Below, piece after piece: positions 1-64,000 of a stretch of DNA of 64,000 nt. The notes beneath the pieces were generated by a model that was not told the origin of the DNA, ran no database searches, and saw only the letters and a list, made by a program, of their open reading frames with translations. A program made the translations under genes and the position numbers. The stretch comes from an uncultured Carboxylicivirga sp. Lineage in GTDB: Bacteria; Bacteroidota; Bacteroidia; Bacteroidales; Marinilabiliaceae. The DNA lies in the NCBI GenBank assembly GCA_947503525.1, contig CANNEA010000001.1, positions 558,001 through 622,000 on the forward strand, read 5' to 3'. Each line of letters opens with the position of its first letter. Within the stretch, counting starts at the first letter, position 1.

Positions 1-1
1 A

Positions 2-325
2 AATTCGGGTAAAACGCGTGAAATAATTGAATTGATAGATCTGGCAAGGGGACTTCGTCCTGAAATACCTATCATCGTAATTACAAGTAATACGGAATCG
101 ATATTGGCTAAGGAGTCAGATGTTTGTGTGGCTACAGGTAATCCAAAGGAGGTTTGTACTTTAGGATTAACCCCAACTACCTCTACAACTACCATGACGG
201 TTATAGGTGATGTACTTGTTGTTTTATTAATGAAAAAGATCAATTTTACCAATGCTGATTATGCCAAGCGCCATCATGGTGGTTATTTAGGACATAAGTC
301 TAGGGAAGCAGCAGGTTTAAAATAG
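2..325 (+). CDS. SIS-domain sugar-phosphate isomerase (KdsD/KpsF-like), 5' end cut off by window
   Basis: This is the C-terminal part of a KpsF/GutQ/KdsD-type arabinose-5-phosphate isomerase, which makes the precursor of Kdo for lipopolysaccharide. The frame is open from base 2, so the start lies outside the window. Visible family signatures are an SGKT phosphate loop at the very start, the stretch GLTPTTSTTT and the HHGGYLG motif near the end. The protein stops about ten residues after that motif, so it lacks the tandem CBS domains of the Escherichia coli enzymes; such SIS-only versions are known in Bacteroidota. It is followed after five bases by a phosphohexomutase and is probably co-transcribed with it. 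A different aldose-ketose isomerase specificity cannot be ruled out. Confidence 0.85.
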   Translation, partial: NSGKTREIIELIDLARGLRPEIPIIVITSNTESILAKESDVCVATGNPKEVCTLGLTPTTSTTTMTVIGDVLVVLLMKKINFTNADYAKRHHGGYLGHKSREAAGLK

Positions 326-330
326 TAGAT

Positions 331-1854
331 ATGGGTTTTGATTGGAAAAAGCTTCAGAATGGTTCCGATATCAGAGGAGTGGCTCTTGAAGGAATAGCGA
401 ACCAAGCGGTTAATTTAGATGAGGATGTTGTGGCCCGATTGGCAATGGCATTTTATAAGTGGCTGCAAAAGGAAAATCCGAATAAAACGAAGTTGACGGT
501 GGCGGTTGGAATGGATTCCAGAATCTCCGGACCAGCATTAAAAAAAGCTTTTGTAGATGCCATGATTAATCAGGGAGCTGAAGTACTTGATTGTGGAATG
601 GCTTCGACACCAGCAATGTTTATGACTTGTATTACCAAACCATATGAGGCACATGGGGCAGTTATGCTTACAGCTAGTCATTTACCCTTTAATCGTAACG
701 GGCTGAAATTCTTCACGCCAAAAGGAGGTTTGGAAAAGGCCAATATTACGGAGATACTTGAAATAGCGAAGCAAGGAACCGAAACTGCAAATGCAGTTGG
801 GGGAGAGCTTAAGGAAGTACCATTTATAGATTTGTACTCTAGTATCTTGGTTGAGAAAATCCGATGCGAAGTGAATGATGTTTCAAACTTCGAAAAGCCA
901 TTATCAGGTTTTAAAATTATTTTAGATGCAGGTAATGGAGCAGGTGGATTTTACGCCAATAAGGTTTTAGAGGTCCTTGGTGCTAATATTGAAGGAAGTC
1001 AATTTCTTGATCCTGATGGACGTTTTCCAAATCATATTCCAAATCCGGAGGATCAATATGCAATGGCTTCTATATGTAAGGCCGTTAAAGAAAATAAGGC
1101 GGATCTTGGGATAATATTCGATACAGATGTAGATCGTTCGGCTATTGTTGATGAACAAGGCAACCCTGTCAATAGAAATGAATTAGTTGCCCTATCTGCT
1201 GCAATCGTCAATGAGGAGCATCCAGGGTCTGTTATTGTAACCGATTCAATTACGTCAGATGGTTTAGCCTGGTTTATTAATGACCATTTGCATGCAAAGC
1301 ATCATCGTTTTAAGCGTGGCTATAAGAATGTGATCAATGAGTCTGTTCGTTTAAATGAAGCAGGTAAAGAATCATGGTTAGCCATCGAAACTTCCGGTCA
1401 TGCTGCCTTAAAGGAAAATTATTTCTTGGATGATGGAGCATATCTGGTAACAAAAATCCTAATAAAGATGGCCCGTTTGAAAAAAGAAGGCAAACGATTA
1501 ACTTCTTTAATAGAAAAATTGCCACGACCTGTTGAGAGTAAGGAATACAGAATTAAGATTGAAACAGAGGATTTTAAAACATACGGAGATAAGGTAATAA
1601 GTGAGCTGGGACTATATGCAGCGTCGCTTGCCAAGTGGAATCTGGCACCTGATAATTATGAAGGTGTTCGCGTTTCATGCGAGGCTGAAAATCAAAAAGG
1701 GTGGTTTTTGCTTCGCTTGTCACTGCACGATCCGGTAATTCCATTAAACATTGAATCTGATATTGAAGGAGGAGTAGATGCGATAGCTGAAAAACTACTC
1801 GAGTTCCTTAAGAAATATGAATTCTTAAATTTAATAGCATTAGAAAATAGATAG
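331..1854 (+). CDS. phosphohexomutase (phosphomannomutase/phosphoglucomutase family)
   Basis: This 507-residue protein belongs to the alpha-D-phosphohexomutase superfamily, which interconverts hexose 1- and 6-phosphates for sugar-nucleotide synthesis. The catalytic phosphoserine loop is TASHLPFNRNG with Ser116 and His117. The magnesium loop is FDTDVDR with Asp264, Asp266 and Asp268. The sugar-binding loop is ETSGH at 353-357. The usual C-terminal RxSGTEP phosphate loop is replaced by a divergent LRLSLHDPV segment, as in a plant-like subgroup that is also common in Bacteroidota. Substrate (mannose, glucose or glucosamine) cannot be told from sequence. It sits in a run of three plus-strand genes with short gaps after the SIS isomerase, which suggests a role in cell-envelope sugars. 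Confidence 0.88.
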   Translation: MGFDWKKLQNGSDIRGVALEGIANQAVNLDEDVVARLAMAFYKWLQKENPNKTKLTVAVGMDSRISGPALKKAFVDAMINQGAEVLDCGMASTPAMFMTCITKPYEAHGAVMLTASHLPFNRNGLKFFTPKGGLEKANITEILEIAKQGTETANAVGGELKEVPFIDLYSSILVEKIRCEVNDVSNFEKPLSGFKIILDAGNGAGGFYANKVLEVLGANIEGSQFLDPDGRFPNHIPNPEDQYAMASICKAVKENKADLGIIFDTDVDRSAIVDEQGNPVNRNELVALSAAIVNEEHPGSVIVTDSITSDGLAWFINDHLHAKHHRFKRGYKNVINESVRLNEAGKESWLAIETSGHAALKENYFLDDGAYLVTKILIKMARLKKEGKRLTSLIEKLPRPVESKEYRIKIETEDFKTYGDKVISELGLYAASLAKWNLAPDNYEGVRVSCEAENQKGWFLLRLSLHDPVIPLNIESDIEGGVDAIAEKLLEFLKKYEFLNLIALENR

Positions 1855-1856
1855 TT

Positions 1857-2399
1857 ATGAGAATATTGAAGGCAAATACAGTTGGGGTTGTTGTTGATAT
1901 TCAGGAACGCTTGTTTCCTCATATTGATGGATATGAACAATTAGCAAAGAATGTTGAGATTTTAATTAAAGGACTAAAGGCCTTAGAAGTTCCTGTCTTG
2001 GTTTCAGAGCAATATAAAAAAGGATTGGGAAATACTATTGAATCTATTGAAACTTTGATTCAGGATGAGCCACATGTTGAAAAACTTGCATTTAGTTGTT
2101 GTGACGAACCTCAGTTGATGGAGAAGTTGGAATTAACAACTAAGCGATTTGTGATTCTTGCTGGAATAGAAACGCATATTTGTGTATTGCAAACTGCTAT
2201 TGATTTGCAAGAGAGAGGATTTCATCCGGTTGTGATTGAAGATTGTGTGAGTTCAAGAACTTTAGCTAATAAACAAAATGCGATTGAGCGTCTTCGTCAG
2301 GAAGGAGTAATTGTATCTTCTTATGAATCAATTTTATTCGAGTTGTGCCGTTACGCAGGTACCGATGCTTTTAAAACCATCAGTAAATTAGTGAAGTAA
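1857..2399 (+). CDS. isochorismatase-family cysteine hydrolase
   Basis: A 180-residue alpha/beta hydrolase of the isochorismatase/nicotinamidase superfamily, YcaC-like branch. The catalytic Asp-Lys-Cys triad is visible as Asp14 (in VVVDIQERL), Lys76 (in EKLAFSCC) and Cys109 (in GIETHICV). The start is two bases after the stop of the phosphohexomutase, so it is the last gene of that transcription unit, and a strong hairpin follows it. Members of this branch act on small amides or ureido compounds, but the true substrate is not known and the neighbours do not reveal it. Confidence 0.85.
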   Translation: MRILKANTVGVVVDIQERLFPHIDGYEQLAKNVEILIKGLKALEVPVLVSEQYKKGLGNTIESIETLIQDEPHVEKLAFSCCDEPQLMEKLELTTKRFVILAGIETHICVLQTAIDLQERGFHPVVIEDCVSSRTLANKQNAIERLRQEGVIVSSYESILFELCRYAGTDAFKTISKLVK

Positions 2400-2420
2400 T
2401 TGAAAATAAACTATTTTTGA

Positions 2421-2452
2421 AGCCATTCTATTTTTATAGAATGGCTTTTTTA
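2421..2452 (+). terminator. Rho-independent terminator after the isochorismatase gene
   Basis: An 11-base-pair perfect stem (AAGCCATTCTA with TAGAATGGCTT), a six-base loop and a run of T end the upstream three-gene unit. The next gene on the same strand, the PfkB kinase, therefore probably has its own promoter in the short gap that follows. Confidence 0.85.
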
Positions 2453-2480
2453 CATTAAGAGTTTATTCAATATTTATACA

Positions 2481-3431
2481 ATGAGAAGAGTTTTCGGCAT
2501 AGGTGAGACAGTAATGGATATTATTTTTAAGGATAATCATCCTATAGCATCGAAAGCGGGAGGTAGTGCTTTAAATACGATTGTGTCCTTGGCCAGAACG
2601 GGAGCTGATGCTCACTTTATTAGTGAAATAGGTAATGATAGAGTAGGAGAGGTAATAACGGCCTTCCTAAAAGAAAATGACGTATCCACTGAATCAATCT
2701 GTCGATTTGATAATGGCAAATCAGCGCTGGCACTAGCTTTTTTAAATAAAGAAAATGATGCCGAATATGAGTTTTTTAAAGATTACCCAAAGCAAAGATT
2801 AGTTGGTGATATTCCGAAATTTACAAAAGGTGACATCGTTGTTTTTGGCTCTTTTTTTGGATTGAATCCTACTGTTCGACCTCGTTTACTTGAATATCTT
2901 CATAATGCTAAAGCGGCTGGGGCAATAGTTATTTACGATCCTAATTTTAGAAGCCATCATCTGGAAAATAAAGAAATGCTTATTCCAACTATTGAAGAGA
3001 ATTTTGAATTGGCAGATATAGTAAGAGGTAGCAATGAGGATTTTGAGAATATTTACGGACAGACTAATCCAACGGAGGTTTATGCAAAAGTGGCCATGCA
3101 TTGCAATAATTTAATAATTACTGCCAACAAAGAAGGGGTATACACTTTTGGTAGCAATTTTAACCGTCACTTTAAAGTTCCGGTTTTGGAACCTGTAAGT
3201 ACAATTGGTGCAGGAGATAATTTTAATGCAGGAATGATTAAGGCATTGCTCGACTTTAATGTTGTTAAGTCAAATGAATTGTATTTAAGTCAAAGCGACT
3301 GGATGCATCTTGCAGCCTATGGAATTGAGTTTTCAGCAGAAGTTTGTATGGCTTTGGATAATTATATTAATACAGAATTCAGACATAAGCTTGATGCAAA
3401 TGTCCGAAAGCGTATTGAGTCCATCAATTAG
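2481..3431 (+). CDS. PfkB-family carbohydrate/adenosine-type kinase
   Basis: A 316-residue ribokinase-fold kinase that transfers phosphate from ATP to a sugar or nucleoside. The N-terminal motif AGGSALNTIVSLARTGA is the first PfkB signature and STIGAGDNFNAG is the second, with the catalytic Asp in GAGD. The whole fold is present. Length and motifs fit the Bacteroidota group often called adenosine kinase or sugar kinase; the substrate cannot be assigned. It converges tail to tail with a sugar-binding lipoprotein, leaving only two bases between the stop codons. Confidence 0.85.
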   Translation: MRRVFGIGETVMDIIFKDNHPIASKAGGSALNTIVSLARTGADAHFISEIGNDRVGEVITAFLKENDVSTESICRFDNGKSALALAFLNKENDAEYEFFKDYPKQRLVGDIPKFTKGDIVVFGSFFGLNPTVRPRLLEYLHNAKAAGAIVIYDPNFRSHHLENKEMLIPTIEENFELADIVRGSNEDFENIYGQTNPTEVYAKVAMHCNNLIITANKEGVYTFGSNFNRHFKVPVLEPVSTIGAGDNFNAGMIKALLDFNVVKSNELYLSQSDWMHLAAYGIEFSAEVCMALDNYINTEFRHKLDANVRKRIESIN

Positions 3432-3433
3432 TT

Positions 3434-4429
3434 TTAATTGTAAACTTCATCTTTAGAGTAAACTCCAGTATTTATAAGAACTTCATCAATATTGTCTTTT
3501 GTAACGGGTATTGACTCAATCTTAATCGTGGGAACATCGATCATGCCGTTATTTGTGTAGCTTAGTTCATCCTTAGAGGGCATCTTACCATTTAAAAGAT
3601 CTATGGTAAGTTCAGCTGCGCGATAAGCGTTATCAGTTAATGGATGAAATACTGTCATTAATTGTTTCCCTGCCACGATATTTTTAATGCCTCTAAGTTC
3701 AGCATCCTGACCTGTAATATATACCCCATCTAACATTTCCTTTTCTTCCAATACTCGAATTATAGCAGCAGACATGCCATCATACCCTGCAAATACTACA
3801 TCAGGTTTTTGATTTGTCATTGAAAGAAACTGTTGCATTTCATATGCTGCATTTACATCGCTCCACTCTTCAATAAAAGTTTTATATAGGATTTTAAACT
3901 GGCCGGATTCGACGTAAGGTTTGATATGGTCGTCAATAGATTTCATAAGTCCAATAGCATTTCTATCGTACTTATCTCCACCGAGTATAACAACATTGCC
4001 CGTTTTTGTTTTATTCAGAACTGCATCAACCATGTGTTTGCCTAGAGTCTCATTATTTCCTGAAACATACAGATCAGGTTCGCAATTAAAAATTAACCTA
4101 TTGTAGGCAATGACCTTAATGCCTCGTTCCTGACCTTCTCTTACAATTGAAGCAGCCGTATTGGAGTTAATTGCTATTAGTACCAATGCATCAATGCCAT
4201 TATCAAACATTTCAATGGCCTTATCGTATTGAAGCGCCTCGCTTCCATTTCCATCATCAATAATAACTTGTGCACCAAGTTCTTCAGCCTTCTCTTTAAA
4301 TAAGTTGCCTTCTTTTATATAGCGAGCTGTTGTTTTTGCAGAAAATAGAAATCCTATTTTATGGTTTTCTTTTTTAGAACATCCTCCTAAAACAATTAAC
4401 AGAACAAGTGAAATGGATATAATTCTCAT
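3434..4429 (-). CDS. periplasmic sugar-binding lipoprotein (type 1 periplasmic binding fold)
   Basis: A 331-residue substrate-binding protein of the ribose/xylose/galactose type. A short hydrophobic signal ends in the lipobox LGGC with Cys17, so the mature protein should be anchored as a lipoprotein. The GYDGMSAAIIRVLEEK and ITGQDAELRGI stretches and the start IGFLFSAKTTARY match XylF/RbsB-like proteins. No ABC permease or ATPase lies beside it. It is instead divergent from a chemoreceptor, with 127 bases between the two starts, and convergent with a sugar kinase. I infer a sensory role, delivering a sugar signal, rather than transport; this is not proved by the sequence. Confidence 0.82.
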   Translation of the reverse strand: MRIISISLVLLIVLGGCSKKENHKIGFLFSAKTTARYIKEGNLFKEKAEELGAQVIIDDGNGSEALQYDKAIEMFDNGIDALVLIAINSNTAASIVREGQERGIKVIAYNRLIFNCEPDLYVSGNNETLGKHMVDAVLNKTKTGNVVILGGDKYDRNAIGLMKSIDDHIKPYVESGQFKILYKTFIEEWSDVNAAYEMQQFLSMTNQKPDVVFAGYDGMSAAIIRVLEEKEMLDGVYITGQDAELRGIKNIVAGKQLMTVFHPLTDNAYRAAELTIDLLNGKMPSKDELSYTNNGMIDVPTIKIESIPVTKDNIDEVLINTGVYSKDEVYN

Positions 4430-4556
4430 GATACAATTGGATTTTATTCATTGAACTTAGCGGCCTAAAAATAGTATTTACTTATTAAAAGATTTCATAA
4501 AGTCAGTTTTTTTAGCATCTTTATCGGTTGGAAGCTAACTAATTTATTGATCTGTC

Positions 4557-6473
4557 ATGAAGTGGAAAGACCTGAAGATCCGTGCCAAAATAGGCAGTGG
4601 ATTTGCTATTATTATGGCCGTAGTTATTACTCTTGGTATCGTTATTTTATTTAACCTTCAAGAAGTAGATAAAGGAATACGATCACTTACCAATACTTAT
4701 ATCCCTATTGTACGTGAAGCTGGAAAACTCGATCGATCCTGGAAAGAAACACGTGAGTTTGCCAGAAGTTACGAATTTACAGGAGATAAGTATTTCCAAG
4801 ACCGAGCCAACAAGAGTTTTGAAAGAATGTATGCCGCCTTAGATAATCTGATCACAGTATTGGAAGTCAATGATCGCATCATGCTCGAAAAAGGAATTGA
4901 CTTGTCTGTTGTGGAATCTAATATGATTGAATACAACGATATCAGTCAAAAATATTTTAAGCAGCAGGATGAGGTGAATGCATCTAAAACACATTTTGTT
5001 GAATCGCTTCAGAACTTAAGGGAGCTAAGTGGAAATTATGGGTCCGGAAGTCATCGTGTTATTAGTGAGTTAGGAGTTTTTGTTACTGATTTGATATGGG
5101 AAGATGCTAATCAGAATTTTATTTCAATAGAAGATCATTTAGATGAATTTAAGGCCTTTAAAACCAAGGTTGGCAAATTAAGATTTTCATCTCAATTTGA
5201 TGAAGAACTAGGAATAGCCTTAGGTGAACTCAATAATTATTTAACTAATCTCAGGGGTGTTAAGATTCTGGAATTAAAGCGCTTTGAATTGGCTAAACGC
5301 ATTATGTGGGATGTAGGCGCAACTTCGGATGTTGGGCTTGATTTAATGATGAAAATGGGAGATGATAATTCAGCTATTGTTTCTCTTCAGAAGAAAGTGT
5401 TGATATATACCTTGATAGCTGTGCTATTTCTATGGTTTAGTTTAGTTTACTTTCTTTCCCGAGCCATATCAAAACCTATTGAAGAAGGTATAGAAAAGGC
5501 GGAGCAATTAGCGAAAGGTGATTTATCAGTAGAATTTGTGGTTCGAAGTAATGATGAAGTGGGTAAATTATCCCGATCATTGAATACCATGGTTAAGATG
5601 CTTAAGTCTGTTATTGCGGAGGTTACCAATTCGGCAAGTGAAATTGTAAAGGCTAGTCAGAAATTGAATACTGGTGCAATGGAACTTTCTGAAGGAGCTA
5701 CACAACAAGCATCTTCAGCCGAGGAAGTTTCTTCTTCTATGGAAGAGATGTTTGCGAATATTCAGCAAAACACCGATAACTCAAAAGAAACTGAGAAGAT
5801 TGCCTCAACGGCTGCAATAGGTATAAAAGAGAGTAATGAGGCTTCAAAAGTAGCATCAAATAATATTCAGGAAATATCCGATAAGATTAATATAATTAGT
5901 GATATCGCTTTTCAAACAAATATTTTGGCCTTAAATGCAGCGGTTGAAGCTGCCAGAGCAGGCCAGGAGGGACGAGGATTTGCTGTGGTGGCAGCTGAAG
6001 TGAGAAAGCTGGCGGAGCGCAGTCAGCTGGCTGCAACTGAAATTACTAAATCCTCCACCGATACATTGGAGTCATCGAATGAAGCAACTAAAAAACTTGA
6101 TGCCATAACTCCTGAAATACAAAAGACTGCCGCTTTAGTCAAGGAAATTACTGTTGCATCCATGGAGCAGGTAACAGGTGTGGAACAAATCAATAATGCA
6201 CTTCAGCAATTAAATAATGTGACACAGCGAAATGCCGCTAATGCTGAACAGATTAGTGAGGCAACGGCGTTATTAGATCAGTTGTCAGGACAACTGAATA
6301 AATCTATAAAGGTTTTTAGTGAAGTTGCAAAGGATGAAAATTCAGCATCACAGAAAACACATGTGCCAGAAAGAAAACAAAGGAAAGCACATACTAAAAA
6401 GTCTTCTGAAAATAAGGGGGATGGGTATAATATTGAACTTGGAAAAGGTTACGATGATTACGAGAAATTTTAG
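4557..6473 (+). CDS. methyl-accepting chemotaxis protein
   Basis: A 638-residue transmembrane chemoreceptor. The order is: short cytoplasmic N-terminus, membrane helix about 11-33, a helical periplasmic sensor of about 250 residues, membrane helix about 282-301, HAMP about 302-356 ([21 protein letters not shown]), and a long signalling helical hairpin. Its tip, about 449-488, reads [20 protein letters not shown] and is typical of the family. The last five residues, DYEKF, follow a flexible charged linker and resemble the aromatic CheR/CheB-tether pentapeptide (NWETF in Escherichia coli). No che genes are in the window. It is divergent from a sugar-binding lipoprotein, a plausible ligand carrier. 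Confidence 0.92.
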
Positions 6474-6564
6474 TTTTCTATAGTTTCTTAACATTCTACA
6501 ACAAAAGCTGGCTTTGGGTTTGCTATTGTAATCATAAATAGTTTTAACCTTAAAATTTTGCGTT

Positions 6565-6666
6565 ATGAAATGGGAAACAGTTAAGATGAAAACAAAAGTG
6601 ATTACCGGTACCTTAATTGCAGTATACGCCGTTTTTATGTTGAAAATAATAACTTGGGTATTATAA
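6565..6666 (+). CDS. possible 33-residue single-span membrane peptide resembling the chemoreceptor N-terminus
   Basis: A short open frame lies between the chemoreceptor and a terminator. It begins MKWETVKMKTKVITG and continues as one hydrophobic helix to the end. The first fifteen residues line up without gaps with the chemoreceptor start [15 protein letters not shown]: six or seven are identical and most others conservative. It has an ATG, a stop 99 bases later, and a hairpin terminator seven bases beyond, so it looks like the end of a transcript. There is no clear ribosome binding site, which is normal here. It could be a real small membrane protein or the remnant of a second receptor; only sequence similarity supports it. 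Confidence 0.4.
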   Translation: MKWETVKMKTKVITGTLIAVYAVFMLKIITWVL

Positions 6667-6672
6667 TAATAC

Positions 6673-6699
6673 AAAAGGGAGCTCTTAAGCTCCCTTTTT
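6673..6699. terminator. bidirectional terminator between the chemoreceptor region and the 7TM-HD gene
   Basis: A perfect 11-base-pair stem AAAAGGGAGCT/AGCTCCCTTTT with a four-base loop. T-rich tracts lie on the right and the complementary A-run on the left, so it can stop transcription from both converging sides. Confidence 0.85.
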
Positions 6700-6708
6700 A
6701 TTTTTGAT

Positions 6709-8862
6709 TTATTTCGTTTTGTTTTTCTTCTTTTTCTTAATGCTTGGGTATTCAATTCTGGCGTGATATATGTTCTTTAGTTTGTTTTTGAATACTTCCT
6801 TGGCTTCAGTAATTTCTCTAAACGTTATAGGTGCATTGATGAACTGATCTTCTTGAATTTGTTTATCAATAATTTTCTCAACTAATTTATCTATTTCATC
6901 ATCATTATACTTTTTCAAACTTCTGGACGCGGCTTCAATTGAATCTGCCATCATTAAAATTGCAGTTTCTTTAGTAAACGGTGTTGGACCAGGGTATGAA
7001 AACATACTAACATCAGGATCTACATCAGGGTTATTATTTATAAATGAATTATAAAAGTACCAGGTTTTTGTAGTTCCCTGATGAGTGGTTATAAAGTCAA
7101 TAATCTGTTTTGGCAACTTATGTTTTAAGGCCATCTTCACGCCATTATCGATATGATTAATAACTATTCTGGCACTTTCTTCAAATTCTAATTCGGAGTG
7201 AGGATTTAATCCTTCAGCCTGATTTTCTGTAAAATACATTGGTGAAGCCATTTTGCCAATATCATGATACATGGCTCCGGCTCGTACCAAGGCCGGGTTA
7301 GCGCCTAATTTATAGGCAACTTCCTGAGCAAGATTACCAACCTGAATACTATGCTGGAAAGTTCCTGGAGTAGCCTCAGCCATCCTTCTAAGTATTGGGT
7401 GATTGGTATCTGATAATTCCACCAAGGTAACATCTGATAAGAAACCAAAAAGGCGTTCAAAAATCCAAATTAATGGATATACCATTAATACCATGATGCC
7501 ATTCACACCAAAGTAAGCAAACATCTTAACATTAATAGACGAAATATCTCCTTCTCTCCATAGCGAGAGAGCTGTGTAAAATAGTGAATACGTTAATATG
7601 ATCAGAATGGCAGCTCTTACGATATGACTTCGTCTCACCATTCGAAATAGACTAAACATAGCTACAAGACCCGCTGGAATTTGAATAAAGACAAACTCAA
7701 AGCTATTTTCGGTGAAGAAGGCACTGATTAATATCGTAATAACATACATGAAAAATGCCAGACGACTATCAAAGAATGTTCGTATAATAATTGGCAGAAT
7801 CGCAAACGGGATGATGTAAAATGGAAATTCTGTAAATACCTTTTCTAAACTGGCCAGTGAGGTCATTAAAAGAGTTATCAAAAGAATAAAACCAATTGAA
7901 CTCACTGACATATATACATCTCTTCGAAAGAAATATAAAAAGAAAAATATGGTAATGAATAAAAGAGAAACAATCATTAATTGCCCACCAAGGATAAAAT
8001 AGTAATTGGATGAGGTCGATATTTTAGATTCAAAACTACGTCGTAAGGAATCCAGAACTTTAACACTTGTATTGTTCACTATCTCACCTTGATCAATTAT
8101 GCGCTGACCAGCCAATACTCTTCCTGAGGTTAAGGAAATGTTTTTTCTTAGTTTTTCAATTTCCGTTGGATTCCTTAATTCATCGTAAATGATATTCGGT
8201 TCGATGTAATTGTTAATTTGCAAATCGGCAATGAACTGAGTTAGTTGCGAATTAATCGCTCCTGAATCACCAACAACAACCCGTATAACAGATTTTGATA
8301 TTTTTTGGTAGGCCTGCGTTTGAAGATACATTTCTGCCAATGCATAAGGTTCAGCATAAGCTCCGTCAACAAGCATTAATTCAAAGGTTTCCTGTACTCC
8401 AATATATTGTTCTGGTAAAAGAATAATACCGGTCGAATAAATAGTATTAAGCTGTTCAAGTACAGTTAATTCAATAAGATCAAAATAACTGCTGTCTTTA
8501 TTGTATTGTTCAGCAAGGTTTGGGTATGATGCCCTTCGCTGAGTAACCATTCTTTTGTAATCTACAATGAATCGTTGCTCAATATCCAATTGACGTAGTG
8601 TATCCTTATAAAAATATGGGCGGTAGTTTCTTATTAAACTGTCAGTTTCAGCTGTCAGTTCGGCATTGGTTTTATAAATAGGAAAATCAAAAGGCGCAAT
8701 TAGGGTTTGATGCTTCCATGGAAGGCCATTAATATATTCATATCCAAACTTACCAGTCTTCGGAAGTAAATACGTAACGTAGGCAATTGCTAAAATAAAA
8801 AATAAAGCCCTTACAACCGGACGATAATATTTTGACTTGAAATATGAAAAGCGATCAATCAT
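6709..8862 (-). CDS. 7TM-HD family cyclic-di-AMP phosphodiesterase-like protein (PgpH type)
   Basis: About 717 residues, the size of Listeria PgpH and Bacillus YqfF, which hydrolyse cyclic di-AMP. There is one N-terminal membrane helix, a large extracytoplasmic 7TMR-HDED region, about six membrane helices in the middle, then a C-terminal HD phosphohydrolase domain. The metal-binding motif HDIGK is near residue 530, preceded by TPGTFQHSIQVG, the classic PgpH lead-in. I use the ATG at 8862 (MIDRFSYF). The frame opens upstream to a TTG at 8901, but that adds only 13 residues. The end faces the chemoreceptor unit across a shared terminator. The nucleotide specificity is inferred from the family. 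Confidence 0.88.
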   Translation of the reverse strand: MIDRFSYFKSKYYRPVVRALFFILAIAYVTYLLPKTGKFGYEYINGLPWKHQTLIAPFDFPIYKTNAELTAETDSLIRNYRPYFYKDTLRQLDIEQRFIVDYKRMVTQRRASYPNLAEQYNKDSSYFDLIELTVLEQLNTIYSTGIILLPEQYIGVQETFELMLVDGAYAEPYALAEMYLQTQAYQKISKSVIRVVVGDSGAINSQLTQFIADLQINNYIEPNIIYDELRNPTEIEKLRKNISLTSGRVLAGQRIIDQGEIVNNTSVKVLDSLRRSFESKISTSSNYYFILGGQLMIVSLLFITIFFFLYFFRRDVYMSVSSIGFILLITLLMTSLASLEKVFTEFPFYIIPFAILPIIIRTFFDSRLAFFMYVITILISAFFTENSFEFVFIQIPAGLVAMFSLFRMVRRSHIVRAAILIILTYSLFYTALSLWREGDISSINVKMFAYFGVNGIMVLMVYPLIWIFERLFGFLSDVTLVELSDTNHPILRRMAEATPGTFQHSIQVGNLAQEVAYKLGANPALVRAGAMYHDIGKMASPMYFTENQAEGLNPHSELEFEESARIVINHIDNGVKMALKHKLPKQIIDFITTHQGTTKTWYFYNSFINNNPDVDPDVSMFSYPGPTPFTKETAILMMADSIEAASRSLKKYNDDEIDKLVEKIIDKQIQEDQFINAPITFREITEAKEVFKNKLKNIYHARIEYPSIKKKKKNKTK

Positions 8863-8973
8863 AAATAGCGATTTTATGAAATTCAATATATTAATGACCA
8901 AATGTAACTAAAAGCTTAGATTTTTTAAATAATTTTCGTTTTTGATAATAACTGATTTAATTGATAATTATCC

Positions 8974-9756
8974 ATGGAGAAATCAATTTGTACATATGGC
9001 TATATTCCAGTACGAAAGGAGCCTCACGAGCAGTCGGAGATGGTTACTCAAATATTGTTCGGAGAGTCGTTTGATGTATTAGAAAGCTCGGATAAATGGT
9101 GTCATGTAAAGCTCCATTTCGACAATTATGAAGGTTGGGTGGATATTAAATTGATTAAAAGGCTATCGGAAAAGGAAGTCGAACTGTGGCAAAAATCAAA
9201 AAAATGGGTTGTTCCGGGACCATTTGTGAAAATTGTTTCAGAGCCTGACAAATCAACTCATTATATTTCAGGAGGAAGTCAAATTTATTTGAACTCTGCT
9301 GATAGAAGTAGCTTTACAATTGGGCAAACAGAATATTATATTTCCAGTAACTATAATGTTGATAAGCCAATCGGTTCATTTACCGATGTGGCACAATCAT
9401 TTCTAAATGTACCCTATTTATGGGGTGGGCGTAATTTCTTTGGTTTAGATTGCTCTGGACTCGTACAAGTTGTTTATGCCATTAAAGGAATTCAGTTGCC
9501 ACGTGATGCTTCACAGCAAGTGGCCGTTGGGCAAATTATTTCATTTGTGGAAGAAGCAGAAGCAGGAGATATTGCATTTTTTGATGATGATGAGGGGAAT
9601 ATAGTCCATGTTGGTTTGTGTCTAGGAAAGGGTGAAATCATTCATGCTTCAGGAAGAGTGCGAATTGATAAGTTTGATCATCAAGGCATATTTGATAATG
9701 ATAGCAAGAAGTACAGTCACAAACTGCGAGTGATAAAAAGAGTTGATGGTGTTTAG
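8974..9756 (+). CDS. NlpC/P60 peptidase with N-terminal SH3-like domains (YkfC type)
   Basis: A 260-residue C40-family cysteine peptidase. Two bacterial SH3-like regions span roughly residues 1-125, followed by the papain-like NlpC/P60 domain. The catalytic triad is Cys160 (LDCSGLVQ), His212 (HVGLC) and His224 (HASG). There is no signal peptide or lipobox, so it should act in the cytoplasm. This architecture matches gamma-D-glutamyl-L-diamino-acid endopeptidases such as Bacillus YkfC and Bacteroides homologues, which trim recycled cell-wall peptides. It is divergent from the 7TM-HD gene and followed 22 bases later by a Nudix hydrolase, probably on the same transcript. Confidence 0.9.
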   Translation: MEKSICTYGYIPVRKEPHEQSEMVTQILFGESFDVLESSDKWCHVKLHFDNYEGWVDIKLIKRLSEKEVELWQKSKKWVVPGPFVKIVSEPDKSTHYISGGSQIYLNSADRSSFTIGQTEYYISSNYNVDKPIGSFTDVAQSFLNVPYLWGGRNFFGLDCSGLVQVVYAIKGIQLPRDASQQVAVGQIISFVEEAEAGDIAFFDDDEGNIVHVGLCLGKGEIIHASGRVRIDKFDHQGIFDNDSKKYSHKLRVIKRVDGV

Positions 9757-9778
9757 CAAGGAAACTAAGTAGGAAATT

Positions 9779-10207
9779 ATGAAACACACCTATGATTACC
9801 CTCGTCCTGCCGTAACAACAGATGTGGTTTTAATCACTCAAACGCTTCCTCAAAAAATACTTTTAATCCAAAGAGGCAATGATCCATTTAAAGGTAAGTG
9901 GGCGATGCCCGGTGGTTTTGTGGATATGGATGAGGATCTTGAACCAGCGGCTTTAAGAGAATTGCAGGAAGAAACAGGGATTTCCGGAGTCAGTATTGAC
10001 CAGTTTCGAACTTATGGTGGAATTGATCGTGATCCAAGGCACCGAACCATATCTGTTGTTTATCTGGGGTTGGTCAAATCTGAACTTCCCTGTACAGGTA
10101 TGGATGATGCGGCTGATGCAAAATGGTTTGATATTGAAAACCTACCTGCTCTGGCATTCGACCATTCAAGTATCTTAACGGATATTCTGCGTAAACTATG
10201 CCTTTAA
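9779..10207 (+). CDS. Nudix hydrolase
   Basis: A 142-residue Nudix protein. The box begins GGFVDMDEDLEPAAL and continues RELQEETGI at residues 45-68, matching the full GX5EX7REUXEEXGU pattern, so it should bind magnesium and cleave a nucleoside diphosphate-linked compound. The N-terminal YPRPAVTTDVVLI is seen in ADP-ribose pyrophosphatase-like and NrtR-like proteins, but there is no C-terminal winged helix, so it is an enzyme rather than a regulator. Its last 12 bases overlap the convergent WbqC-family gene. Confidence 0.88.
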   Translation: MKHTYDYPRPAVTTDVVLITQTLPQKILLIQRGNDPFKGKWAMPGGFVDMDEDLEPAALRELQEETGISGVSIDQFRTYGGIDRDPRHRTISVVYLGLVKSELPCTGMDDAADAKWFDIENLPALAFDHSSILTDILRKLCL

Positions 10208-10843
10208 TGATTCGCTTAGAATATCAATGGATTCCGGACCTTTATTAAAAATTAAATCCAATATGCTCAGGTTGGGGATAAAACCATGTTTCTCCCTAAA
10301 TACCTGACGATATTCAATTGTCTGGTATTCTTCGTCCAGATGTATGTGATTTTTAGAAAGTATCAATGGTCGTAGATCCTGGATGTTATTACCTTCTATT
10401 TTATACGACTCGCTTAATTTAATTTCAATATCTAATTCAAGAGATTCTATTACAGTATTGAACAAACCCATATTGAATTCTAATAATGATGTTATTGGCT
10501 TATTATAGAAAGGCTCAAAATCATCGGCATAGTATTCAAAAAATGGTGAACCATTATAAGCTGAAACTATTGATCTCCAATGTTGTTTCTGCCATTCCGT
10601 ATCATAACTTATGCTAGCTTCTTTTGTTACTACTTTACTGTTTTTGATATTGCTTACCGGTACAGATAAGGATAACAATCCATTAGCTCCTACAATATTG
10701 CAGCGGTTTCTATACGACTTACGTTCATAGTTACAATGTTGTTCTACAGTAACTGTATCGCCATCATTCAAATGTGCAAATAACTGTATTGGTCCTAAAT
10801 AAGTATGGGGTATGCGTTTATGCTTGCTCTTCGGGCTCATCAA
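10196..10843 (-). CDS. WbqC-family protein
   Basis: A 215-residue WbqC-like protein. Family features are YLGPIQLFAHL near the start, the ERKSYRNRCNI segment, LSVPV and the WRSIVSAYNGSPFFEYY stretch. WbqC members are linked to O-antigen or glycolipid synthesis, but no reaction is firmly assigned. It is the last gene of a minus-strand cluster (dapB, lepB, lepB, lapA-like, wbqC). The order dapB-lepB-wbqC is widespread in Bacteroidota. Its start overlaps the end of the LapA-like gene by 26 bases, which suggests translational coupling, and its end overlaps the convergent Nudix gene. Confidence 0.8.
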   Translation of the reverse strand: MMSPKSKHKRIPHTYLGPIQLFAHLNDGDTVTVEQHCNYERKSYRNRCNIVGANGLLSLSVPVSNIKNSKVVTKEASISYDTEWQKQHWRSIVSAYNGSPFFEYYADDFEPFYNKPITSLLEFNMGLFNTVIESLELDIEIKLSESYKIEGNNIQDLRPLILSKNHIHLDEEYQTIEYRQVFREKHGFIPNLSILDLIFNKGPESIDILSESLKA

Positions 10844-11081
10844 CTTGTGTTTGCTCTTCTTCTTTAGGTGCTACCTTTAATTTATTTTCTTTACGTTTCC
10901 AAAAGAAAAAATATGATGCACCAGTTAATGCCCCAAAGATAAAAACACAAATCAATAAAACAGCTAAAGAAATAGAGACTTCCTTAACAAATATCTTAAC
11001 TGTTACTTCTCGTGCATTTTGAACAGAGAATATGACCAGGAAGATTGCAAATACAGTAGAAATCCAAAATGTCTTTTTCAT
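10818..11081 (-). CDS. LapA-family (DUF1049) small membrane protein
   Basis: An 87-residue protein with two membrane helices, about residues 4-22 and 38-62, separated by the ENxREV-type loop SVQNAREVTVKIFVKEVSIS that marks the LapA/DUF1049 family. A charged cytoplasmic tail rich in Glu and Gln follows. In Escherichia coli LapA works with LapB in controlling LpxC and lipopolysaccharide amount; whether this stand-alone protein does so is unknown. It sits between signal peptidase and WbqC genes on the same strand and overlaps the latter. Confidence 0.75.
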   Translation of the reverse strand: MKKTFWISTVFAIFLVIFSVQNAREVTVKIFVKEVSISLAVLLICVFIFGALTGASYFFFWKRKENKLKVAPKEEEQTQVDEPEEQA

Positions 11082-11132
11082 AGTCGAGTAAATGATTTTA
11101 AAGCAAGATAATAATTTGCAAATTGACTTGCA

Positions 11133-12308
11133 CTAATCGGAGAAAGGAAGTTGGTCAATGACGCCAATAATATGATTTTCGGGAACAAAGCCCCAATATC
11201 TGCTGTCAAAAGAATGAAGTCTATTATCGCCGGCCGCCCAATAATAATTCATTTTAAAAGTATAATGACGGGCTACTTTTCCATTAATAAATATTTTTCC
11301 TGATTTAAGACTTAAGCTATTTTTTTCATAAGTTTCAATAATCCTCCAATAGAGTGGTATATTATTTTCGCTTAACTCAATGGTTTGGTTTTTTGAAGGA
11401 ACAAGTGCTGGACCCCAAAATGTTGAATTCCACAAGGATGAGGTGCTAAATGGAAATACGTAAGGGTCAGGCATATTTAAGGGTTGTTCTTCTTTTTGCA
11501 GATAGTCAAACCATTCATCTTGGCATATGTGATCATCTGAAATTTCGATCATCTGCTTTTTTTCTTCCTTAAAGTTGTTGAATGATGCTTCAAGAATTTG
11601 ATTTTGTATCGATCGAGGGGTGTTAGGTTGTAGACTATATTTATTAATAAACTTTGAATTATACTCTGAAGGTTTTTGATTGATGATATATTTTCCATCA
11701 ATAATTTGCAAGGTGTCTCCGGGCAAGGCAATAATTCGTTTAATAAAGCGAGGACGCTTTTTTACTTTTTGAAATTCAACTTTCGCATTTTTCAGAGGAT
11801 TAACTTTGCCAGAGACTTTATATTGCCTCTTTTGAAAATGGTAATTTTCAACTAAGTTATCACTGTATATCGTATCGCCTTCTGGGAAATTAAAGACTAC
11901 AACATTTCCATGTTTGATTGAGCTCCAGCCACGTAACCTATGGTAGCGGTTGATATTTTCAACGGATCTGCCAGGGCCAATCACTACTTTGTTCATAATA
12001 AAGATATCGCCTTGTGAGTAGGTTGGCTCCATCGATGACGAACGAAGGGTATAGATGCTAAACAGATAAGTGTTAAAGAAGGATATGAGAAGAATAGCAC
12101 ATGTTATGGCAAAAATCCAGCTACCCCATCGGTTTGATTTGTCTGTAAGTTTAATAAACAGACTTTGCAATTTTGTTTTGTATGGACGATGCCAAAGTCC
12201 AATACTAAAGACTACAATAAGTAAAAGCAATAACCAGCACTGGCTCCAAAGGGCTAATAGTAGTGAAGCCAGAAGTGCAGTAAAACTGAGTATTGCATTT
12301 CTACTCAT
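11133..12308 (-). CDS. lepB: signal peptidase I, divergent second copy
   Basis: A 391-residue type I signal peptidase. Two N-terminal membrane segments (about 7-37 and 62-84) precede the catalytic region. The nucleophile is Ser92 in RSSSMEPT, the general-base lysine is Lys190 in RFIKRIIALPGD, and the C-terminal box is AAGDNRLHSFDSRYWG. An insert of more than 100 residues sits between the lysine box and the GDNR box, as in many Bacteroidota SPases. It lies directly downstream of a second, longer copy, from which a terminator separates it, so it needs its own promoter or read-through. Confidence 0.9.
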   Translation of the reverse strand: MSRNAILSFTALLASLLLALWSQCWLLLLLIVVFSIGLWHRPYKTKLQSLFIKLTDKSNRWGSWIFAITCAILLISFFNTYLFSIYTLRSSSMEPTYSQGDIFIMNKVVIGPGRSVENINRYHRLRGWSSIKHGNVVVFNFPEGDTIYSDNLVENYHFQKRQYKVSGKVNPLKNAKVEFQKVKKRPRFIKRIIALPGDTLQIIDGKYIINQKPSEYNSKFINKYSLQPNTPRSIQNQILEASFNNFKEEKKQMIEISDDHICQDEWFDYLQKEEQPLNMPDPYVFPFSTSSLWNSTFWGPALVPSKNQTIELSENNIPLYWRIIETYEKNSLSLKSGKIFINGKVARHYTFKMNYYWAAGDNRLHSFDSRYWGFVPENHIIGVIDQLPFSD

Positions 12309-12332
12309 AATTGATTCTCTTAGTAAGGAGGC

Positions 12333-12376
12333 AAAAAAGCTGCTGTAAAGTATTAAACTTTACAGCAGCTTTTTTT
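12333..12376 (-). terminator. terminator after the upstream signal peptidase gene
   Basis: A long perfect stem (GCTGCTGTAAAG with CTTTACAGCAGC, extended by A/T pairs) and a seven-base loop, flanked by A and T runs on both sides. It lies between the end of the first and the start of the second signal peptidase gene, so expression of the downstream copy may be partly uncoupled. Confidence 0.85.
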
Positions 12377-12383
12377 AATATGG

Positions 12384-13814
12384 TTAATTTTTATGAACTA
12401 TTTTAAAGAAACGATTTAATCTAATATTGGCGGGGAAACTCTTATCCTCATCTAATGATAACCACACCAAAATAGGACGACCTACAACATGGTCTTCAGG
12501 AACAAAACCCCAGGTTCTGGAATCGGCAGAATTATGTCTGTTGTCTCCCAACATAAAATAGTAGTCCATCTTAAAAGTATAACTGGTGGCAAGCTCATCA
12601 TTAATATAGATTTGACTGCCTTTTACTTTAAGCTTGTTGCCTTCATAAGCAGTAATAATACGCTCGTATATTGGTAGGTTTTTAATGTTAAGCTCGATTG
12701 TTGTTCCTGCTTCAGGCATTGTTAATGGTCCAAAATTGTCTCTACTCCAATTATAGTCTCTGCTAAAAGGAAAGACTTGAAGACCCGAACTGTCTGGGAC
12801 TTGCTCGTCAATCTTAATATATTTAACAAATGGCATGTCTTTTACCAAATCAGCTTTTTCTTTAGTTAGCGGCATAAAATATTCATTACCATCGCGTCCA
12901 CCGCGATCAGCCATTGATACACCCATTCGCTTATAGAATCTATCGTTCAGAGCAGTGCCATCTGTTAAAATGCGGTAATTGAACTGAATATCTTTAGGAT
13001 TATCAACGGCTTTACCATCGATGTATATTTGATTACTTCTAACTTCAAATACATCTCCTGGGGTAGCTACGCACCTTTTTACATAGTTGTCTCTACGATC
13101 TACCGGTCGTGCTAAAACCTCACCAAAATTGTCAGGATTACTGTAAATATGCTGACGTCCGATTGATTTGTAATAATTGTTTCTTTCCCAATCAGAAGTA
13201 AATGGCTTATCAGGCCTCAAAGCAGAGTTTTGTGCTTCGAAACTTCTTCCATAAAGTAAACATAGATTATAAAAATCCGGGTTGTTTGCTTTAAATGGAA
13301 CCGTGTCACCAGCCGGGAAATTAAATACAACTATATCGTCTCTTTCAATATCCAACATTCCTTTTAACCTCTTATAGTCCCAGTGCGGCCAGTCGGTATA
13401 AGATTTTGTATTAATCAAAGGAAAGGTATTTTGTACCAAAGGAAATGCAATAGGAGTATTGGGCATTCGAGGTCCATAACTCGCCTTGCTCACAAAAAGG
13501 TGGTCGCCGACTAAAAGCGACTTTTCCAATGAGCTCGTCGGAATTTTATAGTTCTGAAATAAAAAGATGTTGATTATATATACAGCAACTAAGGCAAAAA
13601 TTATGGCGTCGGTCCACTCCACAAAAGCACTTGGTTTTTTACCATCTTTAGTTTTCTTCCAAAATCCCCAAGGAATCTTTTTTGTAATATAATTGTCAAA
13701 CACTAATGGGTAGCCCAAAAGAAACCAGAAGTTTTCAAGCCAAATTACCCAAAGGATAAAAATGATACTTGCAATGGCAAGCTTAATCCATTTAAAGTAT
13801 GGTGTATTATACAT
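12384..13814 (-). CDS. lepB: signal peptidase I
   Basis: A 476-residue signal peptidase. Membrane segments lie at about 10-40 and 70-88. The nucleophile is Ser95 in IPTSSLEKSL, the lysine is Lys246 in NYVKRCVATPGD, and the last box is MLGDNRHNSADSRTWG. The Met that normally follows the nucleophile is Leu. The protein is much longer than the Escherichia coli enzyme because of inserts on both sides of the lysine box, typical of the phylum. It follows dapB after 18 bases and is surely in the same operon. It cleaves signal peptides at the outer face of the inner membrane. Confidence 0.93.
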   Translation of the reverse strand: MYNTPYFKWIKLAIASIIFILWVIWLENFWFLLGYPLVFDNYITKKIPWGFWKKTKDGKKPSAFVEWTDAIIFALVAVYIINIFLFQNYKIPTSSLEKSLLVGDHLFVSKASYGPRMPNTPIAFPLVQNTFPLINTKSYTDWPHWDYKRLKGMLDIERDDIVVFNFPAGDTVPFKANNPDFYNLCLLYGRSFEAQNSALRPDKPFTSDWERNNYYKSIGRQHIYSNPDNFGEVLARPVDRRDNYVKRCVATPGDVFEVRSNQIYIDGKAVDNPKDIQFNYRILTDGTALNDRFYKRMGVSMADRGGRDGNEYFMPLTKEKADLVKDMPFVKYIKIDEQVPDSSGLQVFPFSRDYNWSRDNFGPLTMPEAGTTIELNIKNLPIYERIITAYEGNKLKVKGSQIYINDELATSYTFKMDYYFMLGDNRHNSADSRTWGFVPEDHVVGRPILVWLSLDEDKSFPANIRLNRFFKIVHKN

Positions 13815-13832
13815 TTAATTGCGTATTTATGA

Positions 13833-14549
13833 TTAAAAGTTAAGTAGGTCATTCATGGTAAGTAGTCCGCTTTTACCCTTGGTGAATTCGGCTGCTAATA
13901 CAGCGCCTAAGGCAAATCCTTTACGCGATTTAGCGCTATGGTGGATGAGAATTTCATCTACCGGAGAATCATATTTTATGGTGTGTATTCCCGGAACCTG
14001 ACCTTCACGAATGGCTTTAATGTATATCTCTGAATCCTGAGCTTGTTCATTTAAGGTCCAGTCGGATTTGCGCTCAAGGTTATCTGAAATTCCTTCAGCT
14101 AAAGTAATTGCCGTTCCACTCGGTTCATCCAATTTTTGAGTATGGTGAACTTCTTCCATGGAAACGTCATATTCTTTTACCTTATTCATTATACGTGCCA
14201 ACTGTTTATTAAGCTCAAAGAAAATATTTACTCCAAGGCTAAAGTTTGATGCGTAGAAAAAGGTTTGTGCCTCTGATGTACAGGCTTTTTCAATCTCGGG
14301 CATTTTATCTAACCAGCCCGTTGTGCCTGACACAACAGGTACATTGTGTTTAAAACATTGTTGGTAGTTAGCAAAGGCTGCTTCAGGGCGTGTAAATTCT
14401 ATGGCTACTTCGGCCGTTTTGAAATTGTTATCGTCAAACGAGTCCGAACTACTAACATCGATGCGACTTACAATTTCATGACCTCGTTCCTGGGCAATCT
14501 TTTCGATTTCTTTACCCATTTTTCCATATCCTATTAAAGCTATCTTCAT
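13833..14549 (-). CDS. dapB: 4-hydroxy-tetrahydrodipicolinate reductase
   Basis: A 238-residue DapB, which reduces hydroxy-tetrahydrodipicolinate in the lysine/diaminopimelate pathway. The Rossmann motif is GYGKMG at residues 7-12, the catalytic region is EEVHHTQKLDEPSGTA with His135/His136 and Lys139, and VSGTTGW binds cofactor. I chose the ATG at 14549 (MKIALIG); the frame extends upstream only to a TTG. It is the first gene of the minus-strand dapB-lepB cluster, linking peptidoglycan precursor synthesis with protein export as in other Bacteroidota. Confidence 0.95.
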   Translation of the reverse strand: MKIALIGYGKMGKEIEKIAQERGHEIVSRIDVSSSDSFDDNNFKTAEVAIEFTRPEAAFANYQQCFKHNVPVVSGTTGWLDKMPEIEKACTSEAQTFFYASNFSLGVNIFFELNKQLARIMNKVKEYDVSMEEVHHTQKLDEPSGTAITLAEGISDNLERKSDWTLNEQAQDSEIYIKAIREGQVPGIHTIKYDSPVDEILIHHSAKSRKGFALGAVLAAEFTKGKSGLLTMNDLLNF

Positions 14550-14640
14550 TTTAATGTATTTCAAATCGTATTTGAGCAAAGATAAAAAAAGACAGTAAGT
14601 ATCCGCGAAGGATTATTGATATCTTCTTGATTTTAGGGCA

Positions 14641-14668
14641 CAAAAAAAGGAGGTCATCGACCTCCTTT
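14641..14668 (-). terminator. terminator of the thrS-infC-rpmI-rplT operon
   Basis: A perfect ten-base-pair stem AAAGGAGGTC/GACCTCCTTT with a three-base loop. On the minus strand it is followed by a run of seven T. It lies 20 bases beyond the rplT stop codon. Confidence 0.9.
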
Positions 14669-14689
14669 AGTATATTTTAGCTTAGCTTA

Positions 14690-15043
14690 TTAAGCTGCTG
14701 CTAATGCTTTTTTCACAATAGCTTTAAAAGCTTCAGGGTGATTCATAGCTAAATCGGCAAGAACCTTACGGTTAATTTCGATGTTCTGCTTGTGCAACAT
14801 TCCCATTAACTTGCTATAAGATACACCTTCAAGGCGTGCCGCAGCGTTGATACGCTGAATCCATAATGCACGGAACGTGCTCTTCTTCTTCTTTCTGTCG
14901 CGGTAAGCGTAAGTTAAACCTTTTTCATAGGCATTTTTTGCTACCGTCCATACATTTTTTCTACGACCAAAGTATCCTCTGGTTTTCTTTAAAAGCTTTC
15001 TACGTCTCTCTCTTGACGCGGCATGATTTACTGATCTTGGCAT
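14690..15043 (-). CDS. rplT: 50S ribosomal protein L20
   Basis: A 117-residue L20, full length for the family. It begins [20 protein letters not shown] and has the conserved [20 protein letters not shown] and [11 protein letters not shown] stretches. L20 binds 23S rRNA early in large-subunit assembly. It is the last gene of the classical thrS-infC-rpmI-rplT operon, 99 bases after rpmI, and a strong terminator follows. The 99-base gap is long enough for a regulatory structure, since L20 represses this operon in several bacteria, but I could not identify one. Confidence 0.97.
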
Positions 15044-15142
15044 TTTAAAATCATTTTTGAATGGTTAGCGTTCCTTTCTTTAGGAATCTTCCGGCTAATT
15101 CACTCTGTTTAAAAATTGTTTTCTTTCTTTCGAAATTTGTTC

Positions 15143-15340
15143 TTACTTCATGTTAAGCAATAGCTTGATGTTCTTCTCATCAGCTTTGTCAACAGTACCA
15201 GCATAGGTCAAATTTCTCTTACGCTTAGTCGACATCTTTGTCAAGATGTGGCTTTTGAAAGCGTGCTTCCTCTTAATCTTTCCACTTCCAGTGATCGTAA
15301 AACGCTTTTTAGCACTGGAATTTGTCTTCATTTTCGGCAT
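15143..15340 (-). CDS. rpmI: 50S ribosomal protein L35
   Basis: A 65-residue L35 with the family pattern: [20 protein letters not shown] at the start, [11 protein letters not shown] and KRKRNL in the middle. Very basic, as expected for an rRNA-binding protein. It lies 30 bases after infC and before rplT on the same strand, the usual order. Confidence 0.96.
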
Positions 15341-15370
15341 TATTCCTATATATTAAATTATAAAAATGAG

Positions 15371-15934
15371 CTATTTCTTTTTGGCGGCTACCTTAGGAGA
15401 TATAAACATAGTCATACGTTTACCTTCCAGTTTTGGTAGTTGTTCCACCTTACCTATTTCTTCAAGATCCTGCGCAAAACGTAATAATAAAATCTCACCT
15501 TTATCTTTAAAAAGGATTGAACGTCCTTTAAAGAATACAAAGGCTTTTACTTTTGCACCTTCTCCAAGAAATTTTTCGGCATGTTTCAATTTGAACTTAT
15601 AATCGTGATCGTCGGTATTAGGTCCAAAACGAATTTCCTTCACAACTACTTTTACCGTTTTAGCTTTAAGCTCTTTTTGCTTACGCTTTTGCTGGTAAAG
15701 GAATTTCTGGTAGTCCGTAATTTTACATACCGGCGGATCAGCATTTGGCGAAATTTCAACCAAATCTAAATCCAAATCGTCGGCCATCTTTAGTGCCTCT
15801 GCAGTGGCAAAAACACCTGGGTTTTCGATATTATCTCCAACCAGTCTGACCTGTGGAACCCGAATGTATCGGTTTATGCGATGTGCGGGCTCTTCTTTTA
15901 CAGGTCTTACCTGTCTTCTATGTGGTCTAGCTAT
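15371..15934 (-). CDS. infC: translation initiation factor IF-3 with an apparent AUA start codon
   Basis: IF-3 of about 187 residues. The first in-frame ATG, at 15787, would remove the N-terminal domain, yet the frame stays open and codes for the conserved [18 protein letters not shown] and IENPGVF segments upstream. No ATG, GTG or TTG fits. The ATA at 15932-15934 lies seven bases after a near-perfect Shine-Dalgarno sequence (AAGGAGGG, about 15942-15949), rare in this phylum, and gives a protein beginning (M)[10 protein letters not shown]. Rare start codons in infC allow IF-3 to repress its own translation; Escherichia coli uses AUU. An in-frame ATT at 15950-15952 overlaps the Shine-Dalgarno site and is less likely. 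The C-terminal domain is complete. Confidence 0.93.
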
Positions 15935-15962
15935 TGTTAAACCCTCCTTAATTTAGTTAGTA

Positions 15963-17912
15963 TTAATTATCAATTGAAGAAAGCATTTCGTCTACTTCCT
16001 TATTGATAAAATTAACGAATTCATCTAAAAGCATTGCACCTTTATCCCCATCTCCTTGCTTACGAACGGCAACTTTTTGCTCTTCGGCCTCTTTTTCGCC
16101 CACAATTAGCAGGTAAGGTATTCGCTTTAACTCATTGTCCCTTATCTTCTTACCGATTTTTTCGTTACGGTCGTCTAGAACGGCACGAATATCGGAATTA
16201 TTTAGGAATTTTAAAACTTTTTCAGCGTATTCATTATGTTTTTCACTAATAGGCAAAATCACTACCTGTTCAGGAGTTAACCATAATGGAAATTTACCTG
16301 CTGTATGTTCTATTAAAACGGCAACAAAGCGTTCCATACTTCCGAAAGGAGCGCGGTGAATCATTACCGGGCGATGTTTTTGGTTATCGCTACCAATATA
16401 TTCCAATTCAAAGCGCTCAGGTAAGTTATAGTCAACCTGGATTGTTCCCAATTGCCACTTACGTCCCAAAGCATCTTTTACCATAAAGTCAAGTTTAGGA
16501 CCGTAGAATGCGGCTTCTCCATACTCAACGATGGTTTCCATTCCTCGTTCTTCACAAGCTTCGATAATGGCTTGTTCTGCTTTGTTCCAATTGTCTTCGC
16601 TTCCAATGTACTTCGAGTGGTCTTCTTTATCGCGAAGTGAAACCTGAGTAATGTACTCTTTAAAGTCTAAGGCTTTAAAGATGTATAAGATTATATCAAT
16701 TACCTTTTTAAATTCATCCTTGATCTGATCCGGACGGCAGAATAGGTGTGCATCATCCTGAGTAAAACCACGTACTCTGGTCAAGCCATGTAATTCACCA
16801 CTTTGCTCATAGCGATACACCGTTCCAAATTCCGCAAAACGGATTGGAAGATCTTTATATGAACGCGGTTTGGTTTTATATATCTCACAGTGATGAGGGC
16901 AGTTCATTGGTTTCAACAAGAACTCTTCACCTTCAGCCGGAGTATTGATCGGCTGAAAAGAATCTTTACCATACTTGGCATAGTGCCCAGAAGTAACATA
17001 CAATTCTTTGTTCCCAATGTGAGGTGTTATTACCGGTTCGTATCCGTGCTTAACTTGTAATTTCTTCAGGAAATCCTCCAGACGCTCACGAAGACGAGCT
17101 CCTTTAGGCAGCCATAGTGGCAAGCCTTGACCAACTTTTTGAGAAAAAGCAAAAAGTTCAAGTTCCTTGCCTATCTTACGATGATCACGTTTTTGGGCTT
17201 CTTCCAATAGAACCATATACTCTTCAAGCATTTTGGCTTTAGGGAAGGAGATGGCGTAAATACGCGTTAATTGCTTGCGTGTTTCATCACCTCTCCAATA
17301 AGCTCCGGCAACACTTAATAGCTTAACAGCCTTGATAGGAGCCGTTGAAGGTAAGTGAGGACCACGGCATAAATCGGTAAAGTTACCTTGCTTATAAAAT
17401 GATATGGTGCCATCTTCCAGGTCGTTGATCAGCTCTAACTTATATTCATCATTCTTTTCAGTAAAGTATTCAAGAGCTTCAGCTTTCGATACTTCACTTC
17501 GGGAATATTGTAATTTTTGACTTGCTAAGTCTTTAAATTTCTTTTCAATCTTAGGTAAGTCTGAATCTTTGATTACAACATCGTCACCAGTATCTATATC
17601 ATAGTAGAAACCATTTTCAATTGTTGGCCCAATTCCAAACTTAGTGCCTGGAAATAAAGATTCGATGGCTTCAGCCATAAGGTGAGCAGATGAATGCCAA
17701 AAAGCATGTTTACCCTCTTCGTCTTCCCATTTGTGAAGTTTGATGCTTGCGTCCGACGTAATTGGGCGTGTTAAATCCATTACAGTTTCATTAACCGTAA
17801 TTGATAACACTTCTTTTGCCAAACGAGGGCTAATGCTTTGTGCTATATCAAAGCCTGTTACGCCTGCTTCAAACTCTCTGACACTTTGGTCTGGAAAGGT
17901 TATTTTTATCAT
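15963..17912 (-). CDS. thrS: threonyl-tRNA synthetase
   Basis: A 649-residue ThrRS of the full bacterial type. It has an N-terminal TGS domain (about 1-62) and an N2 editing domain with its zinc-like site intact: His73 and His77 in [10 protein letters not shown], Cys182 and His186 in CRGPH. The class II catalytic core carries [10 protein letters not shown] with the zinc cysteine and [12 protein letters not shown] (motif 2). A C-terminal anticodon-binding domain follows. It charges tRNA-Thr and hydrolyses Ser-tRNA-Thr. It heads the operon with infC, rpmI and rplT. A freestanding archaeal-type ThrRS editing domain also exists at 38929-39342. Confidence 0.97.
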
Positions 17913-17941
17913 GCTTTTTAATTTTTAATCAAAAAATCATG

Positions 17942-17949
17942 CAAAGATA
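17942..17949 (-). promoter_or_regulatory. possible -7 box for thrS
   Basis: On the minus strand the sequence TATCTTTG matches the Bacteroidota -7 consensus TAnnTTTG, 29 bases before the thrS ATG. No TTTG lies at the ideal 19-base spacing; the nearest TTG is 16 bases upstream. The call rests on the -7 box and its position. Confidence 0.35.
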
Positions 17950-18040
17950 TATAAAACAGATTAAACAAGCGTTTAATTCTATGTGAATTATAAGTGTTTG
18001 TTACTAATTTATGATTATTTAATGATAGAGAAGAGTGAAG

Positions 18041-19060
18041 TTACTTGTAGAAGCGTTTCCCTTTTTTGAAAACAAGGCGTTTTTCTAATTCTTCTTTTTC
18101 ATCTGGGGAAGCCATGATATATGTCTGGCAATCACTTCCACAGCAGCCTTCGTTCTTTTGTCTGCATGATTCACATTGGATAAACAGAAGGTTGCAACGA
18201 ATGTTGGCGCAGTTCGTGTGGGTATCGCAAGTTTCACCGCATTGGTGACATTTGCTTATTACATCATCACTAATGCGTTCACCCAAACGGTTGTCAAACA
18301 CAAAGTTTTTTCCAATAAAGTTATTAGTTAAGTCTTCATTTTCAATTTGCCTCCTATAATCTATAATTCCTCCTAGTAATTGGTTGACGTCTGAGAAACC
18401 ATGATGTTTCAGGTAGGCACTGGTTTTCTCACAGCGTACTCCTCCTGTGCAATACAATAGAATTTTCTCGTCTTCTTTTCCCTTCAATTTATCTAGTACT
18501 TCAGGCAGCTCTTCTTTGAATGTTTCAGAATCGGGTAGGATAGAGTTTTTGAAATGACCAATTTCGCTTTCGTAATGATTGCGCATGTCAACAATTAGTG
18601 CGCCTTCATCCATAGCTTTATTCCATTCTTTGGCATTAAGGTGTTTACCAACATTTGAAACGTCATATTCGTTATGATTTAATCCATCAGCTACTATTTG
18701 TTTCCTGATTTTAATTTGCAGCTTAAGAAACGATTTGCCATCATCTTCCACCGCTATTTTAAAAGGTACATTTTCGAATTGAGGTAAAGATCTGAGATGA
18801 GATTCAAATTCAAGGAAGTTGTGCTCTGGAACACTCATTTGTGCATTGATTCCTTCTGTTGCCAAATAGATGCGTCCGTAACATAATAGTTTATCCCATT
18901 TTGCATAGAACTCATTCCGAAGTGCATCCGGGTTATCAATATTTATGTATTTATAGAAAGATACTGTAGTGCGTTTAAAAGTTTCACTGTCTAATCTTAA
19001 CTGTAATTCTTTAGGTCCAAGTTTGTTGTATAGTCCTTTGTTCTTGCTGTTCGGATCCAT
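18041..19060 (-). CDS. trhO: tRNA uridine-34 hydroxylase, rhodanese family
   Basis: A 339-residue TrhO (YceA) protein, which makes 5-hydroxyuridine at position 34 of certain tRNAs with molecular oxygen. The N-terminal ferredoxin-like domain contains ATEGINAQMSVPE, then a rhodanese domain carries Cys204 in YCTGGVRCEK. The C-terminal tail is rich in cysteine pairs (CHQCGETC, CESCRQ, CCGSDC), which looks like a metal-binding extension typical of longer family members. It stands alone downstream of thrS with its own probable promoter. Confidence 0.9.
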   Translation of the reverse strand: MDPNSKNKGLYNKLGPKELQLRLDSETFKRTTVSFYKYINIDNPDALRNEFYAKWDKLLCYGRIYLATEGINAQMSVPEHNFLEFESHLRSLPQFENVPFKIAVEDDGKSFLKLQIKIRKQIVADGLNHNEYDVSNVGKHLNAKEWNKAMDEGALIVDMRNHYESEIGHFKNSILPDSETFKEELPEVLDKLKGKEDEKILLYCTGGVRCEKTSAYLKHHGFSDVNQLLGGIIDYRRQIENEDLTNNFIGKNFVFDNRLGERISDDVISKCHQCGETCDTHTNCANIRCNLLFIQCESCRQKNEGCCGSDCQTYIMASPDEKEELEKRLVFKKGKRFYK

Positions 19061-19500
19061 TGTTTAAAATAATTTGCGCAAAAATAGTAATTGTTTTTAA
19101 AAGAGATAAAAAAATGCGAATATCTACAAAAGACATTTGCGCCTGTAGCTTATAGAATAGAAGTGTATTTTGCATTTATATGTCTCCGAATTTTCATGAT
19201 GAATCTGTAAGTGGCAGCAATATAGTCTTTAATGAGTATTGTACTTAGTTTTATACTGCTTTTAAATTATAAGTAGATAAAACAATAAAAGGTGTTTGTT
19301 GTTAAAAATGTATCAACAAAACAGAAAATAGGATGTTAAAGTCATTTATACATGATGGATTTTAATGAGATTGATAGGGAGATGTGTTTGCAGTTAGGTT
19401 ATTGGATGATTGGTGGGTGAGTTAAGTAGTATTATAAGCGTTGTGTATCTGATTGTTAAAGTTGAAAGGATTGGTCAAGAATGAATTATAACTTAAGCTA
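19061..19500. other. 440-base gene-free region between trhO and the tyrosine operon
   Basis: It separates two divergent starts, so it should hold both promoters. On the minus strand, TATTTTTG at 19079-19086 fits the -7 consensus for trhO. On the plus strand I found only a weak TATTTTG near 19172 and no matching -33 box. I see no RNA gene, repeat or coding frame. The unusual length suggests regulation of the downstream catabolic operon, but no operator is evident. Confidence 0.5.
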
Positions 19501-20199
19501 ATGAAGAAAGTAGTTGAAAATGCTAATGACTTAATGTATTTGTTAAAAAGCGGCATGACCATTATGTCTGGAGGTTTTGGTTTGTGTGGTATCCCTGAAA
19601 ATATGATTAATGCTGTATCAGATAGTGAACTTAAAGATCTAACGGTTATTTCGAATAATATAGGAGTAGATAATTTTGGTTTAGGTAAGTGGTTAACTAA
19701 ACGTCAGATTAAAAAAATACTTGCTTCATATGTTGGAGAAAATAAAGAGTTTGAAAGGATGTTAATAAATGGTGAGGTGGAGATGGAGTTTGTACCTCAG
19801 GGAACCTTAGCAGAACGAATTCGTGCAGGAGGTGCAGGAATACCGGCTTTTTATGTTGCTACAGGTGTAGGTACCGAAATTGCAGAAGGAAAAGAAACAA
19901 AAACATTCGATGGCAAAACCTATATTATGGAGCGTGGTTTAAAAGCCGACATTGCTTTGATCAAGGCCTGGAAAGGTGACGATGCCGGCAACTTGGTTTT
20001 TAAGGCAACAGCTCAAAATTTTAACACAGCTATGGCAATGGCTGGTAAAGTAACTATCGCAGAGGTTGAAGAAATTGTTCCAAGCGGTAGTCTTGATCCT
20101 AATCACATTCATGTACCCGGCATTTTTGTGCAACACATATTTGAAGGAAAGAATTATGAAAAACGAATTGAGCGTATAACCTTATCAAATCAAATTTAA
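19501..20199 (+). CDS. scoA: succinyl-CoA:3-ketoacid CoA transferase subunit A
   Basis: A 232-residue CoA transferase family I alpha subunit. It shows SGGFGLCGIPENMI at the glycine-rich CoA loop and FVPQGTLAERIRAGGAGIPAF in the middle. It pairs with the beta subunit two bases downstream. The enzyme moves CoA from succinyl-CoA to acetoacetate. As the first gene of an operon that degrades tyrosine to fumarate and acetoacetate, its job is probably to activate that acetoacetate so it can be split to acetyl-CoA. Confidence 0.9.
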   Translation: MKKVVENANDLMYLLKSGMTIMSGGFGLCGIPENMINAVSDSELKDLTVISNNIGVDNFGLGKWLTKRQIKKILASYVGENKEFERMLINGEVEMEFVPQGTLAERIRAGGAGIPAFYVATGVGTEIAEGKETKTFDGKTYIMERGLKADIALIKAWKGDDAGNLVFKATAQNFNTAMAMAGKVTIAEVEEIVPSGSLDPNHIHVPGIFVQHIFEGKNYEKRIERITLSNQI

Positions 20200-20201
20200 A
20201 T

Positions 20202-20858
20202 ATGGCGCTTACAAAAGAACAAATTGCTCAGCGAATTGCGCTTGAAATTAAAGATGGCTATTATATAAATTTGGGTATTGGTATTCCAACCTTAATAGCC
20301 AATTATATTCCAGATGATGTACATGTGACTTTACATTCAGAGAATGGACTATTAGGAATGGGGCCATTTCCTAGCGATGAAAATGTAGATGCTGATCTGA
20401 TTAATGCAGGAAAGCAAACAGTAACGGTTTTGCCTGACGGAGCCTTTTTTGATTCTTCCATGAGCTTTGCCATGATACGAGGTGGACACATTGACTTAAC
20501 TGTTTTGGGCGCTTTTGAAGTTTCAGAGGCGGGAGATATTGCCAGTTGGAAAATTCCTGGTAAGATGATTAAAGGAATGGGTGGAGCTATGGACTTGGTA
20601 GCTGCGGCTGATAATATAATAGTGGCTATGCAGCACACCAATAGAGCAGGAGAATCAAAACTCCTAAAGAAATGTACCCTTCCATTAACTGGGGCAAATT
20701 GTATAAAAAAGATAGTAACCGATTTAGCATTGCTCGAGCTTGATGAAAGGGGATTTGTATTGAAAGAGCGAGCGCCTGGGGTCAGTGTTGACCATATACA
20801 AAAATCGACTGAAGGAAATTTAATTATAGAAGGAGAGATTCCTGAAATGAAACTATAA
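20202..20858 (+). CDS. scoB: succinyl-CoA:3-ketoacid CoA transferase subunit B
   Basis: A 218-residue beta subunit. The catalytic glutamate is Glu47 in SENGLLGMGP, the family signature that forms the enzyme-CoA thioester. INLGIGIPTLIANY lies just before it and GGHIDLTVLGAFEVS later. Starts two bases after scoA; ends 18 bases before homogentisate dioxygenase. Acetate or butyrate transferases share the fold; the operon favours acetoacetate. Confidence 0.9.
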   Translation: MALTKEQIAQRIALEIKDGYYINLGIGIPTLIANYIPDDVHVTLHSENGLLGMGPFPSDENVDADLINAGKQTVTVLPDGAFFDSSMSFAMIRGGHIDLTVLGAFEVSEAGDIASWKIPGKMIKGMGGAMDLVAAADNIIVAMQHTNRAGESKLLKKCTLPLTGANCIKKIVTDLALLELDERGFVLKERAPGVSVDHIQKSTEGNLIIEGEIPEMKL

Positions 20859-20876
20859 ACCTCTAAATTAACATCA

Positions 20877-22034
20877 ATGCCTCATTATTATCAGCAAGGT
20901 AAAATTCCACCCAAAAGGCATACGGTTTACCGAAAACCAAATGGGGAACTCTATTCGGAGCAATTAATTTCAACAGAAGGTTTTTCGGATGTATCAACCC
21001 TGGCCTATCATTGTTATCCTCCAACGATGGTAAAATATATTGATGAACCTTATTCTGTTGCTCCAGAAGTGGCTATTGCTAAAAATATGCAGCATCGCAG
21101 TTTAAAGGGATATGAAGTTCCTGCTGTCGATGATTATCTCGAAAGTAGAGTGCCGGTTCTGGTAAACAACGATTTATATCTTTCTCTGGCGGCACCACGG
21201 AATAGTATGAAAGATTATTTCTTTAAAAACTCTCAAGCCGACGAAATTATTTTTATTCACAAAGGCTCAGGAATAGTAAAGACTATTTATGGCCACTTGC
21301 CATTTAAATATGGTGATCATGTGGTGATTCCAAGAGGAACAATTTATCAGGTTGAATTAGATAAGGAGGATAATCGCTTTTTTATAATTGAATCCTTCAG
21401 TCCAATTCGATATCCTAAACGGTACACAAATGACATGGGGCAATTATTGGAACATTCACCATATTGTGAGCGTGATATTATTCCTCCCGGAAACTTGGAA
21501 ACTCATGATGAAAAAGGCGATTTTAAAGTTTTGATTAAGAGGGATGATATGATACATCCATACCATATGGCCACACATCCATTCGATTTAATTGGGTGGG
21601 ACGGGTTTCATTATCCCTATATTTTTTCGATTCATAATTTCGAACCCATTACAGGCCGTGTGCACCAGCCCCCTCCGGTGCATCAAAGTTTTGAAGCACA
21701 TAATTTTGTGGTATGTGCTTTTGTCCCTCGCTTGTACGATTATCATCCCGATTCAATCCCGGCGCCTTATAATCATAGCAATGTGGATTCGGACGAGGTG
21801 CTGTATTATGTCGATGGCGATTTTATGAGTCGTAAATCGGTTGAAAAAGGTCAAATAACATTGCACCCAACCGGTATTCCTCATGGTCCTCATCCGGGAA
21901 CGGTGGAAAAAAGCATTGGTGCTAAGGGTACCGAAGAACTGGCTGTAATGGTGGATACATTTAAACCTTTAAAATTAACAAGACAAGCCTTGGAACTTGA
22001 AGATAAAGGCTATTACAAATCCTGGCTAACTTAA
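20877..22034 (+). CDS. hmgA: homogentisate 1,2-dioxygenase
   Basis: A 385-residue cupin-fold iron dioxygenase that opens the ring of homogentisate to maleylacetoacetate. The region PPPVHQSFEAHNF, HSNVDSDEVLYY and HPTGIPHGPHPG contains the His and Glu residues expected to bind iron in this family. It is shorter than the human enzyme (about 445), a size seen in many bacterial homologues. The second gene group of the tyrosine operon is hmgA then hppD, nine bases apart. Confidence 0.9.
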   Translation: MPHYYQQGKIPPKRHTVYRKPNGELYSEQLISTEGFSDVSTLAYHCYPPTMVKYIDEPYSVAPEVAIAKNMQHRSLKGYEVPAVDDYLESRVPVLVNNDLYLSLAAPRNSMKDYFFKNSQADEIIFIHKGSGIVKTIYGHLPFKYGDHVVIPRGTIYQVELDKEDNRFFIIESFSPIRYPKRYTNDMGQLLEHSPYCERDIIPPGNLETHDEKGDFKVLIKRDDMIHPYHMATHPFDLIGWDGFHYPYIFSIHNFEPITGRVHQPPPVHQSFEAHNFVVCAFVPRLYDYHPDSIPAPYNHSNVDSDEVLYYVDGDFMSRKSVEKGQITLHPTGIPHGPHPGTVEKSIGAKGTEELAVMVDTFKPLKLTRQALELEDKGYYKSWLT

Positions 22035-22043
22035 AATTAAAAA

Positions 22044-23147
22044 ATGAATACTCAATCAACAGATTTTCTCCCCATTGATGGTACTGATTTTGTAGAGTTT
22101 TATGTGGGTAATGCCAAGCAGGCAGCACATTACTATCAAACAGCATTTGGTTTTCAACCTTTAGCCTACAGAGGCTTGGAGACCGGAGATAAAGATAAAA
22201 CGTCTTATGTAATAAGGCAAGGTAAAATCACTTTTGTACTAACTACCCCTTTACGTCCTGATTCAGAAATTGCCGAACACATTCGTCAGCACGGTGATGG
22301 AGTTAAGTTTGTGGCCCTTTGGGTACCTGATGCTGTAAAATCCTATAAGGAAACAATAAAGCGTGGTGCGAAGTCATGGCAGGCTCCTGAAACTTATTCT
22401 GATGATAATGGATTAGTAAATATTGCTGGCATTCATACCTATGGTGAAACGGTTCATCTTTTTGTAGATCGTAAGGATTATAAAGGTGTCTTCTTGCCAG
22501 GCTTTATTGAATGGAAACCTGAATATCAACCGTCAACAACTGGATTAAAATATGTTGATCATATGGTTGGCAATGTGGGATGGAATGAAATGAATGTTTG
22601 GGCTAAATTCTATTCCGATGTAATGGGCTTTCAGCAAATTATATCCTTTGATGATAAAGATATCTCAACAGAATATTCGGCATTGATGAGTAAGGTGATG
22701 TCGAATGGAAACGGCCGAATTAAGTTCCCTATTAACGAACCTGCTGAAGGAAAAAAGAAGTCGCAGATAGAAGAGTATCTGGATTTTTATGGTGGTGCAG
22801 GTGTACAGCATGTAGCCATGGCAACGGATGATATTGTTAAAACGGTTAGGGAATTAAGAAGCAGAGGTGTTGAGTTTTTGACCATTCCTGATGCATATTA
22901 TCAAAACTTACTAAAGAGGGTAGGTGAGATAGATGAAGAGTTGAAGACCTTAATGGATTTGCGTATTTTGGTAGATAGGGATGATGAAGGCTACTTATTA
23001 CAAATTTTCACCAAACCTGTTGAAGACCGACCAACTGTGTTTTATGAAATAATTCAGAGAAAAGGGGCCACCTCATTTGGGAAAGGCAATTTTAAAGCTT
23101 TGTTCGAATCCATTGAATTGGAGCAAGAACGGAGGGGGACACTTTAG
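22044..23147 (+). CDS. hppD: 4-hydroxyphenylpyruvate dioxygenase
   Basis: A 367-residue two-domain vicinal-oxygen-chelate enzyme that converts 4-hydroxyphenylpyruvate to homogentisate. The iron ligands are all present: His173 in YVDHMVGN, His256 in VQHVAMATDDI and Glu335 in FYEIIQRKG. C-terminal KGNFKALFESIE also matches the family. It produces the substrate of hmgA just upstream and is followed 45 bases later by fahA. Confidence 0.94.
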   Translation: MNTQSTDFLPIDGTDFVEFYVGNAKQAAHYYQTAFGFQPLAYRGLETGDKDKTSYVIRQGKITFVLTTPLRPDSEIAEHIRQHGDGVKFVALWVPDAVKSYKETIKRGAKSWQAPETYSDDNGLVNIAGIHTYGETVHLFVDRKDYKGVFLPGFIEWKPEYQPSTTGLKYVDHMVGNVGWNEMNVWAKFYSDVMGFQQIISFDDKDISTEYSALMSKVMSNGNGRIKFPINEPAEGKKKSQIEEYLDFYGGAGVQHVAMATDDIVKTVRELRSRGVEFLTIPDAYYQNLLKRVGEIDEELKTLMDLRILVDRDDEGYLLQIFTKPVEDRPTVFYEIIQRKGATSFGKGNFKALFESIELEQERRGTL

Positions 23148-23192
23148 ATGTAAAACTTGGTGATTTTGATTTTATTAGAATAGATACAAAAA

Positions 23193-24458
23193 ATGAATAT
23201 AAAGCAAAAATCGTGGCTTGATGTCAAGTCGAATAGTGATTTTCCTATACAGAACCTACCATACGGAGTAGTGCAGTTGCCGACTAAGGAGGTGTTGGTT
23301 GCAACCCGAATTGGTGATGTTGTTATCAATTTAGCCAAATTGTATGACTTGGGCTACTTTAAAAGTATTCAGGAATTGGAGTCAAATGTATTTGATTCTA
23401 GTACGCTGAATAGTTTTATGAGTCAAGGTAGGGCTGTGTGGTCAAAAGTAAGAAAAGTACTAACCGACCTTTTTGATGAGAACAATGAGACTTTGAGAGA
23501 TAACGACGCTAATAGAACTCAGGCACTTTTTAATATCTCAGAGGTGAGTAATTTAATGCCGGTTGAAGTTGGTGATTATACCGACTTTTATTCAAGCATT
23601 GAGCATGCTACAAATGTAGGCATTATGTTTCGAGGTAAAGAAAATGCGCTTATGCCCAATTGGAAACATCTACCGGTAGGTTATCACGGACGTAGTTCAT
23701 CAATAGTAGTTAGTGGAACAAATATTCATCGACCAAAGGGGCAAATGAAACCAGCGCACCAGGACTTACCGGTTTTTGGTGCATCTAAGCTAATGGATTT
23801 CGAGTTGGAAATGGCTTTCATTACAGGAGGGCAAACACAACTCGGAGATACTATTCTTGTTGATAATGCTGAAGATTATATTTTTGGGATGGTGCTCTTT
23901 AATGATTTGTCAGCACGCGATATTCAAGCCTGGGAGTATGTTCCCTTAGGGCCTTTTTTGGGTAAGAGTTTTGGTTCTGTAGTATCTCCGTGGATTGTAA
24001 CTTTGGATGCATTGGATTATTTTAGAACTCAATCACCTCAGCAAGACCCAGAGGTTCTGCCGTATCTTCAATCAAGCGGTGAGCGAAGTTTTGATATTAA
24101 TCTGGAAGTAATTTTGCAACCTGAAAATGGTGTGGAAAATCTGATTTGTGAATCGAATCATAAGTACTTGTATTGGAATATTAGTCAACAATTGGCCCAT
24201 CAAAGCGTAAATGGGTGTAATATAAATGTGGGCGATATGTATGCTTCGGGCACCATAAGTGGTCCAAAAGAAAATAATTATGGATCGATGCTGGAGCTCA
24301 GTTGGAGAGGATCAAAACCTATTCAATTATCCGATGGGACAGACCGAAAGTTTATTAGCGATAATGATACCATTATTATGAAAGGGCATTGTGAAAAGAA
24401 TGGATTGCGTATCGGTTTTGGTGAGTCAGTTTGTAAGATTTTACCCGCAAAACAGTAA
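23193..24458 (+). CDS. fahA: fumarylacetoacetase
   Basis: A 421-residue fumarylacetoacetase, which splits fumarylacetoacetate into fumarate and acetoacetate, the last step of tyrosine breakdown. It has the short N-terminal SH3-like domain and the metal-binding catalytic domain: VGDYTDFYSSIEHATN, HLPVGYHGRSSSIV and LFNDLSARDIQAWEYVPLG. Full length for the eukaryote-like family. Four bases separate its stop from the next gene. Confidence 0.94.
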   Translation: MNIKQKSWLDVKSNSDFPIQNLPYGVVQLPTKEVLVATRIGDVVINLAKLYDLGYFKSIQELESNVFDSSTLNSFMSQGRAVWSKVRKVLTDLFDENNETLRDNDANRTQALFNISEVSNLMPVEVGDYTDFYSSIEHATNVGIMFRGKENALMPNWKHLPVGYHGRSSSIVVSGTNIHRPKGQMKPAHQDLPVFGASKLMDFELEMAFITGGQTQLGDTILVDNAEDYIFGMVLFNDLSARDIQAWEYVPLGPFLGKSFGSVVSPWIVTLDALDYFRTQSPQQDPEVLPYLQSSGERSFDINLEVILQPENGVENLICESNHKYLYWNISQQLAHQSVNGCNINVGDMYASGTISGPKENNYGSMLELSWRGSKPIQLSDGTDRKFISDNDTIIMKGHCEKNGLRIGFGESVCKILPAKQ

Positions 24459-24462
24459 TGCT

Positions 24463-25347
24463 ATGTTAGAAATTATACCATCTGAGCTGCCTGTTGCTAA
24501 AATGTTTGGTTACTTAACAGGATGTGTTGCGCCTAGGCCAATTGCATTTGCAAGTACAGTAGATAAGGATGGACGGCCAAATTTATCACCATTTAGTTTC
24601 TTTAATGTATTTGGCGCTAATCCTCCAATTCTTGTATTTTCTCCATCTCGAAAAGGGCGCGATAATACCACCAAACATACCTTTGACAATGTAAAAGAGG
24701 TGCCGGAGGTGGTGATTAACATGGTCAACTATTCGATGGTTAATCAAGTAAGTTTGTCGAGTAATGAGTTTGCCAAGGGCGTGAATGAATTTGAAAAAGC
24801 TGGATTTACTGCTGTTGGAAGTAGTATGGTTAAGCCTTCACGGGTTAAGGAATCACCCGCCCAGTTTGAATGCAAAGTTCTGAACGTCATTGAGACAGGA
24901 AGTGAAGGGGGAGCGGGGAACCTGGTTGTTTGTGAGATTTTGAAAATACATATTGATGAAAGTATTCTGGACGAACAGGGCAATGTTGATCCTCATAAGG
25001 CCGATTGGGTTGCACGCATGGGTAAAGACTTCTATTGTCGTGCCTCCGGAGAAGCCGTTTTTGAAGTGGAGAAACCCGGGATGACTGTTGCAATGGGCTG
25101 GGATAAATTGCCAGAATATATTATTTCAAGTGAGGTGTTAACAGGAAATGATTTAGGCTTATTGGCTAACTTACCTGAATTGCCTTCTCACGATGAGGTG
25201 ATTCAATTCAGAACCGAAATTGATTATGAACGATTGAAGTCCAGAATGTCAAAAGCCGTATTGCGAAAAGAAATCCATAAGATTTCAAAGCAGTATATAA
25301 GGAAAGGCGAAATTAAGAAGGCCTTGGCTATAAGTATAGAATTTTAA
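24463..25347 (+). CDS. flavin reductase-like FMN-binding protein
   Basis: A protein of 294 residues from the ATG at 24463. The frame extends upstream into fahA, but that part is out of frame with fahA and is not coding. The first 200 residues form a flavin reductase-like split barrel: GCVAPRPIAFASTVDKDG, NLSPFSFFNVFGANPP and SRKGRDNTTKHT. The last 90 residues are a helical extension of unknown role. It ends the tyrosine operon. Family members bind FMN and some reduce flavin or act on small molecules; the role in this pathway is not known. There is no maleylacetoacetate isomerase in the operon, so this protein is the only unassigned member. Confidence 0.8.
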   Translation: MLEIIPSELPVAKMFGYLTGCVAPRPIAFASTVDKDGRPNLSPFSFFNVFGANPPILVFSPSRKGRDNTTKHTFDNVKEVPEVVINMVNYSMVNQVSLSSNEFAKGVNEFEKAGFTAVGSSMVKPSRVKESPAQFECKVLNVIETGSEGGAGNLVVCEILKIHIDESILDEQGNVDPHKADWVARMGKDFYCRASGEAVFEVEKPGMTVAMGWDKLPEYIISSEVLTGNDLGLLANLPELPSHDEVIQFRTEIDYERLKSRMSKAVLRKEIHKISKQYIRKGEIKKALAISIEF

Positions 25348-25363
25348 AAGTTTAGGCAAATAA

Positions 25364-25390
25364 AATGGGGACTCCAACGGAATCCCCATT
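25364..25390. terminator. hairpin between the convergent tyrosine operon and tldE
   Basis: AATGGGGA pairs with TCCCCATT around an 11-base loop; AT-rich sequence follows on both sides but without a long T-run. Position between two converging genes supports a two-way terminator. Confidence 0.6.
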
Positions 25391-25409
25391 ATTATATTGG
25401 CTAGTTTTT

Positions 25410-26729
25410 CTATAATCCGCTAAAGTCAATGTCGTTAAATAACATTGTTGGACTAAGCATACTCGAATATTTATACGGATCATTACCCAATTCAGCTAAC
25501 TTTTGCCAAAATAGATTAGCATTGCCTGAGATATTCATTTCGTTAACTGGTTTAACTAATTGACCATTCTCAACAAGGAATCCTGAAACACCAAATGAGA
25601 AATCACCAGTAGTTGAATTTGAATTTCCGCCATTAAAAGAAGTCACAAAAATACCCTTCTTTATATCTTTAACAATGGCATCGTAATTTCTCTTGCCAAG
25701 GTCAAAGCGTATATTAGATGTGCGACCACCGTTAGGTTGCATGCCTAATTTCTTACCATAATAATTATCAATGTAGTATTGCTTCAGAACTCCTTTTTCA
25801 ATCATAACACGTTCTTTTGATGCAATACCTTCGCCATCGTATAAGCGCGAACCAAATCCGCCTTCAATAAATGGATCGTCGATTACGGTTAAAGCAGGTG
25901 ATGCAATTTGCTTACCTAACATACCTTCCAGGTAAGAACTTTTTTGTTGTAAAGCTCTGGCTGACATCGGACCAACAAACATATACAATAGGCGACCAAC
26001 CGAACGGTTTTCGATCAGCATATCGTATTTACCTGATTTAATTTTAGTTTGACCCAATTTTCGAATTGCATTTTGGGCAGCCTGCTTTCCGAGTTCGTCT
26101 GTAGTGGGCATGGTCTTGTAAAAACGACTTCCTCCCCAGTGGTATCCTTCCGGACGAGCATCTGCATCCTTAACAGTTACTTCGCCACCAGCCCAAAATG
26201 AGGTAGAAACGCGTTCGCCAACAAAACCATTACTATGTACTTTAACGCTTTCAGAATAGTCATCGCTATAACCACCGGTTGCAGATATTATTTTATCACT
26301 TTGTGCACGAGCTACATTTTCAATATCCTTCGCGATTTTTACTTTTTCTTCAGGGTTAACACTAATGTACCCTCTATCTTCAATTTTAAGATCTTTTTCC
26401 AGATTTTCCGGATATAATGATGGATCAGGTAGTTCCCTATATTCGTCTGCAGTTAGGTATTTAGTTGCTTCCACTGCTTCTTTAACAAATTTCTGCAGAT
26501 CTTTCTTGTTTAAATTATTTGTTGAATGACCTGAATATTTGTGGTCGCGATAGATATTAAGAGAAAGACCATTGGTTGTTGATTCTTTAATTTTCTCTAT
26601 TTTTTGCTCGCGTACTTCAATTTCAACCGATCTGGAATTATATACCGATGCAGCAACTTCTGACGCACCTTGCTTTTTTGCATATTCAACGGCCCAAATG
26701 GCCATGTCTTTACGTTCTTTAGTATTCAT
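25410..26729 (-). CDS. TldD/PmbA family metalloprotease subunit (TldE-like)
   Basis: A 439-residue protein of the TldD/PmbA family, lacking the HExxxH zinc motif, so it corresponds to the non-catalytic TldE (PmbA) partner. Typical stretches are MSARALQQKSSYLEGMLGKQ, IDDPFIEGGFGSRLYDGEG and MLSPTMLFNDIDFSG at the end. No signal peptide is visible: the start MNTKERKDMAIWAVEYAKKQ is a soluble helix. In other bacteria TldD and TldE form a heterodimeric peptidase that trims unfolded peptides such as microcin B17 and CcdA. It starts 28 bases after the exported-looking TldD. Confidence 0.9.
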   Translation of the reverse strand: MNTKERKDMAIWAVEYAKKQGASEVAASVYNSRSVEIEVREQKIEKIKESTTNGLSLNIYRDHKYSGHSTNNLNKKDLQKFVKEAVEATKYLTADEYRELPDPSLYPENLEKDLKIEDRGYISVNPEEKVKIAKDIENVARAQSDKIISATGGYSDDYSESVKVHSNGFVGERVSTSFWAGGEVTVKDADARPEGYHWGGSRFYKTMPTTDELGKQAAQNAIRKLGQTKIKSGKYDMLIENRSVGRLLYMFVGPMSARALQQKSSYLEGMLGKQIASPALTVIDDPFIEGGFGSRLYDGEGIASKERVMIEKGVLKQYYIDNYYGKKLGMQPNGGRTSNIRFDLGKRNYDAIVKDIKKGIFVTSFNGGNSNSTTGDFSFGVSGFLVENGQLVKPVNEMNISGNANLFWQKLAELGNDPYKYSSMLSPTMLFNDIDFSGL

Positions 26730-26757
26730 TTTGTGTTCATTTATGGATTAGACAAGA

Positions 26758-28302
26758 TTAGGCATTTACTCCACCAACAGTAATTTTAGATACTTTTACG
26801 GTTGGCAGACCTTGAGAAACAGGAACACCCTGGCCGTTTTTGCCGCATGTCCAACCGCCTTCTGCCATTTTAAGATCATCAGCCACCATCTCAATATCCG
26901 CCAGAACCTTAGGTCCGTTTCCGATAATGTTAATGTCCTTAATTGGTTGAGTTAGTTTACCGTTTTCAATTAGATACCCCGACTTCACGTAGAAAGTGAA
27001 ATCACCTGCTCCAATCATAACTTGTCCGTTTGAGAATGATTCGGCATAAACACCATATTTTACCGATTCAATAATCTCATCTTTCTTATGAGGCCCATTC
27101 TCCATATAAGTGTTACGCATACGTGGCATTGGCATATGTCGGAATGATTCACGACGACCACTTCCAGTAGGTTTCACCCCATAATGTTTTGCACTAATGC
27201 GATCATGAAGATATGAATTCATGGTTCCATCAGTTACCAAATATGTTTTTTCAGTCTCGTTACCTTCGTCATCAACATTGATTGATCCTCTTATATTAGG
27301 ATTAGTACCGTCGTCAACAATGGTTACGAAATCTTTGGCTACCTTTTTACCAATCTTATCACTAAAAATGGAAACATCTTTTCTGTTAAAGTCGGCTTCC
27401 ATACCATGTCCGATAGCTTCGTGAAGAAGGATGCCTGAACTACCTGCAGCTAAAACAACAGGCAATTCACCTGCCTTAGGCTTAACAGCATCAAATAAAG
27501 AAACCGTACGTTTAACAGCCTCGCTTGCTAAGGTATTAATGGTTTCCGGTGTGAAAAATTCAATTCCTCTTCTCCCTGAGAAGTCAAAATAGTTTTGTTC
27601 TTTCTTCCCATTCTGCTCTGCTGTGCAACTTACCGAAATCTGACCCATTGGTTGATAGTCAAAAGTCATCCGGCCCTCAGAATTAGCGAATAAAACATAA
27701 GATGTTTCGTCTGTAAACCACACATTAGATTTTATAATGCGATTATCCAGAGCGAATACTTTTTCATTTATTTGCTGCAGATATGGGATTTTCTCATTAA
27801 TAGAGATTTCTTCCCATGGTGTTTTTATGAGATAGTAATTAGGCAGTTTAGGAGTTTCGAAAGCCACGGGTTCTACCTTAGTAGTGCTATTGGCAATGTT
27901 AGCTGCTGTTCGCGCAGCAGATTTCATGGCATCAAGGCTAACCTCTTCACTAAACGAGTAACCGGTTTGATCACCTTTTAATACGCGTATACCTACTCCG
28001 AAACTCACATCTGAATAGGCGCGGTTTACGGCCTTATCTTCTAAGCCAATGTAGTTGCCAATCATGTGCTGGAAAAATACATCGCAATAATCTCCACCTT
28101 TGGATAGTCCTTCGCTAATGATTTGTGTAATCATCTGCTTGTTTACGCCAAAGTGTTCTAAATAATCGTGTAGTGTCATGTTACTTCCTGTTGCAGCCGG
28201 GCCGCTTGTGCAGCTCGACAAAAAATGAGGTAGGATGGCTGTACCTACTGCGGTTACAGCTCCAGCTTTTAAAAAATCTCTTCGATTAATTGTAGCTTTC
28301 AT
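26758..28302 (-). CDS. tldD: TldD metalloprotease with Tat-type lipoprotein signal
   Basis: A 514-residue TldD. The active-site motif is HEAIGHGMEADF (HExxxH). Unlike enterobacterial TldD it begins with a twin-arginine signal: Arg7-Arg8 in NRRDFLKAG, a hydrophobic stretch, and Cys31 in LSSC, a possible lipobox. This implies export by Tat and lipid anchoring of a folded metalloprotease. Its partner gene tldE, 28 bases downstream, has no signal. Either the two are exported together on one signal, or they act apart. The catalytic assignment is strong; the location is inferred from the signal. Confidence 0.9.
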   Translation of the reverse strand: MKATINRRDFLKAGAVTAVGTAILPHFLSSCTSGPAATGSNMTLHDYLEHFGVNKQMITQIISEGLSKGGDYCDVFFQHMIGNYIGLEDKAVNRAYSDVSFGVGIRVLKGDQTGYSFSEEVSLDAMKSAARTAANIANSTTKVEPVAFETPKLPNYYLIKTPWEEISINEKIPYLQQINEKVFALDNRIIKSNVWFTDETSYVLFANSEGRMTFDYQPMGQISVSCTAEQNGKKEQNYFDFSGRRGIEFFTPETINTLASEAVKRTVSLFDAVKPKAGELPVVLAAGSSGILLHEAIGHGMEADFNRKDVSIFSDKIGKKVAKDFVTIVDDGTNPNIRGSINVDDEGNETEKTYLVTDGTMNSYLHDRISAKHYGVKPTGSGRRESFRHMPMPRMRNTYMENGPHKKDEIIESVKYGVYAESFSNGQVMIGAGDFTFYVKSGYLIENGKLTQPIKDINIIGNGPKVLADIEMVADDLKMAEGGWTCGKNGQGVPVSQGLPTVKVSKITVGGVNA

Positions 28303-28515
28303 GAATTTGAGTTTAGTTGTTTGAATGAGGGCATGGGAGAGTGCCTGGCGGTTCTACCTTGCCAAATATTAGGTTTCTGGGAATGCAAATAACACTGATA
28401 AAGATATCTTTTGTAAATTATAAAAGCAAACCATACCAGAGCTTATTTATATGTTAAGACTTGCTAAGAGAAGGAAAGTTACAATCAGTAAGAAGAGATT
28501 TGCAGGTGTATCAAT

Positions 28516-28545
28516 AAAAAAGGCGACTTAGAGGCCGCCTTTTTG
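28516..28545 (-). terminator. terminator after the nucleotidyltransferase gene
   Basis: AAAAAGGCG pairs with CGCCTTTTT around a ten-base loop. On the minus strand it lies 19 bases beyond the stop of the nucleotidyltransferase and ends in a T-run. Confidence 0.8.
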
Positions 28546-28563
28546 GTATTAGTTTAGTATGCT

Positions 28564-29460
28564 TTACCACAATTTTTCAGGGTAAATACCATCTTTTATC
28601 AGTTGGTCTAATTTTTCCTGCACAAGAGGTTTATCTTCTTTATATGTTACGCCAAACCATTTGGCATCAGTTCTAATGACTTTGGTGCTGACAATATCTT
28701 TTTTGATCAGTTGATCTACCACAGCATTGAAATAAAATTCCGATTTCATTTCCTGTCCTTTTTCTTTCAGGAAATCGAGGAATGAGGCTTCAAGGCGTTC
28801 GAAGTAATTGGCTTTAAAGGCCCAGAAGTTCATCGACACAGCTTCTTGTCCAGTCAATTCAGTTTTGCTTTCTTCTTCATAAAAGAAGATTTTTTCACCT
28901 TCATAACCTATTTTGGTTCGCTCCACAATGTTTACCAAATTATCATTTGAATCTGTTTCGCAGACTCCACGAGATACGGTTCCATGTTCAGATAGGGTGT
29001 TGTGTAAAGCATATCCTACCATAGCATACTCATTATCGTCTTTGCTATTCGCAACAAAATCGAATACTTGCTTATAAGCACCTCGGCCGTAAAAGTCATC
29101 GGCATTGATTATGGCAAAAGGTTCGTTAATGACATCCTTGGCCATTAATATGGCATGTCCTGTTCCCCAAGGCTTTTCACGGCCTTCAGGTACACTAAAT
29201 CCTTCCGGAAGATCATTTAAGTCCTGATAAACATATTCGGTTTTTATTTTACCTTTCAGGCGAGGTTCAAAGCGCTCCTTAAATACATCGGCGAATGATT
29301 CACGAATAACAAAAACGACTTTATCGAAGCCTGATTGAATTGCATCGTATACTGAATAATCGATGATAGACTCACCATGTGGACCTAGTTCATCCATTTG
29401 TTTAAGTCCACCATAGCGGCTTCCCATTCCTGCAGCCAGAATTAATAGCGTTGGTTTCAT
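28564..29460 (-). CDS. sugar-1-phosphate nucleotidyltransferase-like protein
   Basis: A 298-residue nucleotidyltransferase. The N-terminal LILAAGMGSRYGGLKQ is the nucleotide-binding signature, and PWGTGHAILMAK with NADDFYG are the expected loops. There is no left-handed beta-helix C-terminal domain, so it is not GlmU. It probably couples a sugar phosphate to UTP or another NTP for envelope polysaccharide; sugar and base are not determinable. It lies between an amidase and TldD on the same strand, with its own terminator. Confidence 0.85.
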   Translation of the reverse strand: MKPTLLILAAGMGSRYGGLKQMDELGPHGESIIDYSVYDAIQSGFDKVVFVIRESFADVFKERFEPRLKGKIKTEYVYQDLNDLPEGFSVPEGREKPWGTGHAILMAKDVINEPFAIINADDFYGRGAYKQVFDFVANSKDDNEYAMVGYALHNTLSEHGTVSRGVCETDSNDNLVNIVERTKIGYEGEKIFFYEEESKTELTGQEAVSMNFWAFKANYFERLEASFLDFLKEKGQEMKSEFYFNAVVDQLIKKDIVSTKVIRTDAKWFGVTYKEDKPLVQEKLDQLIKDGIYPEKLW

Positions 29461-29491
29461 AATAGAGCGTGTTTATTTTTTTTGTTCTAAT

Positions 29492-30469
29492 TTACTTATT
29501 ATATCTGTCAAAATCTTTTTTTAAGCCTTCATATAACCAATTGGCAAGGGCTTGTCTATTATCGGCAATTACGAAACGTTGTTGATCCCGATAATTCTGG
29601 ATATTTCCTAATTCTACAAACACCGAAACCGGAGTTGTATTGCGTAGGATGTATAAATTCCTTTGGCTTACGGTTCCTTCAAAACCTCTTGATGGTTGAT
29701 GTTTATTGTACTTTTCGTCAAAAGTATCACGTAAGGTGTTAGCCAGTACTTTGCCATTCTTACTTTTCTTGTAATGATAGAAAAACACATCAATTTGATT
29801 TCGCTTACTTCTACTATCCACATGAAGGATGATGCATCTGCGATATTTCTCTGTATCCTTATTGAATAATTGATTGACCTTTTTAGTGCGTTGAGCTAAA
29901 CGATCGATTTGTTTCAAAGGAATAGTTTGCCCCTGACAGGTTTCGTGGTTGTCGTATTTTAAGATCTTTTCATCGCGTATGCCATCATCTTCATCCTGGA
30001 TGATTAGATGTACTTTTGCGCCGTTCTCTTCCAGTTTTTTAGCCAGTCGTAAAGTGGTATCGTAGGCGTATTCGTCTTCATGAAGTTCATGATTCCCATA
30101 TTTACCAATTGCACCCGGATCAGGACCACCATGGCCGGCAACCAGATAGAAAACGGTGCCTTTCATATCAGAACTTTCCAGAGGAAAAGATGCTCTTTCT
30201 TTACCGTATAGGGCATTCGTCAATGTGACTTCCTTTGAAGGGATAAGGTAATTGACATGCATTAGCAAACTATTGTTCTTTCCGAAATGGCCTTTGTTTA
30301 AAATAAGAAACTCATCCAGATCATTCTGAGGCGAAAGTTTATGTCGGAGCATAAAAGCATTTAGGCCTTCTCCTTTTTTAGGTCTGCTTTTTTGTAATTC
30401 TTTTGATTGAGCAAACACCAGCATTGGCATTAGCAGAAATATATATATGATGGTTAGTTTTATATTCAT
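29492..30469 (-). CDS. N-acetylmuramoyl-L-alanine amidase, exported
   Basis: A 325-residue amidase_3-type zinc hydrolase. I start at the ATG at 30469, which gives a clean Sec signal (MNIKLTIIYIFLLMPMLVFA) cut before the mature QSKELQ. A region of about 75 residues precedes the catalytic domain. Zinc and catalytic residues appear in AGHGGPDPGA, ELHEDEYAYD, IILHVDSRS and FVELGN. Long insertions between the second His and the last Glu are present. It should cut the bond between muramic acid and the stem peptide in the periplasm. Confidence 0.87.
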   Translation of the reverse strand: MNIKLTIIYIFLLMPMLVFAQSKELQKSRPKKGEGLNAFMLRHKLSPQNDLDEFLILNKGHFGKNNSLLMHVNYLIPSKEVTLTNALYGKERASFPLESSDMKGTVFYLVAGHGGPDPGAIGKYGNHELHEDEYAYDTTLRLAKKLEENGAKVHLIIQDEDDGIRDEKILKYDNHETCQGQTIPLKQIDRLAQRTKKVNQLFNKDTEKYRRCIILHVDSRSKRNQIDVFFYHYKKSKNGKVLANTLRDTFDEKYNKHQPSRGFEGTVSQRNLYILRNTTPVSVFVELGNIQNYRDQQRFVIADNRQALANWLYEGLKKDFDRYNK

Positions 30470-30587
30470 AGGGCACAAAAATAGAGTTTTTCATAAATTC
30501 ACTCTAATATTGTATACAGCTTATGCTTTAATTATTTATCAAATTTGTTTAATGTGGTGTAAGTGATTCGTTTTTTAATGTAAATCA

Positions 30588-31232
30588 ATGAAGAGGAAGA
30601 TTATGAAATCTTATCAGAATAGCAGAAAAGAAGTGGCTAAATGGATGCGTCGTTTATATAAAAAAGGATTAACCACATCACTTGGGGGTAATATTAGTCT
30701 TCGAATTGATGAAGCTCACATTCTTATTACTTCATCAGAAACGGATAAAGGAAAAATTACAGCAAACGAAATTGCACTTGTGAATATGGATGGAGTTTGC
30801 CTTGATGGTGGTTTAAGAATTAGCATGGAAACCCAGATGCACCTTAATATTTATAAAGCCAAACCTGGGGTTAATGCTGTTGTACATGCTCATCCTGTTA
30901 TGAGCAGTGCCTTTTCAGCTATGAATAGAGGTGTTAATACCAGGCTTCTAGCGGAGGCATATACCATAATTGGACAGCCTGTTGTTGCAGGTTATGAATT
31001 GCCGGGTTCTCCTGAATTGGCTGAACAGGTTGCTGAAGCTATCCAAAAAAGCAATGTCGTTTTAATGGAAAATCATGGTGTTTTGGCAGTAGGTGAAACT
31101 TTGTTAAAAGCTTTTGATAGAATTGAAGTATTAGAAAATGCGGCCAAAATGACCTTGATAACTGAGCTGATGAATGATGGGAATGAATTGTCAGGACAAC
31201 AATTGGAACTTCTGCAATTAAATTTTAAGTAA
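30588..31232 (+). CDS. class II aldolase/adducin family protein
   Basis: A 214-residue zinc-dependent aldolase of the fuculose-phosphate/ribulose-phosphate epimerase family. GGNISLRID, ILITSSETDKG, HAHPVMSSAFS and MENHGVLAVG are the usual motifs; the two histidines of HAHP and the later HG histidine bind zinc. A second ATG at 30603 would shorten it by five residues. Seventeen bases separate it from an SDR gene downstream. Which sugar phosphate it cleaves is unknown. Confidence 0.85.
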   Translation: MKRKIMKSYQNSRKEVAKWMRRLYKKGLTTSLGGNISLRIDEAHILITSSETDKGKITANEIALVNMDGVCLDGGLRISMETQMHLNIYKAKPGVNAVVHAHPVMSSAFSAMNRGVNTRLLAEAYTIIGQPVVAGYELPGSPELAEQVAEAIQKSNVVLMENHGVLAVGETLLKAFDRIEVLENAAKMTLITELMNDGNELSGQQLELLQLNFK

Positions 31233-31249
31233 ACCATAAGTACCCTATT

Positions 31250-32188
31250 ATGAAGAAAAATGAATTACACACTATTCTAGGCGCATCAGGTGCTATTGGC
31301 CAATCAGTTATTGCGGAATTGAAAGATAAAGGCATGTTGATTCGTGCTGTAGGTCGTCAATCGAAATATGGTAATGAGGAAAGCGTTTCGGCTGATCTGC
31401 TGAGTCAAACGGATACCGAGAAAGCCATTAAAGGATCTGAATTCGTTTATCTTTGTATCGGACTGGAGTATAAAGCGGAAGTATGGAAAAGGGATTGGCC
31501 TATTGTGATGAAGAATGTGATTGAAGCATGCGCAAAGAATAAGGCTGTCTTAATCTTTCTTGATAATGTCTATATGTATGGTCCTGCACCGCTAAGTATT
31601 CCTTTTGATGAAAGTCACAGTTGTAACCCTGCAACTGGTAAAGGAAGAGTAAGGCAAGAAATAGCTAGTATGTTACTGTCAGAAATAAAGGATGGAAATG
31701 TGAAAGGCTTAATTGCACGTTCAGCTGATTTTCTAGGTCCTCGGGCCACTAATAGCGTCTTTTATGTTTCTTTTCTTGAGCGAATGTTAAAAGGTAAGGC
31801 TCCTCAATCCTTCTTATTTCCAAACGTTAAACACACCTATGCTAATACGATTGATTTAGGTAAAGCATTAGTAGCATTGGCTGGTGATGAAAGATGTTTA
31901 GGTCAGGTTTGGCATTTACCTGTTGGTGATCCCATATCGGTTGAGGAGATGAATGAATTATTTAATGATGTGATGGGCACTTCCTATAGAGTTAGTTTTG
32001 TGTCTCCCTTTATGCAAAAAGTAATTGCATTGATGATGCCCATCTTAAAAGAGTTTATAGAAATGCTCTATCAATTCAAGGATGAGTATATTATGTCGGA
32101 TGCAAAATTTAGAAATCACTTTCTTGATTTCAAGTTTACTCCATATAAAGAAGTTGTGCGAGCTATGGTCGATTCTTTTCGAAAATAG
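31250..32188 (+). CDS. NAD-dependent epimerase/dehydratase (extended SDR)
   Basis: A 312-residue Rossmann protein with GASGAIGQSV as the NAD(P) loop. The active-site region has VYMYGPAP where the YxxxK motif of epimerases usually sits, then FDESHSCNPATGKGRVR; the classical spacing is altered, so the chemistry is uncertain. C-terminal half is larger than in minimal SDRs. It follows the class II aldolase closely, which suggests a small sugar or aldehyde pathway. The BlaI operon begins after it, on the same strand, with its own promoter. Confidence 0.75.
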   Translation: MKKNELHTILGASGAIGQSVIAELKDKGMLIRAVGRQSKYGNEESVSADLLSQTDTEKAIKGSEFVYLCIGLEYKAEVWKRDWPIVMKNVIEACAKNKAVLIFLDNVYMYGPAPLSIPFDESHSCNPATGKGRVRQEIASMLLSEIKDGNVKGLIARSADFLGPRATNSVFYVSFLERMLKGKAPQSFLFPNVKHTYANTIDLGKALVALAGDERCLGQVWHLPVGDPISVEEMNELFNDVMGTSYRVSFVSPFMQKVIALMMPILKEFIEMLYQFKDEYIMSDAKFRNHFLDFKFTPYKEVVRAMVDSFRK

Positions 32189-32251
32189 TAAGCATATAAT
32201 ATTCAAATCAAGAGGGTGTACCGGAGCAGAATTGGTAGTTTGTTATTATTT

Positions 32252-32308
32252 AACTAAAAAAATAGTTGAAAAACTAAATGATTAGTTGATGAAACGAAAT
32301 GAATAGTT
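32252..32308 (+). promoter_or_regulatory. three tandem operator dyads at the blaI promoter
   Basis: Two exact dyads AACTA-N6-TAGTT lie at 32252-32267 and 32272-32287, with a third copy (AACGA-N6-TAGTT) at 32293-32308. Their spacing is 20 and 21 bases, two helical turns, so all would be on one face of the DNA. The second overlaps the -33 box and the third runs up to the -7 box. The position directly before a BlaI-type repressor gene suggests autoregulation. The link to BlaI is an inference. Confidence 0.65.
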
Positions 32309-32315
32309 ATATTTG
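32286..32315 (+). promoter_or_regulatory. promoter of the blaI-M56 operon
   Basis: TTG at 32286-32288, 19 bases, then TATATTTG at 32308-32315: a full match to the Bacteroidota/Flavobacterium consensus TTG-N19-TAnnTTTG. The blaI ATG at 32357 follows about 40 bases later, leaving a short leader. Confidence 0.75.
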
Positions 32316-32356
32316 TGTCGTCAACAGAATTCATGGTATATTAAAACGTAGTGCTA

Positions 32357-32728
32357 ATGGCAACAAAACGACTGACAAAACGAGAAGAAGACGTCATGAA
32401 AATCCTTTGGGACGCAGGTAAAGGTTTTGTTAAAGATCTCTTACTAAAGCATCCTGATCCAAAACCTCATTATAATACTTTTAGTACCATTATAAGAGGC
32501 TTGGAAGAAAAGGGATTTGTTGGCCATAATTCTTATGGAAACTCTCACGAATATTTTCCGGCAATAAGTAAGGAGGAGTATCGTAAGTTGTTTATTAAGA
32601 ATGTAGTTTCCGATTATTTTGGTTCATCCTATAAAAATGTAGTCTCCTTTTTTGTGAAGGAGGAGAAACTAAATGTGGAAGACCTCAAGGAAATGATCGA
32701 ATTAATTGAACAAGAAAATAAGAAGTGA
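32357..32728 (+). CDS. blaI: BlaI/MecI/CopY-family transcriptional repressor
   Basis: A 123-residue winged-helix repressor from the ATG at 32357; an upstream GTG two codons earlier is possible. KRLTKREEDVMKILWDAGKG is the first helix region and PHYNTFSTIIRGLEEKGFVG the recognition helix and wing. The C-terminal dimerisation part is present, and the repressor-cleavage site region of the family would lie there. It overlaps the downstream M56 sensor gene by four bases (ATGA), the usual BlaI-BlaR arrangement: sensor activation leads to repressor destruction. In Bacteroidota these pairs control many targets besides beta-lactamase. Confidence 0.9.
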   Translation: MATKRLTKREEDVMKILWDAGKGFVKDLLLKHPDPKPHYNTFSTIIRGLEEKGFVGHNSYGNSHEYFPAISKEEYRKLFIKNVVSDYFGSSYKNVVSFFVKEEKLNVEDLKEMIELIEQENKK

Positions 32729-35064
32729 TGACTTATTTTTTCGAATGGCAAATAAAGGCAGGAATTATTATTGCACTAATGGTATTGGTGTATGTGATTT
32801 TTCTGTCGAAAGATAATTTATTTAAGCGAAACAGGTTTTGGATGCTTAGTACATTGCTTATACCATGGCTAATGCCTTTTGTAGCTATGCCTGTTTGGTT
32901 AAAACATCTTTTTTATCAACCTAAAGCCAGTACCGAAATTACATCTTTTATAATACAGGAAACAGGGCCGCAAGCTTATCTTGAACCTGTAGTGCAAAGC
33001 TGGGATTGGGCTATGATAGGATTTGGAATCTATTTGATTCTAACCCTGTTTTTTTTAGTACGAATGCTTTGGGGCTATTCGATTATATATGTGTTGAAGC
33101 GGAATGCATTGAGAAGCAGATATAAGGGACTTAGGGTTAATTGGCTTAATGATAAGGAAATCAATCCATTTTCATTTTATCGTTCCATATTTATTCCGAA
33201 GGCTTTTAAAGAAAAGCCGACATGTCATCATATTCTTGAACATGAAAAAGCCCACTGTAAACAGTGGCATTCTGTTGACATTTCATTGGCAGAAATAGTA
33301 TTGCTAGTGCAATGGTGGAATCCGTTTGCGTGGTGGTTGAGGCAATTAATTGCTCAAAACCATGAATTCTGTGTTGACAAGGCGGTCATGCAAACTTCGT
33401 CCGAACCTAAGCACTACCAATATTCATTAATGAACTTTTTGCCAGGTAGCAAAGGTCTGAAGTTGGTTAACAACTTTAGCCAAAGTCTAATCAAAAAACG
33501 AATAATCATGATGAATAATTCAAAACAAAATAACTTCCTTCTTCATCTTAAGAGTATAAGCGTAGCAGCTGTTACACTTATAACCTTATTGGCTTTTACT
33601 AACCCTGATAAAACTGAGAAGGAAGTGAAGCCTAAGGAAATAACGGAAATTAATTCAACAAGAGATCTTCAAAAGTTTATTGCAAGTAATATTATTTACC
33701 CCGCTGAAGCACGTCAAAATAATATTGAAGGAGAAGTCGTGGCTAATATTTCAGTTAGTAACAAAGGAAAAATTGGACAGCCGAAAATAGGTGTTGCTAA
33801 AAGTGGGGACATCGTTAAGATTGATGAAGTTGTGGTAGTGGCTTATGATTGGCCGGATGCAAAGTCTGAGTCATCAAGTAAATCAAACGAGCTTTTGGAT
33901 ATGGAAGTCGAAAGTGTATTATCGAAACTGCCAACTATTAGGGATGTAAACCTTCATGGAAAAACGGTTGAGTTGAAAGTTAAGTTTGTGTTGCAGGAGG
34001 GTAAGAAAGCAATAAAGAAAGAACCTTTGCTTGTGTTAAATAAGGAAGTGTTTCATGGTGACATTAAAGAACTTGATTCTGTGGATATTCATAGCATGAA
34101 TGTGATCAAAGGGCAGGCCGCGATTGAAAAATATGGTGATAAAGCCAAGGATGGAGTAGTTGAAATTTTCACGAAGGAGTATGCCATTAAAAATGGAATG
34201 CCTGATATAGTGCCTTTGGAATCTGATGGGCTAAAAACTCGAACAGTCAGTGTTGAAGGTGTTGGCGTAGCTAGTGTTGCGACTAGTGGTAAGGCTAAGG
34301 ATGAGGTTGTAGTTGTAGGGTATGGAATCAAAAAAAAGGGCGATGTAAATCTTTTTATAAAAGATAAAAATAAAGGCAAACAGCCTCTGTTTATTGTTGA
34401 TGGGATTGAGGTTGATCAGGAGTATGTTAATAATTTAAATGAAGACAATATTAAGTCTATTACAGTTTTAAAGGATAGGTCTGCAAGTGACTTATATGGT
34501 GACAAGGCTAAAAATGGTGTAGTTAAAATTTATACAAAGCATGATAGTGAAAAATCACTCACCACTGTTGTAGGATACCCTTCACGAAATACGTTAGCGT
34601 ATAGTAAAGATACTGGTAGTCCGATCATTATTAAGGACGGAGAAGAATATGAAGGAGAACTTCAGGATATTCATCCGGACGACCTGAAGAGTATGAATAT
34701 TTTGAAGGGACAAGCTGCCATTGCCAAATACGGTGACAAGGCCAAGAATGGAGCAATTGAAATTTACACGAAGGGGTTCGAATATAAGCTTAAACCAGAT
34801 CATAAAATGGATAGTGTTGTGGTGATAGGTTATGGCAAATATAAATCTGAAGACGGGGAGGGGTCTCATTTCAGAATAAAGGGTAATTTAAATGGACAAG
34901 AGCCAGTATACTATATAGATGGCGAAGAATCTGATCGAGAGGAAGTGGATCTTCTTGAAAAAGATGGTATTGAAGCTATATCAGTATTAAAAGATAAATC
35001 AGCTACCGATTTATATGGTGACAAGGGTAAGAATGGCGTTGTCTTAATCGAAACAAAAAAATAG
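32725..35064 (+). CDS. M56 (BlaR1-like) sensor metalloprotease with TonB-C and four SusC-plug-like modules
   Basis: A 779-residue fusion. Residues about 1-290 form a BlaR1-type membrane protease with three or four helices and the zinc motif HEKAH at 173-177. After a last membrane helix (about 275-292) comes a TonB C-terminal-like region (about 311-395: YPAEARQNNIEGEVVANIS). Then four modules each end in a near-identical box: EKYGDKAKDGVVEIFTK near 466-484, DLYGDKAKNGVVKIYTK near 589-606, AKYGDKAKNGAIEIYTK near 665-684, DLYGDKGKNGVVLIETK at the end. Two are led by VVVVGYG or VVVIGYG motifs. This is the signature of the plug domain of SusC-type TonB receptors. No beta-lactam-binding domain is present. 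It forms an operon with blaI. Confidence 0.85.
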   Translation: MMTYFFEWQIKAGIIIALMVLVYVIFLSKDNLFKRNRFWMLSTLLIPWLMPFVAMPVWLKHLFYQPKASTEITSFIIQETGPQAYLEPVVQSWDWAMIGFGIYLILTLFFLVRMLWGYSIIYVLKRNALRSRYKGLRVNWLNDKEINPFSFYRSIFIPKAFKEKPTCHHILEHEKAHCKQWHSVDISLAEIVLLVQWWNPFAWWLRQLIAQNHEFCVDKAVMQTSSEPKHYQYSLMNFLPGSKGLKLVNNFSQSLIKKRIIMMNNSKQNNFLLHLKSISVAAVTLITLLAFTNPDKTEKEVKPKEITEINSTRDLQKFIASNIIYPAEARQNNIEGEVVANISVSNKGKIGQPKIGVAKSGDIVKIDEVVVVAYDWPDAKSESSSKSNELLDMEVESVLSKLPTIRDVNLHGKTVELKVKFVLQEGKKAIKKEPLLVLNKEVFHGDIKELDSVDIHSMNVIKGQAAIEKYGDKAKDGVVEIFTKEYAIKNGMPDIVPLESDGLKTRTVSVEGVGVASVATSGKAKDEVVVVGYGIKKKGDVNLFIKDKNKGKQPLFIVDGIEVDQEYVNNLNEDNIKSITVLKDRSASDLYGDKAKNGVVKIYTKHDSEKSLTTVVGYPSRNTLAYSKDTGSPIIIKDGEEYEGELQDIHPDDLKSMNILKGQAAIAKYGDKAKNGAIEIYTKGFEYKLKPDHKMDSVVVIGYGKYKSEDGEGSHFRIKGNLNGQEPVYYIDGEESDREEVDLLEKDGIEAISVLKDKSATDLYGDKGKNGVVLIETKK

Positions 35065-35086
35065 TAAAAGGATTTTAATATTTTGA

Positions 35087-35122
35087 AAGCCTCAGATCGT
35101 ATTGATTTGGGGCTTCTGTTTT
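35087..35122 (+). terminator. terminator after the M56 sensor gene
   Basis: AAGCCTCAGATC pairs with GATTTGGGGCTT (two G-T wobbles) around a five-base loop, then a T-rich stretch. It closes the blaI operon 23 bases beyond the stop. Confidence 0.7.
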
Positions 35123-35174
35123 ATAATTACAACTAACTGCGCTTTGTTTTGTTGAATTATCAAACTCATTTTGT

Positions 35175-36236
35175 ATGATTACAAAAATTCGATATTCAAC
35201 TAAGGACATGGTTCGTTGGACGCGTAGAGAGACAGCCCTGTTTTTGCTCTATGCCTTTATTATCACCTTTTTATACGAGTATCTTGGGTTCGTGTTTTTA
35301 GACGTGCCTTGGACGCCTATCGCCCTAATAGGTACAGCAGTGGCTTTTATTATTGGATTCCAGAATAGTGCTGCATATGGTCGAATTTGGGAAGCGCGCA
35401 AAATATGGGGAGGAATGGTTAATATTTCGCGCAGCTGGACGATGATGGTTAAGGCAATGATTAGCAATGAATATGCTGATGAGCCCATGAGCAATGATGA
35501 AATTAAGTATCACGTGAAAGAGTTAGTCTACCGTCATATTGCATGGCTTACGGCTATGCGTCATGCTATGCGACAACGTAAAAACTGGGAGATATTTGAA
35601 AAGCACAAAACCAATCGTGAGTGGTCTAGAATTGCATATATACCCGAACGTGTGACCTCTTTGGAAGATGATTTATTACTGTATTTAAGAGAAGAAGAAA
35701 GACAGTATGTATTGAGCAAAGATAATAAAGCTGTCGCTCTATTGAATTTGCAATCAAAGCACATAAAGGAATTGAAGGAAAGAAGAATGATATGGGAGTT
35801 TTCTTTTCTTGAATTGGAAGGGGTATTGAAAGAAATGTTTGATTTGCAGGGAAAATCGGAACGAATAAAGAACTTCCCTTATCCTCGACAATATGCCACA
35901 TTATCACATTCTTTTGTTTGGACATTTCTCGTTTTATTACCCCTAGGCCTGGTTTCTGAATTTGATAATATTTCCAGTAATGTTCATGCTTCCTTTCCTT
36001 TGATCAGTGAATATTTTGTTTGGCTGGCCATTCCATTTTGTGGAGCGGTATCCTGGGTGTTTCATACCATGATGAGAATTGGAACGGTCGGGGAGAATCC
36101 GTTTGAAGGAACTGCCAATGATGTGCCAATCTCAACAATTGCTCGGGGCATTGAACGCGATCTTCGTCAGATGATAGATGAAGATATGGATCAGATTCCT
36201 TCGCAGTTTCCTGAGAAATTTAATGTTCAGATGTAA
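35175..36236 (+). CDS. bestrophin-family anion channel protein
   Basis: A 353-residue bacterial bestrophin (UPF0187/YneE-like). Family landmarks are IALIGTAVAFIIGFQNSAAYGRIWEARK and GEN PFEGTANDVPIS near the C-terminus (written here with a break), with four membrane segments: about 20-40, 50-70, 245-265 and 275-295. Bestrophins are pentameric ion channels in the inner membrane; Klebsiella bestrophin conducts cations, human ones chloride. It stands alone after a terminator. Confidence 0.85.
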   Translation: MITKIRYSTKDMVRWTRRETALFLLYAFIITFLYEYLGFVFLDVPWTPIALIGTAVAFIIGFQNSAAYGRIWEARKIWGGMVNISRSWTMMVKAMISNEYADEPMSNDEIKYHVKELVYRHIAWLTAMRHAMRQRKNWEIFEKHKTNREWSRIAYIPERVTSLEDDLLLYLREEERQYVLSKDNKAVALLNLQSKHIKELKERRMIWEFSFLELEGVLKEMFDLQGKSERIKNFPYPRQYATLSHSFVWTFLVLLPLGLVSEFDNISSNVHASFPLISEYFVWLAIPFCGAVSWVFHTMMRIGTVGENPFEGTANDVPISTIARGIERDLRQMIDEDMDQIPSQFPEKFNVQM

Positions 36237-36306
36237 AAAGTGATAGTACGTCCTTTGTGAATTATTGCTACTTTAAACTAATTCTGATAAGAAATGGAAT
36301 AAAATA

Positions 36307-36318
36307 GACCAAATGGTC
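36307..36318 (+). promoter_or_regulatory. GACCA-AA-TGGTC dyad upstream of the YgjV-acetyltransferase gene
   Basis: A 12-base near-palindrome lies 49 bases before the next ATG, embedded in AGACCAAATGGTCGG. GACC/GGTC dyads of this form are typical of TetR-family operators. No TetR gene is in the window, so a regulator elsewhere would be needed. Confidence 0.35.
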
Positions 36319-36367
36319 GGTTTGTGTGTGTTTTTTATTTATTTTGTGATGCACTAAATCTAAGATC

Positions 36368-37009
36368 ATGCAAGATATAATTTGGTTGAATATTCCATTA
36401 ATAGAATGGATCGGTTATATTGCCTCTACAATAGTTCTTATATCATTAAGCTTATCTTCTTTGGTAAAGCTTCGTGTTATTAATTTGATCGGATCCGCAA
36501 TTTTTTCATTTTATGGGTTTTATATTGGCGCACTACCTGTTGGTCTTATGAATATGGTAATTGTCTTTTTCAATATTTATTATTTACGATTCTTATTATT
36601 TAAGAATGAGTTATTTGATGTTGTAAGAGCTAATTCAAAAGATGAATTCTTGATTAAATTTATCCAATACCATAAAAAAGATATTTATCGATTTTTTCCG
36701 GAATTTAACCTTTCCTTTTCGGATGATTCTCAAATACTATTGGCATTAAGAGATGCAAAAGTGGCCGGGGCATTTGTGATTAACAATCGTAGAGATGGAT
36801 CTGCTGAAGTTGTATTGGATTACGTTACACCTCAATATCGCGATTATAAAACGGGACGATTTTTACTTCGTGCATATCAGGAGAAATATGTGAGGGAAGA
36901 TATAAAATACCTGTACTGCCAAACCAATAATAAATCACACATAGCCTATCTTCAGAAAATGGGATTTAAACAGTCAAGAGAGGAAGATTATAGATTACAA
37001 CTCCACTAA
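36368..37009 (+). CDS. YgjV-like membrane domain fused to a GNAT-like acetyltransferase domain
   Basis: A 213-residue two-part protein. Residues about 10-80 make three membrane helices (WIGYIASTIVLISLSL, INLIGSAIFSFYGFYIG, LMNMVIVFFNIYYL) in the pattern of the YgjV/SemiSWEET-like inner membrane family. The remaining 130 residues resemble an N-acetyltransferase: VLDYVTPQYRDYKTGRFLL and YLQKMGFKQSREE are close to the acetyl-CoA binding beta4-alpha3 and C-terminal elements. Canonical QxxGxG/A is not clear. Function is unknown. A possible TetR-type operator lies upstream. Confidence 0.65.
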   Translation: MQDIIWLNIPLIEWIGYIASTIVLISLSLSSLVKLRVINLIGSAIFSFYGFYIGALPVGLMNMVIVFFNIYYLRFLLFKNELFDVVRANSKDEFLIKFIQYHKKDIYRFFPEFNLSFSDDSQILLALRDAKVAGAFVINNRRDGSAEVVLDYVTPQYRDYKTGRFLLRAYQEKYVREDIKYLYCQTNNKSHIAYLQKMGFKQSREEDYRLQLH

Positions 37010-37506
37010 TAATTAAATAGCCTGTGTTTTATGCTATACTTTGATCAAATAAAGTTTAGCTCCCTTTAGAATATGGTGTTTGTTTTCCATGAAACGTAAT
37101 AAATCGAAAAAATAATTGTGTCTGATTAGTTAATTTTCTGCCAATCACTTTTTTAAACGCATCGACTTATTCAATATTTAAAGAGATACCATTTTTAGTA
37201 AACAAAATAACAATTTAGGATATAATACTCTTTTATGATTTTATTGTTTTTGTTTATGAATACGAATTGTTTTAACAGATATTAACAATTGAAATATTTT
37301 TTCTGTGTTAATTTTAGCGCGATTTTAGTGTAAGAAAATTAGACGTTCGTCAAAGAAAAGCGCATGTTTAGCCTATTTCGTAAAAATGACATCCTCGAAT
37401 TAGGGAATGTTTTCAGTTGTTGATTAATCTTAAAAGATATTACATGTCATAACCTAGAGCTGATGTTGTCGTTATTGACTACTTAACATCTGAATTAGTT
37501 TATAGC
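37010..37506. other. 497-base AT-rich region with no gene
   Basis: It precedes the T9SS cargo gene on the same strand. No open frame of note, tRNA or hairpin terminator is visible. A short dyad GACG-TT-CGTC is at 37342-37351 and a stretch TTAACAGATATTAACAATTG lies near 37272, but neither resembles a known site. It probably holds the promoter and an unusually long leader of the downstream gene. Confidence 0.4.
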
Positions 37507-38796
37507 ATGAAATACTTACTGATTATCGCGTTGGCTTTCGGGCTAAGTGTGGGAAGAATGGAAGCGGATACAACACCGCGACCGATTACAAATGGAGATG
37601 TAGCGATGGTTATTACTCTTGATGACATAAATTATCAGCTTGACTCTGTAGTAGCATATAGTGCTACAAATAATGTCTGGATGGCAAATAGCAAACAAAT
37701 TCATTCATATACACAAAATTTGAATTTGGATTTTTCGCTTTATCAACGATTTGATGGCTTTAAATGGGTTAATACAAAGAGAGATAACATAGTAATTACC
37801 GACGGTAATGCATATGAAATGAGACTAGAGCAGGTCTGGGATGAGGGAAATGCAACTTGGATAAATTTGAGAAAAAGAGATTTTAATGACGACAATGATA
37901 ACGGTTTGTTTGATATTACGTATTCTGAATGGGGACAGAACGGGGCATGGGATGTCATATGGAGACAATCTCAAACCTACATGGAACAAGGAAAGTTGTT
38001 AAGTTATGAAACCGAGAAATGGAATTCCACTAATGAAAAATGGGAATCATATTGGGATTATAATTGTTTATACGATAATGCAGGATTCTTATTACAAACA
38101 ACCCATAGGTCTTATGGTTTAGAAGCTGATTCATGGAATGATGCTTTGGAAAGTATATGTGAATACGAAAACGGGCGATTAAAATCAGAACAAATTATTG
38201 ATTGGAATAGCGAAGCAGATGCATGGGAAAATCTTCAAATAACAGAAGTAACTTATCCTAATGCTAATAGTGTGGTCAGAGTTAAAAAGAGCTGGAGTGA
38301 AGAGGGTTGGGTAAATAACATGATGGTTGAAGAATCTCTTGACAACAAAGGTAATATTACACAGATATATAAGTATAATTGGGATTCTGAAACTACCAAT
38401 TGGGAATTTAATCAACGAACAATATATAATTATGATTCAAAAGGATTAAAACTTTCCAAGGAAACTTCTTCCTGGAGTGATACTAATTCATCATGGGAAA
38501 CTAATCTTAAGGAAGACTATCATTATTCACAGCAGGTACCCACAAAAATTGAAGATGATCTTAATGAAAGAGATTTTTCAGTTTATCCAAACCCTGTGGA
38601 TTCTGAAATGAGTTTAAAATTTGAAGGAGATGCGAAGCGATTAAGCATTTATTGTCTGGATGGAGCTAAAGTGCTAGAGCAGAATATTCCTATTACGGGT
38701 CAAGCGATAAATGTAAATCATCTGACACCAGGTATCTATGTTGCAGTCCTTCATTTTGAGCAAGGACATTCAGAATGCAAATTTGTAAAGAATTAG
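37507..38796 (+). CDS. secreted W-rich repeat protein with type IX secretion sorting domain
   Basis: A 429-residue protein with a Sec signal (MKYLLIIALAFGLSVGRMEA), a repeated middle and a C-terminal T9SS type A sorting domain of about 75 residues beginning FSVYPNPVDSEMSLKF and containing LTPGIYVAVLHF. The middle contains about nine copies of a motif of the form W-S/N-x(4)-W followed after 20-25 residues by Y-D/E-N-x-G, with a period close to 43 residues. Trp, Asn and Tyr are very frequent. It should be carried over the outer membrane and left at the surface or released. Function unknown; the fold is probably a beta-repeat like YD/RHS-type proteins. Confidence 0.85.
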   Translation: MKYLLIIALAFGLSVGRMEADTTPRPITNGDVAMVITLDDINYQLDSVVAYSATNNVWMANSKQIHSYTQNLNLDFSLYQRFDGFKWVNTKRDNIVITDGNAYEMRLEQVWDEGNATWINLRKRDFNDDNDNGLFDITYSEWGQNGAWDVIWRQSQTYMEQGKLLSYETEKWNSTNEKWESYWDYNCLYDNAGFLLQTTHRSYGLEADSWNDALESICEYENGRLKSEQIIDWNSEADAWENLQITEVTYPNANSVVRVKKSWSEEGWVNNMMVEESLDNKGNITQIYKYNWDSETTNWEFNQRTIYNYDSKGLKLSKETSSWSDTNSSWETNLKEDYHYSQQVPTKIEDDLNERDFSVYPNPVDSEMSLKFEGDAKRLSIYCLDGAKVLEQNIPITGQAINVNHLTPGIYVAVLHFEQGHSECKFVKN

Positions 38797-38820
38797 GTAT
38801 TAAATTAACTTTTAATAATA

Positions 38821-38849
38821 AAGGCTTGAATATAATTCAGGCCTTTTTT
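38821..38849 (+). terminator. terminator after the T9SS cargo gene
   Basis: AAGGCTTGAAT pairs with ATTCAGGCCTT (one wobble) around a three-base loop, followed by six T. Confidence 0.85.
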
Positions 38850-38928
38850 GTGCTTGTTAAGTTTTTGTATTGGAGCTTAATTATCATATTATATAGTTTT
38901 AGAGGAGACGATTTAAGTGTTATTTTTA

Positions 38929-39342
38929 TTAAAGCTCGGCCCAAATTCGTGCCAAAGAAAATCCGGGCGCATCAATTTTTAAATCCAGAAAATAACCAAA
39001 GGGTGTTTGTGCAGTTTCAATATCAGCATTTTTCATCCGTACCTGAGCAGCATCAAATACTGATTTGGTAAAATCTACACTAGCTTTTGATTCTCCTAAA
39101 TGAGCAAATGAATGCAAGACAATTGAGCGTGCATTATTTTTACGTAGGGCCCATTTTAAGTGATTCACCAATTTTTTCTCCCGACTTCTTACATCTTTTT
39201 CTTCATCAGAGGTTTCTACTTGTATACAGGCCAAAAGGCAGTTTTCAAAGGTTTTGGCTTTGCCCGGATCAGGTGCTTCATCCAAATTTTTAATGGCAGG
39301 AGTATAAGAAAATGATTTGGTATAAAAGATGAGTACACGCAT
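38929..39342 (-). CDS. freestanding archaeal-type ThrRS editing domain protein
   Basis: A 137-residue protein that looks like the N-terminal editing domain of archaeal threonyl-tRNA synthetases (D-aminoacyl-tRNA deacylase-like fold), with nothing else attached. Recognisable elements are MRVLIFYTKSFSY at the start, SIVLHSFAHLGESKAS at 74-88 and the TPFGYFLDLKI block at 113-123, close to PFGYYKAFKI of archaeal enzymes. The archaeal domain removes serine from Ser-tRNA-Thr. By eye, the catalytic lysine of the PFGYYK motif is Leu119 here, and the later glutamate near GHPLAEL is Arg, so activity may differ. It stands alone; this genome's ThrRS has its own editing domain. Homologous stand-alone genes exist in other bacteria. 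Confidence 0.72.
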   Translation of the reverse strand: MRVLIFYTKSFSYTPAIKNLDEAPDPGKAKTFENCLLACIQVETSDEEKDVRSREKKLVNHLKWALRKNNARSIVLHSFAHLGESKASVDFTKSVFDAAQVRMKNADIETAQTPFGYFLDLKIDAPGFSLARIWAEL

Positions 39343-39370
39343 ATTAAATGGTTTTAAGTAAATATAACAA

Positions 39371-39400
39371 AAGAGCCTGAACTTATTAGTTCAGGCTCTT
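39371..39400 (-). terminator. terminator of the hutI-ftcD operon
   Basis: A perfect 13-base-pair stem AAGAGCCTGAACT/AGTTCAGGCTCTT with a four-base loop, 22 bases beyond the ftcD stop on the minus strand. T-rich sequence follows on that strand. Confidence 0.85.
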
Positions 39401-39421
39401 GAATTGTATTAATATGAGGTG

Positions 39422-41113
39422 TTAACCTATTTTTTTATTTACAATTTTAAGAATTTCGGCTTCTTCATTTATAGCCTTATCTTCTAATGCTTTACCTTCA
39501 GCCAATACTTTTGTAACAAAAGCTTTGTCTTCTAAATCAGCAGCATTGATTTTTACATTCAAATATGCACCCATTACTGCACTTCTTGCGCAAAGAGCTC
39601 CAACACCAGCATCCGATACAGAATTAGGATTACCTACTTCAGCCATGGCCCTGATCACCTCAAAAGCCGCATAGGATTGTTCCATTACTCTATAAGGTAC
39701 CTGAATGGCAAATTTAGTAGCATCTTCAATGGCTTGTTTGCGACTTGTTTTTTCTTCATCGTTGCTCTTTGGTAAACCAAAAGCATCCATAATTTTATTA
39801 AAAGCATTAGTATCTTCATCTACTAAACGAAGCAGTTCTTTTTCAATGGCCATGCCTTTTTCTGCCCAATTGCTGAACTCCTCCCAACGATCATCCCATC
39901 CGCGTTTGTGAGCAGATAAGTTAGCTACCATAGTTGCCAATGAAGCGCCTAAAGAACCTACATATGCTGAGATAGAACCTCCACCGGGAGCTGGTGATTC
40001 AGAAGCTGTTTCATCAGCAAACTCAGTTAGGTTCATATCAATCAACTGCTTTTTATCGTCTTTAAGAATGTATTCAATAATTTTCTTGTCTGGGTCGAAT
40101 GGATAGAGTTCATCCAACCCCATTGATTTAACAGCAATCTTAATGATTTCTCTTTCCGGAATACCTGTCGATCGTTCTTGTTTACGCAAGAAATATTTTC
40201 CTGCATCCAACATTGCTTGTAAAGGTACAACGCCCACCATTTCAGAACCGGTAACTCTAATTCCTCTTGCGTTGGAACGCTCGTATACAGCCTCATAAGC
40301 TTTGTGTAGTGAGGTAACTGTTATGTCGGTAAGGTTCATTGAGATTTGAGCAACGCCATATTCTTCAATAAACCAGCCAATACCTTTAACTGATTTCAGC
40401 ATTCCAGGAACGTTTACCGGCTTACCATTCTCATCTTTTACAATTTTCCCGGTAACTGGATTACCTTCTCGTTTGACCCTACCTCTTTCACGAACATCAA
40501 ATGCAATTGCATTGGCACGCCTTGTGGATGTGGTATTTAGATTCACATTGTAGGCAATAAGGAAGTTTCGAGCTCCAACTGCTGTTACGCCTGATTTAGA
40601 AACAGATTCATTCCATTCTGTAGGACCAAAATCTGGTTTCCACTCTGTTGTTCCAATTCGTTTTGAAATGGCTTCATATTCACCTTCACGACAATTAGCA
40701 AGGTTTTTACGCTTGTCTTCACGTGCTGCAAACTCGTAGCAATAAATTGGAATATCTAATTCCTCACCTATGCGTTGTGCTAATTTGTGAGCATACTTTA
40801 CAGTCTCCTCCATGCTAATATTCGCCACCGGAACAAGAGGGCATACATCAGTTGCACCAAAGCGAGGGTGAGCTCCTTTATGGTTGCGCATATCAATTAA
40901 TTCCTGGGCCTTTTTAACTGCCTGAAAAGCAGCCTCGCAAACTTCTACCGGTGTGCCCACGATAGTTACAACAGTGCGATTAGTTGCCTGGCCCGGATCA
41001 ACATCAATCAGTTTTACGCCATCTATTTTTTTAATCTCATCAGTAATTTTCTCAATGATGGTCATGTCGCATCCTTCGCTAAAATTAGGAACGCATTCTA
41101 TTAGTTGTTGCAT
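39422..41113 (-). CDS. ftcD: bifunctional glutamate formimidoyltransferase/formimidoyl-THF cyclodeaminase
   Basis: A 563-residue protein. The first 340 residues are the formiminotransferase: VPNFSEG at the start, and KGAHPRFGATDVCPLVP with His82, the position of the catalytic histidine in the mammalian enzyme. Residues about 355-563 are the cyclodeaminase, beginning FADETASESPAPGGGS and continuing SAYVGSLGASLATMV. It moves the formimino group of formiminoglutamate to tetrahydrofolate and then releases ammonia, the last steps of histidine breakdown. Located 31 bases after hutI. The full-length fusion is like that of animals and many Bacteroidota. Confidence 0.95.
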   Translation of the reverse strand: MQQLIECVPNFSEGCDMTIIEKITDEIKKIDGVKLIDVDPGQATNRTVVTIVGTPVEVCEAAFQAVKKAQELIDMRNHKGAHPRFGATDVCPLVPVANISMEETVKYAHKLAQRIGEELDIPIYCYEFAAREDKRKNLANCREGEYEAISKRIGTTEWKPDFGPTEWNESVSKSGVTAVGARNFLIAYNVNLNTTSTRRANAIAFDVRERGRVKREGNPVTGKIVKDENGKPVNVPGMLKSVKGIGWFIEEYGVAQISMNLTDITVTSLHKAYEAVYERSNARGIRVTGSEMVGVVPLQAMLDAGKYFLRKQERSTGIPEREIIKIAVKSMGLDELYPFDPDKKIIEYILKDDKKQLIDMNLTEFADETASESPAPGGGSISAYVGSLGASLATMVANLSAHKRGWDDRWEEFSNWAEKGMAIEKELLRLVDEDTNAFNKIMDAFGLPKSNDEEKTSRKQAIEDATKFAIQVPYRVMEQSYAAFEVIRAMAEVGNPNSVSDAGVGALCARSAVMGAYLNVKINAADLEDKAFVTKVLAEGKALEDKAINEEAEILKIVNKKIG

Positions 41114-41144
41114 TATATTAGTTGTTAGTTATTAGTCAATAGTT

Positions 41145-42398
41145 TTATTTAATTACAACTTCTCCATTTAAAATGGTGGTTTCAATTTTGTTCTCTCCAT
41201 AAGCATAGGGCAAATATTCTATACCAGGAATGCTTTTAGTAATTAGCAGGTTTGCTTTTTTACCAATGCATATTGAACCTAATTCTTTCTCCACACCCAT
41301 TGCATAGGCGGTGTTTTTAGTAACAGCATGAATTACTTCTTCGGGCAACATCCGGTACAGGATACTTCCCATTGCCATAATTAATTGCATGTTTCCTGAA
41401 GGTGATGAACCCGGGTTAAAATCCGAAGCTAATGCAACCGGAAGTCCAGCGTCCATCATTTTTCGAGCGGGAGCATAAGCCATATTAAGAAAGAATGCAG
41501 CACCCGGTAGTATTGTAGGCATGGTACCTGAATTCATCAGGGCCTCAATTTCATCATCGCCGGTAAACTCAAGATGATCAACTGACAGTGCATTATATTT
41601 CACTCCTACCTGGATACCTCCTGAATAATCCAATTCATTGGCATGGATTTTTGGTGATAAACCATATTTAGCTGCAGCATTAAGTATGCGATCAGTATCT
41701 TCTACCGTGAAAAAGCCTACATCACAGAATACATCCACATAATCGGCAAGTTTTTCCTTAGCCACCTCAGGTATCATCTCGTTTATAACCAAATCGACAA
41801 ATTTGCTTTGTTGCCCACGATATTCCATCGGAATGGAGTGAGCGCCAAGAAATGTTGACTTAATGGTTAATGGGCTGGCTTCTTTTAGGCGTTTTATAAC
41901 ACGAAGCATTTTTAATTCACTTTCAGTGCTTAAGCCATAACCACTTTTTATTTCAACCGCACCAGTTCCCCAATTGATAATTTCCTTAAGACGTAACATT
42001 GCGTCTTCAAATAATTGGTCTTCATTGGCTGATTGCATTAATCTGGCTGAATTTAAAATTCCACCACCACGTTTAGCAATCTCTTCGTAGCTTAGGCCTT
42101 TGATTTTGTCAACGTATTCAATATCCCGACTTTTGGGATAAACCAAATGAGTATGCGAATCGCACCAGGCTGGCAAAACAAGTTTATCTGAAGCATCAAT
42201 TTGCATATGTGCTTCATGCTCCTTCAACGGTTTATAATCCACCATTGAACCAAATGATTTAATTATACCATTTTCTACAATTAAATATGCATTTTCAATA
42301 TTGGCCAATTTAGCCATGTCTGTACCAGAAACAAAGCTACGGTGCTTGTCTTCAGTTTGAATTAAGCTTTTTATGTTTTTTATAATCAGGTTGTTCAT
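41145..42398 (-). CDS. hutI: imidazolonepropionase
   Basis: A 417-residue amidohydrolase that opens imidazolonepropionate to formiminoglutamate. Metal ligands are His82 and His84 in DSHTHLVYP, then the KIHANELDYSGG and VALASDFNPGSSPSG regions. It is the first gene of a two-gene operon with ftcD. Histidine ammonia-lyase and urocanase are not in the window, so they must lie elsewhere. The divergent gene is a YfcC-type transporter. Confidence 0.95.
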   Translation of the reverse strand: MNNLIIKNIKSLIQTEDKHRSFVSGTDMAKLANIENAYLIVENGIIKSFGSMVDYKPLKEHEAHMQIDASDKLVLPAWCDSHTHLVYPKSRDIEYVDKIKGLSYEEIAKRGGGILNSARLMQSANEDQLFEDAMLRLKEIINWGTGAVEIKSGYGLSTESELKMLRVIKRLKEASPLTIKSTFLGAHSIPMEYRGQQSKFVDLVINEMIPEVAKEKLADYVDVFCDVGFFTVEDTDRILNAAAKYGLSPKIHANELDYSGGIQVGVKYNALSVDHLEFTGDDEIEALMNSGTMPTILPGAAFFLNMAYAPARKMMDAGLPVALASDFNPGSSPSGNMQLIMAMGSILYRMLPEEVIHAVTKNTAYAMGVEKELGSICIGKKANLLITKSIPGIEYLPYAYGENKIETTILNGEVVIK

Positions 42399-42618
42399 GG
42401 AGTGTTTTCTAGCAATTTAACGTTGAATAAAGGTAAGCCATTCTTATCTCTGTTGCTTATGATTTTCATCAATTGCTTAGTTGATTGATTATTATCATGT
42501 ACTATTGACCTTAGAAAGCCAATTGGAAATACTTAATCATCATTCTTAATTAGCAGAAAAGTATATTTTTGTGCAGACTTTTAAGAAGGCTTCATTCAAA
42601 TGATTTAAATAAAAAAGG

Positions 42619-44208
42619 ATGTTTAAAAAAGTACCGCATACCTATGTCATTGTTTTTACTTTAATTGTATTGGCTGCCGTTGCTACATGGTTTGTTCCGG
42701 GAGGTGAATATGTGCAGGAAATCGTGATGGTCGACGGTGTTGAAAAAACCGAAATGGTTTATCACCAAATTGAAAGTCAACCACAAACCTGGGAAGTGTT
42801 TTCAGCTTTTGTTAATGGCTTTGAAAAGGGAGCTGGTATAATTATTTTTATTCTATTGATTGGTGGTGCATTCTGGATTATGAATGATTCAAAGGCCATT
42901 GATGTTGGGATTTTTTCATTTCTTAAGTTTGTAAAGCAACTTGATAAATACAAGGCCATTAGGATGGTCGGAGCAAATAATTTGATTCTTCTGTTAATCA
43001 TGCTGATGTTTTCGGTTTTTGGAGCAGTGTTTGGCATGAGTGAGGAAACGATTGCGTTTATGGTGATACTAGTGCCCTTAGCTATTTCGATGGGATATGA
43101 TAGTATAACCGGGGTCAATATAGTTTTTATTGCTGCTGGCTTGGGATTTGCGGGAGCCGTTTTAAATCCGTTTACAATTGGTATTGCTCAAGGCTTGGCA
43201 GAATTACCTCTTTTTTCAGGATTCGAATACCGACTGGTTTGTTGGTTGGTGATAAATGCAGTTGGTTTTACTTATATTTTATGGTATGCTAATAGAGTAC
43301 GAAAGAATCCTAAGATATCTCCGGTTTACGAAGAAGATGCCTACTGGAGAGATAGACAAGCAACTGAAATGGATGAGGACGACCATGGAACTCCGAATTC
43401 AGCATGGTATACATTTATCGCCGTATTGGTGACATTAATAGCTTTTAGTATTGCATATCCACAAACTACATTGAAGGTTGGAGATAGCGATGGTGTTACG
43501 TTTTATGTATTACCCATAATTACAATATGTTTTACTTTAAGTTCGATTTTTGCATTACGGAAAAAAGTTCACTTCTTCATTTTAGTTGTTTTGGGTTATA
43601 CCATGCTATTTTTAATCATTGGTGTAATGGGCTATCAGTGGTATATTACCGAAATAGCAGCATTGTTTTTAGCTATGGGATTAATTACCGGTGCAGCCAT
43701 GGGACGTGATGCAGATACAATAACTAAGCTTTTTTTAGAGGGTGCTAAAGATATTATGTCGGCTGCATTAGTGGTGGGCTTAGCTGGAGGTATTATTGTT
43801 ATACTTGAAGATGGCAAAATAGTACACACCATCCTGCACGGTATGGCTCAATCCATGAGTGATTTGGGCAACATTGCTTCGGTTGGTATCATGTATGCCA
43901 TTCAAACTTTAATTAATATTTTTATTCCTAGTGGATCGGCCAAGGCTGCTTTAACCATGCCAATAATGGCACCGTTTAGCGATTTAATCGGATTGTCTCG
44001 TCAGGCAACCGTAATGGCCTTTCAATTTGGTGATGGTTTTACAAATATGATTACGCCAACTTCACCAGTGTTAATTGGGGTGCTAGGGATTGCTCGCATT
44101 CCATATACTAAATGGGTTAAGTGGGTATTCCCAATGATTATTTTACTGGTTATTATTGGATTTATTTTATTGATACCAACAGTAACAATGGAATTAAACG
44201 GATTTTAA
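42619..44208 (+). CDS. YfcC-family membrane transporter
   Basis: A 529-residue integral membrane protein with about 12 helices, beginning with the signature FKKVPHTYVIVF and AAVATWFVPGGEY. The YfcC family is related to the C4-dicarboxylate and arginine/ornithine transporters of the ion transporter superfamily. The IFIPSGSAKAALTMPIM and GFTNMITPTSPVLIG stretches are conserved in the family. Divergent transcription from the histidine degradation genes, across a 220-base region, suggests a role in uptake of histidine or a peptide; this is a guess from location. A -7-like TATTTTTG is at 42564-42571. Confidence 0.85.
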   Translation: MFKKVPHTYVIVFTLIVLAAVATWFVPGGEYVQEIVMVDGVEKTEMVYHQIESQPQTWEVFSAFVNGFEKGAGIIIFILLIGGAFWIMNDSKAIDVGIFSFLKFVKQLDKYKAIRMVGANNLILLLIMLMFSVFGAVFGMSEETIAFMVILVPLAISMGYDSITGVNIVFIAAGLGFAGAVLNPFTIGIAQGLAELPLFSGFEYRLVCWLVINAVGFTYILWYANRVRKNPKISPVYEEDAYWRDRQATEMDEDDHGTPNSAWYTFIAVLVTLIAFSIAYPQTTLKVGDSDGVTFYVLPIITICFTLSSIFALRKKVHFFILVVLGYTMLFLIIGVMGYQWYITEIAALFLAMGLITGAAMGRDADTITKLFLEGAKDIMSAALVVGLAGGIIVILEDGKIVHTILHGMAQSMSDLGNIASVGIMYAIQTLINIFIPSGSAKAALTMPIMAPFSDLIGLSRQATVMAFQFGDGFTNMITPTSPVLIGVLGIARIPYTKWVKWVFPMIILLVIIGFILLIPTVTMELNGF

Positions 44209-44218
44209 ATTAAACAAG

Positions 44219-44749
44219 ATGAATAATACACAGCCAGGTGATGTCATTAAATATTGTTTAAAATGCGGAAGCCCTGAATTTATTTTTGATGGCTCACGAT
44301 CCTTCAAATGTCAACAGTGCCAATTTCACTTTTATATAAATTCTTCTGCAGCTGTGGCAGCAGTAATTGTTGATAAGGAAGGACGTATTTTGTTGACAAG
44401 AAGAGCCTTTGAACCTGGCAAAGGGATGTTGGATTTACCGGGAGGTTTCGTCGATCCGATGGAAACAGCTGAAGAAGCTGTAGTTCGAGAGATAAAGGAG
44501 GAGCTTAATTTAAATATCTCACGAATGGAGTATTTGGTATCATTTCCGAATGAATATGTATTTGCAGGATACTCTGTATTTACTACCGATTTAGGTTTTG
44601 TTTGTCATGTTGATAGTTTTGATAATATGCATATTCAGGATGATATATCTGGATTTGATTTCTATTTACCTGAACAAATTAAGTACGATGAGATTAGTTC
44701 AGAATCAATTAGAAATATTGTACGATATCATATTGCAAGAAATATGTAA
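44219..44749 (+). CDS. Nudix hydrolase with N-terminal zinc ribbon
   Basis: A 176-residue protein. CLKCGSPEF and CQQCQFHFY near the start form a CxxC...CxxC zinc ribbon. The Nudix box is GGFVDPMETAEEAVV then REIKEELNL, complete. The layout resembles NADH pyrophosphatase NudC and related proteins. It lies 10 bases after the YfcC gene, so it is likely on the same transcript. Confidence 0.88.
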   Translation: MNNTQPGDVIKYCLKCGSPEFIFDGSRSFKCQQCQFHFYINSSAAVAAVIVDKEGRILLTRRAFEPGKGMLDLPGGFVDPMETAEEAVVREIKEELNLNISRMEYLVSFPNEYVFAGYSVFTTDLGFVCHVDSFDNMHIQDDISGFDFYLPEQIKYDEISSESIRNIVRYHIARNM

Positions 44750-44834
44750 AAAGTTGAACATTTAGATTTGAAATAAATAAGCACTTCGATATTTATAAAT
44801 ACCAATTATTGTTTATTTTTAAATCATAAAATAT

Positions 44835-45485
44835 ATGACACAAGAACTTCAAATATTATTAATTACCGCTGCCTCAATAGGTTTCTTTCACACTTTAATG
44901 GGGCCCGATCATTATCTGCCATTTATAATGATAGGAAAAGCACGTTCATGGACCTTTAGTAAAGTAATTGGCTTGACATTGGTTTGTGGGATTGGTCATA
45001 TTTTAAGTTCTGTAATTCTGGGTTTTATCGGAATTGCTTTAGAAGTACAATTAGCCAAATTAGAATTTATTGAGTCGTTTCGTGGAAACCTTGCTGCATG
45101 GGCATTTATCGCATTTGGTTTAATATACGCCTTATGGGGTGTACGTAGGTGGATGCAAAAAAAACACCATAATCATACACATGGAAAGATAAGTGAATCA
45201 GGTAACATTACACCTTGGGTTCTGTTCATAATTTTTGCCTTGGGTCCATGTGAACCGCTTATTCCGGTGTTGATGTATCCGGCAGTATTGGAAAGCACAC
45301 AATCACTTATATTGGTTACTTCTGTATTTGGAATAACAACGTTACTTACAATGACAGTAGCAGTTCTTGCTGCTTATTTTGGCTTAAGTTTTGTTAACCT
45401 TAAGCGCTATGAACATTTAAGCCACCCGATTGCTGGGATGGTGATTTTTCTGTCAGGCATTGCTATGCAGTTTTTAGGATTATAG
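44835..45485 (+). CDS. NicO/UreH-like membrane metal transporter
   Basis: A 216-residue inner membrane protein with six predicted helices. The first helix has HTLMGPDHYLPF, close to the HxxxxDH nickel/cobalt transporter motif. Between helices 3 and 4 is a histidine-rich loop, KKHHNHTHGK, typical of metal efflux proteins. GPCEPLIPVLMYPA is a second conserved motif. It could export nickel or cobalt, or belong to the sulfite-exporter-like or cytochrome-biogenesis side of this superfamily. Ends just before the sensor kinase gene. Confidence 0.7.
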   Translation: MTQELQILLITAASIGFFHTLMGPDHYLPFIMIGKARSWTFSKVIGLTLVCGIGHILSSVILGFIGIALEVQLAKLEFIESFRGNLAAWAFIAFGLIYALWGVRRWMQKKHHNHTHGKISESGNITPWVLFIIFALGPCEPLIPVLMYPAVLESTQSLILVTSVFGITTLLTMTVAVLAAYFGLSFVNLKRYEHLSHPIAGMVIFLSGIAMQFLGL

Positions 45486-45636
45486 GTCCAAATAAGTCCA
45501 TCTGATGTTGCATAGAATAAGTACTTCGTCACCTTAATTAAAGCGTTGGTAAAACATTGTAACCTTTTTACTTGTAAAGTCGTTTGGGAATCTAAGTATT
45601 AATGTTCGTTAATACTAACACGGGGGTGTTTATAAT

Positions 45637-48600
45637 GTGTCGGACTATTTTTTAATCTGGCATCTAATATTTTGGGAATTGAAGAAATTATTAATCTGTA
45701 TCTGCATAGTTGCTGCCTATTCTAATCTATTTTCGCAAGAACGGGAAAAAGAGTATGTATTTCAGACTTTTGGTGAGGATTATGGAGTTTACGATCCTGA
45801 TGTAGTAGTGTATGAGCAAGACTCATCTGGCTACACATGGATAGGAACAGCAGATGGTTTATACCGATATGATGGGCAATATTTTGACATCTTTAACCAT
45901 ATTGAATCAGATTCTTTGTCATTAGTCGATAATATGGTTCATTCCTTGCATTACGACAGTATTGACAATGTACTTTGGATAGGTACATTTTTTGGTGAGA
46001 TTTGTAAATTGAATCTTGAAACATATAAGTTTCATAAACTTCCTAACACACCAATTCAAGGCCGTTTTCACAGGGAAGGTATAATTTCATCTATTCAACG
46101 TGTTGATAAAGAATGGTTGATGTTTGGCACCTACAATGCCGGTTTATATTTTTATAATATCAAATCCGGTGAATATATTAATTCAATTGAGTATAAGTAT
46201 CAATTTGAGTCTGTGCCTCAGATCCATAGAAGAAATGATCAATTCTGGCTTTGTACCTCATCTGGAATCTATGTATGTGAAAAAACTAATCAAGATGATT
46301 TATCTTTCTCTATTGCTCCATTGGAAGGATTAAGCACTGAGTATGATATTAAGTCTATTAGCTTTGATAAGGATTATCTCACCTTTTGTACTGATCAGAG
46401 TTTATCGCGTTTCTCTTATCGTTCTAAAGAAGTAGAGCAATTGTTTAAATCTCAACCAAAGTTTTCGTTAAGCGGTCATGTAAAAGATGACGAAGGCCAG
46501 TATTGGGTAGGAACCAGAGGAGGAGGCATTTTCCTAATTGATTCGGAAGGCCAAGACAAATGTAATTATTTAGCTGATCCGGAGCGACCAACACAGCTTT
46601 ATAGTTCATGGATAAATTCCTTGTACTTTTCAGATAATCAGCATGTATTATGGATAGCCTCAAAAGGGGGCTTGAGTATGTTGGATAAAAATCAACTTAA
46701 GTTCCGAAAGCATGTGGTGAAAAAATTAAACGGCTGGGATTCTGATAATATTTATTTCGTGTTTAAAGATTCAGAGGGCTATTATTGGTATTGGACAGTT
46801 AATGGATTCTATCGAAGTAGTGATAAGGGTGAGTATGCTAATTTTAAGTCATCGAATGGCCATAGATCCATAAGTCAACGCATCTGGGATGCATATGAAG
46901 ACGATAATAAAAATCTATGGTTAGCATCAGGAACAGGCTTGATAAAGGTTAATTTATTAAGTTTAAAAATGACCGAATTTGACTTTACTTATGATGAATG
47001 CAATGTTGATGGATTAAATTGTATAACCAGTATAAGTGAAGTCAATGATAGCACTGTTTGGCTAAGTACTAAAGCGGCACTTATAAAGTACAATATTAAA
47101 GATCAAACCTATCAGATTAATCCTTTCCCTAAAGAGATTTGTGAGGACGGAATAGTTAACGCAAATAAATTCAGTTTTATTTCTGATAGTACTATTCTGA
47201 TTGGAGTTAACGGTAGTTATGTTCTTAAATATAATTTTATTAATAAGAAGTATGTAAAAATTTCAAGTTCGCTCTCTACAGGTGGACATTTGAATTATAA
47301 TTCGGTATTGGATGTATTAACGGATAAGAAGGGAAGAGTCTGGTTAGCGACCTATGGAAGTGGCTTGTTGAAATTTGATCTTGAAAAAGATCTTATCGAA
47401 TCCGCATCCAACAATTCTTTTTTAACGAATAACGTATATGGTTTATATGAAGATGCCAAAGGCTATATTTGGATGACTACCAATGCTAATATCGTACGTT
47501 ATGATCCAGAAAAAAGTGAGGCCAGTATATATAGTAAATATGAAGGAACCTATTGTAGGGAGTTTAATGAGGGAGCACTAAGTAAAAGTAGAGATGGTCA
47601 ATTACTTTTTGGTGGGGTAGGTGGTTTTGTTGAGTTTAATCCGAATAAATTCAATTATAATAAAAATGTTCCCAAAGTATTAATTAGTTCGTTTACAACA
47701 GAGTCAATTAAGAATAAAGCACAGGACTTTACCTATATTAATGTAGAATACAACGTTCCGGATACAATTATTATTTCAACAGATGAGAATCATATAGATT
47801 TTTACTCAAGTGTGTTTAATTATAGTGTGAGTTATAAAAATATGGTTGCCTGGAAGTTAGATGGGTATGATGCGCAATGGGACACCTTAATGGCTTATGA
47901 TGTAAAAAGTTTTGCCAGACTACCGGAAGGATCGTACCAATTAAAATTAAGAGGCTGTAATAATGATCAGGTGTGGAATGATCAAGAACATAGTATAAAA
48001 ATAATTGTCAAACCTACTTTCTATGAAAGCCGATTGTTTAAGTTGATTCTACTTTTACTTTCCATACTATCCTTTTACCTATTATATACTTTAAGGGTAA
48101 GTGTGCTTAAAAGAAGAGGTGTTAAACTGCAATTCTTAATCGAACAAAGTACAAGAAAACTTAAAAAGACCAATGATGAGCTCGAACAGAGTAGAGAAGA
48201 AATTCTGGTTCAGAAAACGGAATTAGAACGCCATCGGAATTACCTTGAAGAATTAGTTCTTGAACGTACCGCTGATTTGGAAATGGCAAGAGAAAAAGCA
48301 GAAGAATCGGATCGCTTGAAAACGGCTTTCTTAGCAAATGTATCTCATGAGATTCGCACTCCAATGAATTCAATTGTTGGATTCTCCAGTTTGCTGGGTT
48401 TAAATAAACATGATGAAGATGAGCGGCAGAATTTTGTGGATTTAATTCAACAAAGCAGTGAGAGTTTATTAGTATTGATTAATGATATCATTGATATATC
48501 ACGAATTGAATCGGGTCAATTACAACTGGTAAAGAAACATATTAAGCTAAGTGAAATATGTAATACTGTATATCAATCGCTAAATGTTGACAGAAACGAA

Positions 48601-49056
48601 AATTCAAATGCTAAGTTAGAATTGGATTTGAATGACATTAATGATGACGAAATGATATATACAGATTGGGAGCGCTTAAAACAAGTGTTGTTCAATCTTC
48701 TCAATAATGGATTGAAATTTACTGAAAAAGGTCATGTTAAACTGGTGGTTAAGAAGTATGACCGCGAGGAAAGCCGCTTAAACAAAGAATTGTTTGGTGA
48801 ACGAAAGATGCCGGTACAATTTTATCTGTTTTCGGTTGAAGATACAGGTATTGGAATTGAAGAGGCTGATCATAAATCTATTTTCTTACCTTTTATAAAA
48901 GTTGAGAATACTCAAATGAATTTTGGTGGAATAGGACTTGGATTGAGTATCGTTAAGCAGATCGTTCAACTTTTAGGGGGTGATATATGGTTGAAATCAT
49001 CGAAAGGAGAAGGTTCTACCTTCTATTTTTACTTGCCGGATTACGACTTAAAATAA
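45637..49056 (+). CDS. propeller-type sensor histidine kinase without receiver or DNA-binding domain
   Basis: A 1139-residue sensor. A signal segment (KKLLICICIVAAYSNLFSQ) leads to a large periplasmic part with two-component regulator propeller repeats (WIGTADGLYRYDG, WVGTRGGGIFLID, WLATYGSGLLKFD), then a Y_Y_Y domain about 730-795, a membrane helix about 801-822, a coiled coil and a HisKA domain with His904 in NVSHEIRTPMNS. The ATPase domain has GIGLGLSIVKQIV. It stops after the kinase, lacking the receiver and AraC domains of classical hybrid two-component systems. There is no in-frame ATG: the start is GTG at 45637 or TTG at 45679, the latter giving a typical short signal peptide. No response regulator is beside it. 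Confidence 0.88.
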   Translation: MSDYFLIWHLIFWELKKLLICICIVAAYSNLFSQEREKEYVFQTFGEDYGVYDPDVVVYEQDSSGYTWIGTADGLYRYDGQYFDIFNHIESDSLSLVDNMVHSLHYDSIDNVLWIGTFFGEICKLNLETYKFHKLPNTPIQGRFHREGIISSIQRVDKEWLMFGTYNAGLYFYNIKSGEYINSIEYKYQFESVPQIHRRNDQFWLCTSSGIYVCEKTNQDDLSFSIAPLEGLSTEYDIKSISFDKDYLTFCTDQSLSRFSYRSKEVEQLFKSQPKFSLSGHVKDDEGQYWVGTRGGGIFLIDSEGQDKCNYLADPERPTQLYSSWINSLYFSDNQHVLWIASKGGLSMLDKNQLKFRKHVVKKLNGWDSDNIYFVFKDSEGYYWYWTVNGFYRSSDKGEYANFKSSNGHRSISQRIWDAYEDDNKNLWLASGTGLIKVNLLSLKMTEFDFTYDECNVDGLNCITSISEVNDSTVWLSTKAALIKYNIKDQTYQINPFPKEICEDGIVNANKFSFISDSTILIGVNGSYVLKYNFINKKYVKISSSLSTGGHLNYNSVLDVLTDKKGRVWLATYGSGLLKFDLEKDLIESASNNSFLTNNVYGLYEDAKGYIWMTTNANIVRYDPEKSEASIYSKYEGTYCREFNEGALSKSRDGQLLFGGVGGFVEFNPNKFNYNKNVPKVLISSFTTESIKNKAQDFTYINVEYNVPDTIIISTDENHIDFYSSVFNYSVSYKNMVAWKLDGYDAQWDTLMAYDVKSFARLPEGSYQLKLRGCNNDQVWNDQEHSIKIIVKPTFYESRLFKLILLLLSILSFYLLYTLRVSVLKRRGVKLQFLIEQSTRKLKKTNDELEQSREEILVQKTELERHRNYLEELVLERTADLEMAREKAEESDRLKTAFLANVSHEIRTPMNSIVGFSSLLGLNKHDEDERQNFVDLIQQSSESLLVLINDIIDISRIESGQLQLVKKHIKLSEICNTVYQSLNVDRNENSNAKLELDLNDINDDEMIYTDWERLKQVLFNLLNNGLKFTEKGHVKLVVKKYDREESRLNKELFGERKMPVQFYLFSVEDTGIGIEEADHKSIFLPFIKVENTQMNFGGIGLGLSIVKQIVQLLGGDIWLKSSKGEGSTFYFYLPDYDLK

Positions 49057-49089
49057 TGGAAAGTTGTTCCGCAAAGAACAAACTTTCCA
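49057..49089. terminator. hairpin between the kinase and the DUF4251 gene
   Basis: TGGAAAGTTGTTC pairs with GAACAAACTTTCCA with a single-base bulge and a six-base loop. It lies between convergent genes and may serve both; no clear T-run is present. Confidence 0.6.
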
Positions 49090-49099
49090 ATAAAATATT

Positions 49100-49663
49100 C
49101 TAGAATAGAGGTGTACCCTTGTATACCGTAGAGTTTTGAACCGGAACTAACTGGCCACGATATCTAACTTGTTTTGAAGTATTACCTTGAATAGTCGCAG
49201 ATGCCATTTGACCGTCACTATTAGTATCAATCCTAATGTCAAAACTACCTATTGCCGAACTGGCAAAAACCACAATGTAATAGGTTCCCTTTTTTTCATT
49301 TTTCTTTACCTCATACTTGGATACATTGGCTCTAACAGATACTCCGCCAACACCATTGGTCCCAAGACCGGAATTAGAGCCGAGCTGAACGAATGCCTCA
49401 TCTCCTTCGAGGGCTATAAAATTCAGGCTGTTATTAACCGGCACAGAATTACCTTGTTTATTAGCAAGTGTATGTGCTTCCAATACCCATTGTTGCGAGT
49501 CAATGGCTACGGCAAGGTGTTCAGCCATAACTAAACGCATAGCTTCATCTTCTTTTTTCTTAAGTTCACGCATTTCTTTGCGTGTTAACTTTTTCTCAGG
49601 TTCTTGAGCAATTGACGTTAGTGAAAAACTTAAAACTAACGATAGTATAATTAATATTTTCAT
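49100..49663 (-). CDS. DUF4251 secreted protein
   Basis: A 187-residue protein with a Sec signal (MKILIILSLVLSFSLTSIAQ), a charged helix (KKLTRKEMRELKKKEDEA), and a beta-rich domain matching the Bacteroidota family DUF4251, with PVNNSLNFIALEGDEAF and IASSAIG-like segments. No catalytic residues are apparent and the function is unknown. It probably sits in the periplasm. It is convergent with the sensor kinase and followed upstream by the lipid A deacylase-like gene. Confidence 0.78.
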   Translation of the reverse strand: MKILIILSLVLSFSLTSIAQEPEKKLTRKEMRELKKKEDEAMRLVMAEHLAVAIDSQQWVLEAHTLANKQGNSVPVNNSLNFIALEGDEAFVQLGSNSGLGTNGVGGVSVRANVSKYEVKKNEKKGTYYIVVFASSAIGSFDIRIDTNSDGQMASATIQGNTSKQVRYRGQLVPVQNSTVYKGTPLF

Positions 49664-49733
49664 AAGCTAAATATTTAATTAACAACTTATACCTGTGGTG
49701 ATGGTATTGTTGTATCAAATAGGATGCCAGTTA

Positions 49734-50948
49734 TTAGTACCACTTAATTCGATATCCAATGTTCCATTCAATAACCTCAGCAACCGAGAAATTATGTGCT
49801 CGTACCAGTAGGCCGACATACATATCGTTTTTAAAATGGTATTTGATTCCAAATTTTTGATATAACCTATTACTTTCGTTAGTTACTTCTTTTCTTACAA
49901 TCAGGTATCCGATATAGGATGCAACAGATAATCTGTCAATGGTAAATTCATAAGTACCATACAATCCAATCATGAACTTATCACTAAACTTATCGGATAT
50001 ACTAACAGAGGGCTCAAGGTTTCCATTATCAGGATAGGAAACAATTACATTAGCTGTTTCATCATAGGTGAAATCGATACCTGCTCCATATTTGTTTCTC
50101 CAGGTGGCTTGCTTTAAAAATGCCCCGGTAAAATTATAATAAGAGTGCATTACGTCGTTTGTTCCCTCAGGAGCATCAGGATCCACTTTTTCATTCGGAT
50201 TGTCATACAATAAGTTTCGGGCACCAGCCCCAAATTGCAGAGCTACTTCATAATGTTTTTCATACTTTGGTTGAATTTCACGTATCAACTCTGGACGATC
50301 TTTAAAATTGTAGGAAATAGCAACAGATGGTGAAATTAAGTTTATCCCACTATTGGGCTTTTTAGTTCCTCCGTTTGAAAAGTGGGTAAATCCAAAAGAG
50401 CCTCGTAAATTCCATCTTTTAGTTAAATGATAGGTATAATATAGATTGGCATCAATAAAAACAGTTCGGTTAGAACCAATGGCCGTATTAAAAGGGTTGC
50501 TGTACTTATCGTAAGGTTGCCAGTTGTAAGTTAATCCAAATCCTAGTTCATAACCCCAGGTACTTTTAGGTCGGTGACGGAAAGGTAAGCCAAGAAAACC
50601 ATATAAAGCAGTTGGATTTCCTAGCTCTTTGGTATTAAAAAAGTCGGCATTATACCATGAGAAACCGTAGTATGGAAAGTTAAATATATGATGCCATGGA
50701 CTACGACCATCGGTTTGCACACCGTAGCTAATATTTAGTGCTTGATAAAAATCAATGGGCTCTCCAGCCTGATTGTCTCCTTTTAAAAAGTCGTTGGTAG
50801 GAAGTACGGTACCCCAATGATAACGTATCGCCAAAGCATTATATCTTTTCGGCTTTTTTTTAGCTTGTTGAGTCGAATCCTTTTGACTTTGGGCGTAATT
50901 TCCGGAAACCAATAAAAGTGCCAGAAATAATAAGAAGATGTGTTTCAT
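49734..50948 (-). CDS. PagL-like acyloxyacyl hydrolase (lipid A 3-O-deacylase family)
   Basis: A 404-residue outer membrane beta-barrel protein, roughly twice PagL's length. It has a Sec signal (ending NYAQ) and the PagL motif HFSNGG with His189 and Ser191, followed by PNSGINL. PagL removes the 3-linked acyl chain of lipid A in the outer membrane. In an ungapped alignment the third PagL active-site residue, a glutamate 12 residues after the serine, is Asn203 here, so activity may differ. Extra strands after residue 220 are not found in Pseudomonas PagL. Divergent from an LpxR-type deacylase. Confidence 0.78.
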   Translation of the reverse strand: MKHIFLLFLALLLVSGNYAQSQKDSTQQAKKKPKRYNALAIRYHWGTVLPTNDFLKGDNQAGEPIDFYQALNISYGVQTDGRSPWHHIFNFPYYGFSWYNADFFNTKELGNPTALYGFLGLPFRHRPKSTWGYELGFGLTYNWQPYDKYSNPFNTAIGSNRTVFIDANLYYTYHLTKRWNLRGSFGFTHFSNGGTKKPNSGINLISPSVAISYNFKDRPELIREIQPKYEKHYEVALQFGAGARNLLYDNPNEKVDPDAPEGTNDVMHSYYNFTGAFLKQATWRNKYGAGIDFTYDETANVIVSYPDNGNLEPSVSISDKFSDKFMIGLYGTYEFTIDRLSVASYIGYLIVRKEVTNESNRLYQKFGIKYHFKNDMYVGLLVRAHNFSVAEVIEWNIGYRIKWY

Positions 50949-51035
50949 TTGAGTTAAAGTTTAGTTCTATATAAGCAAGATACAAAAAAAATAGCTCACT
51001 TAATAAAAATCGTATGATTGTTAACATGGGCTACA

Positions 51036-51062
51036 ACTACTAAAAAACAAACATATAGTAGT
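51036..51062. promoter_or_regulatory. ACTACTA-N13-TAGTAGT dyad between two deacylase genes
   Basis: A perfect seven-base inverted repeat separated by 13 bases lies in the 168-base divergent region, 55 bases before the LpxR-like start. Spacing fits two turns of DNA between half-site centres, as for a dimeric regulator. No protein is known to bind it. Confidence 0.4.
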
Positions 51063-51116
51063 AAAGTTTAGCATATTTTAAGATAATCTGGAACTGGATT
51101 TGATATGTAGAGGGTC

Positions 51117-52076
51117 ATGTCATTTAGAAAAATCTTTAAAATAGCATTCTTTAGCATAATGTTTCTAACGTCGGGTGCGGAAGCACAGCAGGTAATTGGG
51201 AACAGACTGTATAAATTAGGATGGGATAACGATGTGTTTATGATGACTGATCATTATTATACACAAGGATTAAGCTTGAGCATGGTTAATCCATTTTTAA
51301 AGAATAATCCTGTCAACTTGATTCTACTGAAACCTAAACAATATGAGAAGGTGGCTTATGGCTTCACTGTTGATCAGCGTACGTATACACCCAAAGACAT
51401 ACGTAGCGATGAGATTCAATATAGCGATAGACCGTATGCCGGTGTGTTGGTTTTTAGTTCGCAATCAACGTCAGCCAATATCGAGAGAAAGGTATTATTT
51501 AAAGCAGAATTAGATATTGGAGTAATGGGCCCGGCTTCCGGTGCTGGACAAGTTCAATATCATTATCATGATTTAACCGATAATTCCTTACCCAACGGAT
51601 GGGGATATCAACAATACAACTGGCCGGTATTAAATTATAATTTCGAAGCTACTAAGGAATTCTATTCATCTCCTATGATGGATATTTATGGTAAAGCCGG
51701 GGCGCGGGTTGGTACTTTGCATGATGATGTAACAGTTGCCATGTTATTCAGGTTTGGTAAGATGAATAATTATTTAAGCAATTTAGGCATGCCTCTTCCT
51801 TCAGAGAAAGGCAACTGGCAATTGTATTTTAATGCTGAACCATCCCTGACCGTTGTTGGATACAACGCAACCATGCAAGGCGGATGGCATCGTAATCCCA
51901 AGATACATTACATAGAGTATCAGGATATTAGTCCGGTTGTGTATCGATTAAAAACAGGTTTAGGTTTAATCTATAAGAATTACGGTTTAGATTTTAATGT
52001 ATTCTACAATTCAAAAGAATTTAAGGAAGGAACAAGTCATTGGTTTACCGGTACTCGACTTTTCCTTACATTCTAG
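51117..52076 (+). CDS. LpxR-family lipid A deacylase
   Basis: A 319-residue outer membrane protein of the LpxR family (DUF2219), which removes the 3'-acyloxyacyl chain of lipid A. Signal peptide ends near SGAEAQ. The active-site pattern WDNDVFMMTDHYYTQGLSLSM contains the Asn38-Asp39 pair and a following serine (Ser53 or Ser55), matching Asn-Asp and Ser of Salmonella LpxR; the histidine may be one in QYHYHDL. GWGYQQYNWP also fits. It is divergent from a PagL-like gene and followed 12 bases later by truC. Confidence 0.85.
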   Translation: MSFRKIFKIAFFSIMFLTSGAEAQQVIGNRLYKLGWDNDVFMMTDHYYTQGLSLSMVNPFLKNNPVNLILLKPKQYEKVAYGFTVDQRTYTPKDIRSDEIQYSDRPYAGVLVFSSQSTSANIERKVLFKAELDIGVMGPASGAGQVQYHYHDLTDNSLPNGWGYQQYNWPVLNYNFEATKEFYSSPMMDIYGKAGARVGTLHDDVTVAMLFRFGKMNNYLSNLGMPLPSEKGNWQLYFNAEPSLTVVGYNATMQGGWHRNPKIHYIEYQDISPVVYRLKTGLGLIYKNYGLDFNVFYNSKEFKEGTSHWFTGTRLFLTF

Positions 52077-52088
52077 TATCTTAGTAGA

Positions 52089-52793
52089 ATGAAAATGGAA
52101 TCCATATTATTTCAGGATGATTATATTGTGATAGTTGATAAACCAATCGACTTGCCTGTTCATAAGAATGATTTTATGCCGGCAGACGCTGATTATTTGA
52201 CTAAGCAGGTTGGAGAGCTAACGGGCAAATCAGTTTATCCGGTTCATCGATTGGATGCCAAAACATCAGGTATCATAGCGTTAACCTTTTCAAGGGAGCT
52301 TGCATCAATATTTACAAAGCAGTTTGAGCAAAAAACAGTAAAAAAGGCTTACGTCGTAATTTGTAAGGATAATCCGGGTGAAGGTTGTTTTGATAAGCAG
52401 GTATTAATCAAGAAAAAGAAGAAACGAGTTAATGCAAGCACCAGATATAAAACCATCAAAAGTATAACAACTCAAATAAGTTATAAACAAATTGAGAATG
52501 TTGGTCTGAGTTTAGTAATGGCTTATCCTGAAACGGGTAGATGGCATCAATTACGTCAGCATTTTGCATTTGATCGATTCGACATACTTGGTGATACACA
52601 ACATGGTGATTGGACTCTAAATAAGATTATGACACAATATGCGGATGTGAAGCGATTGTTGTTGCATGCTCATGCTTTAACATTTAATCATCCGGTAAGT
52701 AATGAGTCAATTACCGTAAAAGCCCCAATACCGATTGAGTTTGAACAAGTACTGGAGCGCCTGCAGGATCTGGATATTAATTTTACAGAATAG
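52089..52793 (+). CDS. truC: tRNA pseudouridine synthase, TruC/RluA family
   Basis: A 234-residue RluA-family synthase. The catalytic aspartate is Asp56 in PVHRLDAKTSGI; GRWHQLRQHFAFDRFDILGD is also typical. It lacks an S4 domain, which fits TruC (uridine 65 of tRNA) better than RluC or RluD. Located 12 bases after the LpxR-like gene and convergent with a YitT gene whose end lies two bases away. Confidence 0.82.
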   Translation: MKMESILFQDDYIVIVDKPIDLPVHKNDFMPADADYLTKQVGELTGKSVYPVHRLDAKTSGIIALTFSRELASIFTKQFEQKTVKKAYVVICKDNPGEGCFDKQVLIKKKKKRVNASTRYKTIKSITTQISYKQIENVGLSLVMAYPETGRWHQLRQHFAFDRFDILGDTQHGDWTLNKIMTQYADVKRLLLHAHALTFNHPVSNESITVKAPIPIEFEQVLERLQDLDINFTE

Positions 52794-52794
52794 A

Positions 52795-53694
52795 TTAAAC
52801 CGATTTTGTCTTTTTTCGTTTAGAAGCGCTTAATGGAGGTTTGTATTGGTCAAATCCCTGTCCATAAACAGCCATCACATTCGCAACTGTTACAAAAGCA
52901 TCAGGATCAACATCTTTTATTATTTGAAATACTAAGTGAGATTCTGATTTGCGAACTACCATTACGATAAATTCTCTTTGATCCTTATTGAGATAACCAT
53001 GTCCGTTTAAAAAGCTTAAACCACGGTTAATTTGTGATGAAATACGTTCTGCAACTTCATTCGGTTTGTTGGATATGATAAAGATTTGAACGGATTGTTG
53101 GGCACCGGTTAGGAGCATATCTGCGACATATGACATAAGGCCGATTACAACAAAACCATAAACCATTGTCTCCAATGATTTGAAAATAACAAAGGATGAG
53201 CTAATGATAATGACATCACAAAATATCATCACTTTACCAGGACTAATATTGCGCTTTCGATTGACAAGCATGGCAATGATTTCGGTGCCTCCGGTACTAC
53301 CTCCTTGTACAAAGAGAATTCCAATACTTGTACCGACTAATCCACCACCAATAATAGCTGCCATAAATTTATCGGCAACAATTGGATCTTTAATCAGGTA
53401 TTGGAAGATAGTTAGGAAAACCGAAAGCATTACTAGGGAATAAATGGTTTTTATGCCAAATCCTTTTCCTAATACCTTCATTGATAATAATATCAAAACT
53501 GCATTAATAACAAGGTTGGTAGGTCCAACGGGAAGATCGGTGACGAAATATATTAAGGATGATAATCCCATTACACCTCCACCCACAATATCAGATGGGA
53601 TAATAAAGCCAGTCCATCCAATAGAGCTAATAATAAGTCCGGCTGTAATAATAAGATAGCTTTTAAGTTCGCTAACAAAAGTTGTCTTATCCAT
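52795..53694 (-). CDS. YitT-family membrane protein (DUF161/DUF2179)
   Basis: A 299-residue protein with about six membrane helices in the first 200 residues and a cytoplasmic DUF2179 domain at the C-terminus (KESHLVFQIIKDVDPDAF). GWTGFIIPSDIVGGGVMGLS at the start and FVQGGSTGGTEIIAMLVNRK are conserved. Function unknown; relatives have been linked to metal or stress phenotypes, but nothing here supports one. Confidence 0.85.
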   Translation of the reverse strand: MDKTTFVSELKSYLIITAGLIISSIGWTGFIIPSDIVGGGVMGLSSLIYFVTDLPVGPTNLVINAVLILLSMKVLGKGFGIKTIYSLVMLSVFLTIFQYLIKDPIVADKFMAAIIGGGLVGTSIGILFVQGGSTGGTEIIAMLVNRKRNISPGKVMIFCDVIIISSSFVIFKSLETMVYGFVVIGLMSYVADMLLTGAQQSVQIFIISNKPNEVAERISSQINRGLSFLNGHGYLNKDQREFIVMVVRKSESHLVFQIIKDVDPDAFVTVANVMAVYGQGFDQYKPPLSASKRKKTKSV

Positions 53695-53712
53695 AGGTTA
53701 AAAATTAAGCAT

Positions 53713-53743
53713 TAAAAAAGGCGTCCGACAAAATCAGACGCCT
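53713..53743 (-). terminator. terminator after the YghO-like acetyltransferase gene
   Basis: AGGCGTC pairs with GACGCCT, extended by GA/TC across a mismatch, with a run of A on the left that becomes T on the minus strand. It lies 24 bases beyond the acetyltransferase stop. Confidence 0.75.
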
Positions 53744-53766
53744 CTAAATTATCTATCTGAAATGTA

Positions 53767-54891
53767 TTAGTTTAAATCTTTCTTAAAACAACGTTTACGT
53801 TTATGTTGTATGTGGTCAAACGATTTCCACATCTGTATGGCAACATGGTTATTTTCTAACATACCTGTTGTTTCAACGTATTTAATACCATCCTCTTTGG
53901 CTGTCTTCCAAAGATCATTCATTAATAAAGCTGCAACACCCATTTTTTGTAATTCGGGCTTAACTCCGGTAAGCATTAAATCCATTTCTTTCGGATTCTT
54001 AAGCGCTGTCATTATATGCCACCATCCAAATGGTAATAATTTCCCTTTAGCTTTTTGCATAGCTTCAGACAAGGAAGGCAAAGCAATCAGAAATCCGGCC
54101 ATTTCATTTTCTTTATCAAGAATGATTTTGACATATCTGGGATTCAACATTGGGAAAAACTTTTTCATATAAAAGTCAATTAATTTTTTTGGTAATTGAA
54201 ATGTACCAAACAGTTCGGCAAAGGCCTTATTAAATAACTCAAATACTTTTTCCTTATAAGGTTCAATTTCTTTCGAAGAAGAAAAATTCTGTGGTTGCAA
54301 GGCATAGCGTCGGATAAGCATGTCAGCCACCTTGAAGGATTTTTCAGGAAGAGCATCAGGAAAAGTAATACGGAATTCCAACCAATCGATCTCCTTCTCA
54401 TATCCTAAAGCTTCGAAATGCTCCTTATAATAATCCATGTGGTAATCAGAGGCTACAGATGGTAACCAGTCGTGACCTTCAATTAGGCAGCCTTGATGAT
54501 CGAGGTTAGAGAAACCAAGCGGACCTTGAAGCTCAACCATGCCTTCTTCCTTCAGCCAATTTTCAACGGTCTCCATAAGCAGAGTTGAAACTGCCTTATC
54601 ATTTATGAATTCCGGTCGAGTAAAGCGGCCGATGTTTTTCTCTTTTTTCTCAATCCAAAGCGAGTTAATGATTCCACCAATTCGACCAACGCACTTATTA
54701 TCTTTATAGGCAACCCATAATTTAACTTTACAGAAATCAAAGGCAGGATTTTTCTCTGGTATTAAAACATTGCGTTCATCATTAAGCATTGGTGGCACCC
54801 AATACTTATTCGTTTTATATAGATTATAAGGTAGCTTAACAAAATCGTTAAGAGTCTGTTTATCTTTAACTTCTTTAATGATAATATCCAT
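53767..54891 (-). CDS. GNAT-related protein (YghO-like)
   Basis: A 374-residue protein of the YghO-like group with two acetyltransferase-like halves. LVKLPYNLYKTNKYWVPP-like start, QGPLGFSNLDHQGCLIEGHD and VKPELQKMGVAALLMNDLW are conserved; the last resembles the acetyl-CoA loop QxxGxG/A. ENNHVAIQMWKSF is a typical GNAT end. Substrate unknown. It stands alone between terminators. Confidence 0.72.
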   Translation of the reverse strand: MDIIIKEVKDKQTLNDFVKLPYNLYKTNKYWVPPMLNDERNVLIPEKNPAFDFCKVKLWVAYKDNKCVGRIGGIINSLWIEKKEKNIGRFTRPEFINDKAVSTLLMETVENWLKEEGMVELQGPLGFSNLDHQGCLIEGHDWLPSVASDYHMDYYKEHFEALGYEKEIDWLEFRITFPDALPEKSFKVADMLIRRYALQPQNFSSSKEIEPYKEKVFELFNKAFAELFGTFQLPKKLIDFYMKKFFPMLNPRYVKIILDKENEMAGFLIALPSLSEAMQKAKGKLLPFGWWHIMTALKNPKEMDLMLTGVKPELQKMGVAALLMNDLWKTAKEDGIKYVETTGMLENNHVAIQMWKSFDHIQHKRKRCFKKDLN

Positions 54892-54989
54892 CCGTCGGCT
54901 GTTTTTATACTTGACGCGAAGATAATATTAAAATATAGTATTCCCGAAATTTTTCTATAATAAAGAAAGTCGAAAAGGATGACATTTAT

Positions 54990-56501
54990 CTATAGACGAA
55001 AACCTAATACGGTGACATCATCAATTTGCTCATTTTGTCCGCGCCATTCTTCAAAGAAATTATTTAAGTTCTTTTGCTGCTGATCAGAATTTAGATGATG
55101 ATTGTCTATCAGAAATTCTTTTAGTTTCTTACGTTTTAGTTTTTTGTTATGCTCTCCTCCAAACTGATCAATATAACCATCAGTATAAATATATATATTG
55201 TCTTTTTCTTGAAGAGCAAGTTCTTTCGTGCTATATGGAAAACGGTTACTAACTTTTCCAATGGCCTGACGATCCGCTTTGATTACCTCCATCTTATTAT
55301 CGCGAAGCAAATACAAAGGGATATTCGCCCCGGCATATTTCAATTGTCTTGTTGAAGTATTCAGACAACAAATGGCAATGTCCATTCCGTCGTTAATGGA
55401 TTCCTTTCCATTAGAAAGCATGGTTTCAAGGAGTTCGCTGGTTTTATCAAGTATTAAGGCCGGTTCCTTAATATTTAACTCTCTTACAACTTTGGTTAAG
55501 GTATTACTGCACATAACGCTTACTATTGCTCCAGGCACACCATGTCCGGTACAATCTCCGATCGCAAAATACACTTTATCCTCATATCTTTGCTGCCAGT
55601 AAAAGTCACCTGAGACAATATCTTTAGGCTTGAAAAGGATGAAACAGTTTTTTAAATTTTCTTTAAATTGGTTTTGATCGGGTAGTATCGCTTGTTGTAT
55701 GCGTTTTGCATAGGTTATACTGGCTAATATGTCTTGGGTTTTTACTTCCAACTTTGTCATAGCGAGCTTTCGCGCCTTGTTTGTTATATATAGGTAGAAA
55801 GACAAAACGGCGATAGCAATTAAAAAAATTGTACCTAGAATTATTGCACCTTGTTGAAACCCTATTTTACGATCTTTGGTGTTGAGCTGTTCCGATTGCT
55901 TAGCAATAGTGGTGTTTTGTTCATCTATTAATTGCTTGGCTGATTTCAGTATTCTTAACCAAACATCCTCGGACGTAACGCGCCTTTGATCATCAAGAAA
56001 TGACTTTGCAACCTTTATTCCTTTTGACTCTAATGCTTCAGGGTGAACTTCGAAAAACAGATCCTCTTCATGTACCGTAAAGTTTAAAAGCGATGAGCCA
56101 AATGGGAAGTTTTCAGTTACAATTAAATATGGATTATCGGCGAGTTTATCATTTAAATCACTGATGCGAATTTTACTGTCTCCTTCAACATACAATAAAT
56201 CAACAGGTGTTACTTGTCTCATTCGCTTAAAATGGAAGATCTTAATTTTTCTATTTTTAATCTTCTTTATTTTAGAGAGCTTAATGAGTTCATCCTGAAC
56301 GTACTCAATGTCCTTCCCTTTGCCATATATTCCCACCTTGAAGGCTTGTTCTTGCTCTGTTGTGGGGATATAAACTTTTTCGGCCACATTTAGTATAAAA
56401 TTGGCTTTAAGGCCTGAGATAACCTTGTCCTTATCATCTTTATTAGCCGAGACATTTACTATTATAAGGAAGAAGATAAAAGGAAGTAAGAATCTTTTCA
56501 T
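54990..56501 (-). CDS. PP2C-type SpoIIE phosphatase with YfiR-like periplasmic domain
   Basis: A 503-residue sensor phosphatase from the ATG at 56501 (MKRFLLPFIFFLI), which gives a clean signal; an ATG ten codons upstream is less likely. After the signal, residues about 25-165 resemble a YfiR (DUF4154) domain: KANFILNVAEKVYIP and DLLYVEGDS. A membrane helix is near 215-237, then a coiled coil and the SpoIIE catalytic domain with SGDFYW, GDCTGHGVPGA, ANIPLYLL and DDVTVLGFRL. It should dephosphorylate an anti-sigma factor antagonist or similar partner in response to a periplasmic signal. The partner is not in the window. Confidence 0.83.
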   Translation of the reverse strand: MKRFLLPFIFFLIIVNVSANKDDKDKVISGLKANFILNVAEKVYIPTTEQEQAFKVGIYGKGKDIEYVQDELIKLSKIKKIKNRKIKIFHFKRMRQVTPVDLLYVEGDSKIRISDLNDKLADNPYLIVTENFPFGSSLLNFTVHEEDLFFEVHPEALESKGIKVAKSFLDDQRRVTSEDVWLRILKSAKQLIDEQNTTIAKQSEQLNTKDRKIGFQQGAIILGTIFLIAIAVLSFYLYITNKARKLAMTKLEVKTQDILASITYAKRIQQAILPDQNQFKENLKNCFILFKPKDIVSGDFYWQQRYEDKVYFAIGDCTGHGVPGAIVSVMCSNTLTKVVRELNIKEPALILDKTSELLETMLSNGKESINDGMDIAICCLNTSTRQLKYAGANIPLYLLRDNKMEVIKADRQAIGKVSNRFPYSTKELALQEKDNIYIYTDGYIDQFGGEHNKKLKRKKLKEFLIDNHHLNSDQQQKNLNNFFEEWRGQNEQIDDVTVLGFRL

Positions 56502-56603
56502 TAATGAATCTTGATGTATGTACTGGCCCATTTTACGTTTTAAGGTATACCAAATTTTGGATTTTAATCAAAGAAAAAGCTGCTTTCATGAAAGAGATTG
56601 CTA

Positions 56604-59171
56604 TTATTCTGTGCTATTTAGATACCGCTCTTTGATAGATAAACTTCGTTTAAGATTATCGCTATTTTGAAGTATCTTCAATTTAAGGTGTTCCGGATAC
56701 TCAGGGTTCTGAATTAGAAAGTCGTTAACGATGTTTAGTGCAATTGGCGAACTGTGTTGATTAAGGCTGTTTTTGAGCCAACCAATTGGAAAAAAGATGT
56801 CACCTGTTTTCTGAATTTCTTCAAGAAGATATATTGTACTATTCAAGTAACTAACCGATTGTTGCGAACGCAATGGATGGTGAAGGTAGGATAGAGATAA
56901 CTCAACCCATTTTTCTTTTTGTCGATTTCTCACATCCGAAAGACTTGTCCAAAAAGCATCTCTTTCCTGAGCGTTATCAGAGAGACTAGGAAGTACAAAT
57001 TCAAGCATTGCTCTGAGTTCCGGATTTTTTAAGTCACTATGCACTTCATTATACAAACTTTTCCAGTTAGGGTGTTGTTTTATCGCCAATTGAGCAATTA
57101 AATCAATTTTATCTTTATCGCTTAATGATATACTTATTGGATTAATAGCGGAAGTGCACAATTTTCCCATGCTATCAAGTGCATTGTCACTTAATGCAAT
57201 ATTCAGCCAACATCTATATAAGGTTTTTCTTATGGCTGGATCTTCTGAAGAATCGAGCTTAGCCATTAGGTTTTGTTCAATTTTCAGGGACAAGGGCTTC
57301 CATTGGTCTTCAGAAATAAAGTTCCAAAATACCGACTTAAGCTGGGTGCAGTATTGATTTATCAGAATGGCTTCATTCTCATTTTTGATACTTTTTAATA
57401 GATGGTTGATGTAACGTGATGGTGGTATTGATCCATCCAAAAAATTCTCAAATAAATTGATACAAGCGCGTCCACGTAACAAAGGATCATCAATTTTATG
57501 AGAGCTATTCATCCAATACTCCAGTTGCTCATCATTCATTATAAACAAACCATAACCTTTAGCATCGCTAAAAAATAAAGAGTTGGTTGACGATGGTTTT
57601 GAATCCGTAGGTATTAAGGCGTCAAAAAAATCGTATTTGAATATTGATGAGTCGATGCTAAGGTTAATTTCCTGTGGCCAGTAAGTATTCTCACTTGCTC
57701 TCCCATTATGTTCTTCGGATTGAACAAGCTTCCAATTTGTTGGATTATTTTCATCAGCTACAGATTTTATAGAAGGCCGTCCGGGTTCGTTGACCCATGC
57801 ATTGCTCCATACTTTTAAATCATTTTCGGTATGCTTATCAATGCAATTAATCAGATCATTCCATGTGGCATTGCTATAGGCATAGTTGTGGATGTATTCC
57901 TGTATACCAAGCTGGACTATATCAGGCCCAGCCATATCTTCTAATTGTGCCATTACAATAGGCGACTTGTGATAAATGATCGAGCCATATAATGTACCGG
58001 CATTCTTTAAGTTATTTAGTTTTTGATTAATTGGATTTGCACCTTCGGTTCTATCTACTGAATAGGCACTTGGAAAGTGGGCCAATAAGAAACGAAGTTG
58101 ATGATTAATTTCCGGAAACCATGGCTGAGTTATTTTATCAGCCATAAAATTCGCAAACACTTCTTTTAGCCATACTTCATTAAACCATGGCATTGTTACT
58201 AAATCGCCAAACCACATGTGTGCGGTTTCATGAGCTATTAAATTAGCTCTTCTTAATTTCTCATTTTGTGTAGGCTTATCATCTAAAAAGATTAATTCGG
58301 AACGATAGTAAGTGGCGCCGGGATGTTCCATTCCACCGAATTGAAAAGATGGAATAGCCAAAAGATTATAGGTTTCGAAAGGATAGTCGTAATCACAATA
58401 GTTCTCTAACCAGTTTAGAGATTTGATGGTCTGATCAAAAATGGTATTGACATTTCTATCTAATTTAAGAGAATCATTTACCATATGGTAAAGTCCGATT
58501 TTTTTACCTTTCCAAGTTTTGGTGATTCTTTTAAACTCCCCGGCAGCAAAGGCCCATAGGTAGGTGCTAATGGGTTTGGAGGCCCCAAATTCAATGATTT
58601 TCTTGTTTTCTAAAGCCTGCGTAATTATCTGGGGGCCATTGGCGATACCTTCCCAATTTTCGGGTATGGTCATATTAACCGAGAAATTGCCTTTAATATC
58701 GGGTTGATCGAAACAAGGTATAGCTGTTCTGGCTCTGTCTGGTACGAAAAGGGCATAGAAATAATTGTCATTGCGATTTAAAGCTCCATCACCCATGATG
58801 AATTTAACTTTAACAGAATTAGATTCTGATAGGGAAGACGATGGTAATTTGATATGCTCATTAACGATCTGAGGAGCAATCGTATCGGTATTTATAATTA
58901 TTTCAAGAAGTTGATCGTTACTGGCCTTATAGTCGAGAAAGATATCTTCATTAGTTGCGTTAAGCTTAAACGAAATTTGAGAAGATGCCTGAATTTTTTC
59001 ATTCTTATCCGAAGGGACATTTATATCCAAAACGTATTGCAAATCTGAAATTCGCTCTGATCGGTGTTTAGACAGCCTTTTACTTACGCCTGATTCAGGA
59101 TAATGGTCAGGTAATAAATTACATGAAGATAGAATTATCAGTGAAACGGCCAGAAGATTTTTGATTTGCAT
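56604..59171 (-). CDS. M1-family aminopeptidase lipoprotein
   Basis: An 855-residue metallopeptidase. The lipobox SSCN gives a lipidated Cys17, placing it in the periplasm or outer membrane. The M1 substrate loop reads GGMEHPGATYY, where most M1 enzymes have GAMEN, and the zinc site HETAHMWFGDLV near residue 310 with NEVWLKEVFANF supplies His, His and Glu. The C-terminal half is a long helical domain. It removes N-terminal residues from peptides. Position after the SpoIIE gene on the same strand does not show a shared function. Confidence 0.88.
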   Translation of the reverse strand: MQIKNLLAVSLIILSSCNLLPDHYPESGVSKRLSKHRSERISDLQYVLDINVPSDKNEKIQASSQISFKLNATNEDIFLDYKASNDQLLEIIINTDTIAPQIVNEHIKLPSSSLSESNSVKVKFIMGDGALNRNDNYFYALFVPDRARTAIPCFDQPDIKGNFSVNMTIPENWEGIANGPQIITQALENKKIIEFGASKPISTYLWAFAAGEFKRITKTWKGKKIGLYHMVNDSLKLDRNVNTIFDQTIKSLNWLENYCDYDYPFETYNLLAIPSFQFGGMEHPGATYYRSELIFLDDKPTQNEKLRRANLIAHETAHMWFGDLVTMPWFNEVWLKEVFANFMADKITQPWFPEINHQLRFLLAHFPSAYSVDRTEGANPINQKLNNLKNAGTLYGSIIYHKSPIVMAQLEDMAGPDIVQLGIQEYIHNYAYSNATWNDLINCIDKHTENDLKVWSNAWVNEPGRPSIKSVADENNPTNWKLVQSEEHNGRASENTYWPQEINLSIDSSIFKYDFFDALIPTDSKPSSTNSLFFSDAKGYGLFIMNDEQLEYWMNSSHKIDDPLLRGRACINLFENFLDGSIPPSRYINHLLKSIKNENEAILINQYCTQLKSVFWNFISEDQWKPLSLKIEQNLMAKLDSSEDPAIRKTLYRCWLNIALSDNALDSMGKLCTSAINPISISLSDKDKIDLIAQLAIKQHPNWKSLYNEVHSDLKNPELRAMLEFVLPSLSDNAQERDAFWTSLSDVRNRQKEKWVELSLSYLHHPLRSQQSVSYLNSTIYLLEEIQKTGDIFFPIGWLKNSLNQHSSPIALNIVNDFLIQNPEYPEHLKLKILQNSDNLKRSLSIKERYLNSTE

Positions 59172-59292
59172 TAGTCTATTGTTTTATATCCATCAAATAT
59201 AAAATAATGTACTATACAAATAATAGCTAATCTACCTGACTTTAGTCAAAATTTAATTATTTACGTGCAATGAAAAGAAAGCAGGTATTGGC

Positions 59293-60081
59293 CTATTTGC
59301 TTAATTCCTTAATAATTAAGCCTGCCATTGTAAAACCATAGATGGCTGTTATATGAGCTAGAGAGCCATTAATACTGGCTTTTAAACTACACCATTCATG
59401 ATCAACTAAATCCGGATCACCAGGCCCATTTGTTGACTTGGGACAAAGGCATTTTTCAGTTCCACAAGTTTCATCAACTCCTTGGTTTTCCATTAATTCA
59501 TCACTGTAAATGCATAGGAAGTCACGTTTTGGTGCTCCAATTTTACGTATTGTTTTACGTAATTTTCTGGCCAACGGACATACTTCAACTTTCCAAAACG
59601 AACTTACTTTAATTCTGGTGGGGTCAACTTTAAGTGCAGCACCCATAGATGAAATAAATAAGGCATCTGTTTTAGTAGCCTCTATTATAAGGTTCACTTT
59701 ACTGCCAATGCTGTCAATGGCATCGATTATAACATCGTATTGGTCAAGCATGAATTCCGAAGACGAATCCTTATTATAAATCTTTTGTAAGGCATTAATA
59801 TTTGCAGCGGGATTAATTTCAAGCAAGCGTTCTTTTAAGGCTTCTGTTTTAACTTGTCCAACAGTTTTTGTGGTGGCCATCATTTGACGATTCACATTCG
59901 TTACACAAACGCGGTCGCTATCAACAATGGTTAAGTTTGTAATTCCGGTACGAATCAAACTTTCTGCGCACCAACTTCCAACACCGCCAATACCAAAAAG
60001 AATAACTTTCTGTTTTGCAAGGTGAAGCATTTTGTCTTTCCCCAGCAATAATTCTGAACGGTGAAATATTCCCTTACTCAT
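59293..60081 (-). CDS. tcdA: tRNA threonylcarbamoyladenosine dehydratase
   Basis: A 262-residue E1-like ThiF-family enzyme that cyclises t6A at position 37 of tRNAs. FGIGGVGSWCAESLIRTGI is the nucleotide loop (Gly30, Gly32, Gly33), followed by VDSDRVCVTNVNRQ. Asp and Arg positions of the family are present, and the CGTEKCLCP segment is a cysteine-rich region of the family. It acts on tRNAs that ThrRS-related genes also serve, but there is no operon link. Confidence 0.9.
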   Translation of the reverse strand: MSKGIFHRSELLLGKDKMLHLAKQKVILFGIGGVGSWCAESLIRTGITNLTIVDSDRVCVTNVNRQMMATTKTVGQVKTEALKERLLEINPAANINALQKIYNKDSSSEFMLDQYDVIIDAIDSIGSKVNLIIEATKTDALFISSMGAALKVDPTRIKVSSFWKVEVCPLARKLRKTIRKIGAPKRDFLCIYSDELMENQGVDETCGTEKCLCPKSTNGPGDPDLVDHEWCSLKASINGSLAHITAIYGFTMAGLIIKELSK

Positions 60082-60166
60082 GCCCCAATTTGCTTATAAT
60101 TTTCGTCGCAAAAATAATAAATACTTCAAAAAAATGTATATCCGATAATGTTAAATGCTGTTTAGC

Positions 60167-61390
60167 TTAAATATTTATCTCTCTGTCTCTGAAACCAAGT
60201 AAATATAATATGGCGTCTAATCCAATGGTAGAAATATGGTTTTTAGCTGATGCTTTTACCTTTGGTTTGGCGTGGAAAGCAATTCCCAATCCCGCCAATT
60301 GCAGCATAGGTAAATCATTAGAGCCGTCACCAACAGCAATCACCTGATCCAGGTGAATATCCTCCTTAAAGGCAAGAAGTTTTAGAAGTTCAGCTTTTTT
60401 GTTGCCATCAACAATCTCTCCTTTGTGTTTTCCTGTAAGAATACCATTTTCGATTTCTAATTCATTGGCAAACACATAATCGATATCTAATTTACTTTTT
60501 AGGTAGTTACCGAAATAATTAAATCCACCCGACAGAATAGCTGTTTTGTAACCGTATTTTCTTAAAGTTTTGAAAAGTCGTTCAGCACCTTCAGTTATAG
60601 GTAAGTTTTCTGCAATTTCTTTCATGACAGACTCATCCAATCCTTTCAATAAGGCTACTCTTTGAATAAAACTTTCGTTAAAATCAATTTCACCTCGCAT
60701 AGCAGCCTCTGTGATGGCAATCACCTCATCACCAACTCCAGCTTTTATGGCCAACTCGTCAATTACTTCGGTTTGAATAAGTGTAGAATCCATATCAAAA
60801 CAAACCAAACGTCTATTACGACGGAAAATATTATCAGCTTGAAAAGCGATGTCAACACCTGAGTCTTTTGAGATGGTCATAAATTCCTTCTTCATCGACT
60901 CAACATCTTCAGGTGTTCCGCGCACGGAAAACTCAACTACTGATTTGTCATTTTCGTAATGATCCGTCAGCAATACACGACCACTTAAGCGTGTAATATA
61001 ATCGATGTTAAGCCCTTGCTTTGAGATGACTTTAGTAACATCTGACAATTGACTTGCCGCTATGCGCCTTGAAAGCAGGGTAATGATAAAACGCTCTTTA
61101 CCCTGGTGACCAACCCATTCATTGTATTTGTCTTCTGTAATAGGAGTGAACTTTATATTAAGACCAAGTTCATATGATTTAAAGAGCAAATCCTTTAGTA
61201 TAGGTGAAGACTCATTGCTGGCAGGAACCTCAAATAAAATTCCAAGTCCTAAGTCATCATGGATTACAGCTTGACCTATATCCAGAATATTAACATTATA
61301 GTGAGATAAAATGTCAGTTAAGGCTGCTGTTAATCCGGGTTTATCAACACCAGATACATTTAATAGAATAATTTCTTTGTTCTTACTCAT
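60167..61390 (-). CDS. serB: phosphoserine phosphatase with tandem ACT domains
   Basis: A 407-residue SerB. Residues about 1-175 form two ACT-like regions (NVSGVDKPGLTAALTDIL and IITLLSRRIAASQL), likely serine-sensing. The HAD phosphatase domain follows with the nucleophile loop FDMDSTLIQTEV (Asp199, Asp201), LSGGFNYF and VAVGDGSNDLPML. It makes serine from phosphoserine. Length matches the long SerB forms of several bacteria. Confidence 0.93.
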   Translation of the reverse strand: MSKNKEIILLNVSGVDKPGLTAALTDILSHYNVNILDIGQAVIHDDLGLGILFEVPASNESSPILKDLLFKSYELGLNIKFTPITEDKYNEWVGHQGKERFIITLLSRRIAASQLSDVTKVISKQGLNIDYITRLSGRVLLTDHYENDKSVVEFSVRGTPEDVESMKKEFMTISKDSGVDIAFQADNIFRRNRRLVCFDMDSTLIQTEVIDELAIKAGVGDEVIAITEAAMRGEIDFNESFIQRVALLKGLDESVMKEIAENLPITEGAERLFKTLRKYGYKTAILSGGFNYFGNYLKSKLDIDYVFANELEIENGILTGKHKGEIVDGNKKAELLKLLAFKEDIHLDQVIAVGDGSNDLPMLQLAGLGIAFHAKPKVKASAKNHISTIGLDAILYLLGFRDREINI

Positions 61391-61492
61391 GATTTGTTCT
61401 TATAATCGGAAAGCAAAAGTAAGAATTTGTAATAATAATTTGCCTGATGGCTGATAAACTTCTTGAAAAGAAGAAATAAAAATAGGAAATTA

Positions 61493-62140
61493 TTACCATT
61501 TAAGTCCTGGTCCTAACAATATGTGAAACGCAATTACCGGAATGTGGGCATAACCATCCACGATTGGGATTTTCCCATATGCAGCTGTGAGTTTACCTTC
61601 AAGAGGTAAAATAAAATGTTTTGTATTGATTAAAGGGTAATGGATTGCACCTTGCAAGACAAAACCGGAAATATAGTAACCATCATTAAATAATCCGCCT
61701 TTTTCATCAAACGTAAGATTTCGAACCGTGCTTTCGGGATGTCCAATAACCGCACCTAAACCAAGTATCCAAGTGAATTTTGGTTTGACCATGTGATGGT
61801 TAAATAACAATTGATTATAACCATGCGATACACTTAAATTTTGGATTTCGTCTGTTGTATTATCTAAGTAAATTTTAAGGTGATTCATTTCAATGCTCCA
61901 TCCTTTATTATTCTTCAAAGTACTTAATCGATATGAATAATAAATTGGAAGTCTTAATGATTCGGTTCTATAACGAGCTGTCATAGAAATATCATCATAT
62001 CCCGATTGTTCCACTTTTAAAGGCATTGGCGGCACATAGGCAACTCCTGGTAAAAATTCAAATTGCCAGGCTCTTTTATCTTGTGCTAAGGCATAATTTG
62101 TGAATAGTATAAGTAGTGATATGTACCCAACTATTTTCAT
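61493..62140 (-). CDS. predicted outer membrane beta-barrel protein, function unknown
   Basis: A 215-residue protein with a Sec signal (ending NYALAQ) and alternating hydrophobic strands ending in a C-terminal aromatic residue (LGPGLKW), as in outer membrane barrels. I do not recognise a family. It begins at the base following the stop of the CBM9-like gene, so the pair is translated together. Confidence 0.6.
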   Translation of the reverse strand: MKIVGYISLLILFTNYALAQDKRAWQFEFLPGVAYVPPMPLKVEQSGYDDISMTARYRTESLRLPIYYSYRLSTLKNNKGWSIEMNHLKIYLDNTTDEIQNLSVSHGYNQLLFNHHMVKPKFTWILGLGAVIGHPESTVRNLTFDEKGGLFNDGYYISGFVLQGAIHYPLINTKHFILPLEGKLTAAYGKIPIVDGYAHIPVIAFHILLGPGLKW

Positions 62141-63256
62141 TTAGTTATGCTTTGTCTTCCAGGTTTTCCCTTCCTGATTTATGTGCCAGGTATATGCTGT
62201 TGAGTCATCTTTTATAGTAGCTTCAAAAAGTGATGGTGTAATGTAAAGTGCTATTGGGTAAGTACTTTTGGGAATTCCCAAATCAATTAATGTTTTTAGG
62301 TCCGAGCTATATTCCTTATTGGTATTGTAAAAAGCTTTTTGGGCATAATACACTTTGCGAAGTTCCCATTTGATCTTTTCATATTCCGGCAATATAAAAT
62401 CTGACTCATCTTCACCTGATGACTTATCTGAAAACAAAAGAAATCCCCATGTTTCAGGCTGATGCATCGCAATTACACCTTGAGGCGACCAAACCCAATT
62501 ATTTTCGGGGTAAGCTTTATTGGTCTCAGGGTTGATGCTTTTCTGGTATTTTCCGGAAGCAACAGTAGTTTGCCATTGTACGCGACTAAAGTTAATACGC
62601 CATATTTGACCATCTTCAGCTTTATAACCATTGCTGCATTCGTGCAATACATCCAAAGGAAAAGCTATTTCAACACACCATTTTTCATCAATGTCGGATG
62701 GATCATTAAGGGTTCCGTCAATATGAACAGCCGATTTTAAACCATTGATATCCCAGTTGTTGATTGCAGGTGCCCCATCTCTGTATGGTTTACCAAGTAA
62801 TAAATCCCAAACTGTATTAAAAGCGTTCACCTCATATTCGTAATAAAAATGGGTATCGCCGTCAGGGTCAATGAATACTTCAAAATCATTATCGTAGTAT
62901 ATTACAGCATCTCGTTGAGTTAATTTAGCCCAAATGTGCGGTTCTTCCATTTCAGCGGCAACATATAAATAGTTTTCGTCCCAAAGCATTTTAATTCTGG
63001 TTTTATATAAGGGCAATGGTTTTAGTGGACCTTCAATATCAACAAATTCGTCCGACCAGGCTGCATTTATCCAATCTTTATCATCTAACTTTCCATCAAT
63101 ATTAATAGTGCTGCTAGTTCTTTGGCATACGTAATGTTTAGGGTTAAACGGAGGAATTAGAAGGCTTGAATTAGAGTTGTTTTGTCCTTCGATAAAAGAA
63201 GTACCGGTGCAACAAATGATGGCAATGATAATAAGAGGCAGAGCATTTAGCTTCAT
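62141..63256 (-). CDS. secreted carbohydrate-binding CBM9-like protein
   Basis: A 371-residue exported protein; the signal is MKLNALPLIIIAIICCTGTS. The central part matches the DOMON/CBM9-like family: INIDGKLDDKDWINAAW, TRIKMLWDENYLYVAAEME, FEVFIDPDGDTHFYYEYE and WRINFSRVQW. Such proteins bind sugars or heme; some relatives are outer-surface proteins with hydrolase roles. The C-terminus after residue 290 is an extra domain of unknown type. Overlaps the barrel gene start. Confidence 0.8.
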   Translation of the reverse strand: MKLNALPLIIIAIICCTGTSFIEGQNNSNSSLLIPPFNPKHYVCQRTSSTINIDGKLDDKDWINAAWSDEFVDIEGPLKPLPLYKTRIKMLWDENYLYVAAEMEEPHIWAKLTQRDAVIYYDNDFEVFIDPDGDTHFYYEYEVNAFNTVWDLLLGKPYRDGAPAINNWDINGLKSAVHIDGTLNDPSDIDEKWCVEIAFPLDVLHECSNGYKAEDGQIWRINFSRVQWQTTVASGKYQKSINPETNKAYPENNWVWSPQGVIAMHQPETWGFLLFSDKSSGEDESDFILPEYEKIKWELRKVYYAQKAFYNTNKEYSSDLKTLIDLGIPKSTYPIALYITPSLFEATIKDDSTAYTWHINQEGKTWKTKHN

Positions 63257-63387
63257 GGTGATGTATTGTTAATAGGGTTCTTTAATGAAGTATTAAGGTA
63301 GTGTATATGGTACTCATTTTCAAACTCACTCGGGATGAAAGCCGCTATAGCGTAACAAATTTACGTCAATGAAAAAGACTAAAACAA

Positions 63388-63418
63388 TTTGCTCTAAATA
63401 GAAATTTTTCTACTTTTG
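63388..63418 (+). promoter_or_regulatory. promoter of the tRNA-Gly/tRNA-Thr genes
   Basis: TTTG at 63388-63391, exactly 19 bases, then TACTTTTG at 63411-63418. This is an exact match to the Bacteroidota vegetative consensus TTTG-N19-TAnnTTTG. Transcription should start a few bases later, about 25 bases before the first tRNA. Confidence 0.85.
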
Positions 63419-63452
63419 CACCGCTGTTGAAAGAAAGAGTGATTTATGTATT

Positions 63453-63524
<72 letters not shown>

Positions 63525-63531
63525 CAGTATT

Positions 63532-63603
63532 GCCGATGTAGCTCAGGGGTAGAGCGTTTCCTTGGTAAGGAAGAGGTCACGAGTTCAAATCTCGTCATTG
63601 GCT
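63532..63603 (+). tRNA. tRNA-Thr (anticodon GGT)
   Basis: A 72-base cloverleaf with acceptor GCCGATG/CATTGGC (one G-T pair), D arm GCTC/GAGC, anticodon stem TTTCC/GGAAG-type with loop TTGGTAA (anticodon GGT), and T arm ACGAG/CTCGT with TTCAAAT. No CCA encoded. It is seven bases from tRNA-Gly and shares its promoter. Confidence 0.95.
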
Positions 63604-63604
63604 C

Positions 63605-63636
63605 AAAAGGGTAGCTATTTAGCTTACCCTTTTTTT
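63605..63636 (+). terminator. terminator of the tRNA operon
   Basis: AAAGGGTA-GCTA pairs with TAGC-TTACCCTTT with one bulged base, then a run of seven T. It follows tRNA-Thr directly. Confidence 0.85.
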
Positions 63637-63676
63637 ATGCTTTAATATCTCCTATTTGGCTTATGAAAATGAGTTC

Positions 63677-63952
63677 TTATTTTTTCTGATTATGAAGTGC
63701 TTCTTTTATTTTTGCTTTTTGTTCTACACTTAAAGTTATGTTGGCACTTTGAGCCTCTATTTTCAGACGTAAACGTTTAATTCCTTTTTGAATAAAGCTT
63801 ATTTGTTCAGCAAACTTTCTGCAATGTTTGCACATCATTAAATGCAACTGAAGTTTCATCTTTTCAGCCCGACTTAGTTTGTCTTGCTGTTTTTTTGAGA
63901 TAAGGAATGTCGATTCCTTACATGTTATCATTATTTTATTGTCAATTTCCAT
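63677..63952 (-). CDS. small zinc-finger protein, anti-sigma factor-like
   Basis: A 91-residue protein; a second ATG at 63931 would start it at MITCKEST. The stretch HLMMCKHCRKF is a HxxxCxxC zinc-binding anti-sigma (ZAS, zf-HC2) motif, preceded by the usual TCKESTFLISKKQ helix. There is no membrane helix, so it is a short soluble ZAS protein. The gene before it on this strand, beyond the window end, would be expected to code for an ECF sigma factor. Confidence 0.7.
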   Translation of the reverse strand: MEIDNKIMITCKESTFLISKKQQDKLSRAEKMKLQLHLMMCKHCRKFAEQISFIQKGIKRLRLKIEAQSANITLSVEQKAKIKEALHNQKK

Positions 63953-64000
63953 TTGTACACATTGATTATAACCACCCTTTTTCTATGCATTCCCTCAATT

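Follow-up and report, generated by a model that had tools for sequence, protein, structure and literature searches.

An operon in the 64,000-nucleotide stretch of DNA that we analyzed (the window), from an uncultured Carboxylicivirga sp., raises the question of why a BlaR1-type membrane protease should carry pieces of the nutrient-import machinery in its C-terminal tail. Bacteroidota depend on dozens of SusCD receptors that share few TonB systems, and we know of no answer to how cells gauge the load on this shared Ton machinery. The composition of the tail suggests that the cell may use this protease to sense how busy its import machinery is.

The repressor–protease pair

The operon begins with a gene for a BlaI/MecI-type repressor (32,351–32,728, plus strand; 125 aa as listed, with the in-frame ATG at 32,357 as the likelier start), in which Pfam identified the Penicillinase_R domain (PF03965, E = 4.1e-28). 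Behind it, overlapping the blaI stop, lies the gene of the BlaR1-type M56 sensor protease (32,725–35,064, plus strand; 779 aa). Its Peptidase_M56 match covers residues 155–263 with a weak score (Pfam, E = 1.2e-9, 38 bits). The membrane and protease domain (32,752–33,591, plus strand) was assigned from hydropathy, with hydrophobic segments at residues 10–28, 41–59, 97–115, and 271–289, and from aligned motif residues. The motifs HEKAH (173–177) and NHEFCVD (212–218) supply H173, E174, H177, E214, and D218, all invariant in 60 aligned M56 proteins and in 15 aligned relatives. The sensor has two features of the BlaR1/MecR1 type, namely, an M56 domain with HEXXH and a downstream Glu/Asp, and an adjacent BlaI-type repressor.

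The window BlaI aligns with S. aureus BlaI (1sd4), whose cut site is given in a passage of PMC9834060. Both proteins have the P1′ Phe, which all 21 aligned BlaI rows share, in alignment with Phe102 of S. aureus BlaI. Judged from these sequences, the M56 protease probably destroys its partner repressor; the presence of a BlaI partner and of the catalytic motifs is compatible with the repressor proteolysis proposed in a preliminary description of this locus. The pairing is common, since a BlaI neighbor accompanied 77 of 83 M56 ORFs among the named homologues. The operon thus resembles BlaR1–BlaI and MecR1–MecI in its HEXXH protease, its repressor with the P1′ Phe, its candidate palindromic operators, and a tail that is presumably extracytoplasmic, but the window sensor has a TonB_C domain, TonB boxes, and half-plugs in place of a penicillin-binding domain.

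No penicillin-binding sensor domain was detected by Pfam at the C terminus of the sensor, and we therefore class the protein among the M56 sensors, with a possibly BlaR1-like mode of action, and do not call it a β-lactam sensor. The preliminary description had assumed that BlaR1 sensors normally end in such a domain, which does not hold for Bacteroidota: a transpeptidase or penicillin-binding family was found in none of 115 M56 proteins surveyed, among the matches listed. Penicillin sensing was rejected on the grounds that the domain is absent from both the sensor and these 115 proteins (phylum sample plus own genome). When a profile of the M56–TonB_C part was searched against the PDB, TonB of H. 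pylori was matched (E = 0.0011), but no BlaR1 chain was matched at E ≤ 1.

We also considered the bestrophin gene downstream as a target of the operon and rejected it; among the regions with downstream sequence, the window and L092 (two broken frames) are the only ones in which this gene comes after the operon. Of 19 regions examined, 13 have an amidase gene close to the operon.

TonB and receptor parts of the tail

The preliminary description of a 779-aa M56 ORF with a TonB_C-like region, four YG boxes, and two VVVVGYG-like leads was borne out by Pfam, NCBIfam, and the motif positions. The TonB C-terminal-like domain (33,658–33,999, plus strand; residues about 312–425) was located by Pfam, AlphaFold, Foldseek, and a profile. 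Its Pfam match (residues 323–355, E = 5.9e-5) is slightly below the cut-off (23.9 vs. 24.6 bits), and its predicted fold gave a TMt of 0.49–0.67 to TonB C-terminal domains and 0.33 to HasB. The sensor thus appears to share the C-terminal fold of the TonB energy transducer, as judged from the predicted model, but it has four hydrophobic segments and a linker of only about 22 residues between the last of these and TonB_C, instead of a single N-terminal anchor and a long periplasm-spanning linker.

Three stretches of the tail resemble TonB boxes. One, not reported in the preliminary description, is the strand IDEVVVVAY (33,820–33,846, plus strand; residues 366–374, with VVVVAY at residue 369), which was placed within the TonB_C region by motif, alignment, and AlphaFold; a TonB_C domain with an embedded box was recognizable in 15 of 16 aligned tails. 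The other two are the putative TonB boxes DEVVVVGYG (34,300–34,326, plus strand; residues 526–534, lead at 528) and DSVVVIGYG (34,810–34,836, plus strand; residues 696–704, lead at 698), assigned by their motif match to SusC boxes. These leads match the TonB box of the SusC-type receptor Bt1763, mapped as 82-DEVVVTG-88 in a passage of PMC7782687, and the boxes in 11 of 15 SusC frames examined in the same genome, in agreement with the earlier view of the tail as a copy of parts of receptors and of TonB. Both precede modules of the next kind (modules 2 and 4) and lie in blocks with a pLDDT of about 28–47 in the AlphaFold model of the window protein. In the closest relative (L021/L092), there is no box ahead of the plugs, and the sole box-like stretch is DEVLVVAY in TonB_C.

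Four modules make up most of the remaining tail: module 1 at 34,006–34,179 (residues 428–485), module 2 at 34,363–34,542 (547–606), module 3 at 34,603–34,773 (627–683), and module 4 at 34,885–35,061 (721–779, the C terminus of the protein), all on the plus strand, with YG boxes beginning at residues 470, 591, 669, and 764. Plug was matched in three stretches (Pfam, E = 1.6e-15) and the SusC/RagA signature TIGR04057 in four (NCBIfam, E = 7.9e-33). In the best of these stretches, the Plug match spans profile positions 40–107 of 107; the repeats are therefore half-plugs, equivalent to a SusC plug that lacks its N-terminal half. The distance from box to YG is 63–66 residues in the sensor and about 106–117 in the SusC frames of the same genome. 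AlphaFold predicted four ordered modules of like secondary structure (blocks mostly with a pLDDT of 61–88); the model of the full sensor had a mean pLDDT of 67 and a pTM of 0.32. Foldseek matched the modules to SusC/RagA plugs; its four best-fitting rows (rmsd 1.6–1.7 Å over 52–73 columns) were 33–48% identical, but no match reached E ≤ 0.001 and other SusC rows fitted worse. The proposed SusC-plug-like character of the modules therefore holds, by signature, Plug match, and predicted structure, for half a plug each. Compared with SusC/RagA receptors (NTE, TonB box, plug, and barrel), the sensor has the TonB-box motif and the C-terminal plug half, the latter in four copies on an M56 protease, but neither the N-terminal plug half nor a barrel: a complete plug and β-barrel are absent, and no barrel family appeared in the Pfam or NCBIfam results.

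Receptor fragments could also serve to report on receptor assembly, with the half-plugs mimicking unfolded SusC plugs and competing for periplasmic chaperones or proteases. Sequence and predicted fold do identify the modules as receptor fragments, but they are predicted to be ordered and some homologues with boxes have no half-plug match, and we regard a stress sensor for outer-membrane proteins as highly improbable. Overall, the earlier interpretation was upheld for a tail derived from receptor and TonB parts and for a BlaI partner, but not for its penicillin-binding baseline, and the suggested sensing of SusD-like proteins was not supported.

A possible TonB-box latch and the evidence from homologues

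We tentatively propose that the sensor is a proteolytic switch of the BlaI–BlaR1 type whose input is a TonB-box/TonB_C latch that the Ton system would open, a reading that we consider quite possible without being confident of it. TonB_C, held near the inner membrane by its short linker, would bind a TonB box, either its own sensor's or that of a neighboring one, as an extra β-strand, and this latch would keep the protease at rest. Competition for one latch partner, by TonB itself or by the free TonB boxes of receptors that are loaded, would open the latch; the movement would activate the cytosolic protease, which would cut BlaI and derepress the operon. The half-plugs would present boxes or add contacts. 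A parallel may be S. aureus BlaR1, in which, according to a passage of PMC9834060, the ligand is proposed to displace the internal loop EL1 from the sensor pocket.

It is conceivable, though rather doubtful, that a whole class of Bacteroidota sensor proteases with TonB_C and a TonB box as internal latch acts as a global meter of Ton load, reading by competition the cell-wide loading of receptors or the engagement of TonB and passing it on to repressor proteolysis. If so, a role would be suggested for many Bacteroidota M56–BlaI pairs without a penicillin-binding tail, and, because TonB_C and TonB boxes would be united in one sensor, the measurement of Ton load could be tested on purified domains and in a BlaI reporter. 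Cell-surface signaling through STN domains and anti-sigma factors is known to report receptor state to transcription. The window sensor would do likewise, but it holds the receptor parts in an inner-membrane protein, and its output would be repressor cleavage. Such cell-surface signaling is mentioned in a passage of PMC7782687.

To place the sensor in its phylum, M56 rows above the Pfam cut-off, among the matches listed, were combined with the own genome; our own profile called 121 M56 ORFs (a stricter motif recovered 44), of which 115 were counted after six short ORFs were dropped. Among the matches listed, TonB_C was found in 46 of the 115 and half-plugs in 18, the latter with a profile built from the modules of the window and its relatives and therefore tuned to them; with Pfam alone, Plug at E ≤ 0.001 was found in 9. 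The fusion of M56 to plug parts thus recurs, and because no transpeptidase family was detected in the 115, a Ton-type tail is common in the phylum. M56–TonB_C fusions were reportedly noted in 2007, when the TonB family was surveyed; the window sensor shares this combination but adds a box within TonB_C, four half-plugs, and two further boxes. A literature search, judged by titles and abstract starts and with subscription papers mostly outside its reach, returned no description of M56 joined to a plug or TonB box. The box-like motif is rare in the survey (5 of 115 among the matches listed, including the window protein, none C-terminal).

Tails of M56 proteins also carry M23, Amidase_3, ExbD, POTRA, and carboxypeptidase-like domains, and this mosaic would suit domain shuffling without Ton sensing, in which two small folds, the half-plug and TonB_C, would have been taken up to bind another target, such as the cell wall or an envelope ligand. 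The amidase gene close to the operon in 13 of the 19 regions would also fit, as would a half-plug number that is not conserved (2–6 in relatives, while their BlaI proteins are 79–91% identical) and the lack of association between half-plug and TonB_C (26 of 41 vs. 94 of 155, p = 0.86). Moreover, L016, a protein of 213 aa in the same genome without a protease, has TonB_C (Pfam), matches sensor residues 304–490, and ends in a half-plug-like segment with a YG box, although Plug was not reported there by Pfam; this comes partway to the identical tails without a membrane protease or signaling role that the preliminary description had named as evidence against its reading. Nevertheless, TonB_C, TonB box, plug half, NTE-like, and ExbD domains are all components of a single machine, and one family keeps the box motif without the plug, so we consider shuffling unlikely.

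The latch reading draws on the joint occurrence of box and TonB_C. TonB_C was present in 40 of 43 box-bearing M56 proteins vs. 80 of 153 box-free ones (Fisher p = 2.9e-7, uncorrected for kinship), the box-bearers coming mostly from a set chosen by likeness to the window protein and the motif being loose. After correction for kinship, the association was not significant (median p 0.25), and 80 of 120 TonB_C-bearing M56 proteins had no box. The half-plug/box association (p = 4.6e-4, uncorrected for kinship) likewise disappeared (median p 1). Among protease-free TonB_C frames of the own genome and five box-bearing genomes, 0 of 13 had a box; because the box-bearing genomes were chosen for their five box-bearing M56 proteins, the 0 of 13 is the one figure here that carries information. 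That set comprised 30 loci, five without a readable frame and the remaining rows repeating frames already counted.

A naked TonB box lay within the last 25 residues of 14 of 78 complete named homologues; shuffled ends gave an average of 0.12 (maximum 2), and 25-residue stretches drawn at random from these tails an average of 2.8 (maximum 8). None of the 14 had a half-plug match. All belong to Dysgonomonadaceae and probably have a single origin; the VVGY core columns are conserved in 14–15 of 15, within a linker that otherwise varies. In the AlphaFold model of one (L238), the box forms a DSSP strand (residues 258–262, pLDDT about 70) behind a linker with a pLDDT of about 60, and this strand needs a pairing partner. 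The half-plug as an essential element was weakened, because Dysgonomonadaceae keep boxes without plugs and Marinifilaceae homologues (about 427 aa) end after TonB_C.

Boxes and half-plugs reproduce the receptor parts that TonB engages, and the naked C-terminal boxes are free ends fit for binding in trans. The tail might therefore be bait, bound and pulled in trans by the cell's own energized TonB, so that the sensor reads idle TonB while its own TonB_C serves only for dimerization or spacing. Since this would leave unexplained both the coupling of box and TonB_C in 40 of 43 proteins and the presence of a box strand inside TonB_C, we judge it improbable.

Candidate operators

Three tandem palindromes upstream of blaI (32,252–32,308) are candidate BlaI operators: AACTA-N6-TAGTT at 32,252 and 32,272, and AACGA-N6-TAGTT at 32,293. 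In 15 of 16 relatives, blaI is likewise preceded by a triplet with the same 20–21-base spacing and 0–1 mismatch per site (a scan for exact sites alone saw sites in 6 of 16), and one relative, L104, has a single site. ACTA-N6-TAGT tandems at 0–1 mismatch occurred only at own blaI–M56 operons, the reversed control being a total only (78 against 40, up to 3 mismatches). With a wider pattern, an exact tandem pair was found at this operon only in all four genomes searched, and weaker copies lay partly at other M56 operons (control totals of 15, 12, 6, and 7 against 10, 8, 5, and 7). These searches (AACTA-type sites and tandem patterns) found no targets other than blaI–M56 operons, and single exact sites had no target common to five genomes chosen for having them. 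In one genome, a single exact site lay 230 nt upstream of a SusC-like frame (L319).

Architecture of the sensor and predicted fold of its tail

The anatomy of the sensor encoded at 32725–35064 (+) is certain. Its 779-aa product contains Peptidase_M56 at residues 155–263 (Pfam) and hydrophobic segments at residues 10–28, 41–59, 97–115, and 271–289, and no hydrophobic segment was found past residue 300. This pattern is consistent with a BlaR1-type arrangement that places the tail outside; the topology was deduced from that of BlaR1 (PMC9834060). In the tail, the TonB C-terminal-like domain (TonB_C) was matched partially (residues 323–355; 23.9 bits vs a cut-off of 24.6; Pfam), Plug was matched in three stretches (Pfam), and the SusC/RagA signature was matched four times (E = 7.9e-33; NCBIfam). 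The preliminary description had reported four YG boxes (xxYGDKAKxGxxxIxTK) and two VVVVGYG-like leads in this M56 protein, and both were confirmed, with boxes starting at residues 470, 591, 669, and 764, and leads at residues 528 and 698. A third lead, IDEVVVVAY (residues 366–374), lies within the TonB_C region.

According to PMC7782687, the TonB box of Bt1763 is 82-DEVVVTG-88, and deletion or replacement of VDEVVV caused levan growth defects resembling those of a SusD deletion. Boxes of this type occurred in 11 of the 15 SusC frames examined in the same genome as the window, and the sensor stretches DEVVVVGYG, DSVVVIGYG, and IDEVVVVAY match this set, consistent with their being TonB boxes. 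When 16 tails were aligned, a box embedded in TonB_C was discernible in 15, in a variant form in six relatives (L092, L094, L097, L102, L103, and L104); one relative, L105, had no TonB_C.

The best Plug stretch in the sensor covered profile positions 40–107 only (Pfam). An AlphaFold model of the sensor tail, built with 15 relatives in the input, had a mean pLDDT of 67 and a pTM of 0.32. Its TonB_C blocks reached a pLDDT of 83–93, falling to 62–72 behind the embedded box, and four similar modules formed blocks of ∼61–88 joined by linkers mostly < 50. Foldseek returned no match at E ≤ 0.001 for the tail. The first tail domain aligned with TonB C-terminal domains at a TMt of 0.49–0.67 (HasB, 0.33) and an rmsd of ∼4–7 Å, and the modules aligned with SusC/RagA plugs at 1.6–1.7 Å over 52–73 columns in the four best-fitting rows. 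Based on the partial Plug stretch and this model, the modules are C-terminal half-plugs with the predicted fold of the plug, which refines the earlier description of plug-like modules.

Tails of M56 proteins in Bacteroidota

PF05569 was sought in 118 genomes of the phylum, of which 83 had a match and 62 were above the cut-off. The above-cut-off rows yielded a survey set of 115 M56 proteins, including four from the same genome as the window, after six short frames were dropped. The tail families (Pfam) were TonB_C (46), Plug (9), CarbopepD_reg_2 (8), ExbD (3), M23 (2), Amidase_3 (2), and POTRA (1), and a custom profile detected half-plugs in 18 proteins. A penicillin-binding tail, previously taken as the norm for BlaR1, was not supported as such in this phylum, because transpeptidase families were detected in 0 of the 115 (Pfam). 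A box-like tail motif was rare (5/115).

The four M56 proteins of this genome have different tails: TonB_C with half-plugs in the window sensor; ExbD/TolR (PF02472, E = 7.8e-7) in L002 (499–2463, −), another Ton-system part found in 3/115 proteins altogether; an NTE-like domain with TonB_C in L003; and an M23 peptidase, read from the frame, in L004, with a Pfam match to M23 in one member of the set that includes L004. Also in this genome, a von Willebrand-like region is joined to TonB_C in the translated frame of L294. A 213-aa protein at L016 (1387–2028, +) has an apparent signal peptide, TonB_C, one half-plug-like end, and no protease, in the same domain order as the M56 proteins L186 and L204. 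The protein at L201 (1011–3725, −) combines M56, an NTE-like domain, a TonB box, two TonB_C, and two half-plugs, and ends in a type IX secretion sorting domain, which is odd on an inner-membrane protein. In the family relatives L045 and L048, M56 is followed by an NTE-like domain, a TonB box, a half-plug, and then TonB_C; judged by sequence, a SusC-like N terminus is grafted ahead of TonB_C.

TonB_C was present in 40 of 43 box-bearing vs 80 of 153 box-free M56 proteins (n = 196; p = 2.9e-7, ignoring kinship), and independent pairs gave a mean of 2.8 concordant vs 0.1 opposite (median p = 0.25). On a FastTree tree, for which the program warned of long branches, the half-plug label changed at least 20 times, 10 of them forced by starred branches, and by this sequence-based measure M56 tails are often rebuilt.

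Terminal TonB boxes and a proposed latch

When the M56–TonB_C part was used to search named genomes, 80 of 181 loci were kept, and the nearest named ones belonged to the genus Carboxylicivirga, Marinilabiliaceae; BlaI was a neighbor at 77 of 83 M56 frames. In 14 of 78 complete frames (e.g., PENAVVVVGYGSK), a TonB box without a plug occurred ≤ 25 residues from the C terminus, compared with a mean of 0.12 such frames (maximum 2) in 500 rounds of shuffled ends and 2.8 (maximum 8) when windows were drawn at random from other parts of these tails. All 14 came from Dysgonomonadaceae, so a single origin is likely. Within the window sensor's own family, L039 has a C-terminal EVIVVGY. The core residues of these naked boxes are conserved and the surrounding linker is variable, and no box was found in 13 protease-free TonB_C frames from the window's genome and five box-bearing genomes. 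In the AlphaFold model of one such tail, L238 (mean pLDDT 84), the terminal box forms a strand (residues 258–262, pLDDT ∼70) behind a linker with a pLDDT of ∼60. A strand call by DSSP requires a bonded partner, and the TonB_C sheets are the likely partners in this model. Foldseek confirmed TonB C-terminal domains in this tail, with 6i97_D as the top match (E = 1.2e-5; rmsd, 1.7 Å). A similar AlphaFold docking of BlaR1 loop EL1 had a pLDDT of 60–75 (PMC9834060).

The window sensor is likely a Ton-derived sensor of the BlaI switch. As its mode, a latch is the best of several readings, although we propose it tentatively and as somewhat short of probable: TonB_C would hold a TonB box, Ton-system partners would compete for this latch, its release would be relayed to the protease, and the protease would cut BlaI and derepress the operon. 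The operator footprint, the broader operator searches, and the scarcity of boxes in the survey weigh in both directions on these readings. Given the short linker before TonB_C, it is unlikely on geometric grounds that TonB_C reaches the outer membrane; the four half-plug modules could extend outward. A possible lead for physiology is offered by Porphyromonas gingivalis: PMC10470040 tabulates genes whose methylation and expression both change with hemin, and one of them is a BlaI-family gene adjacent to a gene for an M56 protein.

The blaI operon and its candidate operators

The product of blaI (32351–32728, +), which overlaps the sensor gene, belongs to PF03965 (E = 4.1e-28). Among the 19 regions of relatives read, BlaI was immediately 5′ of the M56 gene in 16 (L090–L105, with L090 interrupted by a contig end); L106 is an M56 fragment at a contig end with no blaI within the visible stretch, and in L107 and L108 (the regions of L045 and L048) blaI is flanked by two M56 genes. 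A second M56 copy follows the first in L091 and L095. The genes 3′ of the sensor differ among these regions, and the operon is therefore taken to be blaI and the sensor. The relatives' BlaI proteins were 79–91% identical to that of the window, and the 15 main long copies were 42–75% identical in the M56 part and 19–59% in the TonB_C region, with cut and second M56 copies falling below these ranges. The P1′ Phe of the Staphylococcus aureus BlaI cut has an aligned Phe in the window BlaI, as in all 21 BlaI rows.

Three palindromes in steps of 20–21 bases lie upstream of blaI, and the triplet recurred in 15 of 16 relatives (≤ 1 mismatch per site), compared with ∼0.2 sites per shuffled upstream region. 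The consensus is AAC(T/G)A-N6-T(A/C)GTT, and the candidate sites of the window presumably resemble the mec operator. In the window's genome, a tandem pair of ACTA-N6-TAGT at 0–1 mismatch occurred only before the window operon and those of L003 and L004; for the genus pattern, the exact tandem occurred only at the window-type operon in 4/4 genomes. The circuit therefore looks self-regulated, and these own-genome and four-genome searches found no further operator targets. A lone operator-like site, AACTAATTAAATAGTA, occurs around position 1501 of L319, 230 nt before a SusC-like frame, which is a possible trans target. The same operator-like 16-mer also occurs three times, 426 bases apart, in an apparent tandem repeat of this genome (L122, L126, and L129).

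An Amidase_3 gene (window 29492–30478, −) is divergent from the operon region; it is present in 13 of the 19 relatives' regions and directly faces blaI in L091 and L103. A stand-alone archaeal-type threonyl-tRNA synthetase editing domain (window 38929–39342, −; PF08915, E = 3.3e-31) is encoded in this Bacteroidota genome, and a similar gene was found in 12 of the 19 regions.
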